Of a stretch of DNA of 64,000 bases, positions 1-64,000 are shown piece by piece. The position numbers and the translations under genes were made by a program. This stretch comes from Calditrichota bacterium (GTDB taxonomy: Bacteria > Calditrichota > Calditrichia > RBG-13-44-9 > J042), in assembly GCA_013150955.1 (NCBI GenBank), contig JAADJD010000020.1, positions 62,001 to 126,000 of the forward strand, written 5' to 3'. Each line of letters opens with the position of its first letter. Position 1 is the stretch's first letter. The notes beneath the pieces are model-generated. The model worked only from the letters and a program-made list of their open reading frames with translations. It was not told the origin of the DNA and did no database searches.

Positions 1-1114
1 TTCCCGGCCCCAGAAATCGCAAGTTGTACCAGCCATCGCTGCGCTTGATGAACAGGCCTCTCTGCCGGTCGCTGTCGGTTTTGCCCGATGTACACCAGAG
101 TCGTCCCTGGCGATCGATGTAAATTTTGCCCAGAAAGTTGTCCATGGGGCCGTCAAAAAACAGCCGGGTGTTTGTTTGCGGAAAGTAAATACCCCGATCC
201 ACCGCCGACAGCGACAGCTCACCGTTGGCATCAATAAAAAAGTTGGTGATGAATCCCTGCTGATGATAAAATTGCAGGTCGAAAGTTCCGTCCTGTAACT
301 GGTAAATGCGGTATTTTTCGGCGACCCACACCTGATTTTCCCGTACCTGCACGTGATAGAGATTTCGTGTCAGCAAGCCTGCATGGGTGACCGAAAGATT
401 GCCATTGGTGTAGGTGACCAGTCCTTCGGCAGTAGCCATGAATAGTAACGAGTCGCTGGCCACCAGATCCCGAACCCGATTGGAGGGGAGGCCATCCTCG
501 CGGGTCATTCGTTTCCAGGATGAGGCCGATTTGAGGTTGAACTTAATGTAATTCGAGGGAGCGTAAAACACCCCTGCATCGCTGCCCAGCCAGATGTGTC
601 CCTGAAAACGGGTAACGGCAGAAAAGGTGATGTCGCTCAGACCGAAATTTTCAAAAAAATCAATGAATTGGTAGCGGTTTAAATCGGGCAGATAGGTGTA
701 CACGGCCACGAGATCCCGGGTCAGCACCCACAGGGTGTCGTCCACCGCCAGCAAATCCACAATTTCTTTCCCTTTCAGGCTGATGTCCGTTACCGGTGTG
801 CCAGTGGACAGATCCAGAAAGCCCACCATCCCATCCAGGGTGCCCAGGATGATCGTCTTTCGGTGATCCCGGGTGATGCTGGTAAAACTCTGGGAAAAGA
901 AACCGTCTCCGGTGGTGTACACCCGTGGTGGGCCATCCGGCAATGGCATGATGATGAGGCCACCGGTGGACGCCGCAAAGAGGGTGTCATTTTCTATCAC
1001 ATATTCATTGATATCGTTAATATCGGTGATAATATCGATTTTGAAATTGACGGCCAGTAACATCAGGGGGAGGCATCCAATCAGAAGGGGCAGCAGAAGC
1101 GCTCGGTTACGCAT
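1..1114 (-). CDS. PorZ-like / two-component-regulator-type beta-propeller protein (3' end beyond window)
   Basis: An open frame of 371 codons starts at the ATG at 1112-1114 and runs off the left edge without a stop. The start has an AGGA ribosome site about 6 nt upstream. The first ~21 residues are a signal peptide (MRNRALLLPLLIGCLPLMLLA). The rest is made of repeated propeller blades of the reg_prop type, for example 'LFAASTGGLIIM', 'IWLGSDAGVFYAP', 'LPSNRVRDLVA', 'LFMATAEGLVTY' and 'GRLWCTSG'. Such propellers occur in the sensor part of hybrid histidine kinases and in PorZ, a surface protein of the type IX secretion system. The C-terminal part that would separate these options (kinase versus T9SS sorting domain) lies outside the window. 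The family is clear; the PorZ role is inference, supported only by the type IX-like C-terminus on the subtilase at 37,647. Confidence 0.75.
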   Translation of the reverse strand, partial: MRNRALLLPLLIGCLPLMLLAVNFKIDIITDINDINEYVIENDTLFAASTGGLIIMPLPDGPPRVYTTGDGFFSQSFTSITRDHRKTIILGTLDGMVGFLDLSTGTPVTDISLKGKEIVDLLAVDDTLWVLTRDLVAVYTYLPDLNRYQFIDFFENFGLSDITFSAVTRFQGHIWLGSDAGVFYAPSNYIKFNLKSASSWKRMTREDGLPSNRVRDLVASDSLLFMATAEGLVTYTNGNLSVTHAGLLTRNLYHVQVRENQVWVAEKYRIYQLQDGTFDLQFYHQQGFITNFFIDANGELSLSAVDRGIYFPQTNTRLFFDGPMDNFLGKIYIDRQGRLWCTSGKTDSDRQRGLFIKRSDGWYNLRFLGPG

Positions 1115-1477
1115 AAAGTATCCTGCATTTGGTTTCCATCTTTGCGATTCCCGAACCCGAGGAATCGAACGGTTAATACAGCAATAAATTAATTTATATT
1201 CTCAACGGCGGTTTAGCAAAAGAGAAATTTTCTTTTCGGCTGGATGCCGAGGGAGTGAGTGGAAGTCCGGAAAGTATGCCGCTTTCTGGAATGGGCGATC
1301 GGGGCATGGAGCAGGGGAGAGGGGGATTGCATGGCTGTAAAAACGGCAAATGATGCAGATCGTCATTCGAATCCGGAAAGAAATAAAAAAAGCATGCGGG
1401 AAATGACAAAAATTGTGTTACCTTGGTGGGATAAATGACTCAACCAATGGACAAATGAAATTAACGATTGGAAGAAT
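1115..1477. other. Intergenic region between divergent genes
   Basis: This 363-bp stretch separates the minus-strand propeller gene from the plus-strand helicase, so it must hold promoters for both. I see no convincing gene. An AT-rich patch (about 1185-1205) lies just upstream of the propeller gene. A weak pair ATGACA / GATAAA near 1403-1435 could serve the helicase. Neither is strong enough to list as a promoter. Confidence 0.5.
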
Positions 1478-3088
1478 ATGAAGGAACACACACGATTTGC
1501 GGATCTGGGGATCTCGCCGGACATCCTGCGCGCTCTGGATCAAAAAGGGTTTGTGGAACCCACACCCATTCAGCAACAGGTCATTCAGTTGCTGTTTCAC
1601 CAGCGTCGGGATTTAATCGGGCGAGCACCCACGGGAACCGGAAAGACCGCCGCTTTTGGCATTCCCATCATCGAAGGCATTCGGGAGGGAAGTCCACATG
1701 TCCAAGTAATTATCCTGGTACCGGTCAGGGAACTGGCCATCCAGGTGGCCGAAGAATTTAATTCGCTAAAAGGGAAAAAGCATCTGCGCATCTTTCCCGT
1801 TTACGGTGGCCAATCCATGGAATTGCAGCTGCGGTTACTCAATCGCGGAGTGGATATTGTGGTGGGCACACCCGGACGCATCATCGATCATTTAAATCGG
1901 GGAAGCCTGGATCTGTCCCGGGTGGATTTTGTGGTGCTGGATGAAGCCGACGAGATGTTAAATATGGGATTCATTGATGATGTGGAGCGCATTCTCTCCC
2001 ACACCAATCCCGAACGAACGACATTGCTGTTTTCCGCCACGGTACCACCGGAGATTCGCGCCATTGCCAGCAGGCATATGAAGGATTACCAGATGGTTCA
2101 CGCAGAAACGGAAAAAATTACGGTGGATTTGACCGAACAGGTGTATTACGAGGTAGCCTCGCGGGACAAGCTGGAAGCCCTCTGCCGAATTATTGAAATA
2201 GAAAGCGATTTCTACGGATTGGTTTTTTGCCGCACCCGTGCCGATGTGGATCAGGTGGCCATGCAGCTGACAGAAAGGGGATACCACGCGGAAGCCCTGC
2301 ACGGGGATATCTCCCAGACCCTGCGAGAGAAAATCCTGAATAAATTCAAGCGAAGACGTCTGAATGTTCTGGTGGCAACCGATGTTGCTGCCCGGGGGAT
2401 TGATATTTTGAACCTGTCCCATGTGATTAATTATTCGCTGCCTCAGGATCCGGATTCGTATGTGCATCGCATTGGACGGACGGGGCGTGCGGGACGTCCT
2501 GGTAAGGCCATTACCTTTGTGACCCCGGAGGAGCGTCGTCGCTGGGTGATGATTCAGAAAAAGACCCGAACGCGTCCCCGTAAAGAGACCCTGCCTCGCG
2601 TCAGGGACATTCTGGCGGCAAAGCGGGAGCACATTTTACAGGAGGTTCGCGAAAGCCTGATGGGAGATATCGAAGAGAGGTTTTTGCGCATGGCGGAAAA
2701 TCTCTTACAGGAAAATGTTCCCGAACGGGCGCTGGCCGCGGTATTGCAACAGGTCTATCAGAATGCCGTGAATGCAAATGATTTTGAACCGCTGAGGGGG
2801 TACCTGTCCCAATCCCGTGAAAAACGACGGTTATTCATCGCCCGTGGTAAAAAGGATGGATTTACCAAGAGGAAGCTGGTTCAGTTCATCCTTTCGCGCG
2901 CTAATGTGGACGATCGGAAGATCGATAACGTTCAGGTGTTTGATAGTTATTCGTTCATCACCGTGCCGCCGGCGGAAGCCGAACATATTTTACGGCGTTT
3001 TCGGGAAAGCAAAAATGGTCGTCGTCCCCTTGTGGAACTGGCAAAGCCGGAAGAAAGTAACCGGCGATTCAAGCGCAAGGTGGGATGA
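1478..3088 (+). CDS. DEAD-box ATP-dependent RNA helicase with DbpA-type RNA-binding domain
   Basis: A 536-residue superfamily 2 RNA helicase, expected to unwind or remodel RNA (ribosome assembly or mRNA decay) in the cytoplasm. All core motifs are visible: the Q motif (FADLG...PTPIQQQ, residues 7-34), Walker A APTGTGKT (50-57), motif Ia PVREL, GTPGR, DEAD (155-158), SAT, and the C-lobe motifs HGD, ARGID and HRIGRTGRAG. The motif I alanine-proline and 'PVREL' differ slightly from the usual AQTGTGKT and PTREL. Residues ~450-520 (RLFIARGKKDGFTKRKL...) match the RRM-like DbpA RNA-binding fold found in DbpA and in long CsdA/DeaD proteins, and the tail is basic. Length fits the DeaD/CsdA group. The ATG has a modest GGAAG site just upstream. 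The gene stands alone. Confidence 0.93.
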   Translation: MKEHTRFADLGISPDILRALDQKGFVEPTPIQQQVIQLLFHQRRDLIGRAPTGTGKTAAFGIPIIEGIREGSPHVQVIILVPVRELAIQVAEEFNSLKGKKHLRIFPVYGGQSMELQLRLLNRGVDIVVGTPGRIIDHLNRGSLDLSRVDFVVLDEADEMLNMGFIDDVERILSHTNPERTTLLFSATVPPEIRAIASRHMKDYQMVHAETEKITVDLTEQVYYEVASRDKLEALCRIIEIESDFYGLVFCRTRADVDQVAMQLTERGYHAEALHGDISQTLREKILNKFKRRRLNVLVATDVAARGIDILNLSHVINYSLPQDPDSYVHRIGRTGRAGRPGKAITFVTPEERRRWVMIQKKTRTRPRKETLPRVRDILAAKREHILQEVRESLMGDIEERFLRMAENLLQENVPERALAAVLQQVYQNAVNANDFEPLRGYLSQSREKRRLFIARGKKDGFTKRKLVQFILSRANVDDRKIDNVQVFDSYSFITVPPAEAEHILRRFRESKNGRRPLVELAKPEESNRRFKRKVG

Positions 3089-3132
3089 TGAATGCTGGCC
3101 AATCCCGGGAGGATTGGCCGTGGCGATAATGG

Positions 3133-3600
3133 TTATTTGAGGGATGCCATTAAGTTGGCCATCTCCAGTGCGGATAGAGCCGCATCCCAGCCTTTATTTC
3201 CTGCCTTGGTGCCTGCCCGCTCAATGGCCTGTTCCACCGTGTCCGTGGTAAGCACCCCGAATGCGATGGGCACCCCGGTTTGCAGGGAGGCCTGGGCAAT
3301 GCCTTTGGACACCTCGGCTGCCACATAATCGAAGTGCGGTGTGGCGCCGCGGATCACTGCGCCCAGGCAGATGATGGCATCGTAGCGTCCGCCTTCAGCA
3401 ATCGTTTTGGCCACCAGCGGGATCTCGAATGAGCCTGGCGCCCAAACGACCAGAATGTCCGGATCGGCCGTTTCGTGACGGCGAAGACAATCCAGGGCAC
3501 CTTCCAGTAATTTACGGGTGATGAATTCGTTAAATCGGCCGACCACTATGGCAAAGCGCTTTCCTTTTCCGCTCAACATGCCTTCAACAGTTTTGGGCAT
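3133..3600 (-). CDS. ribH: 6,7-dimethyl-8-ribityllumazine synthase
   Basis: Condenses 5-amino-6-ribitylaminouracil with 3,4-dihydroxy-2-butanone 4-phosphate to give lumazine, the penultimate step of riboflavin synthesis. The 155-residue length matches the family. The sequence shows '[12 protein letters not shown]', '[17 protein letters not shown]' and '[18 protein letters not shown]', with the active-site histidine in the last. A longer frame reaches 3630, but ATG 3598-3600 is preferred because an AAAGGAGAT ribosome site lies 8 nt upstream of it. It is the last riboflavin gene on this strand but is cut off from ribBA by about 270 bp that contain a truncated copy of the dispersed repeat. It may therefore be read from its own promoter or by read-through from the riboswitch-controlled operon. 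Confidence 0.95.
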
Positions 3601-3635
3601 TTCCGGAATCTCCTTTCGTTGACCTTGCATTACGT

Positions 3636-3718
3636 TTTAAACCGCGAATGATTCCATTGCACACAAAAACAGCAAGAACACGCTGTAATTCGTAGGCTCA
3701 TACATAATCTGGGTTAAA
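3636..3718. repeat. Dispersed MITE-like repeat, internally deleted copy
   Basis: Carries a left arm (ACCGCGAATG) and a right end (GTAATTCGTAGGCT followed by CATAATCTGGGTT) of the family described at 10,992-11,206, but the ~70-bp core between them is almost missing. It lies between ribH and ribBA. Confidence 0.6.
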
Positions 3719-3867
3719 ACTTTCTGAATAGCTTCATCTGCAAATCGAGTTCGTGTGCCAATCCAGATGGATGCTTCATCACCGCATTTTCACTCCAGCC
3801 CGCCGTTTCGGAATACAGTCACTGCTTCTCTTCCTTAACCCCTGAAATTGATCGGCCATTCCGCCTG

Positions 3868-5112
3868 TCAGTCCTGATGATGGGTATCCAGGAACAGCAG
3901 GTGTCCCAGTTTCTCCCGTTTGGTACGCAGGTAGCGTTCGTTAATGGGATTGGGTTTGATGACCACCGGAATGCGTTCCACCACAGTCACGCCGTACCGC
4001 TCCAGGTCGTTCATTTTCCGTGGATTGTTGGTCATCAGGCGTACCCGCTGTACCCCCAGCTGCTTGAGCATCTGAGCGGCAAACCAGTATTCCCGCAGAT
4101 CGGGTTTGAATCCCAGAATTTCATTCGCTTCCACCGTGTCCCGACCTTCCTCCTGCAGGCGATAGGCCAGGATCTTGTTTTTCAGCCCAATGCCGCGCCC
4201 TTCCTGGCGCATGTACAACAGCACGCCTTTGCCGGCTTCTTCGATTTCCGCCATGGCAAAATGGAGCTGGTTCCCACAATCGCAGCGCTTGGAGGCCAGG
4301 GTGTCTCCCGTTAAACATTCGGAATGCACCCGAACCAGCACCGGATCCTCGCCCCGTACATCGCCTTTGACCAGCGCCAGATGGTATTCTTCGGGATTCA
4401 TCTTGCTTTCGAACAAATGCAGGCGGAAATTGCCGTAATCCGTGGGCAAATGCACGTTGGTGACTTCTTTAATGAGCACTTCCGTCTTCCGCCGATATTC
4501 GATCAAATCGGCGATGCTGACAATTTTCAGCCCGAATTCGCGGGCAATTTCCTTCAGGCGGGGCAATCGGGCCATGTTGCCATCGTCATCGATGATTTCG
4601 CACAGCACGCCCGCCGGTTTTAATCCGGCCAGTCGGGCCAGATCTACCGTGGCCTCCGTGTGGCCGGGACGATTCAACACGCCCCAGCGATCGGCAATCA
4701 ACGGAAAGATGTGACCGGGACGGGCCAGATCGTCCGGTCGGGTGCGTTCGTCGATGAGTACCCGGATGGTCTGGGCCCGATCATACGCGGAAATTCCGGT
4801 GGTGGTACCCTCCACCGCGTCCACGGTGACCGTGAAGGCTGTACCATGCAGCGCGGTGTTCTGGTTGACCATGATGTTCAATTTCAGCGCCTGCGCTCGC
4901 TCTTCGGTAATGGCCACGCACACCAGCCCGCGACCGTACTTGATCATGAAATTAATGATTTCCGGAGTCACCTTTTCCGCGGCCACAATAAAATCGCCTT
5001 CGTTTTCCCGTTCCTCATCATCCACCAGGATGAGTACCTCGCCACGGCGAAGCGCCTCCAGCGCCTCCTCTATGGGAATGAATATATCGTGATTTCGGTG
5101 ATTGTTGGACAC
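3868..5112 (-). CDS. ribBA: Bifunctional 3,4-dihydroxy-2-butanone 4-phosphate synthase / GTP cyclohydrolase II
   Basis: Supplies both precursors of the riboflavin pathway. The N-terminal ~205 residues are the RibB domain (ILVDDEERENEGDF, with the acidic metal-binding loop; later 'RPGHTEATVDLARLAG'). The C-terminal ~200 residues are GTP cyclohydrolase II, with the zinc-binding cysteines in 'SECLTGDTLASKRCDCG' and the catalytic 'RQEGRGIGL'. At 414 residues it is a full-length fusion. It begins with GTG at 5110-5112, only a few bases after the stop of ribE, which points to translational coupling in the riboswitch-controlled operon ribD-ribE-ribBA. Confidence 0.96.
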   Translation of the reverse strand: MSNNHRNHDIFIPIEEALEALRRGEVLILVDDEERENEGDFIVAAEKVTPEIINFMIKYGRGLVCVAITEERAQALKLNIMVNQNTALHGTAFTVTVDAVEGTTTGISAYDRAQTIRVLIDERTRPDDLARPGHIFPLIADRWGVLNRPGHTEATVDLARLAGLKPAGVLCEIIDDDGNMARLPRLKEIAREFGLKIVSIADLIEYRRKTEVLIKEVTNVHLPTDYGNFRLHLFESKMNPEEYHLALVKGDVRGEDPVLVRVHSECLTGDTLASKRCDCGNQLHFAMAEIEEAGKGVLLYMRQEGRGIGLKNKILAYRLQEEGRDTVEANEILGFKPDLREYWFAAQMLKQLGVQRVRLMTNNPRKMNDLERYGVTVVERIPVVIKPNPINERYLRTKREKLGHLLFLDTHHQD

Positions 5113-5115
5113 TGC

Positions 5116-5751
5116 TCAATAACCCCACTGTTTTAGTTTTTCTCTGGTTAACGAAGAATCCTTCGAAAAGGTGATCAGGCTTTCGATATATTTGGCAATT
5201 AAATCCACTTCAACGTTTACCAGATCGCCCACTTTTTTATGGGACAGATTGGTGACACTGGCCGTGTGCGGAATGATGTTAATGCCCACCCGATTGCCTT
5301 CCAGCCGGGCAACCGTGAGGCTGATCCCGTCGATACAGATGGAACCCTCCAGAATAACGTACTTGCGCAGGGAGGCGGGAATTTCGATCTCCAGGTAGAA
5401 ATTTTCCCCGCGCTTTTGCCACCGGGTGATGGGCGCAGTGGCATTGACGTGCCCCTGCACAAAATGCCCACCCAGCCGGCTGCCCACCTGCAATGCTCGC
5501 TCCAGATTGACTTTTTGTCCCATCCGCAATTGCGAAAAGGTGGTCTTCTCCAGTGTTTCGCCCACGGCCTGCACGGTAAACGCGTTCTCCGTCCGGCGAA
5601 TCACGGTTAAGCAAACGCCATCCACGGCAATGGAATCCCCGATGGCCAGATCGGATAGTACCGTGTCCGCCGAAATGGTCAATTCGATTCCACCGGGAAT
5701 CGACGTTAGCTGAACGATTGTTCCAACTTCTTCAACGAGTCCTGTGAACAT
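5116..5751 (-). CDS. ribE: Riboflavin synthase (alpha chain)
   Basis: Catalyses the dismutation of two lumazine molecules into riboflavin and 5-amino-6-ribitylaminouracil. The 211-residue protein starts with the characteristic MFTGLVEEVG and contains two lumazine-binding repeats; the second repeat contains 'GHFVQGHVNATAPI' near its start. Its first 46 nt overlap the 3' end of ribD in another frame, and its stop lies 3 nt before the ribBA start, so the three genes are tightly packed. The gene is also called ribC in some species. Confidence 0.96.
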   Translation of the reverse strand: MFTGLVEEVGTIVQLTSIPGGIELTISADTVLSDLAIGDSIAVDGVCLTVIRRTENAFTVQAVGETLEKTTFSQLRMGQKVNLERALQVGSRLGGHFVQGHVNATAPITRWQKRGENFYLEIEIPASLRKYVILEGSICIDGISLTVARLEGNRVGINIIPHTASVTNLSHKKVGDLVNVEVDLIAKYIESLITFSKDSSLTREKLKQWGY

Positions 5752-6887
5752 TCCAGAACCTCTGCCAGTTTGCCAAATGTTGCCTGAATATCGCGATATC
5801 CTTCAATTAAAATTTGATGTCCCACCGGACGGAAAGTCACATGCTGCAGACGAAATGCATCCCGAAGCCGTTCGATGTGGAGATCCTGGATGGCCTCTTT
5901 GCCGGATCCAATCAAAATGGGAGCGATGAAAACCGATAGTTTGTCGTAAAGTTGTTTCTGAACAAACCGGGTAAAAATTTTGCCGCCGCCTTCTACCAGC
6001 AGCGAGGTGATTCCCTGGGATTTTAGAAATTCCAGCAATTCTCCAAGATCGATAAATTCATTGGAATTTTTGTTTAACACTTCCACCCGAATGCCTTTTT
6101 CGGAAAGGAACTGACGGCGCCCGGAATCGGCATCCGGCGAAGTGATGATGATGGTTTTTTCCGCGTATTCGTCCTGCAACAGATGCGCCGTGTCTGGAAT
6201 CCGCAGATGGCTATCCAGCACGATGCGATACGGTTGCCGCCCGTTTCCGATGCGCAGGGTCAGGCGCGGATTGTCCGCCAGCACGGTGCCAATGCCCACC
6301 AGAACGGCATCTGCCCCCCGGCGCATTTCCTGAACCAGCTGTCTGGCAGTCTCATCGGTGATCCAGCGGGAATCGCCGCTGCGGGTGGCAATGCGGCCGT
6401 CCAGTGATTGGGCAATTTTTAAATGAATGAATGGGATACCCGTTTGAATAAACTTAAAGTAAGCTTCGTTCAACAGAGTGGCCTCCCGGGCCAGAATACC
6501 GGTCTCCACCTCGATGCCGGCTGCCCTTAATGCCCGAATGCCGTTTCCACTGACGTAGGGATTGGGATCGATGGTGGAGATGACCACCTTGCGAATCCGC
6601 TCCTGAATGATGCGATGCGTGCAGGGAGGGGTTTTCTTGCCGGGAATGGTATGACAGCAGGGCTCTAAGTTGCAATATAGCGTTGCCCCCGCCACCGGTT
6701 CGGTGGCGTTTTCAATGGCTCGCACCTCGGCATGTTTGTCGCCATACCGCTCGTGATATCCTTCGCCGATGATCCGGCCATTTTTTACCAGAACAGCGCC
6801 AACCATGGGGTTGGGGGAGGTGTATCCCCGCCCCATTCTGGCCAGCTCCAGTGCCCGCTGCATAAAAACCGTATGCTTCACCACCAC
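5706..6887 (-). CDS. ribD: Bifunctional riboflavin deaminase / reductase RibD
   Basis: Deaminates 2,5-diamino-6-ribosylamino-4-pyrimidinone 5'-phosphate and then reduces its ribose side chain. The N-terminal zinc deaminase (residues ~1-145) shows 'KHAEVRAIENA' and the cysteine pair in 'PCCHTIPGKKTPPC'; the latter is about three residues longer than the common PCSHxGRTPPC form. The C-terminal reductase (~150-370) begins 'GIPFIHLKIAQSLDGRIA' and includes 'LLVEGGGKIFTRF'. Total length of 393 residues is slightly above the usual 360-370. Three GTG codons in a row (6879-6887) could each be the start, and a GGAG site lies just upstream. It is the first gene of the operon behind the FMN riboswitch. 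Confidence 0.95.
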   Translation of the reverse strand: MVVKHTVFMQRALELARMGRGYTSPNPMVGAVLVKNGRIIGEGYHERYGDKHAEVRAIENATEPVAGATLYCNLEPCCHTIPGKKTPPCTHRIIQERIRKVVISTIDPNPYVSGNGIRALRAAGIEVETGILAREATLLNEAYFKFIQTGIPFIHLKIAQSLDGRIATRSGDSRWITDETARQLVQEMRRGADAVLVGIGTVLADNPRLTLRIGNGRQPYRIVLDSHLRIPDTAHLLQDEYAEKTIIITSPDADSGRRQFLSEKGIRVEVLNKNSNEFIDLGELLEFLKSQGITSLLVEGGGKIFTRFVQKQLYDKLSVFIAPILIGSGKEAIQDLHIERLRDAFRLQHVTFRPVGHQILIEGYRDIQATFGKLAEVLECSQDSLKKLEQSFS

Positions 6888-6990
6888 GACTCCGTCTCAT
6901 TCCATGACTCGGGGCACTGTTCAGGGGGAGTTGATGCGGGCATGATGTGATCCACCCTCGCTGGCCGAGGGCAAAATTTACCAATCATGC

Positions 6991-7125
6991 CGATCTTCTC
7001 CCATCCGGACTATACCGTCGGCACCGGAATTCCACCGGTTCAGTCCCCCGATTGGGGGAGTCGCGGGCTTTCACCGCCGGTCGGGAATTCCCCGCATACG
7101 CGAGGTCACCCTGCCCCGAAGATCG
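6991..7125 (-). promoter_or_regulatory. FMN riboswitch (RFN element)
   Basis: Read on the minus strand, the hallmarks of the RFN aptamer appear in order: GGGGCAGGGTGA, a variable stem, GACCGGCGGTGAAAGCCCGCGA, a stem-loop, then CCGACGGTATAGTCCGGATG and GGGAGAAGA. The closing helix P1 is a perfect 8-bp pairing of 7118-7125 with 6991-6998. About 100 nt of expression platform separate it from ribD. A short hairpin at 6955-6971 (CCCTCG/CGAGGG) lies there but has no U-run, so control by translation or by another fold is more likely than by a classic terminator. It should turn down ribD-ribE-ribBA when FMN is plentiful. Confidence 0.95.
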
Positions 7126-7210
7126 ACCTGCATAATTTATTTTTTCACAAGAAGTTTTGCAAGGTATTTTTCAGATCGGAGCTGCCAGCGGCCATCCCTG
7201 TCCGCTTACC

Positions 7211-7383
7211 ATAAACCCAGATTATGCATTCAACCACGAATTGCACGAATGAACACAAATAAAAATAATCAGATACATTGGATTCGATCTGAATGAAAAT
7301 TAGTTTCGGGGTATATTTGTTATTTTGTGGATATGGTTTGGTATCATTCGCATGATTCGCGGTTTAAAGCATTATTTGGGATA
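7211..7383 (+). repeat. Dispersed MITE-like repeat, full copy
   Basis: Begins with AACCCAGATTATGCATT and ends with GCGGTTTAAAGCATTATTTGGG, with inner arms ACCACGAATTGCACGAATGAA and ATCATTCGCATGATTCGCGGT. It lies between the riboflavin operon leader and the DUF3667 gene. The core (GAACACAAATAAAA...GATGAAAATTAG...GATATG) is shared with other copies. Confidence 0.8.
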
Positions 7384-7398
7384 AATACGCGCGACCGT

Positions 7399-8265
7399 TC
7401 AGGTGGTGTAATAGGTGAGCAGGAACAATACCAATCGATAGGTCTGGGTGATCAAAAGAATGAAAATAGGCAGGAATAACGCCCGTATCCCATTCAGCCA
7501 CCGGGATCCATTGTAAAATGTGTTAAACGCCCGATAAAAATAAATGAACAATGCCAGATAAATGACCGCTGAAAAGGCCAGTTCCATGGCGGGTCGAGGG
7601 GTGGACAGGGCCAGTCCCACCCGGGGCATCAGAAAAACCAGAAACTGGAGCAGGGCGATCAAAACAATCAGAATGTACACCATTAAGAAAATGTAAAAAT
7701 GAAGTGAAAACACCAGATGTTCAACGAAATACCGGCGGTGCTTCCAGAACAGTAGTTTTAAGACCAGTGCCAGCAGGGGAATCATGAGGAAAATCAGCGT
7801 ACGGGCGTACGTGCTGGACTTCTGATTGTAAACGGCTTCGTACGCATCGTAGGTGGTTTCCCGGGAAATGATTTTTTCTTTGACCATGGACAGGGCAAGA
7901 GGGCTGTAAGGCATTTTCTTGATCTGGGTGATCAGTGGGGTATTGAAGCCGTTGGCATTGGTAAGCGGCTGGATAAAAAAGTAAATGAAGTTGGCAATGA
8001 GGAACATCTGCACCGGATTTAAATAGGGGCGTCGCCGTCCGATTAAATAGTCCCGGGAAAGCCACCCCGGTTTCCGAATTAACACATAAAACGTACTCCA
8101 GAATCGATTGTCCACGTGTGTGATTACCTTCAGGACATTTCGTAAAAAGTAGAGTAGAGAATACTCCTGCGGATCAATGACTTTTTCTCCGCAGTGTGGA
8201 CAATAGGTGCCTGTGAATGCCGAATTGCAGGTTACACAGGTCTGTTGCTGGTTGTTCTTTCTCAT
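7399..8265 (-). CDS. DUF3667 family membrane protein with N-terminal zinc ribbon
   Basis: A 288-residue protein of unknown function. Near the N-terminus two CxxC pairs (CVTC at ~10-13 and CPHC at ~22-25) form a zinc ribbon. Then comes the DUF3667 signature region 'VDNRFWSTFYVLIRKPG' with 'GRRRPYLNPVQMFL', followed by several hydrophobic segments (around residues 90-110, 150-175, 185-215, 225-250 and 260-285) that predict an integral membrane protein. DUF3667 proteins are common in Bacteroidetes and relatives and have no assigned role. No strong ribosome site is visible before the ATG. It sits between two dispersed repeats and appears to be transcribed alone. Confidence 0.85.
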   Translation of the reverse strand: MRKNNQQQTCVTCNSAFTGTYCPHCGEKVIDPQEYSLLYFLRNVLKVITHVDNRFWSTFYVLIRKPGWLSRDYLIGRRRPYLNPVQMFLIANFIYFFIQPLTNANGFNTPLITQIKKMPYSPLALSMVKEKIISRETTYDAYEAVYNQKSSTYARTLIFLMIPLLALVLKLLFWKHRRYFVEHLVFSLHFYIFLMVYILIVLIALLQFLVFLMPRVGLALSTPRPAMELAFSAVIYLALFIYFYRAFNTFYNGSRWLNGIRALFLPIFILLITQTYRLVLFLLTYYTT

Positions 8266-8326
8266 ACTAAAGCCTGGAAGCCTGGTGATTCCACTTATTG
8301 GATTAATCAGGAACGATCGGCCTGCT

Positions 8327-8499
8327 TAATCCCGGATTTTGCTTGAATCTACGAATTTCACGAATTCACCCAAACAGAAATAATAAAATGCCCTTGATCA
8401 AATCTGGGTGAAAATGGGTTCACCGGTTTCTTCGCGATTTTGTGGACATTTTTGGATTCATTCGTGTGATTCGCAGTTTCTTGAATAATTTGGGTCAAA
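8327..8499 (+). repeat. Dispersed MITE-like repeat, diverged copy
   Basis: Contains TAATCCCGGATTTTGC at the left, CTACGAATTTCACGAATTCACCC, GGTGAAAATGGG, CGCGATTTTGTGGA, and TTCATTCGTGTGATTCGCAGTTT near the right end, followed by AATAATTTGGGT. It lies just downstream of the thioredoxin-like gene. Confidence 0.72.
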
Positions 8500-8512
8500 T
8501 AGACCACACCGC

Positions 8513-10153
8513 TTATTTCAGCAATTTTTCCAGTGTGGGAATCAGCTGCTCGCCACGCAATTCCAATTCCGTGGCCAGAATGGTGCCATCGGGGCCGACC
8601 AGTAGCGGCTTGGGAATACCCCGAACCTCAAAGGTACGCGCCAGTTCGCTGTTAAACCCGCCTTCTACAAATGCGTGCAGCCAGGGCATTTTCCACTTTT
8701 TCTGCCGGAACTGGTTGACCACTTCCGGTGATTTATCAAACGACAGGCTTAGAATGATAAAGTTTCGATCTTTAAATTTTTCGTATGCCTGGTGCAGGTA
8801 AGGCATTTCCGCAATACAGGGGCCACACCAGACCGCCCAGAAATCCATTAAATAGTACTTACCGCGAAGCTGCTCACTGGAGATGACCGTTTTACCATCC
8901 AGGGAGGTGACCCGAAATTCCGGCACCAACTTCCCGACCTGTATCCGGCGATCGGGATTGTATTTTGCGATGTAATATTCAAAAATCGGATATTGTCGAT
9001 AATTCGTTGCCAGCTTCTGGTAATAACGCTGGAAGGTTGCGGCATCGCCTTTCTTTTTCGCGTCAAGCATTTGAACCAGGATCGCCGTACCGCGAACCAG
9101 CTTGAAGGGATTTTGGGTTTCGAAGGCGCCCAGATCAATGGGGAGATCCACTTCACGGGCCAGCCTGTCCAGTTCAAAAAGAACGCCATAATTGAAAATC
9201 CAGATGGGCGATTCAGGAGATAACAGGCGAACGGATTTCTCCAGCAGGGCTTTGTCTCCTGATCCGGACATCGCGAAGGCGCCTATGGTATACAACGCGG
9301 CCAGGGATTTTGTCCACTCAAACGAACTGGCACTGGCGATCTCCCAGATCTGTTTGATGAAGGGGCGCATATCATACGTGAACGGAGGAGAATCCTCGTC
9401 TCGGGTTTCCAGATATGCCTTCTTTTTCTGGAAATAATCCGAGCGAACTTTGTCGTAAAGCTGGGTGATCTGACTCATTTCCACAATGTACTGGTGATTC
9501 GGATCCACCTGCAACCACGGATCGCGTTCGCCCCGGTAGCGTGGGAACTTACCGGGATCCACGGTGATGGTAACGGTTTCTCCCTTTTTGGTATAGAGCA
9601 GCGAGTGAAAATCGCCACCGCCATCATATTCAAAGGCGTCTGCCTGATGACCGTTGATGCTGCGTTCCTCCTCCAGAAGCCCCAGCAACTGGTACCCGAT
9701 GGTATCCGCGGGCGCCGTTAACTGATAGATCCAGCGATTTCCCTGACGGGTCATGGGTTTGGCAGATTCGAACCGATATTTGTTCCAGGAGCCGATGATG
9801 CGCACCTCAGCCGGATCTTCCAGATAATCGTAAGGATACAGGGTGACGTTCAATTCAATGGGTGTGGGGGATTCTTCAAGGAGCAGGGGAATAATCCGGG
9901 ATTGATGATCCACCGCGGCAAAAGTGATTATATAGCCACCATGGGCAGGCAGTTTAACCTGAAACTGCCCCGTTTCGGAAAGCGTTAGATGGACGATCGG
10001 CTTTGGTTCCGGGGCGTCCCGGTTGACAACCTCGACAATCGCTTTCTTGAACGGTTGATTTAAAGCGGATACGACCCGTCCTTTAACAACAACTTCGGCC
10101 GGAATGTTCTGGGCAAAAATGAATGCCATGAATAAAAGAATGGCACGTTTCAT
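8513..10153 (-). CDS. Secreted TlpA/ResA-like thioredoxin-fold protein
   Basis: A 546-residue exported protein. The ATG at 10151-10153 is chosen because the G-rich AACTTGGGGGGAGTT lies directly upstream; a TTG four codons earlier is less likely. Residues 1-21 are a signal peptide. Residues ~22-110 form a carboxypeptidase-regulatory-like beta domain ('VVVKGRVVSALNQPFKKAIV'). A middle domain of ~280 residues resembles nothing I recognise. The C-terminal ~140 residues are an AhpC/TSA-TlpA fold with the redox motif 'WAVWCGPCIAEMP' (CxxC) and the cis-proline region 'VRGIPKPLLVGPDG'. It probably reduces or oxidises envelope cysteines; the exact partner is unknown. Similar domain layouts are common in Bacteroidetes. 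Confidence 0.88.
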   Translation of the reverse strand: MKRAILLFMAFIFAQNIPAEVVVKGRVVSALNQPFKKAIVEVVNRDAPEPKPIVHLTLSETGQFQVKLPAHGGYIITFAAVDHQSRIIPLLLEESPTPIELNVTLYPYDYLEDPAEVRIIGSWNKYRFESAKPMTRQGNRWIYQLTAPADTIGYQLLGLLEEERSINGHQADAFEYDGGGDFHSLLYTKKGETVTITVDPGKFPRYRGERDPWLQVDPNHQYIVEMSQITQLYDKVRSDYFQKKKAYLETRDEDSPPFTYDMRPFIKQIWEIASASSFEWTKSLAALYTIGAFAMSGSGDKALLEKSVRLLSPESPIWIFNYGVLFELDRLAREVDLPIDLGAFETQNPFKLVRGTAILVQMLDAKKKGDAATFQRYYQKLATNYRQYPIFEYYIAKYNPDRRIQVGKLVPEFRVTSLDGKTVISSEQLRGKYYLMDFWAVWCGPCIAEMPYLHQAYEKFKDRNFIILSLSFDKSPEVVNQFRQKKWKMPWLHAFVEGGFNSELARTFEVRGIPKPLLVGPDGTILATELELRGEQLIPTLEKLLK

Positions 10154-10206
10154 AACTCCCCCCAAGTTTTTATGGGTTGCTTAAAAGCAGAAAAAATGTT
10201 AGAGAC

Positions 10207-10860
10207 CTATTGTTTACCCTTGCGATGGGTGTTTTCCTGGAGGTATTCCAGATTGCGTGGATCGTCCAGAACGCTGAATGGGGCGGGATTGTAGCCAAAT
10301 ACCAGCTCGACAAATCGGTTTAAGATAAACGCGGTTGCACCCCAGATCACGTACTGATGGTAATAATAAAAATAGACTGGATAGCTGACCCCCTGGTAAG
10401 TGCGTTTTTTCATTTCAAAGAACCGATCGGTTAGGAAGATGTCCAGGGGAATTTCCAGCAGTTCGGCCACCTCGTCCCGATTGGGATGGGCCTGATAAGG
10501 ATAGGGCATGGTGGCCACAAAAGGGGTGACCAGAAAATTGGTCACCGTCAAAAAATCGTCCAGTTCTCCCAGGATGGTGAATGCGCTCCCCGGAATACCC
10601 GTCTCTTCCTCCGTTTCCCGAAGGGCAGTTTCCAGCAGACTGAGATCCTGAGCCTCGCGGGCACCTCCCGGAAAAGAGATCTGTCCCTTGTGGTGCTCCA
10701 CCGTCTCCGTGCGCAAGGTTAACAGCAGAAAAGGGCGATTGTCTTTGTTAAAAATGGGCACCAGAACCGCTGCGGATATGGCTTGCGAAGAAGCGATTTT
10801 ACGGGGCGTGTACTGGGAAAGAACCGCGGTGATCTTTTCAACGGTGTGTGAATAGTCCAT
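10207..10860 (-). CDS. Nudix hydrolase, NudL-like (CoA pyrophosphatase family)
   Basis: A 217-residue Nudix protein. The segment 'HHKGQISFPGGARE' (residues 57-69) followed by 'ALRETEEETGI' (79-89) contains the Nudix helix, and the 'LLTLRTETVEHHKGQISFPGG' region (given here only as a landmark spanning residues ~46-66) is the extra signature of the NudL/CoA-diphosphatase branch (UPF0035). Members cleave CoA and its derivatives to 3',5'-ADP and phosphopantetheine-type products. Substrate is inferred from this signature only. It follows no strong ribosome site and lies 54 nt upstream of the thioredoxin-like gene on the same strand. Confidence 0.88.
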   Translation of the reverse strand: MDYSHTVEKITAVLSQYTPRKIASSQAISAAVLVPIFNKDNRPFLLLTLRTETVEHHKGQISFPGGAREAQDLSLLETALRETEEETGIPGSAFTILGELDDFLTVTNFLVTPFVATMPYPYQAHPNRDEVAELLEIPLDIFLTDRFFEMKKRTYQGVSYPVYFYYYHQYVIWGATAFILNRFVELVFGYNPAPFSVLDDPRNLEYLQENTHRKGKQ

Positions 10861-10991
10861 GATCTTTTATTTTTATGCCTCAGACATTGCAATTTAAAAC
10901 ATCCATGCCACAAAATGCAGTGCTTTTTTATTTTGCCGATCGGGATACCTGTACGGGGATGCCCTCAGAAAGTTGCTGTTGCCTGGTGCGG

Positions 10992-11206
10992 TTAATCCAA
11001 ATAACGCATTAACCCAAACAATGCATCAAACCACGAATCACGCGAACGAAACCCAAAATATCTACAAAATCGCGCATAAACCCTGGAACATATTTTCATC
11101 CAGATGCAATCCAATGTATTTTATTGGTTTTATTTGTGTTAATTCGTGTCATTCGTAGGCTAATGCATAATCTGGAATTAAACCGCGAATGCATCATCCG
11201 GGTTTA
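10992..11206 (-). repeat. Dispersed MITE-like repeat, full copy in inverted orientation
   Basis: Reads in the opposite sense to most copies: CGCATTAACCCAAACAATGCAT, then ACCACGAATCACGCGAACGAA, a core containing TTTTCATCCAGATGCAATCC and TTTTATTTGTGTTAATTCG, then GTGTCATTCGTAGGCTAATG, CATAATCTGG and a second short arm ACCGCGAATGCATCATCCGG. The arms are complementary, so the element can fold into a long imperfect hairpin. It lies between the Nudix gene and the tRNA. Confidence 0.8.
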
Positions 11207-11235
11207 ACGGAAGGGGACGTCAGGGGAGGGGGTAC

Positions 11236-11260
11236 AAAAAAAGCCCGGTAAATCCGGGCG
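11236..11260 (-). terminator. Intrinsic terminator after secG-tRNA-Leu
   Basis: On the minus strand GCCCGGATTTACCGGGC forms a 6-7 bp GC-rich hairpin with a short loop, followed immediately by seven U residues. It ends the transcript that carries secG and tRNA-Leu. Confidence 0.93.
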
Positions 11261-11263
11261 ATC

Positions 11264-11350
11264 TGGTGCTGGCGGCGGGACTCGAACCCGCACGGGCGTA
11301 TGCCCACTACCCCCTCAAGATAGCGTGTCTGCCAATTCCACCACGCCAGC
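11264..11350 (-). tRNA. tRNA-Leu (anticodon GAG)
   Basis: An 87-nt class II tRNA with encoded CCA. The acceptor strands GCTGGCG and CGCCAGC pair perfectly. The D arm contains TGGAATTGGCAGAC, the anticodon stem CTATC/GGTAG encloses the loop TTGAGGG with anticodon GAG, a long variable arm follows (TGGGCATACGCCCG), and the T arm is GCGGGTTCGAACCCGC. It lies 26 nt downstream of secG on the same strand, and the terminator lies directly after it. Confidence 0.97.
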
Positions 11351-11376
11351 ATCCATCGTTTCGTTTCCTGAATGTT

Positions 11377-11730
11377 TTATTCTTGCGGTGGTTGTTGGGT
11401 TTCCTGATCGCCGGGTAATGGGGCAACCGGTACTGGCGATTGCTGCATCTGCTGGGTTCGATTCAACTCTTCCTGCAAGATCCGGGTGGCATCAATCCCC
11501 CGACCGCGTCCAACCAGGTTGATCAGGATGCTCAGCAACACGAACAGAATGCCCAGAACGGTGGTGGTTTTCTGTAAAAACGAGGTCGCCCCACGGGGCC
11601 CAAATACAGCCGCTCCACCCAGTCCACCAAAGGAGCTGGCCAGACCTCCCCCTTTACTGGATTGCAGTAAAATGGAGATCACCAGCAATATACAGGTCAA
11701 CACAAAAAGGATAATCAAGAAAGTGTACAT
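11377..11730 (-). CDS. secG: Preprotein translocase subunit SecG
   Basis: A 117-residue inner-membrane protein of the SecYEG channel. Two membrane segments are visible (residues ~2-22, FLIILFVLTCILLVISILLQ, and ~52-72, TTVLGILFVLLSILINLVG), linked by the family's 'QSSKGGGLASSFGG' loop. The C-terminal ~40 residues are a Gln/Pro-rich tail. A longer frame begins at 11,772, but ATG 11,728-11,730 is chosen because it opens directly on the first membrane segment and has AAGGAGG about 11 nt upstream. It is co-oriented with tRNA-Leu(GAG), the same arrangement as secG-leuU in enterobacteria. Confidence 0.95.
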   Translation of the reverse strand: MYTFLIILFVLTCILLVISILLQSSKGGGLASSFGGLGGAAVFGPRGATSFLQKTTTVLGILFVLLSILINLVGRGRGIDATRILQEELNRTQQMQQSPVPVAPLPGDQETQQPPQE

Positions 11731-11883
11731 TGACGTCGCATCCTCCTTAAAATATTTGTTTTCAGGCGGCATAATTTATAGCCACCCCTGTACCATATCA
11801 AGTGAATTTTATTTCTACACCAATGTTGGGTTGCCAGAGAAAGGGCTCCAGAACGGCGTTTTCCTGAGGAGGATTTCTGGTAA

Positions 11884-12100
11884 TAAACCCGGATTATGAA
11901 ATGGCCTACGAATTACACGAATTAAAATGAATAATCCCAGATTAAACAATAGCCTACGAATTACACGAATTATCACAAATAAAACCAATAAAATACATTG
12001 TAGTGTGTCTGGATGAAAATATTTTCCCGGATATATTCGCTATTTTGTTGATTTTTTTCGAATTCATTCGCGTGATTCGCGGTTTAATGCATTAATTGAT
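11884..12100 (+). repeat. Dispersed MITE-like repeat with a duplicated left arm
   Basis: Two left arms occur in tandem (CCTACGAATTACACGAATTA at about 11,905 and again at about 11,954), each preceded by an AATCCCAGATTA / ACCCGGATTATG-type outer end. The shared core follows (AAAACCAATAAAATACATTG, TGTCTGGATGAAAAT, ATATTCGCTATTTTG) and then the right arm ATTCATTCGCGTGATTCGCG. It is nearly identical in its core to the copy at 23,120. Confidence 0.8.
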
Positions 12101-12260
12101 AATTTTTACAGATCCGATTTTGCAATAAATGGATGCCTGCGGAAGGGCACGGTAAATTCGCCAGAATTTTTATTAATCTGGAGCAGAATCAGCAACCCGG
12201 AAGCAGGGAATGCGTTGCCATGGAAATGATCAGGGGCCCGTCGTAAAAAGAAACAACACT

Positions 12261-12289
12261 TTGCAATCCTTGCGGATATTTTTTAATAT
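12261..12289 (+). promoter_or_regulatory. Candidate sigma70-type promoter for the methylmalonyl-CoA mutase gene
   Basis: TTGCAA (12,261-12,266) and TAATAT (12,284-12,289) are separated by 17 bp, about 45 nt upstream of the gene start. This rests on consensus similarity only. Confidence 0.45.
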
Positions 12290-12332
12290 AGCATGCCATC
12301 TATTTTAGCTGATCAAAATCAGGAGCAAGGAT

Positions 12333-13997
12333 ATGTTTCAACACATAGAAAAAATTCGACAGGCCAAACAGGAGTGGCTGAAAAAGAAGAACGAAAAATC
12401 GTGCGATTTGAATTTCAAATTTGTGACCGCTTCTTCGGAACCTGTGGAATTACTGGCTACCCCGGCGGAAATTAGCGATATGGATTATTTCCGGGATTTA
12501 AATTTTCCCGGGGAATTTCCCTACACACGGGGAATTCACTATAACATGTACCGCGGTAAGTTATGGACAATGCGCCAGTTTGCCGGATTCGGTACTCCGG
12601 AAGATACTAACCGGCGATTTAAATATCTTCTGGAGAACGGTCAGACCGGCCTGTCCGTGGCCTTCGATCTGCCCACGCTGATGGGACGCGATCCGGACGA
12701 TCCCCTGAGCGAAGGGGAGGTCGGGAAGTGTGGGGTGTCGGTGGCATCGCTGCGGGACATGGAAACCCTGTTTGAAGGCATTCCCCTGGATGAAGTCAGC
12801 ACCTCCATGACCATCAACGCGCCGGCGGCCATGTTACTGGCCTTTTATCTGGCGGTGGCCGAAAAACGGGGCATTCCCTTTAGCAAACTTCGGGGCACGG
12901 TGCAGAACGATATTTTAAAAGAATACATTGCCCAGAAGGAATGGGTGTATCCCCCGGAGCCATCCATCCGGATTATTGTGGATATGATTGAGTTTTGCAC
13001 CGAGCATGTGCCTCAGTGGAATACCATCAGCATCAGCGGGTATCATATTCGGGAAGCCGGTTCCACTGCGGTGCAGGAGCTGGCGTTTACCCTGGCGGAT
13101 GGCTTTACCTACGTGGAAGCCGCGCTGGCCAGGGGATTAGAGATCGATCGGTTTGCTCCCCGACTGTCCTTCTTCTTCAATTCCCATAACGACTTTTTTG
13201 AAGAGATTGCCAAGTTCCGGGCGGCGCGACGTATCTGGGCCAAGCGCATGCGGTATAAGTACGGGGCAAAGGATCCCCGCAGCTGGAAATTGCGCTTTCA
13301 TACCCAGACCGCCGGATGCACCCTCACTGCTCAACAGCCGGAAAACAACATTGTTCGCGTGGCCTATCAGGCACTGGCAGCGGTGCTGGGCGGTACCCAG
13401 TCCCTGCACACCAATTCCATGGACGAAACCCTGGCACTTCCCAGCGAAAAGGCGGTGAAGATTGCCCTGCGTACCCAGCAAATCCTGGCGTACGAGACCG
13501 GTGTGCCGTACACCATCGATCCCCTCGGTGGCAGTTATTACGTGGAAATGCTCACCAATAAAATGGAACGGCAGGCAGAAGAATATTTCGAGAAAATTGA
13601 GCGTCTGGGCGGCGTGGTGGCTGGCATCGAAAAGGGATTCTTCCAGCAGGAAATTGCCAAAGCCGCCTATCAATATCAGCAGGAAATTGACAAAAAGGAA
13701 CGCATCATCGTTGGGGTGAACGAGTTTGTGGAGCCGGATGAGAAAATCGAAATTCCCATTCTACTCATCCCGGAAGAAGTGGAGAAGCGCCAGATTGCGC
13801 GGGTCAGAGAATTGCGGGAAAGCCGGGACAACCAGCGGGTACGTGAAACTTTAGCGGAGTTAAAATCGGCCGCCGAAGAAAACCGGAACCTGATGCCCTA
13901 TTTAATCGAATGTGCCAAGGCCTATTGCACACTGGGCGAAATGGTGAATACCCTGAAGGACGTATTTGGTGAATACGAAGAACCCACAGATTTTTAG
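12333..13997 (+). CDS. Methylmalonyl-CoA mutase, large (catalytic) subunit without B12 domain
   Basis: A 554-residue (beta/alpha)8-barrel subunit of an acyl-CoA mutase, which interconverts succinyl-CoA and methylmalonyl-CoA (or a related pair) using adenosylcobalamin. Landmarks include '[17 protein letters not shown]', '[13 protein letters not shown]', '[13 protein letters not shown]', '[10 protein letters not shown]', '[11 protein letters not shown]' and '[16 protein letters not shown]'. The YPYTRGI-like motif and the histidine of the 'YHIREAG' segment are typical of methylmalonyl- rather than isobutyryl-type enzymes, but substrate specificity is inference. The cobalamin-binding DxHxxG domain is absent, so a separate small subunit must be encoded elsewhere; none follows here. 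The ATG has AGGAGCAAGGAT just upstream. No B12 riboswitch is visible. Confidence 0.93.
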
Positions 13998-14172
13998 GAG
14001 TGGCATCGGCGGAGCCGGGGAAAAATCGGAAAGATTGTCCAATCCCATCATTGCCGGGTATAAGGCAGGATTGAGAAGCGATAGGAGCTTCGAAGCCCTG
14101 AAACTATCGCACAAACAGCAGGAGATGGATTCCCGGTTTTAGTGAGCGCCCCCCATTCTCACTACGGATAAA

Positions 14173-15078
14173 TCACCGAATTCGTGAAATCGGCGGGGTA
14201 AGGACGATCTGGGATCTGTGAACAACATACCCCGCAAACACTCCCAATCCATTGGTCACATTGCTGTAGATCTGTACCGGGTCGGAGAAAATGCTTTCTC
14301 CGGTATTTTCCTGTAGAATAAGCGAACGTTTGTACTTGAAGAACGCTTCGCTGATGCTCATGAAATTAATCTGCAGGGTGTATTCCGTCGACTGCTGAAA
14401 ATTCACATAAAAATACAGCGACAGGCGATAGGTTTTCCCATCAAAAATGGCGTCCGAGAAGAGTGCCTCCACATCCTCAAAGGTGTTTTCAACCACAAAT
14501 TGCGTCAAATACATTTCTCGAAGGAGCATCGGATCCCTGCTGTAAAAATAGACCAGATAACCCTGCGAGTTGTTTTTCGGAAAAATCGAAAGCCCCAGAT
14601 TGTAGTAATTCTTTTCTTCGGGGGGATCGGAGAACTCCAGATCCAGATAGACGGTGCTTTCCGGTTCCCCGAGTTCGATGCGAAAATCCACTTTCTTCAA
14701 AGGTACCGGGCTGGGGATTTGATCGCTGGCCGTGACCGTGTCATAACCAGCAGCGGAAACCCGAAGGGTGTAACGGGTATCTTTTTCCGGACGAAGGGTG
14801 GGGTGGGTATACCCTTCATTGTTGGGGATTAATTCCGCAAGCCGGGTGTTGTTGGCAAATAACTCCACTGTTGCATTCGCGATGCGTTCGATTTTTCCTC
14901 CCGTTTTCATACTGACACTGTTGTACACCTGTACCTGCCAGGGGGCGTCGGGTGTAAAAAAACTGTAAACCACCAGCTGGGGGGTATAGTCGGGCAATTC
15001 AATGTCCACGGGTTGTTCACAACCCGGCAGGATTATTAGCAACAGAAAAAATAGCCAGCCATGCCGAAATCCAGTCAT
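14173..15078 (-). CDS. DUF4249 domain lipoprotein
   Basis: A 301-residue exported protein with a hydrophobic signal (residues ~6-18) ending in a lipobox 'LPGC' (Cys20). It matches the DUF4249 pattern: 'LPDYTPQLVVYSFFTPD', 'VQVYNSVSM', then 'ATVELFANN', and a beta-rich remainder. DUF4249 proteins are nearly always encoded beside a TonB-dependent receptor and are thought to be its surface lipoprotein partner, analogous to SusD, though the substrate is unknown. That is the arrangement here: it starts 12 nt after the receptor's stop, with a strong AAGGGAGGAGAG ribosome site before the ATG. Confidence 0.88.
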   Translation of the reverse strand: MTGFRHGWLFFLLLIILPGCEQPVDIELPDYTPQLVVYSFFTPDAPWQVQVYNSVSMKTGGKIERIANATVELFANNTRLAELIPNNEGYTHPTLRPEKDTRYTLRVSAAGYDTVTASDQIPSPVPLKKVDFRIELGEPESTVYLDLEFSDPPEEKNYYNLGLSIFPKNNSQGYLVYFYSRDPMLLREMYLTQFVVENTFEDVEALFSDAIFDGKTYRLSLYFYVNFQQSTEYTLQINFMSISEAFFKYKRSLILQENTGESIFSDPVQIYSNVTNGLGVFAGYVVHRSQIVLTPPISRIR

Positions 15079-15090
15079 CTCTCCTCCCTT

Positions 15091-17451
15091 CTAAAAAGCG
15101 ATGCTTAAAGACAGCGATGGGATTAACGGAAACAGGCTCACCTGCTTGGGGATTCCCTTTAGACTGGGAAAATCCTGATCCACGTAAACAAAAGCGGCAT
15201 TTTTGCGGTTGTAGAGGTTGTAAATCGAAAGCGTCAGACTGGATTTGCGGGGATCTCCGGTTGGATAAAACCGCAGGGTGACATCCAGCCGGTGGTAAAC
15301 CGGGAGTTGAAATCCGTTGCGTTTACTGTAAAGATGCACCGTTCGCGTCATGTACCAGTCAGGCTTTACACCGGGAATTCTTTCGATGACCGTGTAGGTG
15401 GCAATGGGAAGCGTGGCGCGTTCCCCGCTGCGAATGATCCAGGTGAATCCCGTCTCCCATTTCTTCCCCAGCCGTCGGGTGAAGGTAATGGCCAGGTTAT
15501 GGCGACGATCATACTTGAATGGAAAGGGCTCCCCATTGTTGATCTCGTCAAACTGGCGGTTTGCCCAGGAAAGGGTGTAACTCACCCATCCAGTGGATTT
15601 GCCCTGTTTCTTTTCGATGAACACCTCCAGACCATACGCCTGGCCGCGTCCCACATAGACGTAATCTTCCCAGCTTTCTTTGGCGCGAGAAAAAATGACA
15701 CCCGGTTTGAATTCCAGCACGTTGGACAGCGTTTTGTAGTAACTCTCCAGAGAGAATGTCCAGGCTGCCGAGGGTTGGTGTACCATTCCCAGCACGATCT
15801 GGTGAGCATTTTCAGGTAGCGCCCGTGGAGTTGCTGGCATCCACAAGTCCGTGGGAAGACTGATCTGATTGTTGGTCAGCAAATGAATGAATTGTTTGAC
15901 CAGGCTGTAAGAACCTTTCAGGCTCCAGCCGGGACGAAAGCGATAGGCCATGGAAATCCGAGGTTGCAATCCCTGGAATGTGCGTTTTTTTATCCGATAG
16001 GCATCGTAGCGGAGTCCGGCATTCACTCGCAATTGCTCGTTGACTGTCCACTCGTCTTCCAGATAAAAGGCGGCCTTCCAGACGGGCGTCAGAAACAACG
16101 ATTCTTTCTTCAATTCCGGATCCACGGACTGCTCAATGTCCCCACGAATGTTCAGGGTTCCGGTATTAAATCGCTGGGAGAGCACTTCGGTACCAAACCG
16201 CAGGAAATGGGCGGGATTGGGCGTATAGTCCAGATCCATTTTAAAGCTAATGTCCTCGATACCTGTGGAGTATTTGATGGAGGCGAACAAATCTTCATCT
16301 ATATCTTTGATAGAAAATCCGGTCGCAAATTCATAGCGAGAAAAGAGTAGCATGATGTTGGCGAATAGACGTGGGGTAAAAATGTGATTCCAGCGCAGGG
16401 TGCTGGTAATGTTGCCCCAGCCAAAGAAATAATCCAGATTGAACCCGGAATTGTCCTGATAAAAATAGAGTTCGTCCTTCCCCCAGTAGGTGCTTAAAAA
16501 AATGCGGTCTCGGCTGGAAAAAATATGCTGCAATTTCGCGTTCACATCGGTGAAGTAATAACCGGGGACGCCTTCTTCCCGGGAAAAGAAAGGGCGGAGC
16601 AGCAAATCCGCATAAGTCCGGCGAGCGGCGATCATGAAAGACGTTTTCTCCTTTTTCAGGGGGCCTTCCAGGAAAATCGAGGATGAAATAATGCCCAGAT
16701 CGATCTTCCCGGAGAACTGTTTCAGGTTCCCGTCTTTCAGGCGCACATCGATCACCGAGGAAAGTCGGCCACCGTATCGTGCCGGGAATCCGCCCTTAAT
16801 AAAGCGAACGCTTTTCAGCGCCTCGCTGTGAAAAATGGAGAAGAAGCCGAATCCGTGAAAGACGTTGTAGAGGGTGGCATCATCCAGTAGCACCAGGTTT
16901 TGATCGGGACTACCGCCCCGGACGAAAATGCCGCTGGTACCATCCATTCCCGGTTGCACACCAGGCAGCAACTGGATGACCTTTAATACATCCGCTTCAC
17001 CTAAAAGGGCGGGAATTGTCCGGACTTTCAGTACCGGAATGGTAATTTGACTGGTTTGGGGTTGGCTCAAAATGGGTGGCTCGCTTTCTGCAACCACTTC
17101 AACGGCCTCTCCGGGCAGGGGCACGGGATGCAGAGAAATGGTCAATTCCAGATCCTGATCCAGGTAAAACCGCAATTCCCGGGTTTGATATCCCAGATAA
17201 CTGACTACCAGTAAAACCGAATCCCTGGGATGAACCAGGCTAAAATAGCCGTAGCCGTTGGTCGTTGTGCCCAGGCCATTGCCGGGATTGTACACATTGG
17301 CACCGATGAGTTTCTCCCCAGTTTCCGCATCCACCACGTACCCGCTGATGGTGGCCGTTTGGGCCCATAGCGCGCCAACCAGAAATAGCCCCAACAGGAT
17401 AATCCCGGGGATGCCAGGTGCCCTGAGGGCGGACTTGCACCCGGAATTCAT
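15091..17451 (-). CDS. TonB-dependent outer-membrane receptor
   Basis: A 786-residue receptor. A signal peptide (residues ~1-31) is followed by a carboxypeptidase-regulatory-like domain (~34-115: 'ISGYVVDAETGEKLIGANV', 'VSYLGYQTRE'), a plug domain (~135-235, with 'DVLKVIQLLPGVQPGMDGTS', 'GIFVRGGSPDQNLVLLDD') and a 22-strand-type beta barrel to the C-terminus, which ends in phenylalanine. It uses TonB energy to import a substrate through the outer membrane. Together with the DUF4249 lipoprotein it forms a probable uptake pair; substrate unknown. It follows maf on the same strand after about 60 nt, so the two may share a transcript. Confidence 0.93.
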   Translation of the reverse strand: MNSGCKSALRAPGIPGIILLGLFLVGALWAQTATISGYVVDAETGEKLIGANVYNPGNGLGTTTNGYGYFSLVHPRDSVLLVVSYLGYQTRELRFYLDQDLELTISLHPVPLPGEAVEVVAESEPPILSQPQTSQITIPVLKVRTIPALLGEADVLKVIQLLPGVQPGMDGTSGIFVRGGSPDQNLVLLDDATLYNVFHGFGFFSIFHSEALKSVRFIKGGFPARYGGRLSSVIDVRLKDGNLKQFSGKIDLGIISSSIFLEGPLKKEKTSFMIAARRTYADLLLRPFFSREEGVPGYYFTDVNAKLQHIFSSRDRIFLSTYWGKDELYFYQDNSGFNLDYFFGWGNITSTLRWNHIFTPRLFANIMLLFSRYEFATGFSIKDIDEDLFASIKYSTGIEDISFKMDLDYTPNPAHFLRFGTEVLSQRFNTGTLNIRGDIEQSVDPELKKESLFLTPVWKAAFYLEDEWTVNEQLRVNAGLRYDAYRIKKRTFQGLQPRISMAYRFRPGWSLKGSYSLVKQFIHLLTNNQISLPTDLWMPATPRALPENAHQIVLGMVHQPSAAWTFSLESYYKTLSNVLEFKPGVIFSRAKESWEDYVYVGRGQAYGLEVFIEKKQGKSTGWVSYTLSWANRQFDEINNGEPFPFKYDRRHNLAITFTRRLGKKWETGFTWIIRSGERATLPIATYTVIERIPGVKPDWYMTRTVHLYSKRNGFQLPVYHRLDVTLRFYPTGDPRKSSLTLSIYNLYNRKNAAFVYVDQDFPSLKGIPKQVSLFPLIPSLSLSIAF

Positions 17452-17510
17452 AAAGATATCCCCTTAATGAATGAGAACCCGTTTGAAATAACTTAGTGTG
17501 GAAAATCTGC

Positions 17511-18107
17511 TTAAAAAAGAAATATTTTCTTCAGGTGTTGATAAAATTTACCCACGGGAAATCCTACGACGTTGTAAAAATCGCCTTCTATTTTTTGAAC
17601 GAATATGGCCGCCCCTCCCTGGATGGCATAAGCTCCGGCCTTGTCGAAAGGTTCTTCCGTTTGCAGGTACAATTCGATTTCCGGGTCGGTGAGGGGGTAA
17701 AAGGTTACCCGGGTGCTCTCGTGATCCAGAATCTCTCCTTCGGAATAAAAGAGTGCCAGGGCGGTGATGACCGTGTGGGTGCGTCCGCTGAGTTGGCGCA
17801 GCATTTGTCTCGCCTCTTCCTGGTTCCGCGGTTTTTCCAGAATCTGATGATCAATGGTCACCACCGTATCCGCCGCAATGACCAGATCGGCCTTTTCGCG
17901 CTGCCAGACGACCAATCCCTTTCGATAGGCCAGCTGGCGCGCGTAGTCCACCGGATCGCTGTAACGGGTAATGGATTCATCAATTTGCGCCGGGGATACG
18001 ATGAAATGAAGTCCCAGCTCCCGCAAAATGGTAATCCGTCGGGGAGATTGACTGGCCAGAATAATTTTTTTCCCGGTAAGCTGGCACAATTCGGTCATAA
18101 AGTCCAT
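17511..18107 (-). CDS. maf: Maf family nucleoside triphosphate pyrophosphatase
   Basis: About 198 residues. Maf proteins hydrolyse dTTP/UTP or modified nucleotides, and are linked to septum control and nucleotide pool sanitation. The diagnostic 'ILASQSPRR' lies near the N-terminus, 'DLVIAADTVVTID' contains the catalytic aspartate, and 'GGAAIFVQKIEGDFYNVVGFP' is the family's C-terminal region (positions only are given for the longer part). The frame is open up to 18,158, inside ubiA, but ATG 18,105-18,107 is preferred because a GGAG site lies 9 nt upstream and it starts 19 nt after the ubiA stop. The alternative start would overlap ubiA by about 30 nt. Confidence 0.92.
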   Translation of the reverse strand: MDFMTELCQLTGKKIILASQSPRRITILRELGLHFIVSPAQIDESITRYSDPVDYARQLAYRKGLVVWQREKADLVIAADTVVTIDHQILEKPRNQEEARQMLRQLSGRTHTVITALALFYSEGEILDHESTRVTFYPLTDPEIELYLQTEEPFDKAGAYAIQGGAAIFVQKIEGDFYNVVGFPVGKFYQHLKKIFLF

Positions 18108-18126
18108 GATCGCGTTCTCCACGTTT

Positions 18127-18960
18127 TCATGTTCCCACATAGATGGCGTAAATTCCAACCAGCATGTCCAATTTAAGCAAGTGGCTTAACCATTCCAGCT
18201 GCTGATGCGTGCGCTTTTCGGACAAATAAAACAAAACCAGTAAGACAACGGGGAATATTCCCAACATGATGACCAGAAAATAATCAAAATCATAATAGTG
18301 GGTAAAATAGGGCAGCAATGTCAGAAAAAAGAGGAACAGAAAATTTCCTTTGGTTAACCAGATGGCCCGCCGAATGCCAAAGCGAATGGGAAAGGTACGC
18401 GCCTGGTTCAGTGCATCGCCCTTAATGTCCTGAATATCCTTTATGATTTCGCGTCCCAGATGAAAAAAGAATGCGAAGAGTCCGGGATAAACCGCTTTGA
18501 GAGGTTGATTGACAGCCACCGCTCCATAAATAAACGCAGCTGCAGTGGACAGACTGACGGTGACGTTGCCGATGAGGGGCATTCGCTTGAAGCGGGCACT
18601 GTAGACGAAGGTCAGGGCAGAAAAGATCACGGCCATGGAAAACGCCAGTGGATTGATCCACAGGCTCAGCAAAATGCCGGCGGCGTATTCCCCAGCGGCA
18701 AGGATCGCCGCTGTTGGGGGCGAAAGAGCGCCGGACGGCAACGGGCGATCCGGACGGTTAATGCGGTCAATGGCCACATCAAAATAATCGTTGATGGTGT
18801 TAGCGGCAGCGGTGATCAATGCGCCGGAAAGGCAGGCCAGGGCAATCTCCACATTCCACAAATCCGTTTCTGTTATAAACGCGCCAACGTATATGGAAAG
18901 TGCCGCTATGGCCACATTCAAAGGGCGGGATAATCGAATGATTGCACGCAGGGTTTTCAT
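18127..18960 (-). CDS. UbiA-family prenyltransferase (geranylgeranylglycerol-phosphate transferase-like)
   Basis: A 277-residue integral membrane protein with about eight hydrophobic segments. The first Asp-rich motif is 'NTINDYFDVAIDRINRPDRP' and the second is near 'KDIQDIKGD', both needed for Mg-diphosphate binding. Its closest pattern to my knowledge is the branch annotated as geranylgeranylglycerol-phosphate geranylgeranyltransferase, widespread in Bacteroidetes and relatives, rather than the menaquinone MenA or UbiA proper. The acceptor is unproven. ATG 18,958-18,960 opens on a typical 'MKTLRAIIRLSRPLN' start; a TTG at 19,017 would add 19 unlikely residues. It is upstream of maf on the same strand. 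Confidence 0.86.
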   Translation of the reverse strand: MKTLRAIIRLSRPLNVAIAALSIYVGAFITETDLWNVEIALACLSGALITAAANTINDYFDVAIDRINRPDRPLPSGALSPPTAAILAAGEYAAGILLSLWINPLAFSMAVIFSALTFVYSARFKRMPLIGNVTVSLSTAAAFIYGAVAVNQPLKAVYPGLFAFFFHLGREIIKDIQDIKGDALNQARTFPIRFGIRRAIWLTKGNFLFLFFLTLLPYFTHYYDFDYFLVIMLGIFPVVLLVLFYLSEKRTHQQLEWLSHLLKLDMLVGIYAIYVGT

Positions 18961-19169
18961 CGGTTTATTCGTTCGTTTACGGAAAGGAGAAGTTAAAAAA
19001 GGAATTCCAATCCACAAAATATCAATTTAAATTTGGTGTAAATCGAAGATTTCCAGTAATCGTGCGAAATTCGTAAAATGAAATTATATTTATCTTTGAT
19101 TTAGGTCATTATATCGGAATACGGAAAAAATTATAATTTGCCATTCATAAAATGAACGCACGGAGGCAC

Positions 19170-20102
19170 ATGGCACACTACGATTACCGGAAAGTATTTT
19201 TCCGTAGACCGTTCTGGACAGAATTAAATGTTTTGTTTTATCGGATTCTGATTGTCGTCGCTGTGGGAATTTTCCTGGTCGTGGTACTTTCCATCCGCTA
19301 TTTTGATCGATTGCCCCCGCATGTGATTCACTCCAAGGTGAAGAAAACCTACATAAATTACATCGTGAATATTTACCAGAATTTACCGGCTCCGGAAGAA
19401 GAACCCGTAACGGAAACCCTCGATGTGGACTTGCTGCCCCTGACGCCGGCACCAGAAAGGGAGGATCGATTAGTGGAGCCGCCTGCACGAAGTGTGATTG
19501 AAGAAGCCGTGGCCGCGGTTGAGGAAACGATGACCGAAGGGATGGGGGCCACTCCTGCTGAGCCGGTTGATCCCTCCATTGTCGCCTTATTGAAGAGCAC
19601 CGGTACCTCTCAGGAGATCATTCGCTCCGCCATCGAAAGCAGTCCGGGACTTATTCTGCCCGAAGAAACGCCGGTGTACACACCCATTGCAACCTACCGC
19701 CAGCGGGCCGAAGAGTACGAGAAAGGGGTGGAACGTTATTCGCGGGTGACCATGGAAAAAATTCAGGTGCCGCCACCGGAATTCACCGACTTTGAAGTGG
19801 TGAAAGGGGTACGGGATTACGAGCAAACCCTGATGGTGGCCAACGGCAATAAGTACCTCATCAAATATTGTATCGATAAATACTATCGGCATGATCCTTC
19901 CGTCCGTGGAAACATTGTGGTGAAGTTTGATATTCATCCCGAAGGCTACGTGATTCCCGAAAGCATTCGCATCGTACGCTCCGACATCCAGGATCCCCGC
20001 GTATTGCGTTGCATCAAACGCACCATCCGGCGATGGCGAAATTTCCCCCGCGTGGCCTACGAAATGGGAGAATATACCATCACCCAGAAATACATTTTTT
20101 AA
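19170..20102 (+). CDS. TonB/AgmX-like protein: one membrane anchor, linker, TonB-C-type domain
   Basis: A 310-residue protein. It has one N-terminal membrane helix (residues ~22-42, ILIVVAVGIFLVVVLSIRYF), a Glu/Pro-rich linker (~70-150) and a C-terminal domain (~225-310) with 'GNIVVKFDIHPEGYVIPESI' and 'RCIKRTIRRWRNFP'. This matches the AgmX/PglI C-terminal domain, a relative of the TonB C-terminal domain. The layout suggests a periplasm-spanning energy transducer, but the partner is unknown. ATG 19,170-19,172 is chosen because GGAGG lies 3 nt upstream; an ATG six codons earlier has no site. It is divergent from ubiA. Confidence 0.8.
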   Translation: MAHYDYRKVFFRRPFWTELNVLFYRILIVVAVGIFLVVVLSIRYFDRLPPHVIHSKVKKTYINYIVNIYQNLPAPEEEPVTETLDVDLLPLTPAPEREDRLVEPPARSVIEEAVAAVEETMTEGMGATPAEPVDPSIVALLKSTGTSQEIIRSAIESSPGLILPEETPVYTPIATYRQRAEEYEKGVERYSRVTMEKIQVPPPEFTDFEVVKGVRDYEQTLMVANGNKYLIKYCIDKYYRHDPSVRGNIVVKFDIHPEGYVIPESIRIVRSDIQDPRVLRCIKRTIRRWRNFPRVAYEMGEYTITQKYIF

Positions 20103-20127
20103 CCCAGGTTGTACCTGCAATCCGAGT

Positions 20128-20366
20128 GATGTATTAAACCGCGAATCCCACGAACAAAATCAGATGTTGCATTTGCATACGAATGTCACGAATTAAAACG
20201 AATAAAAATAATCCCGGATTATGCGTTAGACCACGAATGACACGAATTAATGCTAATAAAATTAATGAAATACATTGGATTGTATCAGGATGAAAATGTG
20301 TTCCGGGGTTTATTCGCGATGTTATTGATATTTTTTTTGGATTCATTCGTGTGGTTCGTGGTTTAT
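20128..20366 (+). repeat. Dispersed MITE-like repeat with additional partial left arm
   Basis: Begins with a stray arm (TTAAACCGCGAATCCCACGAA), then ATACGAATGTCACGAATTAAA, then a full unit starting AATCCCGGATTATGCG, ACCACGAATGACACGAATTAA, the core (GAAATACATTGGATTG, GATGAAAATG, TTCGCGATG) and right arm ATTCATTCGTGTGGTTCGTG. It lies between two convergent genes. Confidence 0.78.
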
Positions 20367-20401
20367 CAAAATTCCTGAGCGAAGGGATTGGGGAGTTGGG
20401 G

Positions 20402-21196
20402 TTACTCCTGGAAATACTGACGGATAAAATCTGCCGATTTCAGCGTATTCAATTTATCCTGGTATTCCAGAATGATGCCCTCCAGCAGAGGACTGGTCTT
20501 CCGGATAAATTCAAAAATCCGATCGTAGGGAATGTAGCCCTCCCCAAGCGCGCGAAATTGGTGATGTTGCTGGGAGTCGTCTGCAAAATCCACCAGATGC
20601 AAAAGGATGGAATACCCTTTCTGGCTAAAAAAATTGAGCAGTTGAAAGCACCAGTTGAGCGCTTCCTGCTGGCTAAAACCACATTCCCGATGAAATAATC
20701 GAGGGATATCCAGCACGGGGAAAAGGTAGTGGCGCCGCGCGGTTAACAGGGTGAAAATGGCCATGTACTTTTTCAGGTTCTTCTGTACATTATCCTTTCC
20801 GGAACTGGAAAAATAGTTTTCCAGATAAATGCGAATCGGTTCAGGAGGGTGGTTCTCCAGCGTTTGAATCAGCTGATCCACCGGAATGGTTTCATCAAAA
20901 TGGATAATGTAATTGGGATAGGTTGTGGTGGTCAAAAACTGATGCAGCTGTTGAAAATACGGAGAATGGACGGCCTGCGGCGATAAAAATCCATGAGCAT
21001 GAAAATAGACCCGTTGAAACTTTGCCTCGAATTGCTTAATTTTTTCCAGCAGCGGGATATCCCGAATCAGGTTCTCATTCAGGTAAATCTGTGCTGTTTC
21101 GAATTGCTTCTGGGTGGCAAATTCCAGCGTATCCAGAGGATCAAAATCAAAATTTGCCGAAACGGAATTGGCAACGCCAATGGGGACTCTTTTCAT
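20402..21196 (-). CDS. TIM-barrel protein, xylose-isomerase-like (function unassigned)
   Basis: A 264-residue protein whose pattern of alternating helices and strands ending in acidic or histidine residues ('RVYFHAHGF', 'NYIIHFDETIP', 'IRIYLENYF', 'HYLFPVLDIPRLFHRE', 'SILLHLVDFAD', 'GIILEYQDKLNTL') fits the AP endonuclease 2 / xylose isomerase-like TIM-barrel superfamily. I cannot assign a substrate. The ATG at 21,194-21,196 has AAAGGAACGG upstream; the frame is open 31 codons further. It is divergent from the small protein at 21,316 and convergent with the gene at 19,170. Confidence 0.62.
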   Translation of the reverse strand: MKRVPIGVANSVSANFDFDPLDTLEFATQKQFETAQIYLNENLIRDIPLLEKIKQFEAKFQRVYFHAHGFLSPQAVHSPYFQQLHQFLTTTTYPNYIIHFDETIPVDQLIQTLENHPPEPIRIYLENYFSSSGKDNVQKNLKKYMAIFTLLTARRHYLFPVLDIPRLFHRECGFSQQEALNWCFQLLNFFSQKGYSILLHLVDFADDSQQHHQFRALGEGYIPYDRIFEFIRKTSPLLEGIILEYQDKLNTLKSADFIRQYFQE

Positions 21197-21315
21197 GCGA
21201 AACCGTTCCTTTCTTTTTGAAGAAAATACGGAATGTTGGAAATTAAATTCAAATAAAATATATTTCCCGCAGATGAGAAAACCCGACATTCACCACAAAA
21301 AAGGATGGCGTTAGC

Positions 21316-21558
21316 ATGAAAGAACGGATTGTACTATCCATGGATCATGGAGAATATCTGGGCACGCAGTTGGGTTGGAAAGTCATTTTGCGATTTGAGC
21401 ATAAAGATACCGGCTTTGGTCAATTCGAGGGGCAATTTACCTTTTACACCACGCGTGCCACCAGCCTGGAACAGGCCGAACGGGAAGCCAAAGTGGAGTT
21501 TCTGGAATATATTAAGGGATTGTCCCGGCGATTGGAACCGTTGAGACAAAAAATTTAG
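21316..21558 (+). CDS. Small conserved-looking protein of unknown function upstream of comM
   Basis: An 80-residue protein that I do not recognise. It is charged, with no membrane segment. The first half predicts beta strands ('GWKVILRFEHKDTGFGQFEG', 'QFTFYTTRATS') and the second an amphipathic helix ('LEQAEREAKVEFLEYIKGL'). It sits 9 nt upstream of the GTG start of comM on the same strand, so it is probably translated with it. The frame is full and uninterrupted, and the codon use resembles its neighbours. A ribosome site before the ATG is poor. Confidence 0.6.
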   Translation: MKERIVLSMDHGEYLGTQLGWKVILRFEHKDTGFGQFEGQFTFYTTRATSLEQAEREAKVEFLEYIKGLSRRLEPLRQKI

Positions 21559-21567
21559 AGGCAAACC

Positions 21568-23118
21568 GTGATTTCTCGTGTCCTATCCGCAGCCCTGATG
21601 GGCATTGACGCCTATCTGGTCGAAGTCGAAGTCAGCCTGGAACAGGGATTATTTAGTTTTGCCCTGGTTGGACTGCCCGACTCGGCCGTGAAAGAGAGTC
21701 GAGAGCGGGTAATGGCAGCCATTAAGAACACCGGCTTTCAATTTCCCCAGAAACGGGTGACAGTAAATCTGGCGCCGGCGGACATCCGAAAAGAAGGTTC
21801 CAGTTACGATTTGCCGATAGCCATTGGCATTCTGGCGGCTTTTGGAGTGGTTGCCGAAACGCGATTGGCGGATCATTTGATTCTGGGAGAGCTGGCACTG
21901 GATGGCACTGTGCGTCCCATTCACGGGGCGTTGTCGGTTGCCTGGGAAGCCCGGAAGAAACGGGTCAGTGGAATTTTGTTGCCCGAGGCCAATGCCCGGG
22001 AAGCTGCCATTGCCCAGGGAGCCCGGGTGTATCCGATCCGCACCCTCAGGGAAGCGGTGGATTTTTTGAATCATCAGATTTCGATTGAACCCTACCAGGT
22101 GGATATTCAGGAATTATTTGAGGATCATCGCAATTATCCGGTGGACTTTTCGGATGTAAAAGGCCAGGAGCATGTGAAGCGTGCGCTGGAGGTCGCGGCC
22201 GCTGGCGGACACAATATTTTGATGCTGGGGCCGCCCGGTTCCGGGAAAACCATGCTGGCCAAACGGTTGCCCACCATTCTTCCTGCCATGACGCTGGATG
22301 AAGCGCTGGAAACCACCAAGATTCACTCCGTGGCCGGATTGTTACCTCCGGGACAGGCGTTGATTGCCACCCGTCCGTTTCGTTCGCCCCATCACACCAT
22401 CAGCGATGCGGGACTCATCGGGGGAGGGAAGTATCCCCGACCGGGAGAAGTTAGCCTGGCCCATCACGGGGTATTGTTCCTGGATGAACTGCCGGAATTT
22501 AAAAAGAACGTGCTGGAAGTGATGCGTCAGCCGATGGAAGACGGGCGGGTGACCATCTCGCGCGCCTCGGTATCGATTACCTATCCCGCTAATTTCATGC
22601 TGGCCGCGGCCATGAATCCCTGTCCCTGTGGCTATTACACCGATCCCAACAAGGAATGCACCTGCACCCCACCGCAGATTCAACGCTACATGTCGAAAAT
22701 CAGTGGCCCGCTGCTGGATCGAATCGATATTCACATTGAGGTTCCGGCGGTGCAGTACAAAGATCTGGCTTCTCGCCATCGGGGGGAAACCTCTGTGCAA
22801 ATCCGCCAGCGGGTGCAACGCGCCAGGGAAATTCAGTTGCAACGGTTTCGAAATGTACCGCACCTGTTCTGCAATGCGGATATGCAATCGCGGGATATCC
22901 ACCAATATTGCCAGATCGATTCAGAGGGCCAGGAACTGTTGAAAATGGCGATCAATCAACTGGGACTGTCCGCAAGGGCGTATGATCGCATCCTGAAAGT
23001 GTCCCGCACCATTGCGGATCTGGCCGAATCGGAGCGCATTTTTCCCGAGCACGTGAGCGAAGCCATACAGTATCGCACGCTGGATCGCAATCTGTGGTCG
23101 GCCTATTCCACACCGTAA
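21568..23118 (+). CDS. comM: YifB/ComM-family Mg-chelatase-like AAA+ ATPase
   Basis: A 516-residue protein. ComM is a hexameric helicase that promotes branch migration during natural transformation, and YifB is the E. coli name. The N-terminal ChlI-like domain (residues ~1-165) has '[18 protein letters not shown]' and '[20 protein letters not shown]'. The AAA+ core (~190-400) has Walker A '[14 protein letters not shown]' and Walker B 'LFLDELPEF', then '[17 protein letters not shown]' with the zinc-binding cysteines. The C-terminal lid (~420-510) ends 'AIQYRTLDR'. Start is GTG at 21,568. The sequence supports the family strongly; a role in competence here is inference. Confidence 0.93.
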
Positions 23119-23119
23119 T

Positions 23120-23392
23120 AATTCCAGATAATGCATTAAACCATGCATTGCACCAATTCACACAAATAAACCCAAATAGTGCATTTAACCTCGAATCACA
23201 CGAATGAATACCAATAAAAATAATCCCGGATTAAGCAATAGCCTACGAATGACACGAATGAACACAAATAAAACCAATAAAATACATTGAATTGTGTCTG
23301 GATGAAAATGTTTTCCTGGATATTCGCTATTTTGGTGATTTTTTTCGAATTCATTCGCGTGATCCGTGGTTTAACGATTTATTTGGGTTCAA
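23120..23392 (+). repeat. Dispersed MITE-like repeat with tandem partial arms
   Basis: Starts two bases after the comM stop. Several degenerate left arms follow one another (CATGCATTGCACCAATTCAC, CTCGAATCACACGAATGAA), then a full unit starting AATCCCGGATTAAGCAATAG, CCTACGAATGACACGAATGA, the core, and the right arm ATTCATTCGCGTGATCCGTG before AACGATTTATTTGGGTT. The remaining 200 bp before the next gene (to 23,591) hold nothing I recognise. Confidence 0.78.
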
Positions 23393-23591
23393 AAATAGCA
23401 CAACAAGGTTAGAGGTTAGAAACAAGAATCCACTTCTGGTTCTCATTGACAATCTGACAAAAGGCATTAACTGCTGATGCCAGATGAGAGGCAAAACCTG
23501 CCCTCTGGAGGGGGAAAGAATCAACCAGCGATCGATGCAGCGAAAAGATGTTCTTATCAATTTAAATAAAGGTGGGATAGATAAAAATCGG

Positions 23592-23885
23592 TTAGCCAAG
23601 CAATCGTTTTAAGGCCTCGTCCAATTCGGAGTCCAGTTCAATTTCAATTTCGTCCCGGGTACCGTCCACAAAATACACTTCGATCACCCGATTTTCCGGT
23701 CGCCAGGTTTCTCCGCTTTCCATTTCGTCAAAGTCTTCGTAGAGGGTGTAATCCACGTCTTCAAAATCTTCATACAGCATATAGTCAACCTGTTCCGGAT
23801 CAAGTTCCAGGAGTTCACAAACCTCGTTGAACATGGGGTCGGTCTTGCTAACCACTTTGTAGCCCATTCTATCAGGGAATTCCAT
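23592..23885 (-). CDS. Small acidic protein of unknown function with internal duplication
   Basis: A 97-residue, strongly acidic protein I do not recognise. The middle carries a near-perfect duplication: 'DYMLYEDFED' followed at once by 'DYTLYEDFDE' (residues ~34-53). The C-terminal third ('VIEVYFVDGTRDEIEIELD') predicts beta strands and an acidic helix. The ATG has a clear GGAGG five bases upstream, which argues that it is translated. It stands alone, divergent from the ribosomal protein cluster. Confidence 0.7.
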   Translation of the reverse strand: MEFPDRMGYKVVSKTDPMFNEVCELLELDPEQVDYMLYEDFEDVDYTLYEDFDEMESGETWRPENRVIEVYFVDGTRDEIEIELDSELDEALKRLLG

Positions 23886-24375
23886 AAGGCCCTCCGGGTT
23901 TTTAGATTCTAACGTTCTTATTTCTCATCATTTTAATGGCTACCAAAAATAAACAATTTTTATCCAAATGCAAGTATTGATATTCGTTTTTTCGGTCAAT
24001 ATTTTAAGCAAAATTTCAGGAAAACAGGCGCTTCCGTGGGCAGATCTTCAACCGCTTTTCGGGATGCCTGTAAAATTCCGGAGCCCTTCGCAAAACACCG
24101 CGAAATTCGGAAACGGTCAAAAAAACGCTTCCTGTTGATGGACATGCCATCTGTTTCCTGCATTTCATCCCTTCGTATTTTTCAGAAATAATACTATGCC
24201 GGTTTTGCATAAAAGTTTCTTTAACTTTTGTTGAACGGGAAATTTTATTAAAATTAGGGGCGTTTTCGATCGGCGGAATTCCCGAAATTCTGCAAAATAA
24301 AATTGACTTGACATAATTACTGGATAAATCTAAATTTGGTGCTTGTTAAATATTAGGCGAAGGAGGTAAAGAACG
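23886..24375. other. Intergenic region before rplM
   Basis: A 490-bp stretch between divergent genes, AT-rich in its last 150 bp. I see no credible gene; the 64-codon minus-strand frame at 24,016-24,210 looks fortuitous. The right end holds a candidate promoter and the rplM ribosome site. No riboswitch is recognisable. Confidence 0.5.
24308..24336 (+). promoter_or_regulatory. Candidate sigma70-type promoter for rplM-rpsI
   Basis: TTGACA (24,308-24,313) and TAAATT (24,331-24,336) with a 17-bp spacer; an overlapping TTGACT lies 5 bp upstream. It is about 40 nt before the rplM start. Consensus match only. Confidence 0.45.
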
Positions 24376-24810
24376 TTGAAAACGGATTATTTAAAAACGG
24401 AAGAAATTCTGAACAGCCGGAAATGGTACGTGGTCGATGCAAAGGGGAAGGTGCTGGGACGCCTGGCTTCCGAGGTGGCTAAGATTTTACGTGGCAAGCA
24501 TAAACCCACGTTTGCGCCTCATCAGGATGTGGGAGATTTTGTGATCGTGATTAATGCAGACAAAGTAAAGTTGACCGGAAAGAAGCTGGATCAGAAAATC
24601 TATTTTCGGCATTCGGGTTATCCCGGAGGTGGGAAGTATTACACGGCCCGGATGATGTTAAGTCGGCGGCCGGAGTATGTGATTGAGCATGCCGTGCGAC
24701 TCATGTTGCCCAAGAATGCGCTGGGCCGGAAGATGTTCAAAAAATTGAAGGTTTATGTCGGGGATCAGCATCCCCATCAGGCACAGAAACCGGAACCCTT
24801 AAACATTTAA
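24376..24810 (+). CDS. rplM: 50S ribosomal protein L13
   Basis: A 144-residue protein of the large subunit, full length for the family. It shows '[19 protein letters not shown]', '[20 protein letters not shown]', 'HSGYPGG' and '[18 protein letters not shown]'. The start is TTG at 24,376, decided by AAGGAGG ending 9 nt upstream. It is followed after 16 nt by rpsI, the usual L13-S9 pair. Confidence 0.97.
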
Positions 24811-24826
24811 TTGACGAGGTAGGGAT

Positions 24827-25213
24827 ATGGAGCATTACGATGCCGTCGGTCGACGAAAAACTGCGGTAGCCCGTGTACGGCTGGTTCCCGGGAAGGGGGA
24901 AATCATCGTCAATGGACGTCCCCTGCTGGAATATTTCAAGCGGGAAACGTTGAAAATGATCATTGAACAGCCATTTGAGATTACCAATACCAAGGGCAAG
25001 TTTGATGTTTATGCCAATATTACGGGTGGTGGTTTAAGCGGGCAGGCTGGTGCCCTGCGGCTGGGCATCTCGCGTGCACTGTTGCAGTGGAATCCCGAAT
25101 TGCGGCCCGAATTGCGAGCCGCTGGCTTCCTGACCCGCGATCCCCGCGAAGTGGAACGCAAAAAATACGGACAACCCAAAGCCCGAAAACGGTTCCAGTT
25201 TTCCAAACGTTAA
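24827..25213 (+). CDS. rpsI: 30S ribosomal protein S9
   Basis: A 128-residue small-subunit protein, beginning '[19 protein letters not shown]' and ending with the conserved basic tail '[17 protein letters not shown]' that reaches the P-site tRNA. It has GAGGTAGGG before the ATG and directly follows rplM. Confidence 0.97.
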
Positions 25214-25242
25214 TTTATGGTTCTATCAATTTAAATCACACA

Positions 25243-25308
25243 CACTATTGGATCTTCCAGGGGGGTGTTCAGCCGCTGGCTGAATCCCTGGGAGAGATGA
25301 CAATAGTG
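25243..25308 (+). promoter_or_regulatory. Structured RNA leader upstream of rpsB (candidate S2 autoregulatory element)
   Basis: A 66-nt sequence folds into one long interrupted hairpin. The basal helix CACTATTG/CAATAGTG (25,243-25,250 with 25,301-25,308) is perfect. A second helix pairs TTCCAGGG (25,255-25,262) with CCCTGGGA (25,286-25,293), with one G-U pair. The apical stem TTCAGCC/GGCTGAA (25,268-25,274 with 25,278-25,284) has a three-base loop. It ends 30 nt before the rpsB start and has no U-run, so it is not an intrinsic terminator. Other bacteria control rpsB-tsf through S2-binding leaders; a similar role here is inference. Confidence 0.65.
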
Positions 25309-25338
25309 GAGGCTTAACCCAAAGCAAAAGGAGTGTTT

Positions 25339-26073
25339 ATGTTACAGGTAACCCTCGAAGATCTGCTGCGTGCCGGTGTGCACTTCGGTCATCTGACCCG
25401 CCGTTGGAATCCCAAGATGCGCGATTACATTTTCATGGAACGCAATGGGGTTCACATCATCGATCTGAAAAAGACCCTCAAGCTGTTGAATCGCGCTTAC
25501 GATGCCATGAAAGAAATTGCTGCCACCGGAGAACCCATCCTGTTTGTGGGTACTAAAAATCAAATCAAAGAAATCGTTCAGTCCGAAGCGATTCGATGTG
25601 GGATGCCTTACGTGGTTGAACGCTGGTTGGGTGGGACGCTGACCAATTTTGCCACCATCAAGAAGAGCATCCGCCACCTGGAGAATCTGGAAAAAATGGT
25701 AATGGATGGGACGGTGGAAAATTTGACCAAGAAGGAACGCCTGCAAATTGAACGGGAAATTGCCAAAATGAAGAAAGTGTTTGCAGGCATCCAGGATATG
25801 AAACGCCTGCCGGGTGCGGTTTACATTGTGGATACGCGCAAGGAAGAGATTGCCGTCAAGGAGGCGCGGAAGCTGGGGATCCCGATTTTCGCGATTGTGG
25901 ACACCAACTCGGATCCCGAGGAAATCGATTATCCCATTCCAGGGAATGATGACTCAACCAAATCGGTGGGACTGATTACCCGCATCATGGCGGATGCGGT
26001 GCTGGAAGGGCGACGGCAGATTGAAGAAGAGCAGGCCGAAGCCGAAGAAATGAAAGCGAAAGAAGAAGCGTAA
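25339..26073 (+). CDS. rpsB: 30S ribosomal protein S2
   Basis: A 244-residue small-subunit protein with 'LLRAGVHFGHLTRRWNPKM', 'ILFVGTKNQ', 'YVVERWLGGTLTNFATI' and 'GIPIFAIVDTNSDPEEIDYP'. The ATG at 25,339 is preferred over an in-frame GTG two codons earlier because AAAAGGAG is well placed for it. The C-terminus is a Glu/Ala/Lys-rich helix. It heads rpsB-tsf-pyrH-frr, a classic order, and follows a structured leader. Confidence 0.97.
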   Translation: MLQVTLEDLLRAGVHFGHLTRRWNPKMRDYIFMERNGVHIIDLKKTLKLLNRAYDAMKEIAATGEPILFVGTKNQIKEIVQSEAIRCGMPYVVERWLGGTLTNFATIKKSIRHLENLEKMVMDGTVENLTKKERLQIEREIAKMKKVFAGIQDMKRLPGAVYIVDTRKEEIAVKEARKLGIPIFAIVDTNSDPEEIDYPIPGNDDSTKSVGLITRIMADAVLEGRRQIEEEQAEAEEMKAKEEA

Positions 26074-26102
26074 ACGTAAAGAGAGGAGAGGGGTAGACAA
26101 AG

Positions 26103-27423
<1,321 letters not shown>

Positions 27424-27425
27424 AC

Positions 27426-27986
27426 ATGACCGTAAAAGAAATTTTTAAGGATGCAGATGAGCGGATGAGGAAATCCGTGGAACATGTCCAGCACGAGCTG
27501 GCCCGGATTCGTACGGGTCGCGCTACACCGGCCTTGCTGGATGTTGTAAAAGTGGAATATTACGGCAGCAAGGTTCCGCTCAATCAGGTGGCCACCATTA
27601 CCGCCCCCGAACCCCGTTTACTGGTCATTCAACCCTGGGAAAAGCGCATCATCGGGGACATTGAAAAAGCCATCCTGGAATCGGAACTGGGGTTAACCCC
27701 TTCGAATGATGGCAATGTCATCCGCATTCCCATTCCCGAATTGAGCGAGGAGCGGCGGCAGGAACTGATCAAGCTGGTGAAAAAATTCTGCGAAGAGGGT
27801 CGCATTGCCGTTCGAAATGTGCGGCGAGACGCCAATGATCACATCAAAAAGCTGGAAAAGAATCACGAAATCTCTGAGGATGAGCGAGACCGCGCTCTGG
27901 AAAAAATTCAGGAATTGACCGATAAACACATTAAGGAAATTGATCAGCTGCTGGAAATGAAGGAAAAGGAAATTCTCGAGGAATAA
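27426..27986 (+). CDS. frr: Ribosome recycling factor
   Basis: Splits post-termination ribosomes together with EF-G. A 186-residue, fully helical three-helix bundle plus alpha/beta domain, with '[16 protein letters not shown]', '[20 protein letters not shown]' and '[20 protein letters not shown]'. Its ATG is 2 nt after the pyrH stop, so it is translationally coupled. It ends the translation cluster; no intrinsic terminator is visible in the 190 bp that follow. Confidence 0.97.
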
Positions 27987-28182
27987 ATCTGCCCCTCCTT
28001 TTGCCAATGATCCCATTGTGTTCCAATCTTCGACGCCGGGAACACCGCGAAAGTTTTCAAACGAATCCGTAAGGTTACGGTGAAAGCGATTCGCAATGAC
28101 ATGATTCCTGAGCCGCGACAACCCAATACGCAGGAGGACCGATTGAAAGGAGCGTTACCAACGCGATAAAATTGAGTTGTCC

Positions 28183-31100
28183 GTGAAATACGCTAAAAAC
28201 ATGGTTCGTGCCGCTTGCCTGGTGGTCGCTCTTTTCATAACGGGCCTGGCTCAGGAAGCGCCTCCACGAATCTACCTTGATTTTCCCGCCGATACGCTGG
28301 TCATCCCAATCCAGACATTAACCGATTCCCTGAAATTGCCCCACGCCTTTGTGGTGGAGCGTTCCGAACGCCTCTATTTCGGCCGATTCAAATTGATCCG
28401 TGGCATCCATTATCGCATGGATTACCGCCGGGGAATGGTGTTTTTTATCCAGCGATTGAGTGGGAAACCGGACGATTCGTTACGGGTGATTTATCGTTAC
28501 CCACCATTTCCACTTATTCCCCTGTACTATCATCAGAAATTGCAGAAGTTGTCTGCCCGCGATACCACCGACACCCTTCTGGTGGCCACCCGAAAAGCCG
28601 GTACCGGTGGTTTGCTGGATGATCTGGAGTATTATCAAACGAATCTGAAAAAAAGTGGCAGCATTGTTCGTGGCATTCAGATTGGCAGTAATCAGGATCT
28701 GACGCTGAATTCCGGGATGAATCTGCAGCTGTCCGGCTACATTACGCCCAGGGTGCAGATTGTGGCGGCTTTGACGGATGAAAGTACCCCCATTCAACCG
28801 GAGGGCAATACGCAGACCCTTCGGGAAGTGGACAAGGTGTTTGTTAAAATTATCAGTCCCATTGCCGAGGGCACGCTGGGAGATTTTAATCTGTCCGTCC
28901 AGGACGCCCGTTACGGCAATGTGCAACGCAAGCTTCAGGGGCTCACGGTGGCTTCGGGCATGCTGGGCAGTCGGGTTGAATTCACCTACGGTACCTCGCG
29001 GGGGACTTTTCACACCAATCAATTTCTGGGGCAGGAGGGCAAACAGGGGCCTTATCAGCTTACCGGAAAGAACGGGGAGAGGGAAATTATTGTGCTGGCG
29101 GGGACGGAGCGGGTTTATGTGGATGGCGAATTGCAAACCCGTGGGGAAAACAACGATTACATCATCGATTACAGTCTGGCGCAAATTACTTTCACCAATA
29201 AACGATTGATCACCTCTGAAAATCGGATCGAGGTGGATTTTGAGTACAGCCTGGCGTTTCAGCGGTACGGGAAAAATTTCATCGGATTGTCCGCCCGTTC
29301 GAGAAAGGAAACCGATCGGTTTCGTTACGATGTGCGATTGTTTCGAGAATGGGACGACACCCGCAATTTGCTGGAGGACAGTGCGCCGCTTACGGATGAG
29401 GAGCGCCGCATCTTGCAACGGGCCGGGGACGATCCGCTGAAGGCGGCCACCTCCGGTGCGGAATATGTGGGACCTGGCAATGGGCTTTATGTAAAGGTGG
29501 ATACGGTGTTTGCCGGTCAGCCGATGACCATTTTTAAATACGTGGGGCCCGGCCGCGGCGATTACCGGGTAAAGTTTAGTGGAGTGGGACCCGGAAAGGG
29601 GGATTACCGGCGGGTGCGACTGGGAGTGTACGCCTTTGTGGGGCCCGGACGGGGAGAGTATCTACCAATTCGGCGAATTCCCCTGGCGGCCGATCAGCGG
29701 CTGGTGGATGTCACGCTGGGATTTCGTCCCATTACCGCGCTGGAGATACAGGGAGAGCTGGCCGTCAGTCAGCTGGATCGCAATGTGTTTTCTCCGCTGG
29801 ACGACCAGGACAATCTGGGCGATGCCTTCCGGCTTCAGTTGAATTTACAACAGACGCCCATCCGGCTGGGCAACCTGTCGCTGGGACAGCTGGCGGTGCA
29901 GGGATTCTGGCGTAAACGCAGTCAGAGTTTTCTGGAGCTGGATCGGCCGTTTCAGCCGCAGTACGATTACAAGTGGAATTTTTTACAGCCGGAGGTGTCG
30001 CTGGTGGAAAATGTGTACGAGACGCAACTGCAGTATCGGCCATTCGGGCCACTCCGGTTACAGGCGGAGCTGGGGCAGAATCGCAAAGGGGCCCGGTTGT
30101 TTTCTACCCGCAGAAACCTCCTGGCGGATGTCCAATCCGGCAACACCACACTGGCATTAACCAACCGCGAAATCATTCAGACCCGCGATGGCGATTTAAG
30201 CAGTTTGTGGATTCGGGATCGCATTCAGCTGAGCCTTCCCTGGAAGCGATTCCGGCCAGGGTATGTTTTTAAGGGAGAAGATCGTAGTGTGCGGAATGAC
30301 ACCGGAAAGCAGACCGGCTTTCGGGTGCAGGATCACCAGTTTTTGCTCCAGTTGCAGGCGTTGCTGGGAATGGACTGGAAACTGCGGCACCAGCGCCGAC
30401 TGGATTTTATTTATAATCCCCGCCGTTCGGGCGAAGCGCTGAAACAGGCGGAAACACGCACCTACGAAGTATCTGCCACCCTGAAAGAAAGCAAACGCTG
30501 GCAGGGGCGCCTGTCCCTGGTATACCGGGAAAAAGATTACGATCGCTTTTTTGAGACCCTGCCCCGTGATAGCATCCTGATTTATCAGCCCGATGCACGT
30601 TTCCAGGACACCACCTGGCAGGATCGGCAAAGTCATCTGGCCAATCTGGAATTGCGCTATCGATCGGCAAAAAACACGTTTACCGCTTCCTGGGATTATC
30701 AGATTTCCAGCGAGTTGCAGGCGCTGCGGGAAAAGGTGTACATCCGGGTAGGGGAAAACCGGGGCAATTATCGCTACGACGAGAGCCTTGGCGAATATGT
30801 CCCCGATCCCCAGGGCGATTACCTGCTGCTCATTCTGCCCAGCGGGAAGTACGAAAGCATCACCCGAATGGAAAGCGCCTGGCAGATCACCTATCGTCCC
30901 CGCCCGAAACGCAGCTCGAAAAAAAACCTGCGCTGGCTCTTGCAGCAAATTTCCACCCGTACTTATGTGCGCATCGAAGAGCAAAGCCGGAATCCAAATA
31001 TCTGGGATATTTACCTGCTGAATCTTAAAAAATTCTACACGCCGGAAACCACGCTTCGGGGAAGTTACGTGATCAATCAGGACATCTTTTTGTTCGAGCG

Positions 31101-31725
31101 AAATCCCAACTGGGGCATCCAGCTCCGAAGTCGCTATCGGGATCAGTTGTTCAATCAATTCCTGGATCGTCAGAACAACGAAAGCCGCATCGTGTGGGAT
31201 CGGATTTTTCAGGTACGGCGGCGGCTGTTCCAGCGGAAAATCAACCTGATTACCACCTACCAGAACAGTTTGAATCGGCGCAAAGTGAGTGCATTGCCCA
31301 CCCGTGATCGCGACGTTTTAAAGCAGGCCCTGAAGTTTACCCTGAATTACCGGCCGGTCTATGCCTGGCAACTGAATCTGGATGTGGAACGCGGGTGGGA
31401 GCAGGATCGGCATCCGGCCAACCGAATGAAGGTAAGGTACTGGGAACTGCGGCCCAATGTGGCCTATTCCATGAAAGGGAAAGCCCGTGCCAGTGCCGAT
31501 TTGAACGTCATCTGGGTTCGAGAAGTGGACAATCCGTTTGGTCGTCCCATTCCATTCGAGATGGGGAAGGGAAAAAAAGCCGGGCGTTCCTGGTTGTTAA
31601 ACCTGCGCCTGGATTATTATTTAAGTTCCAAGGTCACCGTTACGGTGAACTACACCGGGCGGCGGGATGCAGGCCTGACGCGCCCCATTCACCTGGGGAA
31701 AGCCGAAATCCGGGCGTTTTTTTAA
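28183..31725 (+). CDS. Large outer-membrane beta-rich protein of unnamed family
   Basis: About 1,180 residues, with a signal peptide (to ~'ITGLAQ'). I cannot name a family. The N-terminal ~100 residues form a beta domain. Residues ~165-395 hold a conserved-looking block ('GSIVRGIQIGSNQDLTLNSG', 'IQPEGNTQTLREVDKVFVKI', 'IIVLAGTERVYVDGELQTRG', 'NDYIIDYSLAQITFTNKRLI') that I recall from similar large proteins in Bacteroidetes and relatives. Residues ~430-495 carry four GPGxGxY repeats. The remaining ~650 residues alternate polar and aromatic residues like barrel strands, and the chain ends in FF. The start is uncertain (TTG 28,177, GTG 28,183 or ATG 28,201); no well-spaced ribosome site decides it. 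An Omp85 gene follows 15 nt after its stop, suggesting a joint role. Confidence 0.7.
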   Translation: MKYAKNMVRAACLVVALFITGLAQEAPPRIYLDFPADTLVIPIQTLTDSLKLPHAFVVERSERLYFGRFKLIRGIHYRMDYRRGMVFFIQRLSGKPDDSLRVIYRYPPFPLIPLYYHQKLQKLSARDTTDTLLVATRKAGTGGLLDDLEYYQTNLKKSGSIVRGIQIGSNQDLTLNSGMNLQLSGYITPRVQIVAALTDESTPIQPEGNTQTLREVDKVFVKIISPIAEGTLGDFNLSVQDARYGNVQRKLQGLTVASGMLGSRVEFTYGTSRGTFHTNQFLGQEGKQGPYQLTGKNGEREIIVLAGTERVYVDGELQTRGENNDYIIDYSLAQITFTNKRLITSENRIEVDFEYSLAFQRYGKNFIGLSARSRKETDRFRYDVRLFREWDDTRNLLEDSAPLTDEERRILQRAGDDPLKAATSGAEYVGPGNGLYVKVDTVFAGQPMTIFKYVGPGRGDYRVKFSGVGPGKGDYRRVRLGVYAFVGPGRGEYLPIRRIPLAADQRLVDVTLGFRPITALEIQGELAVSQLDRNVFSPLDDQDNLGDAFRLQLNLQQTPIRLGNLSLGQLAVQGFWRKRSQSFLELDRPFQPQYDYKWNFLQPEVSLVENVYETQLQYRPFGPLRLQAELGQNRKGARLFSTRRNLLADVQSGNTTLALTNREIIQTRDGDLSSLWIRDRIQLSLPWKRFRPGYVFKGEDRSVRNDTGKQTGFRVQDHQFLLQLQALLGMDWKLRHQRRLDFIYNPRRSGEALKQAETRTYEVSATLKESKRWQGRLSLVYREKDYDRFFETLPRDSILIYQPDARFQDTTWQDRQSHLANLELRYRSAKNTFTASWDYQISSELQALREKVYIRVGENRGNYRYDESLGEYVPDPQGDYLLLILPSGKYESITRMESAWQITYRPRPKRSSKKNLRWLLQQISTRTYVRIEEQSRNPNIWDIYLLNLKKFYTPETTLRGSYVINQDIFLFERNPNWGIQLRSRYRDQLFNQFLDRQNNESRIVWDRIFQVRRRLFQRKINLITTYQNSLNRRKVSALPTRDRDVLKQALKFTLNYRPVYAWQLNLDVERGWEQDRHPANRMKVRYWELRPNVAYSMKGKARASADLNVIWVREVDNPFGRPIPFEMGKGKKAGRSWLLNLRLDYYLSSKVTVTVNYTGRRDAGLTRPIHLGKAEIRAFF
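29464..29661 (+). repeat. Degenerate in-gene repeats encoding GPGxGxY
   Basis: Four copies of a short motif lie within the large outer-membrane gene: YVGPGNGLY, YVGPGRGDY, GVGPGKGDY and FVGPGRGEY. The nucleotide units (GTGGGACCTGGCAAT, GTGGGGCCCGGCCGC, GTGGGACCCGGAAAG, GTGGGGCCCGGACGG) are clearly related. Looser echoes (RVGENRGNY, PDPQGDY) occur near residue ~855. Confidence 0.8.
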
Positions 31726-31740
31726 GGAGAGCTGTGGGCG

Positions 31741-33615
31741 ATGATTCTGGTGCGAGCAAAAGACATTCAGCAACGGCAGTGGGTTGCTCATTGGACGGAC
31801 AGGACATGGGGGATGCTGCCCATCTGGTGGCTGCCCGTGGTGTTCTGGTTGGCGGAGTTGCTGCTGGGATGGGGCCCGGCTGTACAGGCGCAAACGGCGG
31901 CTTCACCGGTGTGGGTGATTCAGGACATTCAGGTGAATTTCGAGCCAGAAGTCCCCATTGACACCAAATCGCTGAATCGTCAATTCAGGGGACGGGTTTA
32001 CCACCCCACCGCGCTCAACGAAATCCGCGAAGGCCTGCACCAGCTCCTGATCGACGAGGGGTACTATTTTTACCGGATCCTGCAGCGGCGCATCCAGGCC
32101 GATTCCACCCGAAAAACGGTCGTTGTAAACTATCGCGTTCACCCCGGCTATCCGGTGCGATTAACGGAAGTCACCTTTCAGATGGCCGATACCAGCGCGG
32201 AAACCCGTTCCCGGCTGCATTCCCGAATTGCACCTTTCCTGAAAAAGCCCTACCAGTCCCGCCAGGCGAATGAGTTGTTCGCCGTGCTTTTGCAGGATTT
32301 CGAAAATCGGGGCTTCCCGTTAGCCCAGCTGGAGCTGGAAGATTATCGGTTAACCCGATTGCCGGATAGCAGCTGGGGGATTGGCCTGAAGGTCCGTGTT
32401 GTTCCGGGCGACACGGTGCGACTGGCCGGATTATGGTTTCCGGGAAAGGATGAGCGATACACCCACTATTTGCAGCGTCTGGTGAATTTTCGAGAGCGGG
32501 AGCTTTATGACCGGCGGCGCATCCGGCGGTATCGGGAACGGTTACAGCGCCAGGACTTTATTAAGCGCGTGGGCGAGCCGCAACTGGTCAAACACCCAGA
32601 CGGCAGGTATTACATAAAAATGGATCTGGAAGAAGCACCTGCCACCACGCTGGATGGGGTGGTGGGCTATGTTCCGCCGCCAACGGCCAAACCTCAGGAA
32701 ACCGGGTACTTTACGGGCCTGCTGAACATCGGATTTCGGAATTTGTTCGGTCCCGGACGCCGGTTAAAACTGTTCTGGCAAAAGCAGGATCGGTATTCGG
32801 AAGCGTTCCAGCTCCGCTATCGGGAGCCGTTTATTCTGGGACTCCCCCTGCACACCGAATGGGGATTGTACCGCCTGGTGCGGGACACGACTTATATTGA
32901 CTGGCAATATCAGGCAACGCTGGAATTTCCTCTGGGAGACCGCATTCAGGCTTTTGTGAATCTGTTGAATCGGGAAATTGCGCCGGATACGCTGGCCAGC
33001 CGACGGCTGCGTTTGCCCCGAACGCGCAGTTTTTACACCGAAACCGGCCTGGCGTACGACTCGCGCGATCATCTGCAAAATCCCCGCTCGGGAATTTACT
33101 TGCGAATGGCGTTTTCCTACGGTACCAAACGCAACCTGGGCCCAGCTTATCTGCTGAAGGAAGATTCTCTGAAGACCCGCACCTCCATTCAACAGGTACA
33201 GGCGGATCTGGAATGGTACTGGGAATGGCTCAAGCGACAGGTGCTGGCCAATCGGCTGCATTTTGCGTTTATTGGCGGCAAAAATGCGCAGATCCAGTTG
33301 CCAGATCTGTTCTGGTTTGGTGGGGCCAATTCGGTTCGCGGATTTCGCGAAGATCAGTTCTTTGCGGAAAAGGTTGTCTGGCTAAATACCGAATATCGAT
33401 TCTTGCTGGGCCCCTTCACGCGATTTTTTATATTTGTGGACAACGCCTATTTTACCCGCCGGATACCGGATGCATCCACCCGCTGGATAACCGGCTATGG
33501 TCTGGGCATTCGGTTTCCCGGACCGGTGGGCATCCTGCAGGTGGATCTGGGCATGGAGCGGGGAAGGCCGTTTCGCGAGGGCAAGATCCACGTGCGGCTG
33601 ATTAATGAATTTTGA
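31741..33615 (+). CDS. Omp85-family outer-membrane protein (BamA/TamA-like)
   Basis: A 624-residue protein with an unusually long N-terminal signal region (~50 residues, ending near 'AVQAQ'), two to three POTRA-like periplasmic repeats (~55-290), and a 16-strand beta barrel (~300-624). 'GGANSVRGFRED' near residue 530 is the conserved VRGF loop-6 motif of Omp85 proteins, and the chain ends in phenylalanine. The family inserts or transports proteins (or lipids) at the outer membrane. It is smaller than typical BamA (~800 residues). Because it directly follows the unnamed 1,180-residue outer-membrane protein, it may be dedicated to that protein rather than being the general BamA. Confidence 0.87.
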   Translation: MILVRAKDIQQRQWVAHWTDRTWGMLPIWWLPVVFWLAELLLGWGPAVQAQTAASPVWVIQDIQVNFEPEVPIDTKSLNRQFRGRVYHPTALNEIREGLHQLLIDEGYYFYRILQRRIQADSTRKTVVVNYRVHPGYPVRLTEVTFQMADTSAETRSRLHSRIAPFLKKPYQSRQANELFAVLLQDFENRGFPLAQLELEDYRLTRLPDSSWGIGLKVRVVPGDTVRLAGLWFPGKDERYTHYLQRLVNFRERELYDRRRIRRYRERLQRQDFIKRVGEPQLVKHPDGRYYIKMDLEEAPATTLDGVVGYVPPPTAKPQETGYFTGLLNIGFRNLFGPGRRLKLFWQKQDRYSEAFQLRYREPFILGLPLHTEWGLYRLVRDTTYIDWQYQATLEFPLGDRIQAFVNLLNREIAPDTLASRRLRLPRTRSFYTETGLAYDSRDHLQNPRSGIYLRMAFSYGTKRNLGPAYLLKEDSLKTRTSIQQVQADLEWYWEWLKRQVLANRLHFAFIGGKNAQIQLPDLFWFGGANSVRGFREDQFFAEKVVWLNTEYRFLLGPFTRFFIFVDNAYFTRRIPDASTRWITGYGLGIRFPGPVGILQVDLGMERGRPFREGKIHVRLINEF

Positions 33616-33669
33616 CCGGTAGAATCCGGGGGGTGGAGACGGTTTCTGCATCGAACGCCTCCTCCGGGA

Positions 33670-33930
33670 TAATCCCAAATTTTGCATTCGCCTACGAATT
33701 ACACGAATTAAACCCAGAATATGCAATAGCCTACGAATTACACGAATGAACACAAATAAAATAACCAAATACATTAGTTCAGAAACTGGATGAAAACTTG
33801 TCTCGGGGTATATTCGCGATTTTGTAGATATTTTTGGGTTTCATTCACGTCATTCGCGGTTTATGCATCATCAGGGATTGTTGGTGTCCATTTGTGCGTA
33901 TTCGTGGGTGAATGCAGAATTTGGGTTAAA
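33670..33930 (+). repeat. Dispersed MITE-like repeat with duplicated left arm
   Basis: Two left arms (CCTACGAATTACACGAATTA and CCTACGAATTACACGAATGA) precede the core and a right arm TTCATTCACGTCATTCGCGG. The outer right end AATGCAGAATTTGGGTTAAA overlaps the stop codon of the thioesterase gene (TAA on the minus strand at 33,926-33,928). Its core is almost identical to the copy at 54,788. Confidence 0.8.
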
Positions 33931-34384
33931 GATGGGCCACATAAGTCCCCTGGAAAGAAACGGCCAATCCCTCGTCCGTCAGGATATTGGCCAGCAGACG
34001 AATCTTCGCCCGACCTTTCCGACGAAACACCGTCAGGAATCGACGCCAGTCCTCATCATCAGAAACCTTGCAAACGGATACGAAATCGGTTTTCACCGGT
34101 AGATGATACAGAATTGAGCTTTCGAAAATCACAATATGGCTATCCAGATTCAGCTCCTGCATTTTCAGATACAGCAATCCCCAGCCATTGAGCACCGCCA
34201 GGGAATACAGGCTCCCTCCAAAAGCGGTGGATTTGTGATTGATGTTTGGCGTTAATGGGGCTGCCAGTACCAGCTGCTGTCCATCGTATTCCTGCACCCG
34301 AATCCCCATCGTCCGTGTGATGGGGATTTCGGTTTCCAGCACCTGTTGAAGTTTCTGAATGGAGTCAGGATTTCCCATGCTCAT
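33926..34384 (-). CDS. Hot-dog thioesterase-like protein (YiiD C-terminal domain type)
   Basis: A 152-residue protein matching the putative thioesterase domain found at the C-terminus of YiiD: 'ITRTMGIRVQEYDGQQLVLA', 'PLTPNINHKSTAFGGSLYSL' and 'GWGLLYLKMQELNL'. It resembles the hot-dog fold (DUF4442/PaaI relatives) and may hydrolyse an acyl-CoA or acyl-ACP. Substrate unknown. The ATG at 34,382-34,384 has AAAGGGC upstream; a longer frame to 34,426 is less likely. The stop codon lies inside the end of a dispersed repeat. Confidence 0.78.
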   Translation of the reverse strand: MSMGNPDSIQKLQQVLETEIPITRTMGIRVQEYDGQQLVLAAPLTPNINHKSTAFGGSLYSLAVLNGWGLLYLKMQELNLDSHIVIFESSILYHLPVKTDFVSVCKVSDDEDWRRFLTVFRRKGRAKIRLLANILTDEGLAVSFQGTYVAHL

Positions 34385-34609
34385 CAGTTTTGCCCTTTGA
34401 AAATGCGAAATATAAAACATATCCATGGGAAAACCAATGTGGGGGATGGGGAAAAATTGGATTTTTCATCCAATGGAGAAACAGTTCCAGCAGAAGGTGA
34501 AAAAAGCTGTCTGATTGGCAATGAAGAAACCACTTTATTTTTTGGAAATTAATTTGCATTCCCGAAAGGCGATATGTAATTTTGTCAGAACCATAAGGGT
34601 GTATGGGCA

Positions 34610-35764
34610 TTGCCGCTGTTAGATAAATATCGCAAAATTCAGGAAGAACTGGGCATCATCGGGCAATCGGAGCAAATCCGGGAGCTCATCGATATGGTAT
34701 TGTCGATTGCCCCCACCAATATTTCGGTACTGATCACAGGCGAGAGTGGGGTCGGGAAGGAAATTTTTGCCAAGGCCATCCATCAGCTCAGTCCCCGCCG
34801 CAACAAGCCCATGATTTCCGTCAATTGCGGTGCCATTCCCGAAGGGCTACTGGAAAGCGAATTGTTTGGCCACGAGCGGGGTGCATTTACCGGAGCTATC
34901 GCCACCAAAAAAGGGTATTTCGAACTGGCCGATGGCGGAACCATCTTTCTGGACGAGATTGGTGAAATGCCGCTGCCGGTGCAGGTAAAATTGCTCCGGG
35001 TGCTGGAAAACGGAGAGTTCATGCGAATTGGCAGCGGAGAGTTGCGCAAGGTGGATGTGCGCATCATTGCGGCCACCAACCGCAATCTGGAAGAAATGGT
35101 TCAGCGGGGACAATTCCGTAAAGATTTATACTACCGCCTGAAAGCCGTCTCCCTGCATATCCCGCCCCTCCGGGAGCGGAAGGAAGACATCCCCCTGTTG
35201 TTGAACCACTTTGTGGAAGAGGTCACTACCCGCAATAAGATCGAGTTTGCCGGATTTACCCCGGACGCGCTGGAACTGCTTTACAATTATGCCTGGCCAG
35301 GGAACGTTCGGGAACTAAAGAATTTTGTGGAAACGATCGTGGTGCTGGCCAGGGGACAGGTAGTTACCCGAAAAATGGTCGAGGAACACCTGCAACATTA
35401 CGAGGAACCAGTAGAAGTCCACACCGCGCTACCCATTCCCCTCGGAAAGCCGGTTGATCAGGCAGAACGGGAATTGATTTACAAGGCCCTGGTGTCCCTG
35501 GGGGTGGAAATGCGGGAGATGAAGCAGATTTTGCTGGATCTGGCCAACAAAATTAATGGCAGCCTGCAGCGGAGCATCCCTTCCGGTACCCCGATCTCGG
35601 GGACAGCAGACGATATTGAAATTAAGCCCATCGATGAAATGGAACGGGAAATGATTGAAAAGGCACTGGAGAAATTCCGGGGCAATCGCAGGAAAGCCGC
35701 CAGAGCCTTAAACATCAGCGAACGCACGTTATATCGAAAGATCAAGGAATATGGTCTGGTTTAA
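34610..35764 (+). CDS. Sigma54-dependent transcriptional activator without a sensory domain
   Basis: A 384-residue activator. The AAA+ core (residues ~14-240) has Walker A 'GESGVGKE' (44-51), the sigma54-contact loop GAFTGA (91-96), Walker B 'IFLDEIGE' (113-120), and the 'PGNVRELKNFVE' sensor II region. After a ~70-residue linker, the C-terminal ~40 residues form a Fis-type helix-turn-helix (ALEKFRGNRRKAARALNISE). No receiver, GAF or PAS domain precedes the core, so control must be by another route, such as expression level or a partner protein. The start is TTG at 34,610, since no ATG or GTG fits; AAGGG lies upstream. Its end overlaps lptE by 14 nt. Confidence 0.93.
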   Translation: MPLLDKYRKIQEELGIIGQSEQIRELIDMVLSIAPTNISVLITGESGVGKEIFAKAIHQLSPRRNKPMISVNCGAIPEGLLESELFGHERGAFTGAIATKKGYFELADGGTIFLDEIGEMPLPVQVKLLRVLENGEFMRIGSGELRKVDVRIIAATNRNLEEMVQRGQFRKDLYYRLKAVSLHIPPLRERKEDIPLLLNHFVEEVTTRNKIEFAGFTPDALELLYNYAWPGNVRELKNFVETIVVLARGQVVTRKMVEEHLQHYEEPVEVHTALPIPLGKPVDQAERELIYKALVSLGVEMREMKQILLDLANKINGSLQRSIPSGTPISGTADDIEIKPIDEMEREMIEKALEKFRGNRRKAARALNISERTLYRKIKEYGLV

Positions 35765-36260
35765 CAGAAAATACGTCCTGCTGTTCTTCGTTGGGATTCT
35801 TGCCCTATCGGTGAATTGTGTGAAATATTCATTCAAAGGGGCATTGCCATCCTACCTGAAAACCATTGCGATTCCGTTGTTTGAGGACAGAACATATTGG
35901 GCGGGATTGCGCGAAGAGTTCACCGAGAAAGTCATCGATGCGTTCATTGAAGACAACACCCTTCAGGTGGTGGAAGATGAGGATGTGGCCGATCTGGTGC
36001 TGTATGGCACCATCGTGCGGCTGGAGGAACGGAAATCGGCCATCACCGCCGGGGAAGTGGTACGGGAAACCCAGATCTGGTTAACCGTCCAGGTAAAGTG
36101 TATTAATAAACATACCGAAAAACCATTATGGCAGGAAACGATCCAGCAGTTTGGAACCATTGAAGGCGCAGGAACGCTGGAAGAAAAAAATACCGTGATT
36201 CAGGAGATTACCGAAATCATTGTTCGGGACATTGTCGATAAAACCATTTCGGCTTGGTAA
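35751..36260 (+). CDS. lptE: LptE-family lipopolysaccharide-assembly lipoprotein
   Basis: A 169-residue lipoprotein, with a signal peptide ending at Cys23 ('LALSVNC'). It matches the LptE family of Bacteroidetes and relatives: 'YSFKGALPSYLKTIAIPLFE', followed by 'VEDEDVADLVLYGTIVRLE'. LptE plugs the LptD channel that places lipopolysaccharide in the outer membrane. It is part of a plus-strand run with the sigma54 activator (14-nt overlap) and the TPR gene (~20 nt downstream), though LptD itself is not nearby. Confidence 0.85.
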   Translation: MVWFNRKYVLLFFVGILALSVNCVKYSFKGALPSYLKTIAIPLFEDRTYWAGLREEFTEKVIDAFIEDNTLQVVEDEDVADLVLYGTIVRLEERKSAITAGEVVRETQIWLTVQVKCINKHTEKPLWQETIQQFGTIEGAGTLEEKNTVIQEITEIIVRDIVDKTISAW

Positions 36261-36279
36261 AACATAGGAACGGGTGATC

Positions 36280-37575
36280 ATGGACAATTTTTTAAGTTTG
36301 AACAATCTGGAGCAGTTTTGCTCACAGCATCCCGATTCGGTAGCTTTTGCGTTTCTGGCTACCCGATATCTGGAACAGGGGAATATTGATCGGGCGATTG
36401 AAATTTGCAAGGAAGGCATTGCCCGGTTCCCCAAATACGGCTTCGGGCATTTTGTGCTGGGATTGTGCTACTATTATCTGAAAGATTATCCGGCTGCCAA
36501 AAGCCATCTGGAACTGGTCACCGCTTATGACCCGAATAATCCCCGTGCCTGGAAACTTCTGGGGGAAATTAACGAGCAACTGGATCTGCCCATTCTGGCG
36601 AAGTCCTGCTTTCAGAAATACTATCTGCTGGATCCGCTGAACGAGGAAGCCATTCAGAAAGTGAGGGAACAGGAGGAGGTCACTCTGGACGTGTTCGAGG
36701 AAGAGGTTCCGGAATTCCTGGAGGAAACGCCTGAATCGGCGCCGGCGGAAGAGGCGACTCAGGAGGCCGATTCGGATGTGGATCTGGAGGATTTCTTCAA
36801 AGATTTTGAACCGGAGGAAAAGGCGGAAGAGAAAGAACGGGTAGAAGAAGTGTTCAAGGAGGCGGTGGGCGATATTGTTTCGGAAACCGAGAACGCGCCC
36901 GAAGAAACAGCGGAGCAGCCGGAGGACACAATTGAAATTGAGGAAAAAGACGATTTCTCTGCCGATCAACCCGTTCCGGAAAATGAATTCACCTCGGCAA
37001 TGGACAATTTCTTCTCGGAACTGGAGAAAACCGAGGAGGAGTTGAGTGCCGCGCCAGCGGAGGGCGAAAAGCCGGCCGTGGAGCCAGAGGCCGATCGTGA
37101 AGCCGCCGCAGGGGAATCCGAGGCGGTCAGTGGGGAAGAATTGCTGAATTTTTCTCAGGTGGTGGAAGATATCATCTCCGAACGGAAAGAAGAGATCAGC
37201 CGCGAACAGGAAGTTGCCGGGGAAGAAGAGAGTTTTCTGGAAACCGAGCCGAAACTTCAGGAGACACCGGAACAGATCACCGAACCGGAGACACCGGAAC
37301 AGATCACCGAACCGGAGACACCTCCCGCTGAAAAACAAGTGACGGAGGAATCCGCAGAGCAACCGGAAGAAGGAAAGTTTAGCAAGCCCCCCATCATTAC
37401 ACCAACACTGGGGGAAATTTACATTTCGCAGGGACGGTTCGAGGAAGCCATTGAGGTATTTCAGAAGTTACTGGAAAAAGATCCCGATAATCCGCGGTTT
37501 CAACGGAAGATTCGCGAGATCCGGGCGTTGATTGAAAAGGAAAAAAACGCCGGCACCGGGGATTCGGAAACCTGA
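36280..37575 (+). CDS. TPR-repeat protein with long acidic low-complexity linker
   Basis: A 431-residue protein. TPR-like helical repeats fill residues ~15-125 ('AFLATRYLEQGNIDRAIEIC', 'HFVLGLCYYYLKDYPAAKSH', 'AWKLLGEINEQLDLPILAKS'). A Glu-rich, probably disordered stretch of ~240 residues follows. One more TPR lies at the C-terminus ('GEIYISQGRFEEAIEVFQKL'). There is no signal peptide. The linker carries an exact 27-bp tandem duplication at the DNA level. ATG 36,280 is taken rather than GTG 36,274. Function unknown; it may scaffold a complex with its operon neighbours. Confidence 0.8.
   Translation: MDNFLSLNNLEQFCSQHPDSVAFAFLATRYLEQGNIDRAIEICKEGIARFPKYGFGHFVLGLCYYYLKDYPAAKSHLELVTAYDPNNPRAWKLLGEINEQLDLPILAKSCFQKYYLLDPLNEEAIQKVREQEEVTLDVFEEEVPEFLEETPESAPAEEATQEADSDVDLEDFFKDFEPEEKAEEKERVEEVFKEAVGDIVSETENAPEETAEQPEDTIEIEEKDDFSADQPVPENEFTSAMDNFFSELEKTEEELSAAPAEGEKPAVEPEADREAAAGESEAVSGEELLNFSQVVEDIISERKEEISREQEVAGEEESFLETEPKLQETPEQITEPETPEQITEPETPPAEKQVTEESAEQPEEGKFSKPPIITPTLGEIYISQGRFEEAIEVFQKLLEKDPDNPRFQRKIREIRALIEKEKNAGTGDSET
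37261..37322 (+). repeat. 27-bp exact tandem duplication within the TPR gene
   Basis: Two identical 27-bp units (37,261-37,287 and 37,288-37,314), each encoding ETPEQITEP, followed by an 8-bp third start. The in-frame unit length means copy number could change without breaking the gene. Confidence 0.95.
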
Positions 37576-37646
37576 CAGGCGAGCGGGCGCAAAAGCGTTG
37601 AAATACCCGGCCCTTGAAAAGGATCACCGCACACACCGATAGATGA

Positions 37647-40600
37647 ATGAAAAAATCCTGGTTTCAAATCATTCTTGCGGCCTGCCTGATGTTTGCAGGG
37701 CAGGGCTGGACTGCCGATCGGCCCCCCAATGCGGAAATCATCGTTAAATTTCGATCGGTATCGGCGTTGCCCACCACGGCCACAGCCACTGGACGGCTGG
37801 TGCAACTGGACGCCATTCAACAGCTGGAGCGGGAATTTTCCCCCCTTCAACGAATGCAGCGCTTTCGGCAGTGGCCACAGATAAAGTCGCTAAATAATAA
37901 TGTGTGGGAATCCGTGGAGCTGTGGCGACTTGCGGACTCCGTTCAGGTGCGAAACATTTTGGAGAAACTGCGGGCATTGCCTGAGGTGGAATATGCGGAG
38001 GTGAATCACGTCTTTAAAATTCGCCAGCATCCGGTCAATGATCCCGATCTGGATCGGCAGTGGTATTTAAACCGTATTGGAGCGTTACTGGCCTGGGAGC
38101 TTCCTGGGGCCACCGAAGAGGTCATTGTGGGAGTGATTGATACCGGAGTGGATTATTTGCATGAAGACCTCCGGGAGCACATCTGGGTGAATGTGGCCGA
38201 GGATTTGAACCGGAATGGCCGGCTGGATTCACTGGATTTAAACGGGGTGGATGATGATGGCAATGGCTACGTGGACGATGTGATTGGCTGGGACTTTACC
38301 CATGCCCCTTTGTTTGCCGATTACGGCGATTATCTGGATCCGGACAATGATCCCATGGACGAATTTTACAGCGGGCATGGCACCTCCGTGGCCAGCCTGA
38401 TTGCCGCCGTGCCTGACAATGGTGTGGGCATTGCAGGAGTCGCCCCGGTTGCACGAATTATGATCCTGCGCGCGGGAACCGCTTCCGGGTATTTACAGGA
38501 GGACGATGTGGCCGAGGCCATTCTGTATGCCATTGACAACGGATGCCGGATCGTCAATCTGAGTTTTGGGGATGTGGCCTACTCCTATTTGTTGCGGGAT
38601 GTCATTCGTTACGGTTCGCGCAGGGGCGTGCTGTTTGTTGCTGCTGCCGGCAATAGCGGAAATGCCGTGCCTCAGTTTCCCGCTGCGTTCGATGAGACCA
38701 TTTCGGTGGGGGCCACCGATGTGGACAATGCGCGGGCCAGTTTTTCGTCCTATGGCACCAAACTGGATCTGGTTGCGCCGGGTCAGGGGCTATGGGCCTG
38801 CCAGATCGGGAATCGCTACGGTTCGGTCAGCGGAACCTCTTTTGCTGCACCGCTGGTAAGCGGAGCACTGGCGTTGCTCTGGTCCCATTTTCCGGACGCT
38901 TCGGCTGAAGATTTGAAGAATATGCTATTTGCTGGTTGCCGGGATCTGGAAGTTGCTGGATGGGATCGACACACCGGTCATGGATTATTGAACATTTACC
39001 ATTCCCTGCAGATGGGTGCCGGCGGATGGGCCGAAATTCGTTACCCAGGCAGTTACGATGGGGTGTTCCAGGATACGGTGGCCATTGTGGGAACGGCAGC
39101 CGGTCCGGAATTCCTGGGGTACCGGGTGGCGTTTGGCGTGGGCACCGATCCCGATCAATGGTATTCGCTTCGAGAAGTTGAAGGCGAGCAGATCGTTAAC
39201 GACACGCTGGCCATGTGGGGAACCACGGGCCTGGCCGATTCGGTTTACACGCTGGAGCTTCGGGTTCAGCAGTACGGGCTGCCGGATCGGGTTTTTCGCA
39301 CGCAGGTTTATCTGGATCGGTCACCCCCGCGCATTTTGCAGGTGAATGTTTTACCCATGTTGATCAAAACCGGGGGAGGCTATCTGGTGGAACTGACCAC
39401 CGATGATCCCACCACCGCGGTGTTGCACCTGCAAAGCGATCCATTGTCGGAGCCGTTTCCCATTAAAAGTCCCTACCGGCAGACCCGTCATTATTTTCTG
39501 CTGGAAAGTCACCATTTAACCGATGGGTCCCGCTTCTGGCTGGAGGTCGTGAATCCGGCGGGACTGGTTACCCGATCGCTGTCCGATCAGGACGCGTATC
39601 CCGTACCGCGATTGGAAATGCCACCGATGCAGAATCGTTTTCAACTGGAAGCCCAGTACCCGGTTGAAGGCTATCTGATGCCGTTCTGGGTGGATTTTGA
39701 TCGCGATGGACAGAAAGAGGTGGTAATCAGTCGCCTGGACGAGCAGCGCAATTTTGGTCCACTGGAGATCTTCGAATTTGACCGGCAGAATTTGCTACCG
39801 GTGGAGGCAATCGACTTTCCGGCCATTCCACGAGATGCGGGCAATGTGGGTGCCGATAGTCTTCTGGAATTAATTGCCGGGTATGGTAAAATCTCCTTTG
39901 CCTTTCAGGGAACGGCAGATCAGGCCTTTCCCAATCACCTGGTCTGGGTGGATACGGCCAATTTTTGGGCCAGCCGCCTGGCCGATCTTGATGGCGATGC
40001 ACAACCGGAGCTGCTGGCCATTCAAAAAGGACAGTGGGGAGTGTACCGGTTTCAGGATGCCGGTTTTGAGCCGATCTGGCAGCAATGGCTGGAGAATCCC
40101 AGCAGCGGTGATAATCAGTATGGCATTCCCTGGATCCTGCCCATTGATCTGGATGCCGACAGCCTTCCAGAACTTGTTTTTGGCGACTACGACGGCGATG
40201 TGGTCATTCAAAAGCGGGCGGCTGATGGGGACTTTCATCCCTGGAAATGGACGCGCCTCACCGGTGCGGATGCCACTTATCTCCTGCAGGATGGCGATGT
40301 GAATGGGGATGGCGTTCCGGAGCTGGTGGTCATCACCAGTGTGCAGCCGGGTCAACTCACCGAATCCAACCGGGTGGCGACCTACTGGGTGGTGCATTTA
40401 CTGACAGTACCTGTCCAGGGGGAAGTGGAAATCAGCTATTCGCTGGCCATTCATGGGGTGCAAAAATCACGCGGGCAGTTTCAGGGTCTGGCGGTGGCCG
40501 ATGTGGATGGGGACGATCAGGAAGAAATATTATTTGCTGCCTTTCCTCGATTGTTTGTGCTGGGCTGGCAGGATTCCGGCCTGGTGCTGGAATGGTATCG

Positions 40601-41864
40601 GGAACGGATCAATACCAATGCCATCCTGGTTGCTGACGTGGATGGGGATAGCAAGACGGAAATGTTGTTGAACGCGGATGGCGGCCTGAACCTTTTTGAA
40701 TATCAGAGCGGCATGGTGCGGCCTCTGCCTCCGGGAGGGGTTCAGGCCACCCCTCTGGATACCCGGCATGTTCTGGTGCAATGGCGAGCCGTCCCCGAAG
40801 CCCGATTTTACCTGTTATATCGTTCAATGCAACCGGATTCGCTGATCTTGCTGGACACCGTCCGGGCAACGGTTTATCTGGACAGCACGGTTCAATCCGG
40901 GCATACTTATTATTACCGAATTTCTGCGGTTAATCCCGCCTATCCGATTCCGGAAAGCGCACCCAGCCCGATTGTTTCGGCAACTCCCAATCCGCCCCCA
41001 CGCGTGGTTGATGTGCGGGTGCTGTCCGCTCGCCAGCTGGAATTAACCTTCAGTGAACCCATGTCCGAGAACGCTTTCCAGGTACAGCCCTACCGGGAAT
41101 GGCCACAGGGATTGCAGCCCATCAGCGTGGTGCGGGGAAAGCAGGGAACGGTTGGCATCCTGAGTTTTGAGGATCCCCTGATGGCCGGTGAACACCGACT
41201 GGCCCTGGTCAATTTACAGGATGCCAGTGGTACCCCACTTTCTCTGGATACCACCTGGGTTTCCTTCACCATCCCGGCAACCAGCGATCCATTTTATGTG
41301 CTGCGGGTTACCCTGCAGAACAAAACCCGTCTGGAGGTGGAATTCAACCATCCCGTGGAGCCGGTTAGCGCCACCGATGTGTCCAATTATCGGTTGGTGC
41401 CGGATGGGGTTATCGAGAAGGCTGTTGTGGATACCGCCAATCACCATCGGGTGTGGTTGTTGCTGGACAGGCAAAATCGCATGGGAGCGCTGGGGGTCAC
41501 CTATCACCTGAGCATCCAGGGAGTTCGGGATATTTATGGGAATGCCCTGGCTTCGGAAACACAGGAATTTCTGATTATACAATCCGTACAGGATCTGGAT
41601 GAAATTTTTGTGTATCCCAATCCCTACCGCATGTCTGCGGCAGAAAATGAATTAATGTTTGGAAAAGTCCCCCGGGGCTGCGAAATTTTTATTTACAGTG
41701 CCACGGGAGATTTTGTGAATCGCCTGGTGGAAACAGACGGGGATGGTGGAGTGGCCTGGAATCTGCGAAATGCGAATGGGGAATTGGTTGGCAGCGGCGT
41801 CTATTTGTTCATTGCAAAGTATAAAAAGCAGGTACGATCTGGTAAGTTTTTATTGATAAGGTAG
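37647..41864 (+). CDS. Secreted subtilisin-like (S8) protease with FG-GAP-like repeats and type IX-like sorting domain
   Basis: A 1,405-residue exported protein. A signal peptide (~1-22) and a propeptide-like region (~25-130) precede the S8 catalytic domain with Asp165 (VIDTGVDYLHEDL), His244 (GHGTSVASLI), Asn336 (AAAGNSGN) and Ser398 (GTSFAAPLVSG). Then come beta domains, and six DxDxDGxxE-type repeats (~680-1,015, e.g. DLDGDAQPELLAIQ, DVNGDGVPELVVI) that probably bind calcium in an FG-GAP/VCBS-like propeller. A fibronectin type III domain and two Ig-like domains follow. The last ~85 residues ('VYPNPYRMS' ... 'GELVGSGVYLFIAKYK') resemble FlgD-Ig/type IX sorting domains. It follows the TPR gene by 71 nt and precedes the CoaE-like gene by 10 nt. 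Confidence 0.9.
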   Translation: MKKSWFQIILAACLMFAGQGWTADRPPNAEIIVKFRSVSALPTTATATGRLVQLDAIQQLEREFSPLQRMQRFRQWPQIKSLNNNVWESVELWRLADSVQVRNILEKLRALPEVEYAEVNHVFKIRQHPVNDPDLDRQWYLNRIGALLAWELPGATEEVIVGVIDTGVDYLHEDLREHIWVNVAEDLNRNGRLDSLDLNGVDDDGNGYVDDVIGWDFTHAPLFADYGDYLDPDNDPMDEFYSGHGTSVASLIAAVPDNGVGIAGVAPVARIMILRAGTASGYLQEDDVAEAILYAIDNGCRIVNLSFGDVAYSYLLRDVIRYGSRRGVLFVAAAGNSGNAVPQFPAAFDETISVGATDVDNARASFSSYGTKLDLVAPGQGLWACQIGNRYGSVSGTSFAAPLVSGALALLWSHFPDASAEDLKNMLFAGCRDLEVAGWDRHTGHGLLNIYHSLQMGAGGWAEIRYPGSYDGVFQDTVAIVGTAAGPEFLGYRVAFGVGTDPDQWYSLREVEGEQIVNDTLAMWGTTGLADSVYTLELRVQQYGLPDRVFRTQVYLDRSPPRILQVNVLPMLIKTGGGYLVELTTDDPTTAVLHLQSDPLSEPFPIKSPYRQTRHYFLLESHHLTDGSRFWLEVVNPAGLVTRSLSDQDAYPVPRLEMPPMQNRFQLEAQYPVEGYLMPFWVDFDRDGQKEVVISRLDEQRNFGPLEIFEFDRQNLLPVEAIDFPAIPRDAGNVGADSLLELIAGYGKISFAFQGTADQAFPNHLVWVDTANFWASRLADLDGDAQPELLAIQKGQWGVYRFQDAGFEPIWQQWLENPSSGDNQYGIPWILPIDLDADSLPELVFGDYDGDVVIQKRAADGDFHPWKWTRLTGADATYLLQDGDVNGDGVPELVVITSVQPGQLTESNRVATYWVVHLLTVPVQGEVEISYSLAIHGVQKSRGQFQGLAVADVDGDDQEEILFAAFPRLFVLGWQDSGLVLEWYRERINTNAILVADVDGDSKTEMLLNADGGLNLFEYQSGMVRPLPPGGVQATPLDTRHVLVQWRAVPEARFYLLYRSMQPDSLILLDTVRATVYLDSTVQSGHTYYYRISAVNPAYPIPESAPSPIVSATPNPPPRVVDVRVLSARQLELTFSEPMSENAFQVQPYREWPQGLQPISVVRGKQGTVGILSFEDPLMAGEHRLALVNLQDASGTPLSLDTTWVSFTIPATSDPFYVLRVTLQNKTRLEVEFNHPVEPVSATDVSNYRLVPDGVIEKAVVDTANHHRVWLLLDRQNRMGALGVTYHLSIQGVRDIYGNALASETQEFLIIQSVQDLDEIFVYPNPYRMSAAENELMFGKVPRGCEIFIYSATGDFVNRLVETDGDGGVAWNLRNANGELVGSGVYLFIAKYKKQVRSGKFLLIR

Positions 41865-41874
41865 GGAGGCCCGT

Positions 41875-42531
41875 ATGAAATATTCGAGACCTTTGGTGGT
41901 AGGCCTGACGGGTGGAATGGGATGTGGACAAACCACAGTGGCCAAATTCTTTGAAAAATGGGGTGCCAAAGTCATCAATGCAGACCTGGTAGCCAAGCAG
42001 GTGGTGGATGAAGATGAAGAGGTGAAGCGGGAGCTGGAAAAGGCCTTCGGCAAGCGGATATTTTACCGAAATCGAAGGTTGAACCGAAAATTACTGGCGC
42101 GTATTGTTTTCGAAGATGAATCGAAAACGCGTCGGCTGAACCGAATCGTGCATCCGCGGATGGTCTCCCGCATTATCGAGAAGATTGAACAGGCCAGGGA
42201 GACCGGGCGATATCCCATCATCGCCATCGATGCCGCACTGCTGTATGAATTGAACCTGGAGCACATGTTCGACGCCATGATCGTGGTCTCTTCCAAAATG
42301 CAAAATCGCATCAAGCGCATTCAGGAACGGGACAAATTGTCCGAACGGGAGATCATTCATCGGATTCAACGTCAGCTTCCGATCGAAGACAAGATGAAAT
42401 GGGCGGATTTCGTGATAGAGAATAACGGCACTCTGCAGGATCTGGAGCGGCGTGCCCGTGCGGTTTACAACCGGCTGCTTCATTTGCAACGAAAGAAAGA
42501 ACGGGAAGCGCGAACGGCAGCGAATTACTGA
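41875..42531 (+). CDS. coaE: Dephospho-CoA kinase family protein with altered P-loop
   Basis: A 218-residue P-loop kinase. Overall pattern is CoaE: N-terminal 'VVGLTGGMGCGQTTVAKFF', 'VINADLVAKQVV', 'RRLNRIVHPRM', 'PIIAIDAALLYELNLEHMFD' and 'RIKRIQERDKLSEREIIHRI'. CoaE adds the last phosphate of coenzyme A. The P-loop reads GGMGCGQTT, so the usual lysine (GSGKS/T) is glutamine 19 (codon CAA). The first Asp of the usual 'DAD' motif is Asn35. The fold and length are intact, so it may still work with a displaced lysine, or it may be a divergent branch with another role. It lies 10 nt after the subtilase. Confidence 0.8.
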   Translation: MKYSRPLVVGLTGGMGCGQTTVAKFFEKWGAKVINADLVAKQVVDEDEEVKRELEKAFGKRIFYRNRRLNRKLLARIVFEDESKTRRLNRIVHPRMVSRIIEKIEQARETGRYPIIAIDAALLYELNLEHMFDAMIVVSSKMQNRIKRIQERDKLSEREIIHRIQRQLPIEDKMKWADFVIENNGTLQDLERRARAVYNRLLHLQRKKEREARTAANY

Positions 42532-42639
42532 GCGGCTGATTAAAAAATCATAAAAATTTTTCATATTATTTCAATCAAGCGATTTAATATTCAGAGATAA
42601 TGCATACTCTTTACGGATTCTGATATTTTTTTTAATTGC

Positions 42640-42668
42640 TTGACAAAATTGAACCCATAATATAAAAT
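42640..42668 (+). promoter_or_regulatory. Candidate sigma70-type promoter for gdhA
   Basis: TTGACA (42,640-42,645), then TAAAAT (42,663-42,668) with a 17-bp spacer, or TATAAA (42,661-42,666) with 15 bp. It is about 85 nt upstream of gdhA in an AT-rich region. Confidence 0.6.
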
Positions 42669-42752
42669 ATTTGTGAAAAAAGTTATTTGTAAAGGTGCGG
42701 CAGCGGTGTGCTGCGAGAGGCATTCATCATCAAAACGAAAAGGAGGTAAACT

Positions 42753-44006
42753 ATGGCCTCTAAAGAAGAACTGAATCCCTTTAAGATCGCCCAGAAACAA
42801 TTGGACAAAGCGGCCGAGATCATGAAGCTGGATCCCGGTATCCATGCCGTTTTGCGGGAGCCGATGCGCGAACTCCACGTGAGCATTCCGGTGAAAATGG
42901 ACGACGGCACCGTGAAGGTGTTTAAAGGATTCCGGGTCCAATATAACGATGCGCGTGGGCCGTGTAAGGGAGGGATTCGGTTCCATCCAGAAGAAACCAT
43001 CGATACGGTACGTGCTCTGGCCGCCTGGATGACCTGGAAAACCGCGGTGGTGAATATTCCGCTCGGTGGGGGGAAAGGCGGTGTGGTTTGTAATCCCAAG
43101 GAAATGAGCGCGGGCGAGCTGGAGCGCCTCAGCAGGGGATACATCGATCAAGTGGGCCGAATTCTGGGACCGGAAAAAGACATTCCCGCACCGGATGTGT
43201 ACACCAATCCCCAGATCATGGCCTGGATGGCCGATGAATTTGCCAAGTTGAAAGGCTATTACGTGCCCGGCGTTATTACCGGCAAACCGGTAGAAATCGG
43301 TGGCTCCGAAGGTCGCGGCGATGCTACGGCACGTGGTGCCTACTACACCATTCGGGAAGCGGCCAAGAAGTTGAATCTGGATCTGAAAAACGCCACCTTT
43401 GCAGTTCAGGGATTTGGTAATGCAGGACAATTCATCGCCAAGATTCTGGGTGAAGCGGGTGCAAAATTGATCGCGGTGTCCGATTCAAAAGGTGGGGTGA
43501 TCAATCGCGACGGGCTGGATCCCGAAAGGCTAATCGATTACAAATTGAAGAACGGCACGGTGGTGGATTTTCCGGGCACCAGCGCTATTACCAACAAGGA
43601 ACTGCTGGAACTGGATGTGGATATTCTCTGTCCCTCGGCTCTGGAAAATCAATTGACCAAGGAAAATGCGCCTCATGTGAAGGCAAAGATCATTGCGGAA
43701 CTGGCCAATGGTCCCACAACCCCGGAAGCCGATGAAATTTTCTTTGAGCGGGGCATTTTTGTGATTCCGGATTTTCTGTGCAATGCCGGCGGCGTGACGG
43801 TTTCCTACTTCGAAGTGGTTCAGAACATTTACAATTTCTACTGGGATCTCCCCACGGTTCACGAGATGCTGGATAAGAAGATGACCAAGGCATTCTGGGA
43901 TGTGGACAAGGCCGCTGAGGAGTACAAGGTGGATCCGCGAACGGCAGCCTATATTGTGGCAGTGAATCGGGTGGCGGAAGCCATTCGCTTGCGAGGCATT
44001 GCCTGA
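42753..44006 (+). CDS. gdhA: Glutamate dehydrogenase
   Basis: A 417-residue Glu/Leu/Phe/Val dehydrogenase that interconverts glutamate with 2-oxoglutarate and ammonia. The substrate domain has 'FRVQYNDARGPCKGGIRFHP' and 'MTWKTAVVNIPLGGGKGG' with the active-site lysine, and the Rossmann domain has 'FAVQGFGNAGQFIA'. Family members of ~415 residues are hexameric and often NAD-dependent, though dual specificity is possible. A very strong AAAAGGAGG lies before the ATG. A promoter lies upstream and a strong terminator at 44,195, so it is probably transcribed alone. Confidence 0.95.
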   Translation: MASKEELNPFKIAQKQLDKAAEIMKLDPGIHAVLREPMRELHVSIPVKMDDGTVKVFKGFRVQYNDARGPCKGGIRFHPEETIDTVRALAAWMTWKTAVVNIPLGGGKGGVVCNPKEMSAGELERLSRGYIDQVGRILGPEKDIPAPDVYTNPQIMAWMADEFAKLKGYYVPGVITGKPVEIGGSEGRGDATARGAYYTIREAAKKLNLDLKNATFAVQGFGNAGQFIAKILGEAGAKLIAVSDSKGGVINRDGLDPERLIDYKLKNGTVVDFPGTSAITNKELLELDVDILCPSALENQLTKENAPHVKAKIIAELANGPTTPEADEIFFERGIFVIPDFLCNAGGVTVSYFEVVQNIYNFYWDLPTVHEMLDKKMTKAFWDVDKAAEEYKVDPRTAAYIVAVNRVAEAIRLRGIA

Positions 44007-44016
44007 GATATCCACT

Positions 44017-44048
44017 GGCCGGGACGATCCCCGTGGATGGTCCCGGCC
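44017..44048 (+). other. GC-rich inverted repeat after gdhA
   Basis: GGCCGGGAC (44,017-44,025) pairs perfectly with GTCCCGGCC (44,040-44,048) across a 14-nt loop, 10 nt after the gdhA stop. There is no U-run, so it is not a classic terminator. It may stabilise the gdhA 3' end. Confidence 0.6.
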
Positions 44049-44194
44049 GGACTTCCGAAACCGGCGGTGAAAATAAATCGTAAAAAAATTGAAAATTAAA
44101 AGAAAATTCTCAAGTTGGTGGGTGAATAATCGATAATTAAGGATGTAGTAACGAGGAATTAAGCTTCCTCCCACATAGGCCTCCTCCAATGACC

Positions 44195-44237
44195 TGGCCT
44201 TTTGAGCGCGCGGTGGGCTCAAAAGGCCATTTTTTTT
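44195..44237 (+). terminator. Strong intrinsic terminator downstream of gdhA
   Basis: A perfect 13-bp stem pairs TGGCCTTTTGAGC (44,195-44,207) with GCTCAAAAGGCCA (44,217-44,229), closed by a 9-nt loop and followed by eight U residues. It lies ~190 nt after the gdhA stop; what the stretch between encodes is unclear. Confidence 0.93.
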
Positions 44238-44304
44238 GCCTGAATTACCATTTCCCATCTTTCCATAAGGTCGGATGGACGGTTATTATGGGCTGTTTAC
44301 TCTT

Positions 44305-44486
44305 TAACCCAGATTGGACATTAGAAACACGAATTACACGAATTCACACAAATAATAAAATCCATTGGATAATCTCTGGATGAAAATTTGTTTTAGAGTT
44401 TATTGGCGATTTTGGGGATATTTGATTTTGGAGATATTTTTGGTTTCATTCGTGTGATTCGCGGTTTATTGCATAATACGGGTTAA
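44305..44486 (+). repeat. Dispersed MITE-like repeat, full copy
   Basis: Runs from TTAACCCAGATTGGACATTA to TTGCATAATACGGGTTAAA, with inner arms ACACGAATTACACGAATTCA and TTCATTCGTGTGATTCGCGG, and the shared core (TCTGGATGAAAATTTG). A ~15-bp duplication (GGGGATATTTGATTTTGGAG) sits before the right arm. It lies between gdhA and gcvT. Confidence 0.82.
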
Positions 44487-44574
44487 AAGGTTCCATCCGG
44501 TGAAACGGTATTTCTAAATCTGTTTGAACCAATGATATCCAAAAGTTAAATTGCCTCCAAAAAAGGAGATGATC

Positions 44575-45651
44575 GTGGAACCGAAGAAGACGGCGCTTTA
44601 TGACGTGCACGTTCGTCTGGGTGCAAAAATGGTTGAGTTTGCCGGTTTCCTGATGCCAATCCAATACACCAGTATTCTGGAAGAACATAAACGGGTGCGA
44701 ACCACCGTCGGCGTGTTTGATGTTTCGCATATGGGTGAAATTGAGATCAAGGGACCTCGGGCCCTGGAATTTGTGAATTACTTAACCACCAACGATGTTA
44801 ATCGCCTGAGTCCCTTTCAGGCGCAATACACGGCCATGTGTTATGATCATGGCGGGATTGTAGATGATTTGATCTGCTATCGCTATCCGGATCGGTTCCT
44901 GCTGGTGGTGAATGCGGCCAATACGGAGAAGGATTACCGCTGGATTCTGGAGCACCGGATTGAGGGGGTCGAGATCGAGAATATCAGCGATCGAATCACC
45001 CAGCTGGCAGTGCAGGGAAAACAGGCAGAACCCACCCTGCAAAAATTAACCTCTCTGGATCTGTCCCAGATCAAGTTTTACTGGTTTGCCGAGGGAGAAT
45101 TGGCCGGCGTGCCGGTCATGATCTCCCGAACCGGTTATACCGGGGAACCCGGATTTGAACTATATTTCGATCGGGAATATTCCGAAAAGGTCTGGCAGGC
45201 CATTTTTGATGCCGGGGAAGAATTCGATATTGCCCCCATTGGTCTGGGTGCACGGGATTCTCTGCGACTGGAAAAAAAATATTGCCTGTACGGAAACGAC
45301 ATCGACGAGACCACCAATCCCTTTGAAGCGGGGCTGGGCTGGATTACCAAACTGGAAAAAGGAGATTTTATTGGCCGGGATGCACTGCTGCGCATCAAAG
45401 AGCAGGGCATTCAGCGAAAGTTAATGGGATTTGTGGTGGAGGGGCGGATGATTCCCCGCCACGGGTACCCCATTTTTGTGGGAGACCAGAAAGTGGGACA
45501 CGTGACCAGCGGGGCTTTTTCGCCTATCCTGGAGAAAAATATTGGACTGGGGTATATCCAGATTGACCATGCGCGTGTGGGAACGGCTATTGAAATTGAA
45601 TCCCGTGGTCGACGCTTCGCCGCCGAAATTGTAAAAACGCCGTTTGTTTAA
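44575..45651 (+). CDS. gcvT: Aminomethyltransferase (glycine cleavage T protein)
   Basis: A 358-residue tetrahydrofolate-dependent enzyme that takes the aminomethyl group from H protein in glycine cleavage. It has 'GVFDVSHMGEIEIKG', 'YTAMCYDHGGIVDDLICYRY', 'SRTGYTGEPGFELYFD' and 'LGARDSLRLEKKYCLYGND'. The start is GTG at 44,575, with AAAAAGGAG six bases upstream; an ATG at 44,569 is too close to that site. The other gcv genes are not next to it, and no glycine riboswitch is visible upstream. Confidence 0.95.
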   Translation: MEPKKTALYDVHVRLGAKMVEFAGFLMPIQYTSILEEHKRVRTTVGVFDVSHMGEIEIKGPRALEFVNYLTTNDVNRLSPFQAQYTAMCYDHGGIVDDLICYRYPDRFLLVVNAANTEKDYRWILEHRIEGVEIENISDRITQLAVQGKQAEPTLQKLTSLDLSQIKFYWFAEGELAGVPVMISRTGYTGEPGFELYFDREYSEKVWQAIFDAGEEFDIAPIGLGARDSLRLEKKYCLYGNDIDETTNPFEAGLGWITKLEKGDFIGRDALLRIKEQGIQRKLMGFVVEGRMIPRHGYPIFVGDQKVGHVTSGAFSPILEKNIGLGYIQIDHARVGTAIEIESRGRRFAAEIVKTPFV

Positions 45652-45894
45652 ACGATACGACGTTTTAAAATTGCGTAACCTGAGAAGTGCTGTTTGACTG
45701 GCATCATCCGGTTGGCGATCCGTCTCAGTAAATCTCCGGGACACCGGGTGATTAAACGGATAGATCCCCACGCATTGCCAATCTTTTGAATTCTACACGA
45801 ACGTCTGTGCATCGAAAGAGACCGTTGCATTTTATGTCATATGGCGATATTGCTGGCCAAAAATGGCCGATCATTGCAACGCGAATAATACATT
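45652..45894. other. Intergenic stretch after gcvT
   Basis: About 240 bp with no convincing gene or structured RNA. A short palindrome (GGCCAAAAATGGCC) lies near 45,855 but has no U-run. Confidence 0.4.
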
Positions 45895-46130
45895 CAACCC
45901 AAATCATGCATTTCACTCAAATAAAGCATTAAACCGCGAATCCCGCGAATGAAGCCAAAAAATATCAATAAAATCACGAATAAACCTCGAAGCGAATTTT
46001 CATCCAGATCTAATCTAATGGATTTTATTTTTTTTATTTGTGTTCATTCGTGCAATTTGTGGTCTAAAGCATAATTTGGGTTTATTCGCGTGAATTCGTG
46101 TCATTCGCAGGCTAAAACAAACCTGAGTTC
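45895..46130 (-). repeat. Dispersed MITE-like repeat, full copy in inverted orientation
   Basis: Starts CAACCCAAATCATGCATTTC, has the arm ACCGCGAATCCCGCGAATGAA, the reversed core (TTTTCATCCAGATCTAATC, TTTTATTTGTGTTCATTCG), and ends with CATAATTTGGGTTTATTCG and a second arm GTGTCATTCGCAGGCTA. Same orientation as the copy at 10,992. It lies upstream of ftsK. Confidence 0.8.
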
Positions 46131-46220
46131 AATGGTGGTAAAATTCGGGACCCAAAAATTAACTTTTTGCAAATCCGCAAATTCATGCTTAAATTCAATT
46201 GAATTAAGTAATTATTTTTT

Positions 46221-48701
46221 ATGAGACAAGGACGCAAAAACCTGGTGTATTCGTCTTCCCGTAAAAAACGTTCCTCCACAACAAAAGGAGCCTCCAATCT
46301 GAAAAGAGAAATTGGAGGATTTTTAACCTTTTGCATGGGGATTTTGTTGTTTTTGGCGCTGGTATCGTACAATCCAGCGGATCCCGTTGGTTTTAGTGCG
46401 GCCGATCAAAATTATCCCGTGCACAATTTTCTGGGGATTCTGGGTTCCACCATAGCGGCACCCGTGTTTGAGTGGACGTTTGGCTACGCCAGTCTGGTGT
46501 TTGCGGCAATCATCATGTGGCTGGGTTTTTCACTCTGGGTGTCCTGGAACCGGCGGAGGGTGGTTCGCTACACGCTACTTCTGTTTTTCTGGGGCTATCT
46601 TGTGGGCATTGCATTGGCATTTCCTGGAGTATGGGAAAAAGGTACGGCCATTGCCGATTATTTTCCCGGTGGTTTTGTGAGCGGTTTCAGCGCAGTCATT
46701 CTGGTCAAATATCTGGGTAAATTTGCCGCCGGGTTCATCTGGCTGGTACTATTCATCAGCCTATCCGCGGCCACTTTTCGCTTCCCTCTGTCCGCCATTC
46801 CGAAGGGAATGGTTGCGGCCGGTGCCGGTCTGGGTGTACTGGCTTCAGCTGCTTTTCACGAAATGGGAAGCATCTTCCGGCGGGTAGGCGAGCTGCGGAC
46901 GGTTTTTCGCAGGCGAAAACGCTCCCGGATCCGCTCCCTGCCCGAACCCTCGACAACCCAGGCGAAGCCCGCACCAATCGAGGAAAGCGCCAGGGAACCG
47001 GCGAGCTCGTCTCCCGAGCCGGTGAAATCTCCCCCTGAAATCATTACCCAGGCGGAGGCCGGACGGGAAATAACCGAAACGCCAATCAAGCCACGCACCG
47101 TTCGTGTGGATGAATTTGGAAGCGTTGTGGATGGGGAGCCGGAGGAACAGGAACTGAAAAAGGATCTGGAAATTACCGAGGCCATTAAGGAGAAGGAGCT
47201 GGATTACGATTCCCTGGTACGCAATTCCATGCAAAAGTACCAGTTCCCGTCCATGGAATTACTGGAAGAGGGGCAGGCGGAGCAGCGGGTTCCTCGCGAG
47301 GAACTCATGGCCAATGCCAGTTTATTGGAGCGGACGCTGAGCCAGTTTGGTGTCAAAGCCACGGTGAAACGGGTTATCGAAGGGCCAGTGATTACCCTGT
47401 ATGCGGTAAAGCCCGCCGAGGGTGTAAAGATCAGCCAGATTGTGCGTTTAACCGATGACCTGGCACTGGCCATGCGCGCAAAAGGCATCCGGATGATTGC
47501 CCCCATTCCGGGAGAAGCGGCCATCGGCATCGAGATCCCCAATCGGCGGCCATCGACGGTTTATTTTAAATCCATTGTCCGTTCCGAAAAGTTCATCAAC
47601 GCTTCCGGACAGCTGATTCTGGGAATGGGGAAGACCATTTCCGGTGAGGTGTTTTGTGCGGATCTGGCCAAGATGCCGCATCTGCTCATTGCCGGTGCCA
47701 CCGGCTCCGGGAAAAGCGTGGGCATCAATACCATGATTGCCAGTCTGCTGTATCGGGTCCCACCCAGCGATTTGAAGTTTGTGTTAATCGATCCAAAAAA
47801 ACTGGAATTATCCCTGTATGCGAAGTTGAAAGATCACTATCTGGCCATTTGCCCGGAGCTGGACGAAATCGTCATTACCCATCCACAGAACGCGATTTTA
47901 ATCTTGCGCAGCGTGGTGAACGAAATGGAGGAGCGCTACGATAAGCTGGCGCGACTGGGCGTGCGGGATATCGTTTCGTTCAACAAGAAAGTGGAGGAAA
48001 TCCAGAAAGCGGGGGAAAAATCCACCGAATATCGCAAATTGCCGTATCTGGTGGTGATCATCGATGAGCTGGCCGACCTGATTCTTACCGCGGCGCGAGA
48101 AGTGGAAGAACCAATCACCCGACTGGCGCAAATGGCACGGGCAGTGGGCATTCATCTGATTGTGGCCACCCAGCGACCATCTGTGGATATTCTGACCGGT
48201 CTGATTAAAGCCAACTTCCCGGCGCGCATTTCCTACAACGTGGCCACCCGACACGATTCGCGGGTGATTCTGGATATGTACGGTGCCGAACAACTGATTG
48301 GTAATGGGGATATGCTTTTCCTTCCACCGGGCGTGGGAAAGCCCATTCGGCTGCAAAATCCATTGATTACCACAGATGAAGTGGAACGCATCATCCGGCA
48401 CATTCGGCGACAGCCCAAATTTCCTCCGTACAAACTGAAGCTGGTTCGCGAACGGACCAAAGATGGTCCCGGTTCGGTTAAAGCATTTGAACGCGATCAG
48501 TTATTTGAGGATGCAAAAGCCATTGTCATTCGCTATCAACAGGGATCCATCTCGTTGCTGCAGCGTAAACTGGGCATCGGGTATGCTCGTGCGGCGCGGT
48601 TGATTGATCAGCTGGAGGAAGCGGGGATTGTGGGACCGGGACAGGGGAGCAAAGCCCGCGATGTTCTGGTATCGTCTTTTGATGAGGAAAACAATAAATG
48701 A
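46221..48701 (+). CDS. ftsK: DNA translocase FtsK/SpoIIIE
   Basis: An 826-residue septal DNA pump that clears and resolves chromosomes during division. The N-terminal ~200 residues hold four to five membrane helices. A ~100-residue Pro/Glu-rich linker follows. The motor has Walker A 'IAGATGSGKSVGINTM' (about 490-505), Walker B 'LVVIIDELADLI', and 'VATQRPSVDILTGLIKANFP'. The C-terminal ~65 residues are the gamma winged-helix domain that reads KOPS sequences ('QGSISLLQRKLGIGYARAAR'). It is slightly shorter than E. coli FtsK. It is followed 10 nt later by lolA, a pairing also seen in E. coli. Confidence 0.96.
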   Translation: MRQGRKNLVYSSSRKKRSSTTKGASNLKREIGGFLTFCMGILLFLALVSYNPADPVGFSAADQNYPVHNFLGILGSTIAAPVFEWTFGYASLVFAAIIMWLGFSLWVSWNRRRVVRYTLLLFFWGYLVGIALAFPGVWEKGTAIADYFPGGFVSGFSAVILVKYLGKFAAGFIWLVLFISLSAATFRFPLSAIPKGMVAAGAGLGVLASAAFHEMGSIFRRVGELRTVFRRRKRSRIRSLPEPSTTQAKPAPIEESAREPASSSPEPVKSPPEIITQAEAGREITETPIKPRTVRVDEFGSVVDGEPEEQELKKDLEITEAIKEKELDYDSLVRNSMQKYQFPSMELLEEGQAEQRVPREELMANASLLERTLSQFGVKATVKRVIEGPVITLYAVKPAEGVKISQIVRLTDDLALAMRAKGIRMIAPIPGEAAIGIEIPNRRPSTVYFKSIVRSEKFINASGQLILGMGKTISGEVFCADLAKMPHLLIAGATGSGKSVGINTMIASLLYRVPPSDLKFVLIDPKKLELSLYAKLKDHYLAICPELDEIVITHPQNAILILRSVVNEMEERYDKLARLGVRDIVSFNKKVEEIQKAGEKSTEYRKLPYLVVIIDELADLILTAAREVEEPITRLAQMARAVGIHLIVATQRPSVDILTGLIKANFPARISYNVATRHDSRVILDMYGAEQLIGNGDMLFLPPGVGKPIRLQNPLITTDEVERIIRHIRRQPKFPPYKLKLVRERTKDGPGSVKAFERDQLFEDAKAIVIRYQQGSISLLQRKLGIGYARAARLIDQLEEAGIVGPGQGSKARDVLVSSFDEENNK

Positions 48702-48711
48702 GGAAGATCCG

Positions 48712-49371
48712 ATGAAGGGAATTCGTCACGTAGGAACGGTTGGTTTAATTACCATGCTCATTCTGGTTGCGGTGTCCACCAGTACGGCGGCAAAAATAGA
48801 TAAAATCATCTCCGCTGTTCAAAAAAAATACCGATCGCTACAAACGCTTAGGATTGAATTCCGCCAGATTAGCCGTTTTCAATTAACAAAAACCGAATCC
48901 GAGATTTACGGCACACTTTTGCTAAGTGGGAAAGATAAATTCCGCCTCGAAACCGAGGATCAGGTAATGGTCAGCAATGGGGAGACTTTCTGGCGGTACA
49001 ATAAACTGGATCAGCAGGTGCTAATTGATTATCCCAAAAAAGAGGATCAGGAGGTGCTTTTCCGCGATTTTTTATATGATATAAAGGATAAATATTTTGC
49101 GGAACTGGTCGAAGAAAAAAAGGATGGAAAGAAGAAAATTTTTGTGGTTAAACTTATTCCAAAAGAATCCGATCAAAGTTTCTTTACATCCATTAAAGTC
49201 TGGCTGGAGGACAAGAGCTGGAAAATCCGGCGGGTGGTTTACCGGGATTACAACGACAATGAAACGGAATTTCAGATCGAACACATGGAGCTTAACCCTC
49301 AATTCAGTCCTGCCACTTTCGAATTTGCGCCACCGGAAGGCGTGGAGGTGGTGGATCTCCGATTTGAATAA
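48712..49371 (+). CDS. lolA: LolA-family outer-membrane lipoprotein carrier
   Basis: A 219-residue periplasmic protein with a signal peptide (~1-26, ending 'STSTAA'). It has the LolA pattern: 'IISAVQKKYRSLQTLRIEFR', 'YGTLLLSGKDKFRLE', 'VSNGETFWRYNKLDQQVLID', and a hydrophobic-cavity beta sheet thereafter. LolA carries lipoproteins from LolCDE to the outer membrane. The ATG at 48,712 follows a GAGGAAG site and opens 10 nt after the ftsK stop, so the two are probably co-transcribed. Confidence 0.88.
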   Translation: MKGIRHVGTVGLITMLILVAVSTSTAAKIDKIISAVQKKYRSLQTLRIEFRQISRFQLTKTESEIYGTLLLSGKDKFRLETEDQVMVSNGETFWRYNKLDQQVLIDYPKKEDQEVLFRDFLYDIKDKYFAELVEEKKDGKKKIFVVKLIPKESDQSFFTSIKVWLEDKSWKIRRVVYRDYNDNETEFQIEHMELNPQFSPATFEFAPPEGVEVVDLRFE

Positions 49372-49467
49372 TTGCCCCCCAGGGAAGGGATTGCTACTGG
49401 AAAGTTTCTGAAGATGACCGTTCAGTGAAAATTAAACCGTAGGTGGTTAACAGAGAGGGCTTGAACC

Positions 49468-51753
49468 GTGGAGAACAACTTCGATTTTGAACAGGAAGAA
49501 CAGCAGATATCGCTGCAGGATTATTTACGCATCTTATATCGGGGGCGCTGGATTATTCTGTCTTCCTTTTTGATCGTCTTGCTGGCCACCGCCTATTTTA
49601 CGTTTACCACACCCCCCGTGTACGAGGCTTCGGCCAAAATTATGGTGGAAAGCCAGGGAACCATGGAGCGGGCCCTGTTTAATGTCAATTATTTTGGGAA
49701 TCAAACCACGCTGATTACCAATCAGGTGGAAATATTACGCAGCCGGGCCCTGGCCGAGCAGGTGGTGCGGACACTGGAAAGCGCTTCCTATCGGGATTCG
49801 CTGCAGATCTTTCAGCCCAATGATGAGGGCGAATACATGACCCTGCGTCAGCAGGTGACCTGGATTCAGCGGCACATGGAAGTTGCCCCCCATAAAGAAT
49901 CGGACATCATCGAAATCCGCTTCCAGGCCGGCAGCCCATTCGAAGCGGCCAAGATCTGTAATGTGATCGCCGAGACGTATCGGAAACTCAACCGGGAGTT
50001 TAACCGCTCCGAGTTTCGCGAGCTACGACAGTTTCTGGAACGACAGCTGCGGGAAAAAGGAGAAGAGCTGCGCAAATCTGAAGAAGCGTTGAAAGAATAT
50101 CGGGAAAAACAAAAACTGGTGTCGCTGGACGATGCCACCCAGGAATTGATCAGTCGGCTGGCCGAAACCCAGGCGCAAATGGAAGCCACCCTGGTGGAGC
50201 TGGAAGCGGCACTGGAGCAAAAGAAAAATCTGGAACGTCAACTGGAAGAGCGCAAAAAGGCCCTTTCTGTTGAAGTCACCCAGGTGGCCAGTCCCGTCTT
50301 GATGGAATTGCAGCGCGAATATGCCCGTAAGGTTTCCGAGAAAGTCACCTACGAGACTCTTATCGCTCAGGAAAAAGTGGATCCGCAGGTTTATCAGCTG
50401 AAATTGCGGAGCATGAACAATCAGATTAAGGCCATTCGTGAGCGATTGAAAGAGGAAGCCAATCGGATTGCAAACACCAGCATGATTGCGGATCCGCTGA
50501 TGATTGCCCAGAACCTGGTCAGTTCCATCCTGGAGCTGGAAACGCAGATTAAAGGGTATCGGGCCAAGATTGAGGCGTTGAGGGATCTGATCAACAAATA
50601 TGAAGCGCGACTGGCCCTGTTGCCGGGGCAAGCGCTGGAATTGGCCCGATTGCAACGGCAACTGGAGGTGGATCAGAACACCTACATTTTGATGACGGAA
50701 AAGCTGGAAGAAACCAAGATCTCCGAAGCCGGTCAAAAGGAGAACGTCCGCATTGTGGACATGGCCATCGAGCCGCTGTTTCCAATCAAACCGAAAAAGA
50801 AATTGAACCTGCTACTGGGTGCCCTGATTGGACTGGGGCTGGGCATCGGTTTAACGTTCATGATTGAATATTTTGACAATTCCATTAAGAATCCCGATGA
50901 ACTGGAGCGAATGGGCTTCCCCATCCTGGCCATCATTCCCGAAATTTCGACCAACGAAATTTCGAAGAAGATTTTCTCCAAGAACGGGGACTCCGGATTT
51001 GAATATGAAGAGGGGCGCCTTATCGAAACCCGATTGGTGACCCATTTCGATCCAAAATCGCCCATTTCCGAAGCATATCGGACGCTTCGAACCAATTTGC
51101 AATTTAAAAATATCGGAACCGGAACCAAGGCGCGGGCAGTTCTGGTGACCAGCTCAGCGCCCAAGGAAGGCAAGTCTACCACCGTGTCCAATCTGGCCAT
51201 CACCATGGCCCAGATGGGCAGTCGCACCCTGCTGGTGGATACCGATTTGCGCCGTCCGGTCATTCATTCCATATTTAATCTAAAAAAGGACAAGGGAATT
51301 ACCAATTACCTGCTGGGCAAGAATACTTTCGAAGACGTGGTGAAGCCCACCATTGTGGATAATTTGTTTATTGTGACCTCCGGACCGGTTCCACCCAATC
51401 CTTCGGAAATTCTGGCTTCCGACGGAATGCGGGAATTTATCCAGACGGCACGCGAGAATTTTGACATGATTTTGTTTGACAGTCCTCCCGTCATTGCCGT
51501 TACCGATGCGGCCGTCTTAAGCGCCTTTGTGGATGGCCTGGTGCTGGTCATTAAGGCGCATCAGACCCAGCGGGACGCCATCCGACGGACCAAACATCTT
51601 CTGGACAACGTGAACGCCACCATTCTGGGGTGCCTGCTCAACAGCGTGCAAATCGAAAAGACCTACGGTTCCTACTATTATTACTACTATTACCACTATT
51701 ACAACTATTATGGAGCCGACCTAAAGCGACGCAATCGATTGAAGATATTGTAA
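49468..51753 (+). CDS. Polysaccharide tyrosine autokinase, Wzc/ExoP-like, with Tyr-cluster tail
   Basis: A 761-residue inner-membrane bacterial tyrosine kinase controlling exopolysaccharide chain length and export. The Wzz domain starts after residue ~15 ('SLQDYLRILYRGRWIILSSF', membrane helix ~28-48). A long coiled coil (~190-430, e.g. 'LRQFLERQLREKGEELRKSE') fills the periplasmic part. The second helix is ~445-470 ('LLLGALIGLGLGIGLTFMI'). The kinase has Walker A 'SSAPKEGKSTTVSNLA' (~562-577) and Walker A' 'LLVDTDLRRP'. The tail packs twelve tyrosines into about 16 residues, then the basic KRRNRLKIL. Start is GTG. It heads a run with two nucleotide-sugar dehydrogenases. Confidence 0.94.
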   Translation: MENNFDFEQEEQQISLQDYLRILYRGRWIILSSFLIVLLATAYFTFTTPPVYEASAKIMVESQGTMERALFNVNYFGNQTTLITNQVEILRSRALAEQVVRTLESASYRDSLQIFQPNDEGEYMTLRQQVTWIQRHMEVAPHKESDIIEIRFQAGSPFEAAKICNVIAETYRKLNREFNRSEFRELRQFLERQLREKGEELRKSEEALKEYREKQKLVSLDDATQELISRLAETQAQMEATLVELEAALEQKKNLERQLEERKKALSVEVTQVASPVLMELQREYARKVSEKVTYETLIAQEKVDPQVYQLKLRSMNNQIKAIRERLKEEANRIANTSMIADPLMIAQNLVSSILELETQIKGYRAKIEALRDLINKYEARLALLPGQALELARLQRQLEVDQNTYILMTEKLEETKISEAGQKENVRIVDMAIEPLFPIKPKKKLNLLLGALIGLGLGIGLTFMIEYFDNSIKNPDELERMGFPILAIIPEISTNEISKKIFSKNGDSGFEYEEGRLIETRLVTHFDPKSPISEAYRTLRTNLQFKNIGTGTKARAVLVTSSAPKEGKSTTVSNLAITMAQMGSRTLLVDTDLRRPVIHSIFNLKKDKGITNYLLGKNTFEDVVKPTIVDNLFIVTSGPVPPNPSEILASDGMREFIQTARENFDMILFDSPPVIAVTDAAVLSAFVDGLVLVIKAHQTQRDAIRRTKHLLDNVNATILGCLLNSVQIEKTYGSYYYYYYYHYYNYYGADLKRRNRLKIL

Positions 51754-51774
51754 ATAGAAGGGAGAAGGGTTGAG

Positions 51775-53079
51775 ATGAAGATTACGGTAATTGGAACAGG
51801 GTATGTGGGATTGGTTGCCGGGGCATGTTTTGCCGAAAGTGGCAATACGGTAATCTGCATGGATAAAGATGAAAAGAAGATTGAGTCGTTACGGAAAGGG
51901 GAGATCCCCATTTATGAACCCGGTCTGGACAGCCTGGTAAAAAGGAATCTGGATAACGGGCGTCTTCGTTTTACCACGGATATTCGGGAAGCGGTGCAGT
52001 TATCGGATATTATTTTCATTGCCGTGGGAACGCCACCTGGAGAAGATGGATCGGCGGATTTGTCTCACGTGCTGGCGGTTGCAGAGTCCATTGGCAAACA
52101 CATGAATGGCTTTAAAATCATCGTCAATAAAAGTACTGTTCCTGTGGGAACGGCCGATAAGGTTCGGGAAACCATTGCCCGCGAGACCGATTTTGCCTTT
52201 GAAGTCGTTTCCAATCCCGAATTTTTAAAAGAGGGGGCGGCGGTGGATGACTTCATGTATCCGGATCGCGTGGTGATTGGTACCCGCAACGAGGAAGTGG
52301 CCGAAATCATGAAAGAGCTGTATTCCCCCTTCGTGCGGACCGGAAATCCCATTATTGTGATGGATGAACGCAGTGCCGAGCTTACTAAATATGCTGCCAA
52401 CTCCATTCTGGCCACCAAAATCTCGTTTATGAACGAAATCGCCAACTTATGCGATCTGGTCGGTGCGGACGTGGAAATGGTTCGCCGGGGCATCGGATCG
52501 GATAAACGCATCGGGTATTCGTTTATTTTTCCGGGAACGGGTTATGGCGGCTCCTGTTTTCCCAAGGATGTCCAGGCCATTATACGAACGGCGCGGGAAT
52601 ACAATTACCGTTTACGGATTCTGGAAGCCGTTCAGGCGGTCAACGAGGAGCAAAAACTGGTGCTGATCCCCAAGATATTGCGACACTTTAAAGGAGACAT
52701 TAAGGGTAAGACTTTCGCCATGTGGGGGTTGAGCTTTAAACCGCGGACCAATGACATGCGCGAAGCCCCGTCCATTTCCATTATGAAGAAATTGCACGAG
52801 CTGGGCGCCCGCGTACAGGCGCACGATCCGGTGGCCATACCGGAAGCCCGGCGATTGAAACTGGATCAGTATGCCACTTTTTTTGAAAACAATTACGACG
52901 CTCTGAAAGGAGCCGATGGTCTGATACTGGTAACCGAATGGCTGGATTACCGTGAACCGGATTTTGAACGTATCAAGGAATTGCTGAACACACCGGTCAT
53001 TTTTGATGGACGCAATATTTATTCACCGAAGAAACTGAAGAAAATGGGCTTTGCCTATTACGGTGTGGGCCGGCGGTAA
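51775..53079 (+). CDS. ugd: UDP-glucose 6-dehydrogenase
   Basis: A 434-residue enzyme making UDP-glucuronate for surface polysaccharides. The N-terminal Rossmann fold has '[20 protein letters not shown]'; the catalytic cysteine is Cys ~260 in '[18 protein letters not shown]'. Also visible are '[20 protein letters not shown]' and '[16 protein letters not shown]'. It starts 21 nt after the tyrosine kinase, as often seen in capsule loci, where the kinase phosphorylates and activates Ugd. Confidence 0.95.
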
Positions 53080-53103
53080 ACGCCGCTGCCTGGATCCCAT
53101 TTG

Positions 53104-53139
53104 AAGGGCCCTGAATATGGTTCAGGGCTCTTTCTTTTT
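53104..53139 (+). terminator. Intrinsic terminator after ugd
   Basis: The stem GCCCTGAA (53,108-53,115) / TTCAGGGC (53,121-53,128) is perfect, with a 5-nt loop TATGG, and is followed by TCTTTCTTTTT. The stem can extend by three more pairs at the base. Confidence 0.88.
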
Positions 53140-53196
53140 GGTCCGCTTCTGTGCAAAACTTCAATAAAAATAATACCTTTGTCTAAAGTTTGATTT

Positions 53197-53225
53197 TTGT
53201 CAAGACGAAGATAAACCAATAACAT
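53197..53225 (+). promoter_or_regulatory. Candidate promoter for the UDP-HexNAc dehydrogenase gene
   Basis: TTGTCA (53,197-53,202) and TAACAT (53,220-53,225) with a 17-bp spacer, ~50 nt before the gene and just after the ugd terminator. The context supports a promoter here; the consensus match is moderate. Confidence 0.35.
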
Positions 53226-53273
53226 ATATTCAGCGCTTGTTAAAACGATTAAAACTATGGAGAAATTGCCGTT

Positions 53274-54584
53274 ATGGAGTTATTACAAAAGATCAAGAAT
53301 CGTGAGGCCACCGTTGGAGTTGTTGGTCTGGGCTACGTGGGATTGCCCCTGATCCTGGAATTTATCGAAGAGGGATTTCCGGCCATCGGTTTTGACATCG
53401 ATCCGGAAAAAGTGGAGATGTTGAACGCGGGAGAGTCCTACATCAAGCACATCGGGCCAGACCGTGTGAAGAAGGCCGTGGAAGCGGGACGGTTCCGGGC
53501 AACAGATGATTTTAGCCAGCTAAAAGAGGCGGATTGTATTCTGGTTTGCGTTCCCACCCCGTTGAATAAATACCGCGAGCCAGATATTTCCTATATTGTG
53601 AAAACATCCGAAACGATTTCTCAGTATTTGCGCAAGAATCAATTGGTTATCCTGGAAAGTTCCACCTTTCCGGGTACCACCGAGGAAATCATGCGTCCCA
53701 TTCTGGAGCGATCGGGATTGACCTGCCATGAGGATTTCTTCCTGGCATTTTCGCCGGAGCGGGAGGATCCCAACAATCCAAAGTACACTACCAAAACCAT
53801 TCCGAAGGTGGTGGGCGCCAATCATCCCACGTCTCTGGAGCTGGCCAAGACCCTGTACGATCAGGTCATCGTAAAGACGGTTCCGGTCAGTTCTTCGCAG
53901 GCCGCAGAGGCCACAAAATTGCTGGAGAACATCTTCCGCAGTGTGAATATCGCCCTGGTAAACGAAATGAAAATCATCCTGGATCGCATGGGCATCGACG
54001 TATGGGAAGTCATCAACGCAGCGGCCACCAAGCCGTTTGGATTCATGCCGTTTTATCCCGGTCCCGGATTGGGCGGGCACTGTATTCCCATCGATCCATT
54101 TTATTTAACCTGGAAAGCCCGCGAATTTGATATCAACACCAAGTTTATTGAACTGGCAGGTGAAATTAACACCTTCATGCCTTATTATGTGGTGAATAAA
54201 CTGGTGGATGCGTTGAATGAACACCGAAAGCCCCTGAAAGGATCGCGTATTCTGATACTGGGCATGGCCTACAAAAAGGATGTGGATGATCTGCGCGAAT
54301 CCCCCACGCTGAAATTAATGGACATTCTGTATAAAAAAGGCGCGATTGTGGATTATAATGATCCTTTTATTCCGGAACTGTGGGAAACGCGACACTACAA
54401 GTTTAACAACAAGAGCGTGGATTTAACACCGGAGAATTTACGTTCTTACGATGCGGTGCTCATCTCCACCGACCACTCGGTTTATAACTGGGATGAGATT
54501 GTGGAGCATGCGCAGATTGTCATCGATACGCGGAATGCCACCCAGAATGTGAAACGCCATCGGGAAAAAATTTATAAGGCCTGA
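53274..54584 (+). CDS. Nucleotide-sugar dehydrogenase, WbpA/TviB-like (UDP-N-acetylhexosamine)
   Basis: A 436-residue enzyme of the UDP-glucose/GDP-mannose dehydrogenase family. It has the Rossmann motif 'VVGLGYVGLPLILEFIEEGF', the catalytic Cys ~270 in 'GPGLGGHCIPIDPFYLTWKA', and 'ILGMAYKKDVDDLRESPTLK'. The 'GHCIPIDPFYL' and 'AFSPEREDPNN' forms are typical of the branch that oxidises UDP-GlcNAc to UDP-GlcNAcA (WbpA, VipA/TviB) rather than UDP-glucose. The substrate remains inference. It is flanked by its own promoter and terminator, separate from ugd. Confidence 0.88.
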   Translation: MELLQKIKNREATVGVVGLGYVGLPLILEFIEEGFPAIGFDIDPEKVEMLNAGESYIKHIGPDRVKKAVEAGRFRATDDFSQLKEADCILVCVPTPLNKYREPDISYIVKTSETISQYLRKNQLVILESSTFPGTTEEIMRPILERSGLTCHEDFFLAFSPEREDPNNPKYTTKTIPKVVGANHPTSLELAKTLYDQVIVKTVPVSSSQAAEATKLLENIFRSVNIALVNEMKIILDRMGIDVWEVINAAATKPFGFMPFYPGPGLGGHCIPIDPFYLTWKAREFDINTKFIELAGEINTFMPYYVVNKLVDALNEHRKPLKGSRILILGMAYKKDVDDLRESPTLKLMDILYKKGAIVDYNDPFIPELWETRHYKFNNKSVDLTPENLRSYDAVLISTDHSVYNWDEIVEHAQIVIDTRNATQNVKRHREKIYKA

Positions 54585-54605
54585 GCCCACTTTTTTAAAA
54601 TGTTC

Positions 54606-54645
54606 AAAAAGCGGATTCGAAATAACGGATCCGCTTTTTTTGTTT
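54606..54645 (+). terminator. Intrinsic terminator after the UDP-HexNAc dehydrogenase gene
   Basis: AAAAAGCGGAT (54,606-54,616) pairs perfectly with ATCCGCTTTTT (54,629-54,639) across a 12-nt loop, followed by a T-rich run. The A-rich 5' side means it could act in both directions. Confidence 0.9.
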
Positions 54646-54787
54646 GTTCTGGGGGGATATTTACCGGTCAGGGCGCAACGTGTTGGATATCGGAGCATAT
54701 GGGAATGGAGATTGATGGAGGCAGAATTGGCAAAAAGAACGTGCCCGCACGGGGCGAATACCCGTACGCGCATTTTAAACTTGGATC

Positions 54788-55030
54788 TTTCATTCGCCCA
54801 CGAATCACACGAATTCACACGAAGAAAAATCATCAGGTACATTGGATCATGTCTGGATAAGCCCAGATTATGCAATCGCCTACGAATGACACGAATGAAC
54901 ACAAATCAAAATAACCAAATACATTAGTTCAGAAACTGGATGAAAACTTGTTTTGGGGTATATTCGCGATTTTGTGGGTATGGTTTGGTTTCACCCGTGT
55001 GATTTGCGGTTTCATGCATCATTCAGGTAA
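54788..55030 (+). repeat. Dispersed MITE-like repeat with duplicated left part
   Basis: A truncated unit (CCCACGAATCACACGAATTC to GTACATTGGATCATGTCTGG) is followed by a full one starting AGCCCAGATTATGCAATCG, CCTACGAATGACACGAATGA, and the core ending CGCGATTTTGTGGGTATGG, with the right arm TTTCACCCGTGTGATTTGCG. The core is nearly identical to that at 33,670. The 230 bp from here to tamB hold no recognisable gene. Confidence 0.8.
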
Positions 55031-55259
55031 AAATTTGCAATTTCGGTCACCAATCCCGGTCGATCTGCAGGAAACAAATCCGGCGCTCTGGAAGTCGATC
55101 TGGAAGGAAAGAAAATTGTGCAAAGGCGTAACCGGGCGGAATCAGTCTATACGCATCACTCTGGAAATAATCCCATCGGGCAAAGCGGTATTGGGCAGTA
55201 AAAATCTTTTTTCACTTCTTGATTTCGCCTAAATTCCTTACTAAAAATATCCGTAAGCC

Positions 55260-58200
55260 ATGACACGGAAAATTCATTACATTTTTCTTATCGCATTCCT
55301 GATAATCGGGTTGGGAATTGCTCTGTTTGTGGTTCTCTATCGATTCACCCCGGTGGTGGATACGGCCCTGATGCGAGTATTGAATGCGGCGACCGGTCCC
55401 GAAATTCAGATACGCTATGCCAATATTTCCGGAAACCTGATCGGTGAAGTTCGGCTGGATGGTCTGGAGATCGAAGCCCCACAGGGACGCCTGGTGGCCG
55501 AAAAGACAATCCTGAAGTACCGCCTGCTCGACCTGGTCAATCAGCGATATGTTTTTGATCGCATCGTTTTATTCCGGCCGGTGGCAACGATACGGGTCGC
55601 CACCGATACGTCCCGGGGGGCACCGTCTGAGGAAGAAACCAACGCATTGCCCGTGCCTCGGCCGCTGGACCTTTCGGGAGTCCCGGTAATTCAGGTGCGC
55701 CAGCTGGTGGTGACCGATGGGCGCGTTTTCGTGCTGAAGGGTCAGGACACTGTTCAGGTCATCACCGATATTCAGATAGAATTGAAAGGGGAGCTGAACG
55801 AAGAGCGGGTGGAATTGCGCCCCCGCTATATTCGGGGGTTCTGGAAAAACCACAATCTGCGACTCCAGCAACTAAAATTTCAACTGATTGGGAATCGGAA
55901 ACGAATTACGGTGAATCAACTGGAGGCCAGTCTGGGCGATTCCCGCCTGATTGGTCATGGAGAGGTGGAATTTGTTCCCGAATTAAAATTTTACCTCTTC
56001 ACCGATACCAGCACCATCAACCTGACCACCCTGCATGCGATTTTCCCATCATTGCCCTACAAAACCGGATACATCCGGTTGTACGGTTCGTTTATTGGAA
56101 ACTTTCAGGAATATTCTGGAGAAGTATTTCTGGAATCGCTACTGGACAGTTTGCGGATAGATCGGCTCAGTCTTCGCTATAAAAAAAAAGCCCGCCGTTA
56201 TGAAATTGAAGAAATTCTTTTCCGCTCCAACTTTGGCAATGCAAAAGGGAGAGGGAGTTTATCCCCGGCGGATTGGAATCAATTCAACCTGGCATTTAGC
56301 AACTGGAACCTGCAGCGTCTGGCGCTTGCCGATATAGAGACCCACCTCAGTGGTCATCTACAGGTTCGCTTTAAAGACTGGGATCTGAACCGGATGGAGG
56401 GACGGGCGCATCTGCATCTATTTCCTGCCCGTCTGGATGCTGCGCGGCTGGATTCCGTTTATCTGGATGTAAGCTGGAAGCGCGGTCGTTTTTTTTTACG
56501 TGAAGGTTCCCGCATCGTGGTGGGGCCATCCAGTCGGTTTGATATATCGGGAAGGATATCCCCGCAAAGGGATCTGGATATCCGGGTGAAGAGCCTCCGC
56601 AATCAGCTGGACACGCTGGCCACCCATTTGCCGTTGCCCCCGGTCCGCGGTCAGGGGCAGCTGGAGTTCCACATCACCGGCAAGCTCGATAATCCCAACA
56701 TTGACGGGCGGATTTTTCTGGATAGTGTGCAGTATCAGAATATCCGATTGAAGGGCGTTCAGGCGAACATCCAGGTGCTGAATGTGGCCACGCAACGGCT
56801 GGGGATATTTTCTCTGGACATTGCCTCCGGTGAACTGGGAACGGTACCGGTGACGGACGGTCGCTTGCGATTTCGGATTCAGCGGAACGTGGTTTTTCTG
56901 GATTCCATTCAGTTTGTTAGCCGACAGAACCGGGTATTCACGCAGGGGCGGCTGGCATATGCCCGCCAGCGCTGGTGGCTGACCCTATTCCAATTTCAAT
57001 TTCGGTACCAGGATTACCGTCTGCGCAATCGTCAGCCTCTGCGGTTGATCTGGGGAGAAGATTCACTGAAGATCGCCCATCTGGCCCTGTTTACCCGAGA
57101 TGGGGGACAACTGCAGGCCAGGGGAGTGATTACCGGTAACGGCGCGTCGAATGTGGAATTGGAGATCCACAAAATTCGTCTGGCCGCTCTGCACCCGTTT
57201 TTGAAAACCGATTATGCCCTGGATGGGCAGCTTCAGGGTAAGGCGCGTTTACGGGGAACGATTGATCATCCGGAGATTGCCCTGGAGGTGGACGTAAACG
57301 ATTTTTCCGTGGATGGCCGCATATTGGGTAATCTCCTGGCTCGAGCGGTGTTGCAACAGAATCGCCTGGAAATGAAGCGGCTGGATTTTCGGCAGCGGGA
57401 AGGTGGACAGGTGACTTTTCATGGAATGGTGCAGCTGCCGTCCGAGAAATTGTCCCTTGCATCTCTGTTGAATCCCCGCAACACTTTCGAAAGTCGTCTG
57501 CAGTTTGAGAATTTCCAGTTAAAAGATGCCGCCTTTTTTCTGAAAACCAATGTTCCCGTGCAGGGGCAGATAAACGGTCAATTGGAGTTGACCCACACGA
57601 TTGGCGCACCCCGGGGAAATTACAATTTCCAGCTCCAGCGGCTTCAGTACGGAGAGTATCAATTCCCCTATGTGGAACTGGATGGACGCATCCAGCCGCA
57701 TCGGATTTTACTGGATTTTGCGCGGGTGAATTTTCTGAATACCGAATTGCGCTTAAATGGCTGGAAGGCCATTCAGTGGAATCCCGAACATCCGGAGCAA
57801 ATCTTTGCCAATCGGGCATTTGGATTGTTGTGCCGTATTCAGGAGGACAGCCTGAATTTCCTGGGAGTGGTTGAACCCGAGGTGGATCGCATTGTGGGCG
57901 ATATTAACATATTTTTAAAATTGGGGGGATTGATCGATCGGCCACGCCTCCTGGAAGCGGAGGCCAGCATCAAGGACGGGCAGATTTATCTGAACAAGGT
58001 CGCCAATCCCATTACCGATGTGCAGTTCCAGGCCCACCTGGAAGATCAGTTCCTGATAATCGATCAGTTTGAAGGTGCTGCCTCCCGCACGGCTTACGAA
58101 CGCGGCTTCTGGGATCGGGTCTGGCGTTTTGTGACCCGCCCCCTCCAGTTTCTGGGGCTGGTGGAGGAAGAAACCGGCCGCATTGAAGGGAAAGGGCAGA

Positions 58201-59285
58201 TTGATCTTTCAGACATTTTTCGTCCCGGCTACGACCTGCGGCTAAAGGCCCACCAGGCGTATGTCAATTATTTCATCGAAAATGTGCATCTGGTATTCAG
58301 TACCGACAACTTGCGGATTACCGGTCGGGACACCATCTGGGTGAGGGGCGATATTTTTATCGATGAAGGGGATGTGGAACTGGACATTGCCGAAACCGAG
58401 AAAAATCTCCTGCTTTCTCCCACGGTGCGGGAAATTCCACCGTTTGTGGCCTACGATCTGGACGTGAGCATTCCGGGAAATTTCTTCATCATCAGCAATG
58501 CCCCGTTCAATACCTTTAATCTGGAAATCAGTGGGGATCTTCGGGTTATTCAGGAGCCCCGTGCCCCGCTGGAAATGAACGGTTACCTGGAAATTTTAAA
58601 AGGCAAATATTTTGTTCAGATCGAGGAATTTAAAATTCAGGAAGGGCGAATCAATTTTGTGAATCCCAAGGAACTTCCTGAATTGCACATCGTGGCTCAA
58701 AAGCGGAAATACGATTTGATCTTTGTGCTCACGGTCAGGGGACGACTGAATAATCCCGTAAAAGAGATTACCATTTACGATGCGCGGGATCCATCCCAGC
58801 CGTTGCCGTATCCGGATGTGAAAGATCAGATGGCGCTATTGATGTTCGGGGTGCCGTTTTCCGAATTGCAATCGCAGATTGGCACCAAACTGCTGGAGAA
58901 AGGTGAAGAGATTATTACCCAGACGTTGATCTCGCAAATCGAGAAAGAGGCGCGACATTTTATCGGGCTGGATCAAATCCGGATTGAGACTGCTCCCAGT
59001 CGCACCCTGCTGGAAGACGCCCGGTTAAATCCCGAACCGGCAACCCTGGCACTGGGGAAATACCTGACCCCCAAATTGTATTTTGAGTACAAATCCCGAT
59101 TGGCTTCCACCCGGATTCCCGGATTGATGAACATTCCCACACCGCAGTTGCGCTGGGAAGCCGGGAATCAAATCTACCTGGAATACCGAATTGGACGCAA
59201 CTGGTCGATTTCTTCTTTTTACGAAAAAACGATTGAGGGCAATGCACGCATTAAATTCGACATCAGCTGGCAGATTAACTTTTAA
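55260..59285 (+). CDS. tamB: TamB-family translocation and assembly module protein
   Basis: A 1,341-residue periplasm-spanning protein anchored by an N-terminal membrane helix (~6-28, 'IFLIAFLIIGLGIALFVVLY'). The body is a very long beta-taco built from AsmA-like repeats ('IRYANISGNLIGEVRLDGLE', 'LEFHITGKLDNPNIDGRIFL', 'KARLRGTIDHPEIALEVDVN', 'GRLNNPVKEITIYDARDPSQ'). The C-terminal ~350 residues match the TamB (DUF490) domain. TamB proteins are thought to move phospholipids between membranes and, with TamA, to help insert outer-membrane proteins. Its last 44 nt overlap the following Omp85 gene in another frame, the standard tamB-tamA partnership, although here tamB comes first. Confidence 0.92.
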   Translation: MTRKIHYIFLIAFLIIGLGIALFVVLYRFTPVVDTALMRVLNAATGPEIQIRYANISGNLIGEVRLDGLEIEAPQGRLVAEKTILKYRLLDLVNQRYVFDRIVLFRPVATIRVATDTSRGAPSEEETNALPVPRPLDLSGVPVIQVRQLVVTDGRVFVLKGQDTVQVITDIQIELKGELNEERVELRPRYIRGFWKNHNLRLQQLKFQLIGNRKRITVNQLEASLGDSRLIGHGEVEFVPELKFYLFTDTSTINLTTLHAIFPSLPYKTGYIRLYGSFIGNFQEYSGEVFLESLLDSLRIDRLSLRYKKKARRYEIEEILFRSNFGNAKGRGSLSPADWNQFNLAFSNWNLQRLALADIETHLSGHLQVRFKDWDLNRMEGRAHLHLFPARLDAARLDSVYLDVSWKRGRFFLREGSRIVVGPSSRFDISGRISPQRDLDIRVKSLRNQLDTLATHLPLPPVRGQGQLEFHITGKLDNPNIDGRIFLDSVQYQNIRLKGVQANIQVLNVATQRLGIFSLDIASGELGTVPVTDGRLRFRIQRNVVFLDSIQFVSRQNRVFTQGRLAYARQRWWLTLFQFQFRYQDYRLRNRQPLRLIWGEDSLKIAHLALFTRDGGQLQARGVITGNGASNVELEIHKIRLAALHPFLKTDYALDGQLQGKARLRGTIDHPEIALEVDVNDFSVDGRILGNLLARAVLQQNRLEMKRLDFRQREGGQVTFHGMVQLPSEKLSLASLLNPRNTFESRLQFENFQLKDAAFFLKTNVPVQGQINGQLELTHTIGAPRGNYNFQLQRLQYGEYQFPYVELDGRIQPHRILLDFARVNFLNTELRLNGWKAIQWNPEHPEQIFANRAFGLLCRIQEDSLNFLGVVEPEVDRIVGDINIFLKLGGLIDRPRLLEAEASIKDGQIYLNKVANPITDVQFQAHLEDQFLIIDQFEGAASRTAYERGFWDRVWRFVTRPLQFLGLVEEETGRIEGKGQIDLSDIFRPGYDLRLKAHQAYVNYFIENVHLVFSTDNLRITGRDTIWVRGDIFIDEGDVELDIAETEKNLLLSPTVREIPPFVAYDLDVSIPGNFFIISNAPFNTFNLEISGDLRVIQEPRAPLEMNGYLEILKGKYFVQIEEFKIQEGRINFVNPKELPELHIVAQKRKYDLIFVLTVRGRLNNPVKEITIYDARDPSQPLPYPDVKDQMALLMFGVPFSELQSQIGTKLLEKGEEIITQTLISQIEKEARHFIGLDQIRIETAPSRTLLEDARLNPEPATLALGKYLTPKLYFEYKSRLASTRIPGLMNIPTPQLRWEAGNQIYLEYRIGRNWSISSFYEKTIEGNARIKFDISWQINF

Positions 59286-61128
59286 ATCCGGCATATTCCT
59301 GGGATTGCTGAGTCTGGCACTGTTTCCCTTTTGGGGTTGGGGACAGCAGCTGAAGGTGGAGCGGATCCTGTTTGAAGGTCGTCAGGCATTCAGCGAAGGC
59401 CAGTTGAAGGACATCATCAAATCCCGGGAGGGGAAGCCGTTCAATGCCAAGCTGATGAAACTGGATCAAATTCTGCTGATGAATTATTACCAGTTGCATG
59501 GGTATCTGGACGTCTATGTTTCTGCCGATTTCAAACGGGATGGTGATCGCATTCACATTCGGTACAGCATTCGGGAAGGGCCGCAGTACTTTCTCAATCG
59601 CATTGTGTTTCAGGGCAATCAGCTGGCCAGCGACCGTTTTTTGCGCCGATTTTTTGACATCAAGCCGGGGGATCCTTATCAACCGACGCAGATCGAGAGC
59701 GGCATCAACGCCATTGAAGGCTATTACCTGGACAACGGGAAATTGTACGTTCAAATTCAAACGGAACGTCATGTGGTGCAGGATTCCCTGATTGATCTGA
59801 TCGTTCGTATTGATGAGGGCGAAACGGTTTACATTCGGGACATTCAGTATTACGGCCTGCGCTGGGTAAAAGCGTTCATCATTCGCCGGGAACTGGAGAT
59901 TAAAAAAGGCGATCGCTATTCTCGAAAAAAGCTCAATCTTTCCCAGCGAAATATTTATGGGACCGGTTTGTTCAAGTCGGTCAATTTCAAGCTGGAACCC
60001 ATCGGAGATTCCCGTTCGGAGGTGCGGTTGAAAATTTTTGTGGTAGAAAAACAGCCGCGATGGTTGGGCATTCGCTTTGGTGTGACCTATGAAGAGGAAA
60101 AGGAATTTGGACGGGCCACCAGCACATTCGATATCACCGCCCAGGCCGGCCATCGCAATCTGTTTGGTACCGCTCGAAGCCTTTCGTTGAGCCTGATACC
60201 GTCCTTTCTGTACGACGTTTCCCGCGGAAAAATGCAGAATCCCAAGAATCAGATCAGCCTGACCTTTGTGGAACCCTGGATCGGGTACACCCGCACACCG
60301 GGAATATTTCAATTTTCTTACAGCGAATTCCGGAAACCCATTTATCCCGCCGATCTCAAGATCTGGACGGCCTCGTTCAATGTGCGGCACGAGTTTACCA
60401 ACGACTGGACGGTGGAGGGAATGGTCTCCGCCAAACGGGTTAACACCCGACTGGACACCCTGTTGCAAAAACTGACGCAGGGGCAGGATCTCATCTATGC
60501 TCTTTCGTTCCAGGCCATTCGCGATCGTCGGGATAATTATATGGCGCCCCAGGACGGTTCCCTGCTGGAGTTCCGGAGCAAGTTTATTCATTCGACCATT
60601 CTCAATCTGGAGACCCGGAAGCGTTCCACCAATCGGTTTGTGAAGTTGAGTGCCCAGTGGAACCGTTACCAGCGGGTACCCCGGAATCCCGGCTGGGTGC
60701 TGGCTTCCCGCATCCGCCTGGGTGCCATCATGGAATTCAATCCCGCCACGACCGTGCCGTTTGTGGAGCGATTTTTTCTGGGCGGTGCCTCCTCCGTGCG
60801 CGGTTATGCAGAGCAGTTGTTAGGTCCAGTCCTTTACGACGACCGGGGACATCCCGTGCCACTGGGCGGAAAAGCCCTCTTCCTTTCCAATCTGGAGCTA
60901 CGGGTGCCTCTGATCTGGTTGCTGTATGGGGAGGTATTTCTGGATGGAGGGTACGTATGGTCAGAACTGAGGCAGGTGCGCTGGCTGGATATCAAGTGGA
61001 GTACGGGAATGGGAATTGCCCTGATTACCCCGGTGGGTCCGGTACGCCTGGATTACGGATACAAATTGATGCCCCGTCCCGGTGAGAAGCGCTACGAAAT
61101 CCACCTGGGTATTTCATTTGCATTTTAA
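59242..61128 (+). CDS. Omp85-family outer-membrane protein (TamA/BamA-like), tamB partner
   Basis: A 628-residue protein. The ATG at 59,242 has GAGGG just upstream and opens a signal peptide that ends near 'GWGQQ'. Four POTRA-like repeats follow (~35-280: 'VERILFEGRQAFSEGQLKDI', 'LNRIVFQGNQLASDRFLRRF', 'VYIRDIQYYGLRWVKAFIIR' and so on). The 16-strand barrel runs from ~290 to the C-terminus, with the loop-6 motif 'GGASSVRGYAEQ' at ~513-524, and ends in AF. With tamB it forms a likely TAM-type module. Its stop codon lies within the first bases of a partial dispersed repeat. Confidence 0.92.
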   Translation: MHALNSTSAGRLTFKSGIFLGLLSLALFPFWGWGQQLKVERILFEGRQAFSEGQLKDIIKSREGKPFNAKLMKLDQILLMNYYQLHGYLDVYVSADFKRDGDRIHIRYSIREGPQYFLNRIVFQGNQLASDRFLRRFFDIKPGDPYQPTQIESGINAIEGYYLDNGKLYVQIQTERHVVQDSLIDLIVRIDEGETVYIRDIQYYGLRWVKAFIIRRELEIKKGDRYSRKKLNLSQRNIYGTGLFKSVNFKLEPIGDSRSEVRLKIFVVEKQPRWLGIRFGVTYEEEKEFGRATSTFDITAQAGHRNLFGTARSLSLSLIPSFLYDVSRGKMQNPKNQISLTFVEPWIGYTRTPGIFQFSYSEFRKPIYPADLKIWTASFNVRHEFTNDWTVEGMVSAKRVNTRLDTLLQKLTQGQDLIYALSFQAIRDRRDNYMAPQDGSLLEFRSKFIHSTILNLETRKRSTNRFVKLSAQWNRYQRVPRNPGWVLASRIRLGAIMEFNPATTVPFVERFFLGGASSVRGYAEQLLGPVLYDDRGHPVPLGGKALFLSNLELRVPLIWLLYGEVFLDGGYVWSELRQVRWLDIKWSTGMGIALITPVGPVRLDYGYKLMPRPGEKRYEIHLGISFAF

Positions 61129-61175
61129 CCCAAATGATGGGTGGAACCGCGAAACACGCGAATGGATCCCAAAAT
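61126..61175 (+). repeat. Partial dispersed MITE-like repeat
   Basis: TTAACCCAAATGATGGGTGG and ACCGCGAAACACGCGAATGGA match the outer end and inner arm of the family; the core and right end are missing. The first bases overlap the TAA stop of the upstream Omp85 gene. Confidence 0.55.
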
Positions 61176-61273
61176 TTCAACGCATCCCATTGCCAGGAAG
61201 AATTCCCTGTTGAAATTTCTAATTATTTTTTTAAATTACTCCTTTCAATCAAGGAGGAGGTCCATTCACGTTC

Positions 61274-63361
61274 ATGATTGCACGATTTGGCCTGAGTAGC
61301 CTGTTGGTATTGTGTATTGGCATACTCAATCTGCTGGCACAACCCGGTCGTCCATTAACCATTGAAGATGCCCTGCAATTGCCTTATCCCCGAACCTTTG
61401 ATGTTTCCCCGGATGGCAACCGCTTTGTATTCACCATTCACCTTCCCGATTTTCAGGAAAGCCGCTGGCAAACCCAGATCTGGATTCAGGATGGGATGGA
61501 TCAACCCCCGCGACGTTTGACCTATTGGGTTGGCAACGAATATGCTCCGCGCTGGTCGCCCGATGGACGATGGATCACTTTCCTGACGGCGCGCCCTTAT
61601 CGGAACCATCAGGGAAAGACGGTTAGCGATGTTCGCCAGCTCTGGGCACTGCCCGCCGATGGGGGAGAAGCGGTGCGCTGGACGGATATCCCCGGGGGTG
61701 TGGAGGATTACCAGTGGGATTCGAAGGGCCGCTTTCTGCTATGCCTCTCGTCAGAACCCACCCCCGATTCTGTTCGCGCCAGGGAAGAACGAAAACGCCG
61801 GCTGAAATTCGACGCGGTGGTGAAAGATAGCGGGGAGGTGCGAAAGGTGCTGTGGCGGGTGATGTATCCCGATTTGAACGTGGAGCAGGTGGCGGTGCTG
61901 GATCCGGGGGTGCGATCGTTTGCCATCTCGCCAGATGGCCAATGGATGGTTTACGAAACCAACTACACTGGCAAATACGACGATGAACAAAAGTATGACC
62001 TCTGGTGCGTTCAGTTGACCACCGGGGAGGTCTTCCCGTTAACCCGGTTCCCGGGACCAGAGTATCAGCCCCGGTTTTCTCCCGATGGACGATGGATTTT
62101 TTACATCAATCAGACCACACCGGATATTGAGTTTGCCGAATGGGACCTGGCGCGCATTCCGTTTCGTCCCCGACAGACGGTACAGAAAGCGGATACTTTA
62201 ACCCATGATCTGGATCGTTCCGTCCAGACGTTTGAATTTGATGCCCGGGGGCGGTTGTATATTCAGGTAGCGGAGGGCACGGAGACCCATCTGTACCGGT
62301 TTGACTGGAACAAACAGAAAAAACGCTATTCCAGAATCACCCCGGTTCCGGGGGCTTTTACAAACTTTTTTGACCTGCGATTTACGGACACCGGTCAGGC
62401 ATTTTGTCTGGCAGAGGGCCCGTATCGGCTGCCGGAAATTATTCAATTGCGTTCGCGTCGGGTAGTGCCAGTTACCCGGTTTTCGGATCGGTTAAAAGAA
62501 TTTACGCTGGGACAGCAGCGGGTTTATCGGTACACCAGCGTGGATGGGGTACTGATCGAAGCCCTGGTTATTTTCCCGGTGAATTACCAGCCGGATCGGC
62601 AATATCCGTTGATTTTAACCATTCACGGTGGACCGTATGGACGATTCCGTCACACCTTCCGCCAGGCCTATTTTCATCAGGTGTACGCAAATAACGGTTT
62701 TCTATTGCTGGCCCCTAATCCCCGCGGTAGTTCGGGATACGACGATGCGTTCGGCAAGGCCATCTGGTATCGTGCAGGCGGTCACATGGGCGGAGTGGAT
62801 TACCAGGACATTATGGCCGGCGTGGATGCGGTGATTGCCGAGGGTTGGGTGGATTCTACACGCATGGGGGTGATTGGAGGAAGCTATGGCGGTTACATGA
62901 CCAACTGGATTATTGCCCATACCCATCGATTTGCCGCGGCCGTTTCTCTGTTTGGCATTTTTAGTCTGTTTACGGACTGGAGCAATTCCTGGCAACCCAG
63001 CTGGGAAAAGATGTATCTGGGCATCTATTACTGGGAGCAGCCCATCAGTCCGGAGCATCCGTATGTAAAATATTCGCCGGCATTTTATGTACAGAACATC
63101 CAGACGCCAGTGTTGATTATGCACGGTGAAAAAGATCGCTACACCAATCTGGCCAATTCGCAGGAGATGTACCAGGCATTAAAAACCCTGCAGCGACCGG
63201 TGAAGTTTGTAGTCTATCCGCGGGAGGGGCATGGTCTGGGACGAGAACCCAATCATCGCCGGGATGTTTTCCACCGCGCCCTGAAGTGGTTTCAAACGTA
63301 TTTAAAACCGGATGTTCCCGCGAGCCGTTCCGGAAGCCATTCACCCTGGCAACAGGAATAG
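61274..63361 (+). CDS. Secreted S9-family prolyl oligopeptidase-like peptidase
   Basis: A 695-residue exported serine peptidase with a signal peptide (~1-22). A beta-propeller (~30-410) of TolB/WD40-like blades ('FDVSPDGNRFVFTI', 'APRWSPDGRWITFL', 'FAISPDGQWMVYET', 'QPRFSPDGRWIFYI') precedes the alpha/beta-hydrolase domain. The catalytic triad is Ser537 (GGSYGGYM), Asp621 (GEKDRY) and His653 (EGHGLG). The layout fits the acylaminoacyl-peptidase/DPP IV branch, which trims short peptides; the exact specificity is unknown. A GGAGGAGG site lies upstream of the ATG. Confidence 0.93.
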   Translation: MIARFGLSSLLVLCIGILNLLAQPGRPLTIEDALQLPYPRTFDVSPDGNRFVFTIHLPDFQESRWQTQIWIQDGMDQPPRRLTYWVGNEYAPRWSPDGRWITFLTARPYRNHQGKTVSDVRQLWALPADGGEAVRWTDIPGGVEDYQWDSKGRFLLCLSSEPTPDSVRAREERKRRLKFDAVVKDSGEVRKVLWRVMYPDLNVEQVAVLDPGVRSFAISPDGQWMVYETNYTGKYDDEQKYDLWCVQLTTGEVFPLTRFPGPEYQPRFSPDGRWIFYINQTTPDIEFAEWDLARIPFRPRQTVQKADTLTHDLDRSVQTFEFDARGRLYIQVAEGTETHLYRFDWNKQKKRYSRITPVPGAFTNFFDLRFTDTGQAFCLAEGPYRLPEIIQLRSRRVVPVTRFSDRLKEFTLGQQRVYRYTSVDGVLIEALVIFPVNYQPDRQYPLILTIHGGPYGRFRHTFRQAYFHQVYANNGFLLLAPNPRGSSGYDDAFGKAIWYRAGGHMGGVDYQDIMAGVDAVIAEGWVDSTRMGVIGGSYGGYMTNWIIAHTHRFAAAVSLFGIFSLFTDWSNSWQPSWEKMYLGIYYWEQPISPEHPYVKYSPAFYVQNIQTPVLIMHGEKDRYTNLANSQEMYQALKTLQRPVKFVVYPREGHGLGREPNHRRDVFHRALKWFQTYLKPDVPASRSGSHSPWQQE

Positions 63362-63586
63362 CGGGTGACAGTTAAACGCCTTTTTGAAAAGGAATGGGGG
63401 ACGGGGTACCGATTCGGGAATGCGGTGCTGTAGGGTAAGTGAATTTTCCAGTGCAGGCGGTGGCAGATAAGCATGGGGGAAACAAAAAATCGCTTGGGTT
63501 TCCGGAAGAAATCGTCAATATTCCAGACGCGAACAACTGTTGATTCAAGATAATCAAATAGGGTGAATAAAAACGAAGGAGAAGGA

Positions 63587-64000
63587 ATGGGAAGCCATCA
63601 ATCAGATCGGGCAAAATATGCATTGATTCTGGGAAGCAGCAGCGGGTTTGGAGCTGCCACGGCCATCCGTCTGGCGCAGGACGGATTTCATATTTTTGGG
63701 GTGCATCTGGATCGTAAGGCCACCATGCCGCAGGTGGAGGCGGTCATCGAAAAGATTAAGAGCCATGGTGTGCAGGCGGTTTTCTTTAATGTCAATGCGG
63801 CGGATGATGAAAAGCGGAAAATGGTGGTAAATGAAATTAAAAATCAGCTCCCGCAAGGGGCATATATCGACGTCATGCTTCATAGCCTGGCCTTTGGGGC
63901 GTTGAAGCCGTTTATTGCCGACGAGCCTTCGCAGGCAATTAATAAAGCCAGCATGGTGATGACCATGGATGTGATGGCCCATTCGCTGGTGTACTGGACG
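63587..64000 (+). CDS. Short-chain dehydrogenase, FabI-like (3' end beyond window)
   Basis: An open frame of 138 codons runs off the right edge. Its ATG at 63,587 has GAAGGAGAAGGA upstream. It opens with an NAD(P)-binding 'ALILGSSSGFGAATAIRLAQ', and includes 'DVMLHSLAFGALKPF', which resembles the HSIAF motif of FabI-type enoyl-ACP reductases; the ending 'MTMDVMAHSLVYWT' resembles the catalytic-helix approach. The nucleotide site differs from classic FabI (which has an altered glycine motif) and looks more like a standard SDR. Family is clear; FabI function is inference. Confidence 0.78.
   Translation, partial: MGSHQSDRAKYALILGSSSGFGAATAIRLAQDGFHIFGVHLDRKATMPQVEAVIEKIKSHGVQAVFFNVNAADDEKRKMVVNEIKNQLPQGAYIDVMLHSLAFGALKPFIADEPSQAINKASMVMTMDVMAHSLVYWT

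Follow-up and report, generated by a model that had tools for sequence, protein, structure and literature searches.

The DNA analysed here, referred to as the window, is a stretch of 64,000 nucleotides from a Calditrichota genome (G000; 4.07 Mb, 99.7% complete). It harbors a gene for a predicted giant outer-membrane protein, named Q in the following, and directly downstream a gene for an Omp85 protein. Both genes and their features are given below in window coordinates, together with a TamB/Omp85 pair located further downstream.

28177–31725, + strand: Q, predicted giant outer-membrane barrel protein of 1,182 aa (ORF; family alignment A1; AlphaFold model).
28177–28251, + strand: putative signal peptide of Q, residues 1–25, ending in ...TGLAQ before E (helix 4–24 in the model; hydrophobic N-terminus in aligned members).
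28264–28512, + strand: N-terminal beta-domain of Q, residues 30–112, in front of a low-confidence linker, residues 113–152 (model; weak profile similarity).
28645–29028, + strand: first eight barrel strands of Q, residues 157–284, a highly conserved block (alignment; model).
29089–29346, + strand: beta-domain common to Q and SprA, residues 305–390, GTERVYVDGELQTRGENNDYIIDY... (hhalign; TIGR04189 match).
29467–29667, + strand: four VGPGxGxY-type repeats of Q, residues 431–497, in the insert that separates strands 11 and 12 (sequence; model).
29692–31722, + strand: C-terminal barrel of Q, residues 506–1182, about 29 strands, with the end IRAFF (model).
31741–33615, + strand: partner Omp85 of 624 aa, POTRA domains and Omp85 barrel (PF01103 and POTRA matches; alignment A3; co-occurrence).
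33334–33345, + strand: VRGF motif of the Omp85 barrel, R533 and G534 conserved (alignment A3).
55260–61128: TamB/Omp85 pair with overlapping ORFs (TamB E 3.5e-37).

An earlier note on this DNA had described a large secreted protein followed by an Omp85 protein, and this arrangement is real: the Omp85 ORF starts 15 nt past the stop codon of Q and is preceded by AAGGAG. The note had counted 1,180 residues from position 28183, where an in-frame GTG is indeed found, but the ORF already opens at the TTG at 28177 (1,182 aa); an in-frame ATG follows at 28201, and none of these three start codons has a well-spaced ribosome site. The signal peptide which had been noticed corresponds to a signal-peptide-like helix at the N-terminus of the model (LVVALFITGLAQ, followed by E). 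The N-terminal block that had looked conserved does contain most of the invariant columns of the 50-member alignment A1 (residues 161–540), and the protein is beta-rich in two models with the end ...IRAFF. The N-terminal beta-domain is probably periplasmic and the insert with the VGPGxGxY repeats probably extracellular. These repeats are partly kept as VGxGxGDY across the family and possibly bind a ligand or a metal at the cell surface. Upstream of Q lies a run of genes, rplM-rpsI-rpsB-tsf-pyrH-frr (window 24376–28177, gap 190 nt; names from the ORF translations). The order of this run and Q recurs at two further loci (L014 and L034), and other Calditrichota have different neighbours of Q. Further downstream (window 37647–41864) a 1,405-aa subtilase with FG-GAP repeats is encoded, whose C-terminus weakly resembles the sorting domains of the type IX secretion system (T9SS; TIGR04183, E 0.006, below cut-off); this subtilase is a possible T9SS cargo.

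No Pfam or NCBIfam family scores above its cut-off for the Q of the window or for any of 28 members tested from four phyla. Q is thus unnamed in these databases, as the earlier note had stated, and does not fall into a known, functionally defined family. The SprA/Sov model TIGR04189 matches residues 307–373 only, with 32.3 bits (E 1.5e-8) against a cut-off of 200 bits, and with 1,182 aa Q is also shorter than SprA/Sov proteins, which have about 2,000–2,500 aa and large extracellular inserts. When Q is aligned with the SprA of the same genome, residues 305–390 match SprA 611–693 with an hhalign E-value of 3.4e-8, and the C-terminal residues 1048–1100 match SprA 2036–2085 in a profile–profile comparison (E 2e-5), a match that may be generic to barrels. 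In addition, residues 179–280 weakly match SprA 198–290, and residues 49–112 have weak profile similarity to the same SprA region that is matched by residues 305–390. The first three of these matches are collinear in order, which is a suggestion of homology over the whole length. Overall the likeness in sequence is weak. The only strong match covers a small beta-domain with a resemblance to phage-tail proteins as well; in some Q members residues 305–390 match phage-tail families. Q is not a truncated SprA, because a full SprA of 2,086 aa is present elsewhere in the genome and Q is intact and found in every Calditrichota genome. TamB, a TonB receptor and a passenger protein were ruled out as identities of Q by the lack of a family match, and a direct sequence search of the PDB with Q or its profile gave no match. 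In the literature on SprA paralogs and homologs we found no description of Q. The profile comparison with SprA and TamB proposed in the earlier note yields a weak sequence match for SprA and no match for TamB; SprA is moreover the best structural match. Q is also distinct from the tamB/Omp85 pair at 55,260, as had been claimed; the latter is a true pair, whereas the gene beside the Omp85 discussed here, Q, is not a TamB (PF04357).

AlphaFold models were obtained for the Q of the window with 50 family members (pLDDT 82, pTM 0.68) and for a member from Flavobacterium jejuense with 68 sequences (pLDDT 84, pTM 0.71). From the N- to the C-terminus both models run through the same elements, starting with a small beta-domain and a disordered linker. 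Eleven strands come next, then an insert that contains a helix and short strands, and finally about 29 further strands up to the C-terminus. Each model has about 40 strands of barrel length in all, and among solved structures the predicted barrel of Q is most like SprA, the 36-strand T9SS translocon (PMC10994853). In the Foldseek comparison with the PDB four SprA chains lead the list for each model (best E 1.7e-12 and 8.2e-11), at low TM-scores of 0.23–0.30, and Foldseek may prefer SprA as the largest barrel in the PDB.

The downstream gene product has the hallmarks of the Omp85 superfamily, namely POTRA domains (E 1e-11), a PF01103 barrel (E 7e-20), and the VRGF motif. These are shared with BamA, TamA, and TamL, but the scores of the partner Omp85 are far below the respective equivalog cut-offs (BamA, TIGR03303, 82.7 of 297 bits; TamA 41 of 625; TamL 33 of 400). 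In a tree the BamA-like and TamA-like Omp85 proteins of the same genome are split from the partner family with a support of 88/88, and one very long-branched Omp85 of this genome could not be placed. A separate gene elsewhere in the genome, coding for an Omp85 of 781 aa, is likely the BamA.

A profile of the partner was built from alignment A3, which comprises ten sequences of Calditrichota and Neomarinimicrobiota and none of Bacteroidota. At E ≤ 1e-30 this profile found the partner in 143 of the 174 Bacteroidota genomes with Q and in 0 of the 123 without Q; a high-scoring partner is also present in 33 of 40 Calditrichota genomes. This co-occurrence indicates that Q and the Omp85 form a functional pair, though their genes are often far apart. 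Among the 33 Calditrichota genomes that have both, the Omp85 gene follows directly 3′ of Q in 11; in a twelfth case (G028) the start of the Omp85 lies after Q on the same short contig, and in another genome (G026) adjacency is compatible with a contig break. Both genes adjoin in two Neomarinimicrobiota as well. The partner is located elsewhere in the genome in the Calditrichota families f4 and f5, it is not next to Q in the Ignavibacteria and most of the Bacteroidota loci examined, and in four Bacteroidota genomes it shares the strand with Q at a distance of about 6 kb. The pairing seen in the earlier note stands in terms of co-occurrence, but physical pairing is not general, and separation of the genes in most relatives, which that note had named as a refutation, is indeed observed. 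Other neighbours were recorded at these loci. In four flavobacterial loci (L211–L214) the partner adjoins a SusC/SusD pair, and in Ignavibacteria-like loci (L215–L217) it belongs to a run of genes with a GWxTD-domain protein, a pfkB kinase, and RNase HII. One to several tandem genes of MacB/FtsX-type permeases are found directly upstream of Q in Ignavibacteria-like loci L026–L037. In Flavobacterium, Q has an aspartate kinase gene on its upstream side and genes for type-B T9SS substrates on its downstream side. These neighbours and the permeases were set aside as local synteny, because they are conserved only inside their groups.

The most frequent direct neighbour of Q encodes a secreted NHL-repeat protein, about 300 aa in length and with a match to six-bladed propellers; this gene is present in 36 of 40 Calditrichota. 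It lies at most 400 bp upstream of Q in 23 Calditrichota genomes and within 3 kb in four more, and upstream of Q in two Neomarinimicrobiota; in four Bacteroidota genomes it overlaps the beginning of Q. In the genome studied here the propeller gene is found 38 kb downstream of Q, outside the window (G000:C29:131744). This secreted beta-propeller is likely the third part of the module, and since the order NHL-Q-Omp85 occurs in both Calditrichota and Neomarinimicrobiota, the gene order suggests an ancestral operon.

A scan of genome contigs gave 80 Q loci in Calditrichota, Ignavibacteria, Neomarinimicrobiota, and Bacteroidota. The full-length copies read at these loci encode proteins of 1,040–1,191 aa, and the family as a whole has mostly about 1,040–1,200 aa, with a few longer frames in Bacteroidota. 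Three loci (L018, L080, and L090) come from public records labelled as Deltaproteobacteria or Bifidobacterium breve with Calditrichota- or Flavobacterium-type gene surroundings; these records are probably mislabelled bins. Most Bacteroidota are set apart in the Q tree from Ignavibacteria, Calditrichota, and Neomarinimicrobiota, and some long branches are unsure; by and large the gene tree agrees with the phyla, as expected under vertical inheritance. According to profile searches all 40 Calditrichota genomes contain Q, which we take as single copy in this phylum because extra matches are mostly contig-end fragments or weak cross-matches of SprA, and all 40 have SprA matches (38 above cut-off). 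Among 297 Bacteroidota genomes 172 have Q and SprA, 2 only Q, 55 only SprA, and 68 neither, in counts that ignore phylogeny and leave out six weak Q hits, which are likely SprA cross-matches, as well as one weak SprA hit which is Q itself. Q is hence found in 172 of 227 genomes with SprA and in 2 of 70 without, and both exceptions (G051 and G333) carry GldM. In a further genome, G047, the only SprA match is weak and short. Q accompanies the T9SS but the T9SS does not require Q, because SprA occurs without Q in 55 of the 297 genomes. The genomes with neither protein may largely be one host-associated lineage, and for this reason the correlation of Q and SprA is not built of independent events.

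This system consists of conserved parts which are found together and, in distant lineages, linked in operons; the module of Q and Omp85 is well supported. We infer a role of Q in secretion or assembly. We give about an even chance to the following proposal: Q is an accessory giant outer-membrane channel of T9SS-bearing FCB bacteria with its own Omp85, and the module is ancient. We also infer its mechanism and cargo. The Omp85, together with BAM, would insert and close the giant barrel of Q, or would stay bound to it; the propeller might dock on the periplasmic N-terminal domain, and the VGPGxGxY insert could form an outer cap. As an accessory SprA-like channel Q would pass folded or large cargo across the outer membrane, and this cargo might be some of the T9SS substrates, proteins of the cell surface, or a surface polymer associated with them. 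A further reading, which we regard as distinctly improbable, takes Q as the channel of a second translocon in the outer membrane that the GldKLMN motor drives or is coupled to, with the dedicated Omp85 and the propeller as adaptor; in some lineages this translocon would be able to work without SprA.

Alternatively, Q might be a giant channel for lipids, glycans, or nutrients, with the T9SS link reflecting lineage or lifestyle and the Omp85 acting only as assembly factor. The structural comparison of Q also gave matches to LptD and SusC barrels, the partner lies beside SusC/SusD in the four flavobacterial loci, and the correlation of Q with SprA is confounded by lineage. On the other hand, SprA is the best match of both models, no genome with Q in the Bacteroidota sample lacks a T9SS gene (SprA or GldM), and at the loci surveyed genes for transport, lipids, or glycans showed no linkage to Q that holds across lineages. 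We consider this explanation unlikely, although it is the most serious competitor.

It is very unlikely that Q constitutes a second full T9SS translocon which uses the same motor and is able to replace SprA. The similar strand number, the common domain, and the collinear weak matches would fit this idea, and so would G333, a single contig of 3.34 Mb that carries Q and the partner Omp85 along with a gldKLMN-like cluster (L136, L164, and L222; in the cluster only GldM was identified by profile, the other genes by their order and N-termini) and in which SprA was found neither by either profile nor by tblastn over the 1.2 Mb re-read. However, G333 is a single genome whose SprA may be missed in a search of this extent, nearly all other genomes with Q have kept SprA, and Q has half the length of SprA. 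Even less probable is that the co-occurrence of Q and Omp85 is an artefact of lineage with no joint function. The counts were taken without phylogenetic correction, and 31 Bacteroidota genomes with Q lack a partner match at E 1e-30, which may partly be a threshold effect because the matching flavobacterial partners score only 110–118 bits. Nevertheless, a partner is never found without Q in that sample, and the same Omp85 adjoins Q in two phyla and is close to it in a third. The least probable of all is that the Omp85 exports Q as passenger by two-partner secretion, for although the genes adjoin in part of the Calditrichota and the partner weakly resembles ShlB (19.5 vs. 22.7 bits) and POTRA_2 (15 vs. 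24), both matches are below cut-off, the Omp85 is usually unlinked to Q, and the prediction for Q is a membrane barrel ending in F rather than a beta-helix.

If Q is an accessory channel as we propose, T9SS-bearing bacteria own a second giant pore besides SprA. In any case, an outer-membrane protein of near 1,200 residues with a dedicated Omp85 exists in at least four phyla without a Pfam or NCBIfam name. The closest known systems are SprA and Sov (TIGR04189; PDB 6h3i and 8gl8), the latter being the largest barrel identified in bacteria (PMC12421860). They share with Q the very large single-chain outer-membrane barrel, which in case of Q is predicted, are found in nearly all genomes carrying Q, and are linked to it by the structural match, the common beta-domain, and the weak collinear matches. 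In contrast, Q comprises about 1,150 aa instead of 2,100–2,400 aa, is encoded by a separate gene beside a true SprA in the genome, and has its own Omp85 and propeller. Very large single-chain barrels are also described in Deinococcus, namely SlpA with 30 strands and predicted barrels of 38 strands; unlike Q, SlpA connects outer membrane and cell wall and has a coiled coil and an SLH domain, and the parts of that report available to us describe no linked Omp85 (PMC9388160). For the flavobacterial partner a candidate counterpart is Fjoh_0402 of F. johnsoniae, a non-lipidated "TamA homolog" whose deletion left growth unimpaired and for which no connection with a giant barrel was reported (PMC12045153). 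Like the Omp85 proteins of L211–L214 it is expected beside a SusC/SusD pair, given the numbering of SusC Fjoh_0403 and SusD Fjoh_0404 (PMC12611786), and like them it is a non-lipidated Omp85 without adjoining TamB gene; this putative assignment is based on synteny. If it is true and Q is a channel, a specific client may exist for the TamA-like Omp85 that has been deleted in F. johnsoniae.
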